Assembly (NCBI GenBank): GCA_028702415.1
Contig: JAQVOT010000027.1
Span: 1 to 10,088 of the forward strand
DNA length: 10,088 bases
Source: Eubacteriales bacterium
Lineage (GTDB): Bacteria > Bacillota > Clostridia > Peptostreptococcales > Anaerovoracaceae
Direction of reading: 5' to 3'
Shown: piece after piece, positions 1 to 10,088 of the stretch
How the letters are laid out: each line of letters opens with the position of its first letter
Position numbering within the stretch: the first letter of the stretch is position 1
Translations under genes and position numbers: made by a program
The notes under the pieces: generated by a model
Database searches by the model: none
Told to the model about the DNA's origin: nothing
Seen by the model: the letters and a program-made list of their open reading frames with translations, nothing else

Positions 1-59
1 GGAAAACCGCACGTACGGTTTGATGAGGGGGCGGTGGCAGCCCCACTGCTCTACTCTAT
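1..59 (+). mobile_element. 3' end of a group II intron (domains V-VI), left-truncated by the window
   Basis: The first bases carry a GAAA tetraloop followed by CCGCACGTACGGTTT, the usual 3' strand of a bacterial group II intron domain V. The 5' strand lies outside the window. A domain VI-like hairpin follows: GCGGTGG (31-37) pairs with CCACTGC (43-49, one G-U pair). After it comes CTACTCTAT, which resembles the common 3' terminus, so the splice junction is probably near 59/60. Any intron-encoded reverse transcriptase would be upstream of the window. The call rests on recognising conserved intron motifs; the exact boundary is an estimate. Confidence 0.8.
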
Positions 60-119
60 CAAGGGTTGATAAGTAAGAGTGTGCAAAAGGCTTGAAATAA
101 GGGGATTTGTAATTTTCGC

Positions 120-170
120 TATTCGAGAACCGGTGGTCGGAAACTGTAATTTTATCGGTTCACGGGAATA
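120..170. repeat. Imperfect inverted repeat downstream of the intron
   Basis: TATTC (120-124) and GAACCG (127-132) are mirrored by CGGTTC (156-161) and GAATA (166-170). This gives two stacked helices split by a small internal loop. There is no T-tract, so it does not look like an intrinsic terminator. It may be part of the element into which the intron inserted, but nothing identifies that element. Confidence 0.45.
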
Positions 171-194
171 AGTCCAAAGGGCGAATTTTGAACC

Positions 195-315
195 GTACAG
201 AGCAGATTGGATGTTAGGTGTTCGGTACAGAGCAGGTTAGATGTCAGAGGTAGCGTACAGAGCAGATTAGATGTTTTTTGAAAAATTTGAGGTTGACAGA
301 GCAGATTGGATGTTA
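195..315 (+). repeat. Four direct repeats of about 22 bp
   Basis: Four copies sharing the core CAGAGCAGATTRGATGTT lie at about 195-216, 225-246, 255-276 and 294-315, all in the same orientation. The first three are spaced exactly 30 bp start to start, with unrelated 8-bp spacers; the fourth is 39 bp further on. Copies differ by only a few bases. Regular arrays like this can be transposase binding sites at element ends (IS21-like or Tn7-like), plasmid-type iterons, or regulator sites for the following gene. I cannot decide between these from sequence alone. The intergenic stretch 60-374 otherwise holds only the inverted repeats noted separately. Confidence 0.75.
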
Positions 316-323
316 GTATATAA

Positions 324-348
324 ATATATCGCTATTTTTGCGATATAT
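324..348. repeat. Perfect inverted repeat just upstream of the small DUF7662-like gene
   Basis: ATATATCGC (324-332) is mirrored by GCGATATAT (340-348) around a 7-nt loop. It ends 12 bp before the AGGAG ribosome binding site at 361-365. It could be an operator or a leader hairpin of the downstream gene; the T-run is in the loop, not after the stem, so it is not a terminator. Confidence 0.5.
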
Positions 349-374
349 AGAAGTTTGGAAAGGAGTGCAATAGA

Positions 375-581
375 ATGAGTAAATATAATTTGTTATGGGA
401 ATATGTGCAGAAAAATGGTAAACCATCGTTCAAATTGACTTTTGATGAGGTCAAGGATATTATCGGAATGCCGATAGACCACTCTTTTTTGAATTATAAA
501 AAGGAATTATTAGAATACGGGTATCAAGTTGGTAAAATTTCAATGAAAGAACAGACAGTTCTTTTCAACAAAACATATTAA
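375..581 (+). CDS. Small DUF7662-like hypothetical protein
   Basis: This encodes 68 residues from an ATG with AGGAG at 361-365, nine bases upstream. The composition is that of a soluble protein with no membrane segment. The middle (residues 22-52) contains TFDEVKDIIGMPIDHSFLNY followed by a KKELLEYGYQVGKIS-like tail. I recognise this pattern from a widespread family of small bacterial proteins (DUF7662); it suggests a compact domain of unknown role, possibly nucleic-acid related. The gene stands alone, after the direct repeats and before a regulator that probably has its own promoter. Function is not known. The family name comes from memory, not from a search. Confidence 0.65.
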   Translation: MSKYNLLWEYVQKNGKPSFKLTFDEVKDIIGMPIDHSFLNYKKELLEYGYQVGKISMKEQTVLFNKTY

Positions 582-674
582 AAAATACCAATTCTAAATT
601 GTAGAAGATTAAGCCCGAAATTTAGCACACATTTGGATAAAGTAACGAAATGAAAATTTTTTACTATGATAAAT

Positions 675-704
675 TTGAATTTAAAGTGCTATATTTAATA
701 TAAT
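675..704 (+). promoter_or_regulatory. Putative sigma-A promoter of the CsoR-family gene
   Basis: TTGAAT (675-680) and TATAAT (699-704) are separated by 18 bp and lie about 60 bp upstream of the start codon. The -10 is perfect, the -35 partial, and the spacer slightly long. The C-tract motif found before the membrane pair and before cbiM is not present here, so autoregulation by the same motif is not evident. Confidence 0.5.
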
Positions 705-765
705 CTGAAGAATGCTTTGTCGTGGATGCTATGCTTACAGATTAAATAAAGGAGGAAATTTTAAT

Positions 766-1104
766 ATGAGTGAAAATATCCACACACATAAAAAACCAGA
801 TGGTACTGAATATGTACACAGTCATGTTGAAGGGCATACACACAATCATCAAAACACAAAAGCAGTCTTAAACCGACTGTCACGTGCTGCTGGTCACCTG
901 GAATCGGTAAAGCGCATGATTGAGACGGGAAAGGACTGCAGCGAGGTATTAATCCAATTATCTGCTGTTATTTCGGCACTTAGCAATACCGGAAAGGTGA
1001 TTTTAAAGGATCATCTTGAGCATTGTATTGTAGATGCTGTAGAATCAGGCGATAAAGATGCTATAGATAATCTAAATAATGCAATAAACCATTTTATTAA
1101 ATGA
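766..1104 (+). CDS. CsoR/RcnR-family metal-sensing transcriptional repressor with His-rich N-terminus
   Basis: This is a 112-residue, all-helical DNA-binding metal sensor of the CsoR/RcnR/FrmR family. The core begins with the RLSRAAGHLESVKRMIE helix (37-53). The metal ligand set fits the family: C58, then H83 exactly 25 residues on, then C87, which is the Cys/His-x3-Cys arrangement of copper-sensing CsoR. Ahead of it is an unusual N-terminus with about eight histidines in the first 28 residues, which suggests nickel or cobalt contact as in RcnR/InrS-type sensors. I chose ATG 766 because AAAGGAGG (748-755) precedes it; an in-frame extension back to 712 has no ribosome binding site. Copper, nickel or cobalt are all possible inducers. 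The shared C-tract motifs before cbiM argue for Co/Ni. Confidence 0.85.
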   Translation: MSENIHTHKKPDGTEYVHSHVEGHTHNHQNTKAVLNRLSRAAGHLESVKRMIETGKDCSEVLIQLSAVISALSNTGKVILKDHLEHCIVDAVESGDKDAIDNLNNAINHFIK

Positions 1105-1149
1105 GTTTGGAGAATGCTGTATTATTATAGTAGGTTTATATTAACATCT

Positions 1150-1170
1150 ATATCTCCATCCGGGGCATAT
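1150..1170. promoter_or_regulatory. Candidate metalloregulator operator A1 (C-tract/G-tract dyad)
   Basis: ATATCTCC (1150-1157) and GGGCATAT (1163-1170) form an imperfect dyad around ATCCG. Site B1 before cbiM has the same loop and the same CCATCCGGGG core. A GC-tract flanked by AT-rich inverted arms is the style of CsoR/RcnR operators. The assignment to the upstream sensor gene is inferred. Confidence 0.5.
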
Positions 1171-1260
1171 GAAGTATACAATTTGAGGATTTTGTAGGAA
1201 AAGCAGAACAAAAAAACGTCTGTAATTCAATACTTTCAAGGCATAGAAAAAAATATAATT

Positions 1261-1277
1261 TATATCCCCCATACCGG
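1261..1277 (+). promoter_or_regulatory. Candidate operator A2 adjoining the -35 element
   Basis: TATATCCCCCATACCGG ends one base before a shared GGCTTG stretch that includes the -35. Its C-run starts at 1266, 13 bp before the TTG of the -35, identical to the placement in front of cbiM. It resembles A1 in its ATC-C-run-AT-CCGG pattern but lacks the mirrored G-tract. Confidence 0.5.
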
Positions 1278-1278
1278 C

Positions 1279-1306
1279 TTGTGCTGCGGTGTGCAATCTA
1301 TATAAT
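1279..1306 (+). promoter_or_regulatory. Promoter of the small membrane-protein pair
   Basis: TTGTGC (1279-1284) and TATAAT (1301-1306) are separated by 16 bp; a second TATAAT sits at 1310-1315. Transcription would begin near 1313-1320, leaving a leader of roughly 105 bases. That leader includes a small hairpin, ATTTATG (1340-1346) with CATAAAT (1353-1359). The whole gap 1105-1424 contains this promoter, the two candidate operators and no gene I can support. Confidence 0.6.
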
Positions 1307-1424
1307 CTATATAATGGAATAACCATTTAACAGAAGTCTATTTATGCATGTTCATAAATGATGAATCAAAATGTACAATGAATGTGCTATTCCGAAAATA
1401 TATTATTAGAGGAGGAAATTATTT

Positions 1425-1841
1425 ATGGCATGTTTTCTTGTACCTGTTGCTGAAGCAATCGTAACTACCGTTGTATCAAAGGCAAAAAGAGATGTTGAGC
1501 CTGCAGACCACAAAACCGAAACTGGTACCCATGAGATGGAAATTAGAATACCGTTTTCCAGAAAACTCAAATGGCTTACCAATATGCTTTGGGGAGGTTC
1601 TGCTCTGTTGGCATTCGAACATGTGTGGCATGGCGAGGTGGTACCGTGGTTCCCGTTCTTGACAGCTGCAAGCAATCCAGCGGATGCGTCGGTTATGCTG
1701 CATGAAATGTCCACGGTCGGTGTCTCTATGGCTATTCTTGTTACTGCAGTATGGGCTGGTATGGTGCTCGTGACCAACGCAATGGAGAAAAAAGTTCTTA
1801 AAGAGCAGCACAAACCCGCTCTGAATTTAGGAGGCCAATAA
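1425..1841 (+). CDS. Small membrane protein of unknown function, first of an overlapping pair
   Basis: This encodes 138 residues from ATG 1425, preceded by GAGGAGG (1409-1415). There is a hydrophobic N-terminus (about 1-18), then a polar stretch with H29 and H36, then hydrophobic segments at about 50-66 and 97-118. Possible metal-binding side chains cluster beside the first segment (E65, H66, H69, E71), with H93 just before the next. I have the impression that similar proteins occur as unnamed neighbours in anaerobes, but I know of no assigned function. Its promoter region mirrors that of cbiM, so a role in cobalt or nickel handling (transport, efflux or sensing) is a reasonable inference only. 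The stop codon overlaps the next start by one base (TAATG), implying translational coupling. Confidence 0.75.
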   Translation: MACFLVPVAEAIVTTVVSKAKRDVEPADHKTETGTHEMEIRIPFSRKLKWLTNMLWGGSALLAFEHVWHGEVVPWFPFLTAASNPADASVMLHEMSTVGVSMAILVTAVWAGMVLVTNAMEKKVLKEQHKPALNLGGQ

Positions 1842-2155
1842 TGACACTACTTACTACCATTTTCGCGGCGATTATCTGTACAATTATCTGGTATAAAAAT
1901 GCACCGAAAAGTGAAATGAAGGTTGGTATTTTATGCTGGATATATTGGGGTGCTTCCTTAATGTGGTTGGTAGATGCGATATTCGAGTATGTAGAATTGC
2001 GCGACGAGTACTTTACTCCGGCGCCCGTGGATATGCTCAATGATTTCTATCTCGGTCTTTCGGTTGTGGCGCTGGGACTTATCATATGGCTCGTGATTTT
2101 GTTAATCAAAGACCCAAAGGGAGTTGTAAAAGCCTCATTATTTAAGAAAAAATAA
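1841..2155 (+). CDS. Small three-helix membrane protein of unknown function, second of the pair
   Basis: This encodes 104 residues starting in the TAATG overlap with the previous gene, with AGGAGG at 1829-1834 inside the end of that gene. Three hydrophobic segments are visible at about 1-17, 28-49 and 68-89, ending in a lysine-rich cytoplasmic-type tail. Between the second and third lies an acidic stretch (DAIFEYVELRDEYF, about 45-58). No named domain was recognised. Tight coupling suggests that the two proteins act as a complex. A terminator follows within 20 bases, so the operon is just this pair, probably controlled by the upstream metal sensor. Confidence 0.75.
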   Translation: MTLLTTIFAAIICTIIWYKNAPKSEMKVGILCWIYWGASLMWLVDAIFEYVELRDEYFTPAPVDMLNDFYLGLSVVALGLIIWLVILLIKDPKGVVKASLFKKK

Positions 2156-2172
2156 GGTTCAAAGCAAAACGC

Positions 2173-2211
2173 GATTCCACTGGGATTATAGCTTGGTGGA
2201 ATTGTTTTTTT
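2173..2211 (+). terminator. Rho-independent terminator after the membrane pair
   Basis: ATTCCAC (2174-2180) pairs with GTGGAAT (2196-2202). The stem extends inward through G-U pairs to a G-C pair around a 7-nt loop, and is followed by seven T (2205-2211). Confidence 0.75.
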
Positions 2212-3085
2212 GTATTACAACCTTTCAAGGAGGTATGTTCGTATATTCACTACATTAGACGAATGCCGGAAAGCATGGGAAGATACCGGAAGTTACGGAA
2301 AGATTTCTGACAGGATAGAGCGAAATAAAAGTTGGATTCAATATTACAGTTACATTGCGCAACAGCAGGAGAACTGTGAAGTTAGTTTTAACGAGCATGC
2401 GGAGGAGGTCGCTGATTATCTGGCGGAAAATGGATGGCTCAGAAAAGAAACTACAGTGTTAGATATCGGATCTGGAACGGGATCATATTCGATGTCTTTC
2501 GCAAAGCGAAGTCGCAAAGTTTCCGCATTTGATATGGACAGTGCATCTCTTGCTGTATTAAAAAATAACGCCGATAAGTTGGGACTTTCAAACATTGAAT
2601 GCATCGAGGGAATGTGGGAAACTTATACTCCTCAAAAAATCTTTTCATTGACATTCAGTTCTATGTGTCCTGCAATCTGCACCTATGACGAATTGCTGAA
2701 AATGGAAGCCATGACAAAGGACGTTTGTTGCCTGATTGCTGTAACAAGGGGTTCTTATGACCTGCACCGTAAAAGCCTAATGCAAATGTTGGAGGTCAGA
2801 CCAGTTGGAGCAATGACAACGGAGGCTCTTTGGTATTATGAAATTCTGTATCTGATGGGCAGACAGCCAGATGTAAGGAACTGGACAAGGCACTACGAGT
2901 ATGACCTTCCAGTAGAGGAAGCGTGTCGCCGAAACGAGGTATATTTTCAGATTTTCGGAATTCCTGTCGAACAGTCACGTCCTATCCTCCGGGAATATTT
3001 TAATGAAAAAGCAGATGCGGGATATGTACATGACATTAGTCATTTGAACACTGCACTAATCTGCTGGAAGCCAAAAAATAAATAA
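2210..3085 (+). CDS. Class I SAM-dependent methyltransferase, 5' end uncertain
   Basis: The reading frame encodes up to 291 residues with a Rossmann methyltransferase core. Motif I VLDIGSGTGSYS is at about 83-94, the acidic residue after beta-2 lies in AFDMD (about 106-110), and FSSMCPAICTYDEL follows where motif IV would be. The N-terminal 80 residues (KAWEDTGSYGKISDRIERN and onward) and the C-terminal part are accessory; the substrate is unknown. The start is problematic. TTG 2210 is the only canonical initiator before the core, but it lies inside the T-tract of the preceding terminator and has no ribosome binding site. A good AAGGAGG (2227-2233) follows, yet the ATG after it (2235) is out of frame and stops after seven codons. 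A non-standard start (ATA 2243), a frameshift, or a rearranged 5' end are all possible. Confidence 0.75.
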   Translation: MYYNLSRRYVRIFTTLDECRKAWEDTGSYGKISDRIERNKSWIQYYSYIAQQQENCEVSFNEHAEEVADYLAENGWLRKETTVLDIGSGTGSYSMSFAKRSRKVSAFDMDSASLAVLKNNADKLGLSNIECIEGMWETYTPQKIFSLTFSSMCPAICTYDELLKMEAMTKDVCCLIAVTRGSYDLHRKSLMQMLEVRPVGAMTTEALWYYEILYLMGRQPDVRNWTRHYEYDLPVEEACRRNEVYFQIFGIPVEQSRPILREYFNEKADAGYVHDISHLNTALICWKPKNK

Positions 3086-3111
3086 TAATGAAATATTTTT
3101 AACGCAAGAAA

Positions 3112-3157
3112 CAAGGCACCCTACGCTATCATTACGTAGAGTGCCTTGCTTGTTTTT
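3112..3157 (+). terminator. Strong rho-independent terminator after the methyltransferase
   Basis: CAAGGCAC (3112-3119) plus CTACG (3121-3125) pair with CGTAG (3135-3139) plus GTGCCTTG (3141-3148), with one C/A mismatch and a 9-nt loop. TTTTT at 3153-3157 follows. It could also stop transcripts from the opposite side, though the T-tract there is weak. Confidence 0.85.
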
Positions 3158-3161
3158 GCCC

Positions 3162-3233
3162 TTATTCATTCACGTCCACGGTCACACCGGATTTGAATTC
3201 CACAGTGAATGTATCCTCGAAAATGCTGGCCGA
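3162..3233 (-). pseudogene. Possible C-terminal remnant of an unidentified minus-strand gene
   Basis: On the minus strand, bases 3233 to 3162 read as an open tail ending in FTVEFKSGVTVDVNE and then TAA (3164-3162). It looks like a natural beta-rich protein C-terminus and stops just before the terminator hairpin. It is closed by a stop (3236-3234) immediately upstream, so there is no start. It overlaps the left edge of the truncated peptidase, and I place the junction near 3215-3225. The evidence is only the protein-like look of about 18 residues. Confidence 0.25.
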
Positions 3234-3669
3234 CTATCGGGGCAAATATAGTGTGGAGATACTGGCGTTTAATGGGGAAGATCATTACAGTGCAGCAGGT
3301 GAAATGGATTACTTAAATAGGTATGGTAATGAGATGTCAGAAATTTTAGCCGTAATAAACATAGATGATGTTGGTTTTAAGCAGGGGAAATCAACCTATT
3401 CATTCTATGAATGCAGGCCGGGATTTGAAGAGTTGGTAGAAGGTGTTTTAGGAAAGTATGAGGGCCTCAAAAAAGGAGAACAATGGTATGCCGGAGACCA
3501 TATGGTCTTTGTGCAGAATCAAGTTCCTGCAATAGCTATTACATCAGAACTCATGCCTGAATTATTGAAAACTGTGACTCACACATCCGCAGATACGCCG
3601 GATTTGGTCGATTGTCAAAAGCTGGTTGAAATTGCTTCGGCAATAAACGAAGTGATAAGAATACTGTAA
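3193..3669 (+). pseudogene. 5'-truncated M28-family zinc aminopeptidase
   Basis: The open frame gives 158 residues that match the C-terminal half of M28 peptidases. It begins near the strand carrying the catalytic acidic pair (EILAFNGEDHYSAAGEM, E then D), continues through NIDDVG, the likely metal-Asp region, and ends with THTSADTPDLVD, which holds the C-terminal metal-binding His. The N-terminal part with the first metal His-x-Asp and the bridging Asp is absent. Intact family members are about twice this length or more. The apparent TTG start at 3193 has no ribosome binding site, and the first 10 residues overlap an apparently foreign minus-strand tail. I take it as a deletion remnant, probably inactive. 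A frame kept open over 150 codons implies that the truncation is recent or that the fragment is tolerated. Confidence 0.7.
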
Positions 3670-3684
3670 TATTCCATTTTTATA

Positions 3685-3713
3685 TTGTTTAATTATTATA
3701 TATAGCTTATAAT
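3685..3713 (+). promoter_or_regulatory. Promoter of perR-katG
   Basis: TTGTTT (3685-3690) and TATAAT (3708-3713) are separated by 17 bp. The -10 overlaps TTATAATAATATTGTAA (3707-3723), which resembles the PerR box TTATAATNATTATAA in its left half and loosely in its right. This placement would fit autorepression by the PerR-like protein. Confidence 0.6.
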
Positions 3714-3725
3714 AATATTGTAATG

Positions 3726-3765
3726 ATAATAACTTTGTAACAGTTACAAACCAGTTGGTTATTAT
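3726..3765. promoter_or_regulatory. Nested palindromes in the perR leader
   Basis: TTTGTAACAGTTACAAA (3734-3750) is a perfect 17-bp palindrome with a central A. It lies within an outer dyad, ATAATAAC (3726-3733) and GTTATTAT (3758-3765). Located downstream of the likely transcription start and ending about 10 bp before the ribosome binding site, it could be an operator for the PerR-like protein or another repressor, or an RNA hairpin in the leader. The core is not the textbook PerR box. Confidence 0.5.
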
Positions 3766-3788
3766 TATGAATATAGGAAGTGATTATA

Positions 3789-4220
3789 ATGAAACTCTCT
3801 TTCGAAGAATTAGTAAAAGAATTGAAGATAAAAAATATTAATCTTTCATATCAAAGATTGAAGGTTTTAGAATATCTTGTCCAAAATCAAAATCATCCGA
3901 CGGTAGATCAGATATTTACCGATCTTCAGAAGAAAATACCTACATTATCGAAAACAACAGTCTACAACACCTTGCGAATTCTGATAGAAGCAGGTTTGGT
4001 AAGGGTAATAACAATTGAAGATAATGAAACCAGATACGATATTGAGGTTAAAAACCACGGGCATTTTAAATGCGAATCCTGTGGAACAATATTCAACTTT
4101 GACCTTGATATAGATGAATTGAACTCAAGTGATCTGAAAAACTTCAAAATTAATGATAAAAACGTATATTTCAAAGGTATCTGCCCAAGGTGTCTTTCAA
4201 ATATAAAAGAAAACAAGTGA
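3789..4220 (+). CDS. perR: PerR-like peroxide-sensing repressor (Fur family)
   Basis: This encodes 143 residues from ATG 3789, chosen because AGGAAG (3775-3780) is eight bases upstream; GTG 3780 would overlap that site. The winged helix ends in TVYNTLRIL (57-65), whose NxLR matches PerR rather than Fur. The regulatory metal ligands H36, D84, H90 and H92 align with B. subtilis PerR H37, D85, H91 and H93. The structural zinc site is two CxxC pairs (C95/C98, C132/C135). The residue aligned with PerR D104 is Asn103, within FNFDLD; D105 might substitute. In the family, Fe(II)-bound PerR is oxidised at its histidines by peroxide and releases DNA. Its position 14 bases upstream of katG makes PerR the best name, although Fur or another paralogue is not excluded. 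Confidence 0.8.
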   Translation: MKLSFEELVKELKIKNINLSYQRLKVLEYLVQNQNHPTVDQIFTDLQKKIPTLSKTTVYNTLRILIEAGLVRVITIEDNETRYDIEVKNHGHFKCESCGTIFNFDLDIDELNSSDLKNFKINDKNVYFKGICPRCLSNIKENK

Positions 4221-4231
4221 AGGAGGATTAA

Positions 4232-6427
<2,196 letters not shown>

Positions 6428-6447
6428 GAAAAATAATATCAAAATAT

Positions 6448-6475
6448 CCTAGGGGGCATTATTATGCCCTCTAGG
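6448..6475 (+). terminator. Hairpin after katG, without T-tract
   Basis: CCTAG (6448-6452), one G-U pair and GGGCAT fold onto ATGCCC and CTAGG (6471-6475) around TATT, a 12-bp stem. No T-run follows, so it may act as an attenuator or an mRNA 3' stabiliser rather than a full terminator, allowing some read-through into the next genes. Confidence 0.5.
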
Positions 6476-6559
6476 TAGATCAAGAATGGGAATGATGGTT
6501 AGGGAATTGAATCAATTTGCATGAATTAACTTATAGGATTGAAGGAGGAACACGGTAAT

Positions 6560-7000
6560 TTGCGATCTTTAAAGAAGTATGTGTATATCACAATAGGATC
6601 ATTATCTTTAATTTTAGGAATTACAGGAGTTTTTATACCTGTGCTTCCCACCACCCCATTTCTCTTGCTTGCCTCTTTCTGTTACTTGCGAAGCTCAGAA
6701 CGGATGTATAATTGGTTGATGAATCACAAAATCTTTGGAGCATACATTTATAGCTATGTCACTTATAAGGCCATTCCGAAGAAAACAAAAATTGGTACAC
6801 TGGTTTTTCTTTGGTCGACCTTGATTGTTTCTATGATTCTAGTAATGTCCCTACTTATCAGAATATTTCTGCTCGTTGTTGGAATAGCTGTAACCGCTCA
6901 TCTTTTAATGCTGAAAACACTGAGTCAAGAAGACCTGAAAAAGCTCGATGGTTTGTATTGTAATAAAGCCAATGAGCAAGCATTATCTGAAAAAGATTGA
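6560..7000 (+). CDS. DUF454 (YbaN-like) inner membrane protein
   Basis: This encodes 146 residues from TTG 6560, selected because AAGGAGG (6542-6548) sits 11 bases upstream; the earlier in-frame TTG 6539 would precede that site. The family signature is clear: GITGVFIPVLPTTPFLLLAS (20-39), followed by SSERMYNWLMNHKIFGAYI and an AIPKKTK stretch. Hydrophobic segments are at about 8-26, 30-43, 80-98 and 100-118, with a polar C-terminal tail. The biochemical role of the family is not known to me. Its place inside a peroxide-defence cluster is suggestive only. The spacer before it (6476-6559) contains a small palindrome, AATTGAATCAATT (6505-6517), but no convincing promoter. Confidence 0.85.
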   Translation: MRSLKKYVYITIGSLSLILGITGVFIPVLPTTPFLLLASFCYLRSSERMYNWLMNHKIFGAYIYSYVTYKAIPKKTKIGTLVFLWSTLIVSMILVMSLLIRIFLLVVGIAVTAHLLMLKTLSQEDLKKLDGLYCNKANEQALSEKD

Positions 7001-7094
7001 TGGCATGAGATTTAAACAGCTATTTAAATGAAATAGTAAGTAATAAGAATTTAATTTGCATAAAATGGAACAAAAGGAAAAGGAGGGTTATATT

Positions 7095-7766
7095 TTGGAT
7101 ATTTACATTTGCTCAGTTTGTGGCTATATCTATGACGAAGCAAAAGGCATTCCAGAGGCAGAAATTGCACCAGGCACAGCATGGGAAAATCTGCCAGAGG
7201 ACTGGGTTTGCCCTCTCTGTGGCGCAGCAAAATCAGAATTTGAGAAACAGGGAGAGTCCGCTTCTACTGAAGTCAAGAAAACAACAGCTATCATGGAGCA
7301 GCCTTCTGACATGAAGGAAATGTCTGCATTAGAGGTCAGCGCTCTTTGCACAAATCTTGCGCGTGGTTGCGAAAAACAGTACAAGTCAGAGGAAGCAGAT
7401 CTCTTTAATGATCTTGCCGGGTATTTCAAAAAGGCATCAGCGGCTGCCAAGGCGCCGGATTTTGACCAGATGCTTGCGCTAATTGAAAAAGACCTTGAGG
7501 AAGGATTCCCTAATGCCAATGCTGTAGCGGCTGATGCTCAGGACCGAGGCGCACTCCGAGCGCTGGTTTGGAGCGAGAAGGTTACCCGAATATTAAAGTC
7601 GCTTATGGCTCGTTATCAGAAAGAGGGCGACGCCATGCTGGAAAATACCGGAGTTTACGTCTGCACCATATGTGGATTTGTCTACATAGGAGATACCCTA
7701 CCGGACATTTGTCCTGTATGCAAGGTGCCAAATTGGAAATTTGAAAAGATCGAAGGGAGGTCATGA
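7095..7766 (+). CDS. Rubredoxin-helical-rubredoxin protein
   Basis: This encodes 223 residues from TTG 7095, chosen for AAGGAGGG (7080-7087) seven bases upstream. Residues 3-50 are a classical rubredoxin (C6, C9, C39, C42, with the spacing of electron-carrier rubredoxins). Residues 75-180 are a helical region. Residues 187-220 are a short rubrerythrin-type rubredoxin knuckle (C190, C193, C206, C209). The helical part has none of the usual ExxH di-iron motifs, so it is probably not an active rubrerythrin domain; it may be a scaffold. A protein with two FeCys4 centres could pass electrons from a reductase or ferredoxin to a rubrerythrin. The stop lies two bases before the chosen start of the ferredoxin-rubrerythrin gene, indicating one transcript. 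Confidence 0.8.
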
Positions 7767-7768
7767 GA

Positions 7769-8749
7769 ATGTCTAAGAAATATGCTGTAAGAAATATTCG
7801 CTTGTGCACAAAAGACTGCTTGTGCCTCTACGTTTGCCCAACCGGAGCAACAGACACCGAGAATAGCGTCATCGATGTTGATAAGTGTATAGGTTGCGGT
7901 GATTGCGCTGACGCCTGTCCATCCGGTGCGATTTCAATGGTACCTATTGAGTATCCATTGCAGCAGCCTAAAACAGAAGCAGTCATGGGCGTGCTGAAAA
8001 CACTTATGCGTAGCAAGTCGGAACAGGAGAACATCGCTGCCGGGTTACCTGGAAAGCTTGCGGCCGCCATCGAGAAGTCCAACCATATTATGGCTGAGGA
8101 TATTATCCGTGAAGCCGGATATATGCTTCCACAAAGTGATAATGCGATGGCTTTTCTCGAATCACTGATTGATAAAAAGCAACCGGAAGGATTTCCAAAA
8201 GAAACGGTAGAAAAGTTGATAAATGCTTTTAGTAAAGATAAGGAGGACGAAAAAATGAGTGAAAACAAAACAATTGATAACCTTATGGCGGCATTTGCCG
8301 GAGAGGCGCAGGCAAACAGGAAGTATACCGCATATGCAAAGAAAGCTGAAAAAGACGGAAAAATTAATGCGGCAAAATTATTTAGAGCTGCAGCTGATGC
8401 GGAAACCCTTCATGCCCTGAAACACTTTGAAGTGGCTGGGAAAATCGGTTCAACTGCAGATAATCTGAAGGATGGTGTTGCAGGAGAAACTTACGAGTAT
8501 AAGGAAATGTATCCTGACTTTGTAAAGGAAGCTGAAGCTGAAGGGAACAAAGCTGCTCTCATGTCCTTCACATTCGCCATGAAAGCAGAAGAGGTTCACG
8601 CTGGGCTTTATCAGGATGCATTAGAGAATCTTGACCAGACAGAAGAAGTATTTTATTATCTCTGCCCGGTATGCGGAAACATTGAAAAATTTGTTCCGGA
8701 TAGATGCAGCATTTGCGGCGTTCCGGGAGATAAATTTATTAAATACTAA
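7769..8749 (+). CDS. Ferredoxin-rubrerythrin fusion protein
   Basis: This encodes 326 residues from ATG 7769 (GGGAGG at 7755-7760, eight bases upstream; ATG 7763 is too close). Residues 10-60 hold two 4Fe-4S motifs. The second is classical (C40, C43, C46, C50-P); the first is compressed (C13-x3-C17-x-C19-x3-C23-P). A helical linker follows (about 60-160). From residue 163 on lies a complete rubrerythrin. Counted from that Met, its di-iron ligands are E17, E50, H53, E78, E81, E112 and H115, with a C-terminal rubredoxin centre C137, C140, C151, C154. Rubrerythrin reduces hydrogen peroxide to water in anaerobes. A perfect ribosome binding site and ATG lie exactly at the domain border, so a free 164-residue rubrerythrin is probably also made. 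This may be two genes joined by loss of a stop. Confidence 0.85.
   Translation: MSKKYAVRNIRLCTKDCLCLYVCPTGATDTENSVIDVDKCIGCGDCADACPSGAISMVPIEYPLQQPKTEAVMGVLKTLMRSKSEQENIAAGLPGKLAAAIEKSNHIMAEDIIREAGYMLPQSDNAMAFLESLIDKKQPEGFPKETVEKLINAFSKDKEDEKMSENKTIDNLMAAFAGEAQANRKYTAYAKKAEKDGKINAAKLFRAAADAETLHALKHFEVAGKIGSTADNLKDGVAGETYEYKEMYPDFVKEAEAEGNKAALMSFTFAMKAEEVHAGLYQDALENLDQTEEVFYYLCPVCGNIEKFVPDRCSICGVPGDKFIKY
8240..8257 (+). promoter_or_regulatory. Internal ribosome binding site and start codon for rubrerythrin
   Basis: AAGGAGG (8240-8246) is followed after eight bases by ATG (8255-8257), in frame with the fusion and at the beginning of MSENKTIDNL, a typical rubrerythrin N-terminus. Initiation here would give a 164-residue rubrerythrin ending at 8749. 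The site is as strong as any other in the window. Confidence 0.75.
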
Positions 8750-8791
8750 TATTGTTAATAAAACTATGGGAAATTTAAGGAGGTAATTACC

Positions 8792-9097
8792 ATGCCAGAT
8801 TTTGGACATCCATTTTCAGGACTTGCTAAAGAAAAAAAGATTACCAACGCAGAATTGATCAGATCAATTCGTTTTATGGTATCAGCTGAATACGAGGCAA
8901 TTCAACTTTATATGCAATTGGCAGAATCGACTGACAACATATTGGCGAAAGAAGTACTGAAGGACATCGCTGACGAAGAAAGAGTTCATGCCGGAGAGTT
9001 CCTAAGATTGCTGAAGGAACTTGATCCAGAAGAAGAAAAGTTCTACGCCGAAGGCGCTGAAGAAGTAGAAGAGGAAATTGAGAAGTTAAATAAATAG
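8792..9097 (+). CDS. Demi-rubrerythrin-like small ferritin-like protein
   Basis: This encodes 101 residues from ATG 8792, with AAGGAGG (8777-8783) eight bases before. It is a two-helix ferritin-like domain. Helix one contains FMVSAEYEAIQLYMQL (E33, Y40) and helix two DIADEERVHAGEF (E63, H66), one ExxH half-site. Proteins with a single half-site dimerise to complete a di-iron centre. The N-terminus (MPDFGHPFSGL) and the acidic tail (81-98) are not metal-binding motifs. There is no rubredoxin centre. Likely roles are peroxide reduction or iron handling beside the rubrerythrin. Some small ferritin-like proteins are encapsulin cargo, but no shell gene is present here. It is the last gene before a strong terminator. 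Confidence 0.8.
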   Translation: MPDFGHPFSGLAKEKKITNAELIRSIRFMVSAEYEAIQLYMQLAESTDNILAKEVLKDIADEERVHAGEFLRLLKELDPEEEKFYAEGAEEVEEEIEKLNK

Positions 9098-9121
9098 AGT
9101 TTCCGAATGTCTTAGCGATAG

Positions 9122-9177
9122 TTCACACCCCTTTGTCATCAAATCCTTGAGATTTAGATAAGGGGTGTGAATTTTTT
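9122..9177 (+). terminator. Strong rho-independent terminator of the oxidative-stress cluster
   Basis: TTCACACCCCTT (9122-9133) pairs perfectly with AAGGGGTGTGAA (9160-9171), and six T follow (9172-9177). The loop holds a second small hairpin, AAATC (9141-9145) with GATTT (9151-9155). Confidence 0.92.
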
Positions 9178-9190
9178 AATTTATGGAATT

Positions 9191-9207
9191 ATCCCCATCC
9201 GGGGGAT
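9191..9207. promoter_or_regulatory. Candidate metalloregulator operator B1 before cbiM
   Basis: ATCCCC (9191-9196) and GGGGAT (9202-9207) form a perfect dyad around ATCCG, the same centre as in A1 upstream of the membrane pair. It lies about 100 bp upstream of the cbiM -35, immediately after the preceding terminator. Confidence 0.55.
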
Positions 9208-9288
9208 GTTGCATAGAAAAAAATGAAAATGAATCCAACAAGGGCCTATTAAACTAAGGCTTTCTTTGCATCGGATATAGTATATTTT

Positions 9289-9304
9289 TTATCCCCCACA
9301 CAGG
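9289..9304 (+). promoter_or_regulatory. Candidate operator B2 adjoining the cbiM -35
   Basis: TTATCCCCCACACAGG has its C-run starting at 9293, 13 bp before the -35 at 9306. Together with the following CTTG it matches A2 closely. The distance from B1 is about 94 bp centre to C-run, versus about 106 bp for A1-A2, a difference near one helical turn. Confidence 0.5.
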
Positions 9305-9305
9305 C

Positions 9306-9333
9306 TTGCACCATAAAAAATGCATAATATAAT
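9306..9333 (+). promoter_or_regulatory. Promoter of cbiM
   Basis: TTGCAC (9306-9311) and TATAAT (9328-9333) are separated by 16 bp, the same spacer as the membrane-pair promoter. The leader to the cbiM start is about 60 bases, and I see no cobalamin-box motif in it. The 300-base gap 9098-9398 is otherwise filled by the terminator and operator-like motifs described. Confidence 0.65.
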
Positions 9334-9398
9334 TAGGCAATAGGAATTGTATTTTCTATTCCAAGTTGACGGTATTTATTAGAAAAAGGAAAAATATT

Positions 9399-10088
9399 AT
9401 GCATATGGCAGATGCCCTGGTTTCACCGGAGGTTGGCGGAGTGATGATGGCAGCTACCGTTGGTGTTGCTGCATACTCAATTAAAAAGGTTCAAAATGAT
9501 TTGGATGATAAGAAAGTACCTATGATGGGGGTAATGGGTGCGTTTGTCTTTGCAGCCCAAATGATCAATTTTTCTATACCGGCAACCGGATCAAGCGGAC
9601 ACATTGGCGGAGGCATGTTGCTGGCAATAATGCTGGGCCCATACGCGGGATATTTAACCATGACGTCCATTTTATTTATACAGGCATTGTTCTTTGGAGA
9701 TGGGGGCTTGCTTGCCTTCGGATGCAATGCGTTCAATCTGGGATTTTACACTTGCTTTATCGCATATCCACTGATTTACAAATGGATAACACGAAAAGGA
9801 CTAACTTCAGGCCGAATATTCGGCGCTTCAATGGTTTCGTCGATTGTTGGATTGCAAATGGGCGCTTTTAGTGTTGTGTTGGAGACATTGTTTTCAGGGA
9901 AGACAGAATTGCCCTTTGGCACCTTTGTGCTTCTTATGCAGCCAATACATTTGGGAATTGGTCTCGTAGAAGGACTTGTAACGGCAGCTGTGGTGACCTT
10001 TGTCTGGAAGGCGCGCCCGGAGATAAATGAAAACTCTTTAGCACGCAGGGCCATCGGCAGTATACCGATTAAAAAAGTTCTTACGGGA
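9399..10088 (+). CDS. cbiM: CbiM-type substrate-binding membrane component of a cobalt/nickel ECF transporter, 3' end outside the window
   Basis: This encodes 230 residues to the edge with no stop. It begins MHMADALVSP, the CbiM/NikM signature in which the amino terminus and His2 bind the metal, so the start must be ATG 9399; the ribosome binding site (AAAAGGA, 9384-9390) is modest. A further candidate ligand is H68 in TGSSGHIGGG. Multiple hydrophobic segments span the sequence (about 12-27, 43-60, 73-95, 105-128, 140-160, 175-202). The protein captures Co(II) or Ni(II) for uptake with CbiQ/CbiO-type partners, which would be expected downstream. The operator-like motifs suggest metal-dependent control by the CsoR-family sensor. 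Cobalt and nickel specificity cannot be separated here. Confidence 0.9.
   Translation, partial: MHMADALVSPEVGGVMMAATVGVAAYSIKKVQNDLDDKKVPMMGVMGAFVFAAQMINFSIPATGSSGHIGGGMLLAIMLGPYAGYLTMTSILFIQALFFGDGGLLAFGCNAFNLGFYTCFIAYPLIYKWITRKGLTSGRIFGASMVSSIVGLQMGAFSVVLETLFSGKTELPFGTFVLLMQPIHLGIGLVEGLVTAAVVTFVWKARPEINENSLARRAIGSIPIKKVLTG

Follow-up and report, generated by a model that had tools for sequence, protein, structure and literature searches.

How bacteria that lack NikR control the uptake of nickel is an open gap: according to passages of a 2009 survey, NikR occurs in less than half of the organisms with NikABCDE, and NikR-independent regulation was inferred (PMC2667541). The question arises again in a stretch of 10,088 nucleotides (hereafter, the window), a complete contig (C94) of a genome of 1.39 Mb in 233 contigs (G000, 89.66% complete), in which two similar control regions precede an unnamed pair of membrane-type genes, here memA-memB, and cbiM. 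NikR is rejected as their regulator, since the NikR_C profile has no match in this 89.66% complete genome; it was found in one of 197 genomes of the family. A regulator clade, an operator and a target list are described here. The reading favoured, with a probability of about 0.5, is that both regions are operators of the CsoR-family regulator encoded at 766-1104, which would govern nickel (cobalt) uptake from two sites per region, activating in its metal-free form and being released by nickel.

The features of the window are collected in Table 1. The first control region lies between the CsoR/RcnR-family gene and memA-memB (1425-2155), and the second between a terminator-like hairpin and cbiM. 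Common to both are a distal dyad (ATCYCCATCCGGGGSAT) and a C-tract site, ATCCCCCN5GGCTTG, that overlaps the promoter.

Table 1. Features read or predicted in the window.
Feature	Position	Strand	Evidence or remark
CsoR/RcnR-family regulator (PF02583), 112 aa, His-rich N-terminus	766..1104	+	Pfam 93.7 bits vs cut-off 22.8
Distal dyad, candidate operator, region 1, ATCTCCATCCGGGGCAT	1152..1168	+	similar dyads 112-113 bp from proximal site in relatives
Proximal candidate operator, region 1, ATCCCCCATACCGGCTTG, overlaps -35	1264..1281	+	matrix score 17.8
-35 hexamer TTGTGC, region 1	1279..1284	+	13 bp after C-run start
-10 hexamer TATAAT, region 1, 16-bp spacer	1301..1306	+	read in sequence
memA, small membrane-type protein, no Pfam/NCBIfam family	1425..1841	+	invariant MAC N-terminus, EH.W and GE
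memB, second small membrane-type protein, overlaps memA stop	1841..2155	+	ORF; no family match
SAM methyltransferase-type protein, possible third gene of memAB unit	2252..3085	+	Pfam Methyltransf_31
Terminator-like hairpin (12-bp perfect stem, T-run) after upstream rubrerythrin-type genes	9122..9178	+	inverted repeat
Distal dyad, candidate operator, region 2, ATCCCCATCCGGGGGAT	9191..9207	+	matrix score 14.8 in register
Proximal candidate operator, region 2, ATCCCCCACACAGGCTTG, overlaps -35	9291..9308	+	matrix score 20.0
-35 hexamer TTGCAC, region 2	9306..9311	+	
-10 hexamer TATAAT, region 2, 16-bp spacer	9328..9333	+	
cbiM, substrate-specific membrane component of ECF Co/Ni transporter, runs off contig	9399..10088	+	Pfam CbiM 197.2 bits vs 23.1

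An earlier note on this DNA had described twin regions with a dyad, a C-tract motif whose C-run starts 13 bp before a -35, a 16-bp spacer and TATAAT, and the coordinates bear this out: the C-runs start at 1266 and 9293 and the TTG triplets at 1279 and 9306. A second TATAAT stands in region 1 at 1310-1315. The dyad-to-C-run distances of about 106 and 94 bp given in that note were taken from other anchors; from start to start, the distal and proximal sites are 112 bp (region 1) and 100 bp (region 2) apart, which confirms the difference of 12 bp. Between the two intergenic DNAs, the best ungapped match over 25 bp (21/25) falls on the proximal motif and was reached by none of 300 shuffle pairs, and the only exact matches to ATCNCCATCCGGGGNAT in the genome (89.66% complete) are the two distal dyads. 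The A-rich 14-mer GCATAGAAAAAAAT, also noticed before, is indeed present in both regions (a 14-mer was shared in one of 500 shuffle pairs), but it forms no conserved block in an alignment of six modules; it is not part of the module and is probably due to chance.

The proximal site is conserved. A position weight matrix derived from 23 sites of relatives, the window being left out of training, peaks in the window at 9287, with 20.0, and at 1260, with 17.8, while the next-best place there other than a dyad scores 5.8; the maximum over 300 dinucleotide shuffles of the window was 15.2, and none reached 16. The distal dyads behave differently in this matrix, that at 9187 scoring 14.8 (one shuffle scored at least 14) and that at 1148 only 2.3. 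In 771,875 bases of loci the matrix finds 52 scores of 17 or more, training sites and overlapping copies included, versus none in the reversed sequence. The bare pattern CCCCCN{0,4}GGGGCTTG is only mildly specific, with matches in 27 of the 197 family genomes versus 14 for the reversed pattern, and among the 29 distinct contexts printed for it about 15 are promoter-like by eye and about 14 are not. The promoter-like matches (by eye) precede cbiM, memA, NikB-like permeases and a secreted 5'-nucleotidase-like protein, and these sites are gapless, with C5, usually GGGG, and CTTG, often followed by a -10 at 16-17 bp; the right half is degenerate in the proximal sites of the window, which have CCGG and CAGG instead of GGGG. 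Within the genome of the window, the proximal pattern with up to two mismatches gives 20 matches (7 for the reversed control), and the two places beyond the window with a single mismatch are at no transporter promoter. The earlier note had named conservation in related genomes as its own test, and of 76 family genomes whose DNA in front of memA or cbiM was examined, 19 do carry the motif in that place. By its sequence, the site is a predicted conserved operator of the CsoR-family type.

The distal dyad, by contrast, is the exception among the sites. A second dyad (up to two mismatches) lies near 13 of the 70 sites scoring at least 12, where about 4 are expected from the background (206 in 1,679,075 bases); the 13 include the two modules of the window and four relatives. 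In G192, G035, G071 and G164, ATCCCYATCCRGGGSAT is found exactly 113 bp upstream of the proximal site, and the module is followed by memA and then a nikA-type gene (G192), by methyltransferase, FmdE and FecCD genes (G035), or by a nikA-type gene and then a permease (G071 and G164). When 391 genomes of the class were searched for both sites in this arrangement, only the two modules of the window and three further genomes came up (reversed control, 0/391): G305, from another family, has a 101-bp module before cbiM, and G407 and G463 have near-identical copies of a 112-bp module before methyltransferase-FmdE. The complete module is thus found before Ni/Co-type uptake genes in four family genomes and three further genomes of the class. 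When one of the twin copies is dropped, six of eight spacings are 112-113 bp and two are 100-101 bp, both of the latter before cbiM. If spacings were uniformly distributed, the probability that a single 2-bp bin holds at least six would be 4e-5, a value that makes the clustering look more significant than it is, as three modules come from one genus (g71). In the 113-bp modules the 96-bp gaps are 30-49% identical (ungapped, four modules) versus 82-94% for the sites, so that the spacing is kept while the gap sequence drifts. The kept spacing fits a loop or a wrapped complex. Same-face binding or looping, as proposed earlier, is compatible with the recurrent spacings, but these differ by 12-13 bp and not by exactly 10.5, and several of the modules have a common origin.

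The genes behind these sites resemble uptake genes. Among 50 distinct sites scoring at least 16 (window and training sites included), 38 precede a gene related to one of the nine proteins taken as references, labelled memA (13), cbiM (11), csoR (4), 5'-nucleotidase-like (3), nikB (2), nikA-type (2), methyltransferase (2) and FecCD (1), and 12 are unlabelled; the proportions are biased, as most of the loci had been chosen for their memA, cbiM or csoR, and the tally is silent on exporters, since none of the nine proteins is one. By profile, the downstream genes encode CbiM, NikB-like permeases, a NikA/oligopeptide-type binding protein, FecCD permeases, FmdE, Peripla_BP_2 and a 5'-nucleotidase C-terminal domain. 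The NikA/NikB-type proteins match nickel transporter models below the curated cut-offs, which makes a nickel substrate probable and not certain. CbiM serves cobalt too, and relatives of it (E<=0.001) occur in 64 of the 197 family genomes, many of them weak. The targets point to a nickel-leaning uptake regulon: the Co/Ni regulon of the earlier note holds in its uptake-type targets, with nickel better supported than cobalt by the NikA/NikB-like proteins, sub-threshold as these are, and by the LarE and LarB found under an RNA element of relatives (see below).

The pair memA-memB, which is in this way tied to nickel-type genes, matches no Pfam or NCBIfam family. Genes for memA are present in 33 of the 197 family genomes, that of the window included, and in at least 571 confirmed stretches of a species-genome collection; its EH.W.GE stretch could bind metal, and its AlphaFold model is weak (mean pLDDT 71.3, pTM 0.42). 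An ORF beginning MTLL.. and resembling memB follows memA in many loci of relatives (by eye). The methyltransferase-type protein encoded at 2252-3085 resembles the methyltransferase that comes first after the module in G035 only weakly (22% over 225 aa). Among the relatives, memA-memB precede the nikA-type gene in G192, a larE-like gene (by eye) lies near memA in L028, and a cobalamin riboswitch (96.2 bits) is located just 3' of memB in G163 (L010, 2338-2567).

The protein encoded at 766-1104 carries C58, H83 and C87 as its likely sensor residues, with H86 adjoining, as aligned with InrS (5fmn) and CsoR structures. Its match to the InrS chain 5fmn is only 70.5 bits, and the closest solved structure is 6ahx, a "putative cytosolic protein". 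PF02583 genes are present in 110 of the 197 family genomes, and a tree of 144 PF02583 proteins, among them that of the window, divides according to the residue that precedes the first Cys into 89 YC proteins, 16 PC proteins and a DC group of 37. Many YC and PC genes adjoin a CPC-type P-type ATPase. The DC group (support 100/96) has mostly His-rich N-termini, and the protein of the window falls into a 12-row subclade of it (97/93) together with G192, G071, G035, G164 and others. On this tree the DC regulators form one clade apart from the copper-type CsoRs. Copper sensing is rejected, as the DC clade and the gene neighbours argue against it. No P-type ATPase was seen by eye among the ORFs of the window. 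A second, unlinked DC-type csoR is located elsewhere in the same genome (contig C30, L141), and the best score in its stretch is 0.6; the acting regulator could instead be this one.

Among the known systems, the nearest in function is InrS of Synechocystis, a host that has no nikR; according to section 2.3.2 of PMC7055735, InrS binds in front of nik there and raises nik expression. The window protein shares with InrS the Cys-His-Cys ligand set plus N-terminal His (by alignment; Cys-His-Cys alone is also found in copper CsoRs), the link to nickel, a host without NikR and a site upstream of import genes (PMC7055735, in part). InrS also controls the exporter nrsD, whereas here no exporter target is recognised and the operator consists of two sites whose spacing recurs. 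The nearest operator is that of NcrB from Leptospirillum ferriphilum (DUF156), a 17-bp sequence ATCCCCCTGGGGGGGAT whose outer 12 bases are those of the 9191-9207 dyad; in the same passages of PMC3046157, NcrB occupies -4 to +25 and acts as a repressor of nickel-resistance genes, whereas the sites here lie at about -42 and -142/-154 (start assumed) before uptake-type genes. Copper CsoRs have type 2 operators with two G/C tracts a few bases apart and an RLxR motif, to which RLSR corresponds in the window protein (PMC3902906, in part); they differ in that here the flanks are not TAC/GTA, no copper-efflux target was seen in the window, D and not Y precedes the first Cys, and neither a copA/copZ neighbour nor membership of the YC group is found. 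RcnR is alike in family, Ni/Co theme and paired operator sites, but the RcnR equivalog model gives 31.3 bits against a cut-off of 138, and the last ligand position is C87 where RcnR has His. NikR also controls nickel uptake, from another family and with another operator. The module is therefore best filed as CsoR/RcnR-type control by a PF02583 member, working like InrS at nik, with an operator like that of NcrB, and neither RcnR nor copper CsoR. No paper on CsoR-family control of cbiM or nik in such bacteria, or on the hairpin RNA described below, was named among the papers listed by searches of an open-access library. The two-site module is probably how some bacteria without NikR control metal uptake.

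In the mechanism favoured here, the 766-1104 regulator would bind two sites per region. The proximal site (C5-N5-GG, its right half merging into the TTG of the -35) would be centred at about -42 from the expected start, the dyad centre being 7 bp before TTG and the start being assumed about 7 bp after the -10, and the distal dyad would lie 112 or 100 bp further upstream; with regulator at both, a loop or wrapped complex would probably form. The metal-free protein would bind and activate promoters with weak -35 hexamers, and nickel filling the C58-H83-C87 plus N-terminal His site would release it from DNA, as with InrS and NcrB, so that uptake falls. The regulon would comprise memAB(-methyltransferase) and cbiM in the window, for the uptake of nickel and perhaps also cobalt, and in relatives nikA/nikB-type transporters, FecCD transporters with FmdE/methyltransferase, memAB and cbiM. 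At the fourth position of the -35, the consensus base A stands in none of the 23 training sites and in 3 of the 50 sites scoring at least 16, a scarcity to be read with the fact that the matrix itself disfavours A there. Activation by the apo-protein is favoured because of the position near -42, the weak -35 hexamers and the InrS precedent (PMC7055735, section 2.3.2). Given the link of regulator, operator and regulon, activation is slightly better than an even bet, corepression is a weaker contender and derepression is improbable.

Corepression, altogether a possible but clearly less probable account, keeps the same regulator, sites and regulon, but has the holo-protein bind over the -35 and repress uptake in the manner of NikR, with an allostery reversed relative to the known CsoR/RcnR proteins. 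A site overlapping the -35 is a classic repressor position too, the targets resemble uptake genes and NikR is present in only 1 of the 197 family genomes; on the other hand, many promoters have the site at one and the same distance from the -35, whereas the operators of repressors as a rule differ in position, and the -35 hexamers are weak. NikR-type corepression of import is the textbook solution (PMC7055735, in part), but InrS and NcrB lose DNA binding with nickel bound (passages in PMC4235346 and PMC3046157). A classic derepressor, in which the apo-protein represses, nickel induces and the genes serve detoxification or metal handling and not scarcity-driven uptake, is hardly likely. It is the usual CsoR/RcnR/NcrB logic (PMC4235346 and PMC3046157, in part) and the distal dyad resembles the NcrB operator, and the DC csoR of G183 has downstream of it a P-type ATPase without the CPC motif that could be an exporter, in a stretch whose best score is 2.1. 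Against it, the targets identified by profile are of the importer type, and inspection by eye of the DNA that follows unlabelled sites (L258, L309, L285, L344 and L182) revealed no exporter. L309 and L344 have memA-memB at some distance, L309 and L285 have a nikA-type gene behind csoR, and L258 and L182 show nothing decisive. With the regulator clade, operator and target list given here, the direction of control becomes testable.

In some relatives, most of them without a DC csoR, genes of these kinds are preceded by a separate, antiterminator-like RNA element. Where the operator is absent, the leaders of some cbiM and memA genes contain hairpins, frequently in tandem, whose loops read C-A(N)GAA-G; the final hairpin overlaps or is exclusive with a terminator. 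Carriers are the memA leaders of L010, L014, L274, L280, L283, L323 and L347, the cbiM leaders of L040-L045 and L059, the larE leaders of L369 and L375 and the csoR leader of L360; the element was not seen in the window. Hairpins with a stem of at least 4 are present in 34 of 80 named memA loci versus none in the reversed and none in the antisense sequence, and in the memA/cbiM upstream regions examined (76 family genomes) no gene was seen to have both an operator (score at least 16) and hairpins. Built from 18 hand-picked examples of the final hairpin, a covariance model matches 24 places in 22 of the 197 genomes. Eleven belong to memA or cbiM loci that had been found before, several being members of the model, and the other 13 lie, by eye, before ECF S-component-like genes (8, one checked by Pfam and one 0.76 kb away), LarE (2), Nik-type permeases (2) and a DC csoR (1). 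One LarE and one LarB under the element score above curated cut-offs. LarE and LarB make the nickel-pincer cofactor, so the element points to nickel. Rfam at E<=1 gives no match over the element in 35 loci scanned, 21 of them with hairpins; its matches elsewhere in these loci are cobalamin, c-di-GMP-II and two tRNAs, with sub-threshold ones in L018 and L044. An ANTAR target RNA is rejected, since hexaloops with A1 and G4 are required (PMC8934654, in part) and the loops here put G at position 2-3. On sequence, the element is a candidate nickel-responsive riboswitch or protein-bound antiterminator.

The hairpin genomes also serve as the comparison for the regulator. A DC-type csoR is present in 16 of 19 operator genomes versus 3 of 21 hairpin genomes, the latter counted by a loose criterion (stem at least 3) (Fisher p 1.8e-5); the exceptions are G017, G070 and G184 (71-83% complete) on one side and G035, G047 and G195 on the other. 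Neither operator nor hairpins are found in 36 of the 76 genomes with examined memA/cbiM upstream regions, and of the six among these that have a DC gene, four show sub-threshold sites (7.1-14.1) before cbiM, and G071 and G164 have a site before nikA-type genes. The 80 named memA loci, whose sites are not among the training sites, agree: a DC csoR is present in five of the six with a score of at least 12 within 400 bp, the sixth being L308 (13.5), with no csoR in its stretch, and any CsoR gene in none of the other 74, among them L344, with a strong site further upstream and no csoR in its 7.9 kb. The complete module has a DC-fingerprint csoR upstream in all seven genomes, directly in six and about 1.1 kb away in G192 (for G305, G407 and G463 the assignment was by eye, outside the tree). 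Some DC genes adjoin cbiM, nik-type genes or memA, and in G058, G050 and G092 the site lies between a divergent DC csoR and the target gene. Only 14 of the 37 stretches around DC-type csoR genes hold a site of at least 16, so many DC regulators and sites lie apart, and adjacency is common but not the rule. A G/C-tract dyad near the regulated gene, a mark of the CsoR/RcnR family (PMC3902906, in part), is present in the sequence. With the conservation of the sites, these associations make the predicted link of regulator, operator and regulon very probable, and what the earlier note claimed of CsoR/RcnR-type operators stands to that extent; from them we infer the binding by the 766-1104 protein that it also claimed. 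That the motifs are operators of some other regulator, their linkage to the DC clade being historical, is the least likely account: the three operator genomes without a detected DC csoR, the 23 of 37 DC-csoR stretches without a site of at least 16 and the second DC csoR of the genome speak for it, but sites between divergent csoR and targets and before csoR itself, the co-occurrence of operator and DC csoR, and G-tract dyads as the known operator type of the family (PMC3902906, in part) speak against it.

A more far-reaching proposal, put forward tentatively, is that the DC clade would be a dedicated nickel-scarcity class II activator, acting as apo-protein from the distal dyad and the -42 site at set spacings and released by nickel, which sister lineages would have exchanged for the tandem-hairpin antiterminator RNA on the same genes, namely cbiM, memAB and nik-type genes, with larE-larB and an ECF S-component in addition. 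If true, one regulon would have two exchangeable controllers, one a protein and the other an RNA.

Some observations concern the remainder of the window. A riboswitch is rejected there, as Rfam at E<=1 gives only the weak end of a group II intron at 1-59. After this possible intron end, and upstream of a small ORF (375-581), about four copies of a repeat of about 20 bp (ACAGAGCAGATTGGATGTTA-like, by eye) occupy 195-316. A Peptidase M28-like reading frame with a seemingly truncated start is located at 3193-3669. Between the two modules (3789-9097) lies an oxidative-stress-type block, comprising a Fur/PerR-type regulator, a katG-like gene, DUF454 and rubredoxin/rubrerythrin genes.
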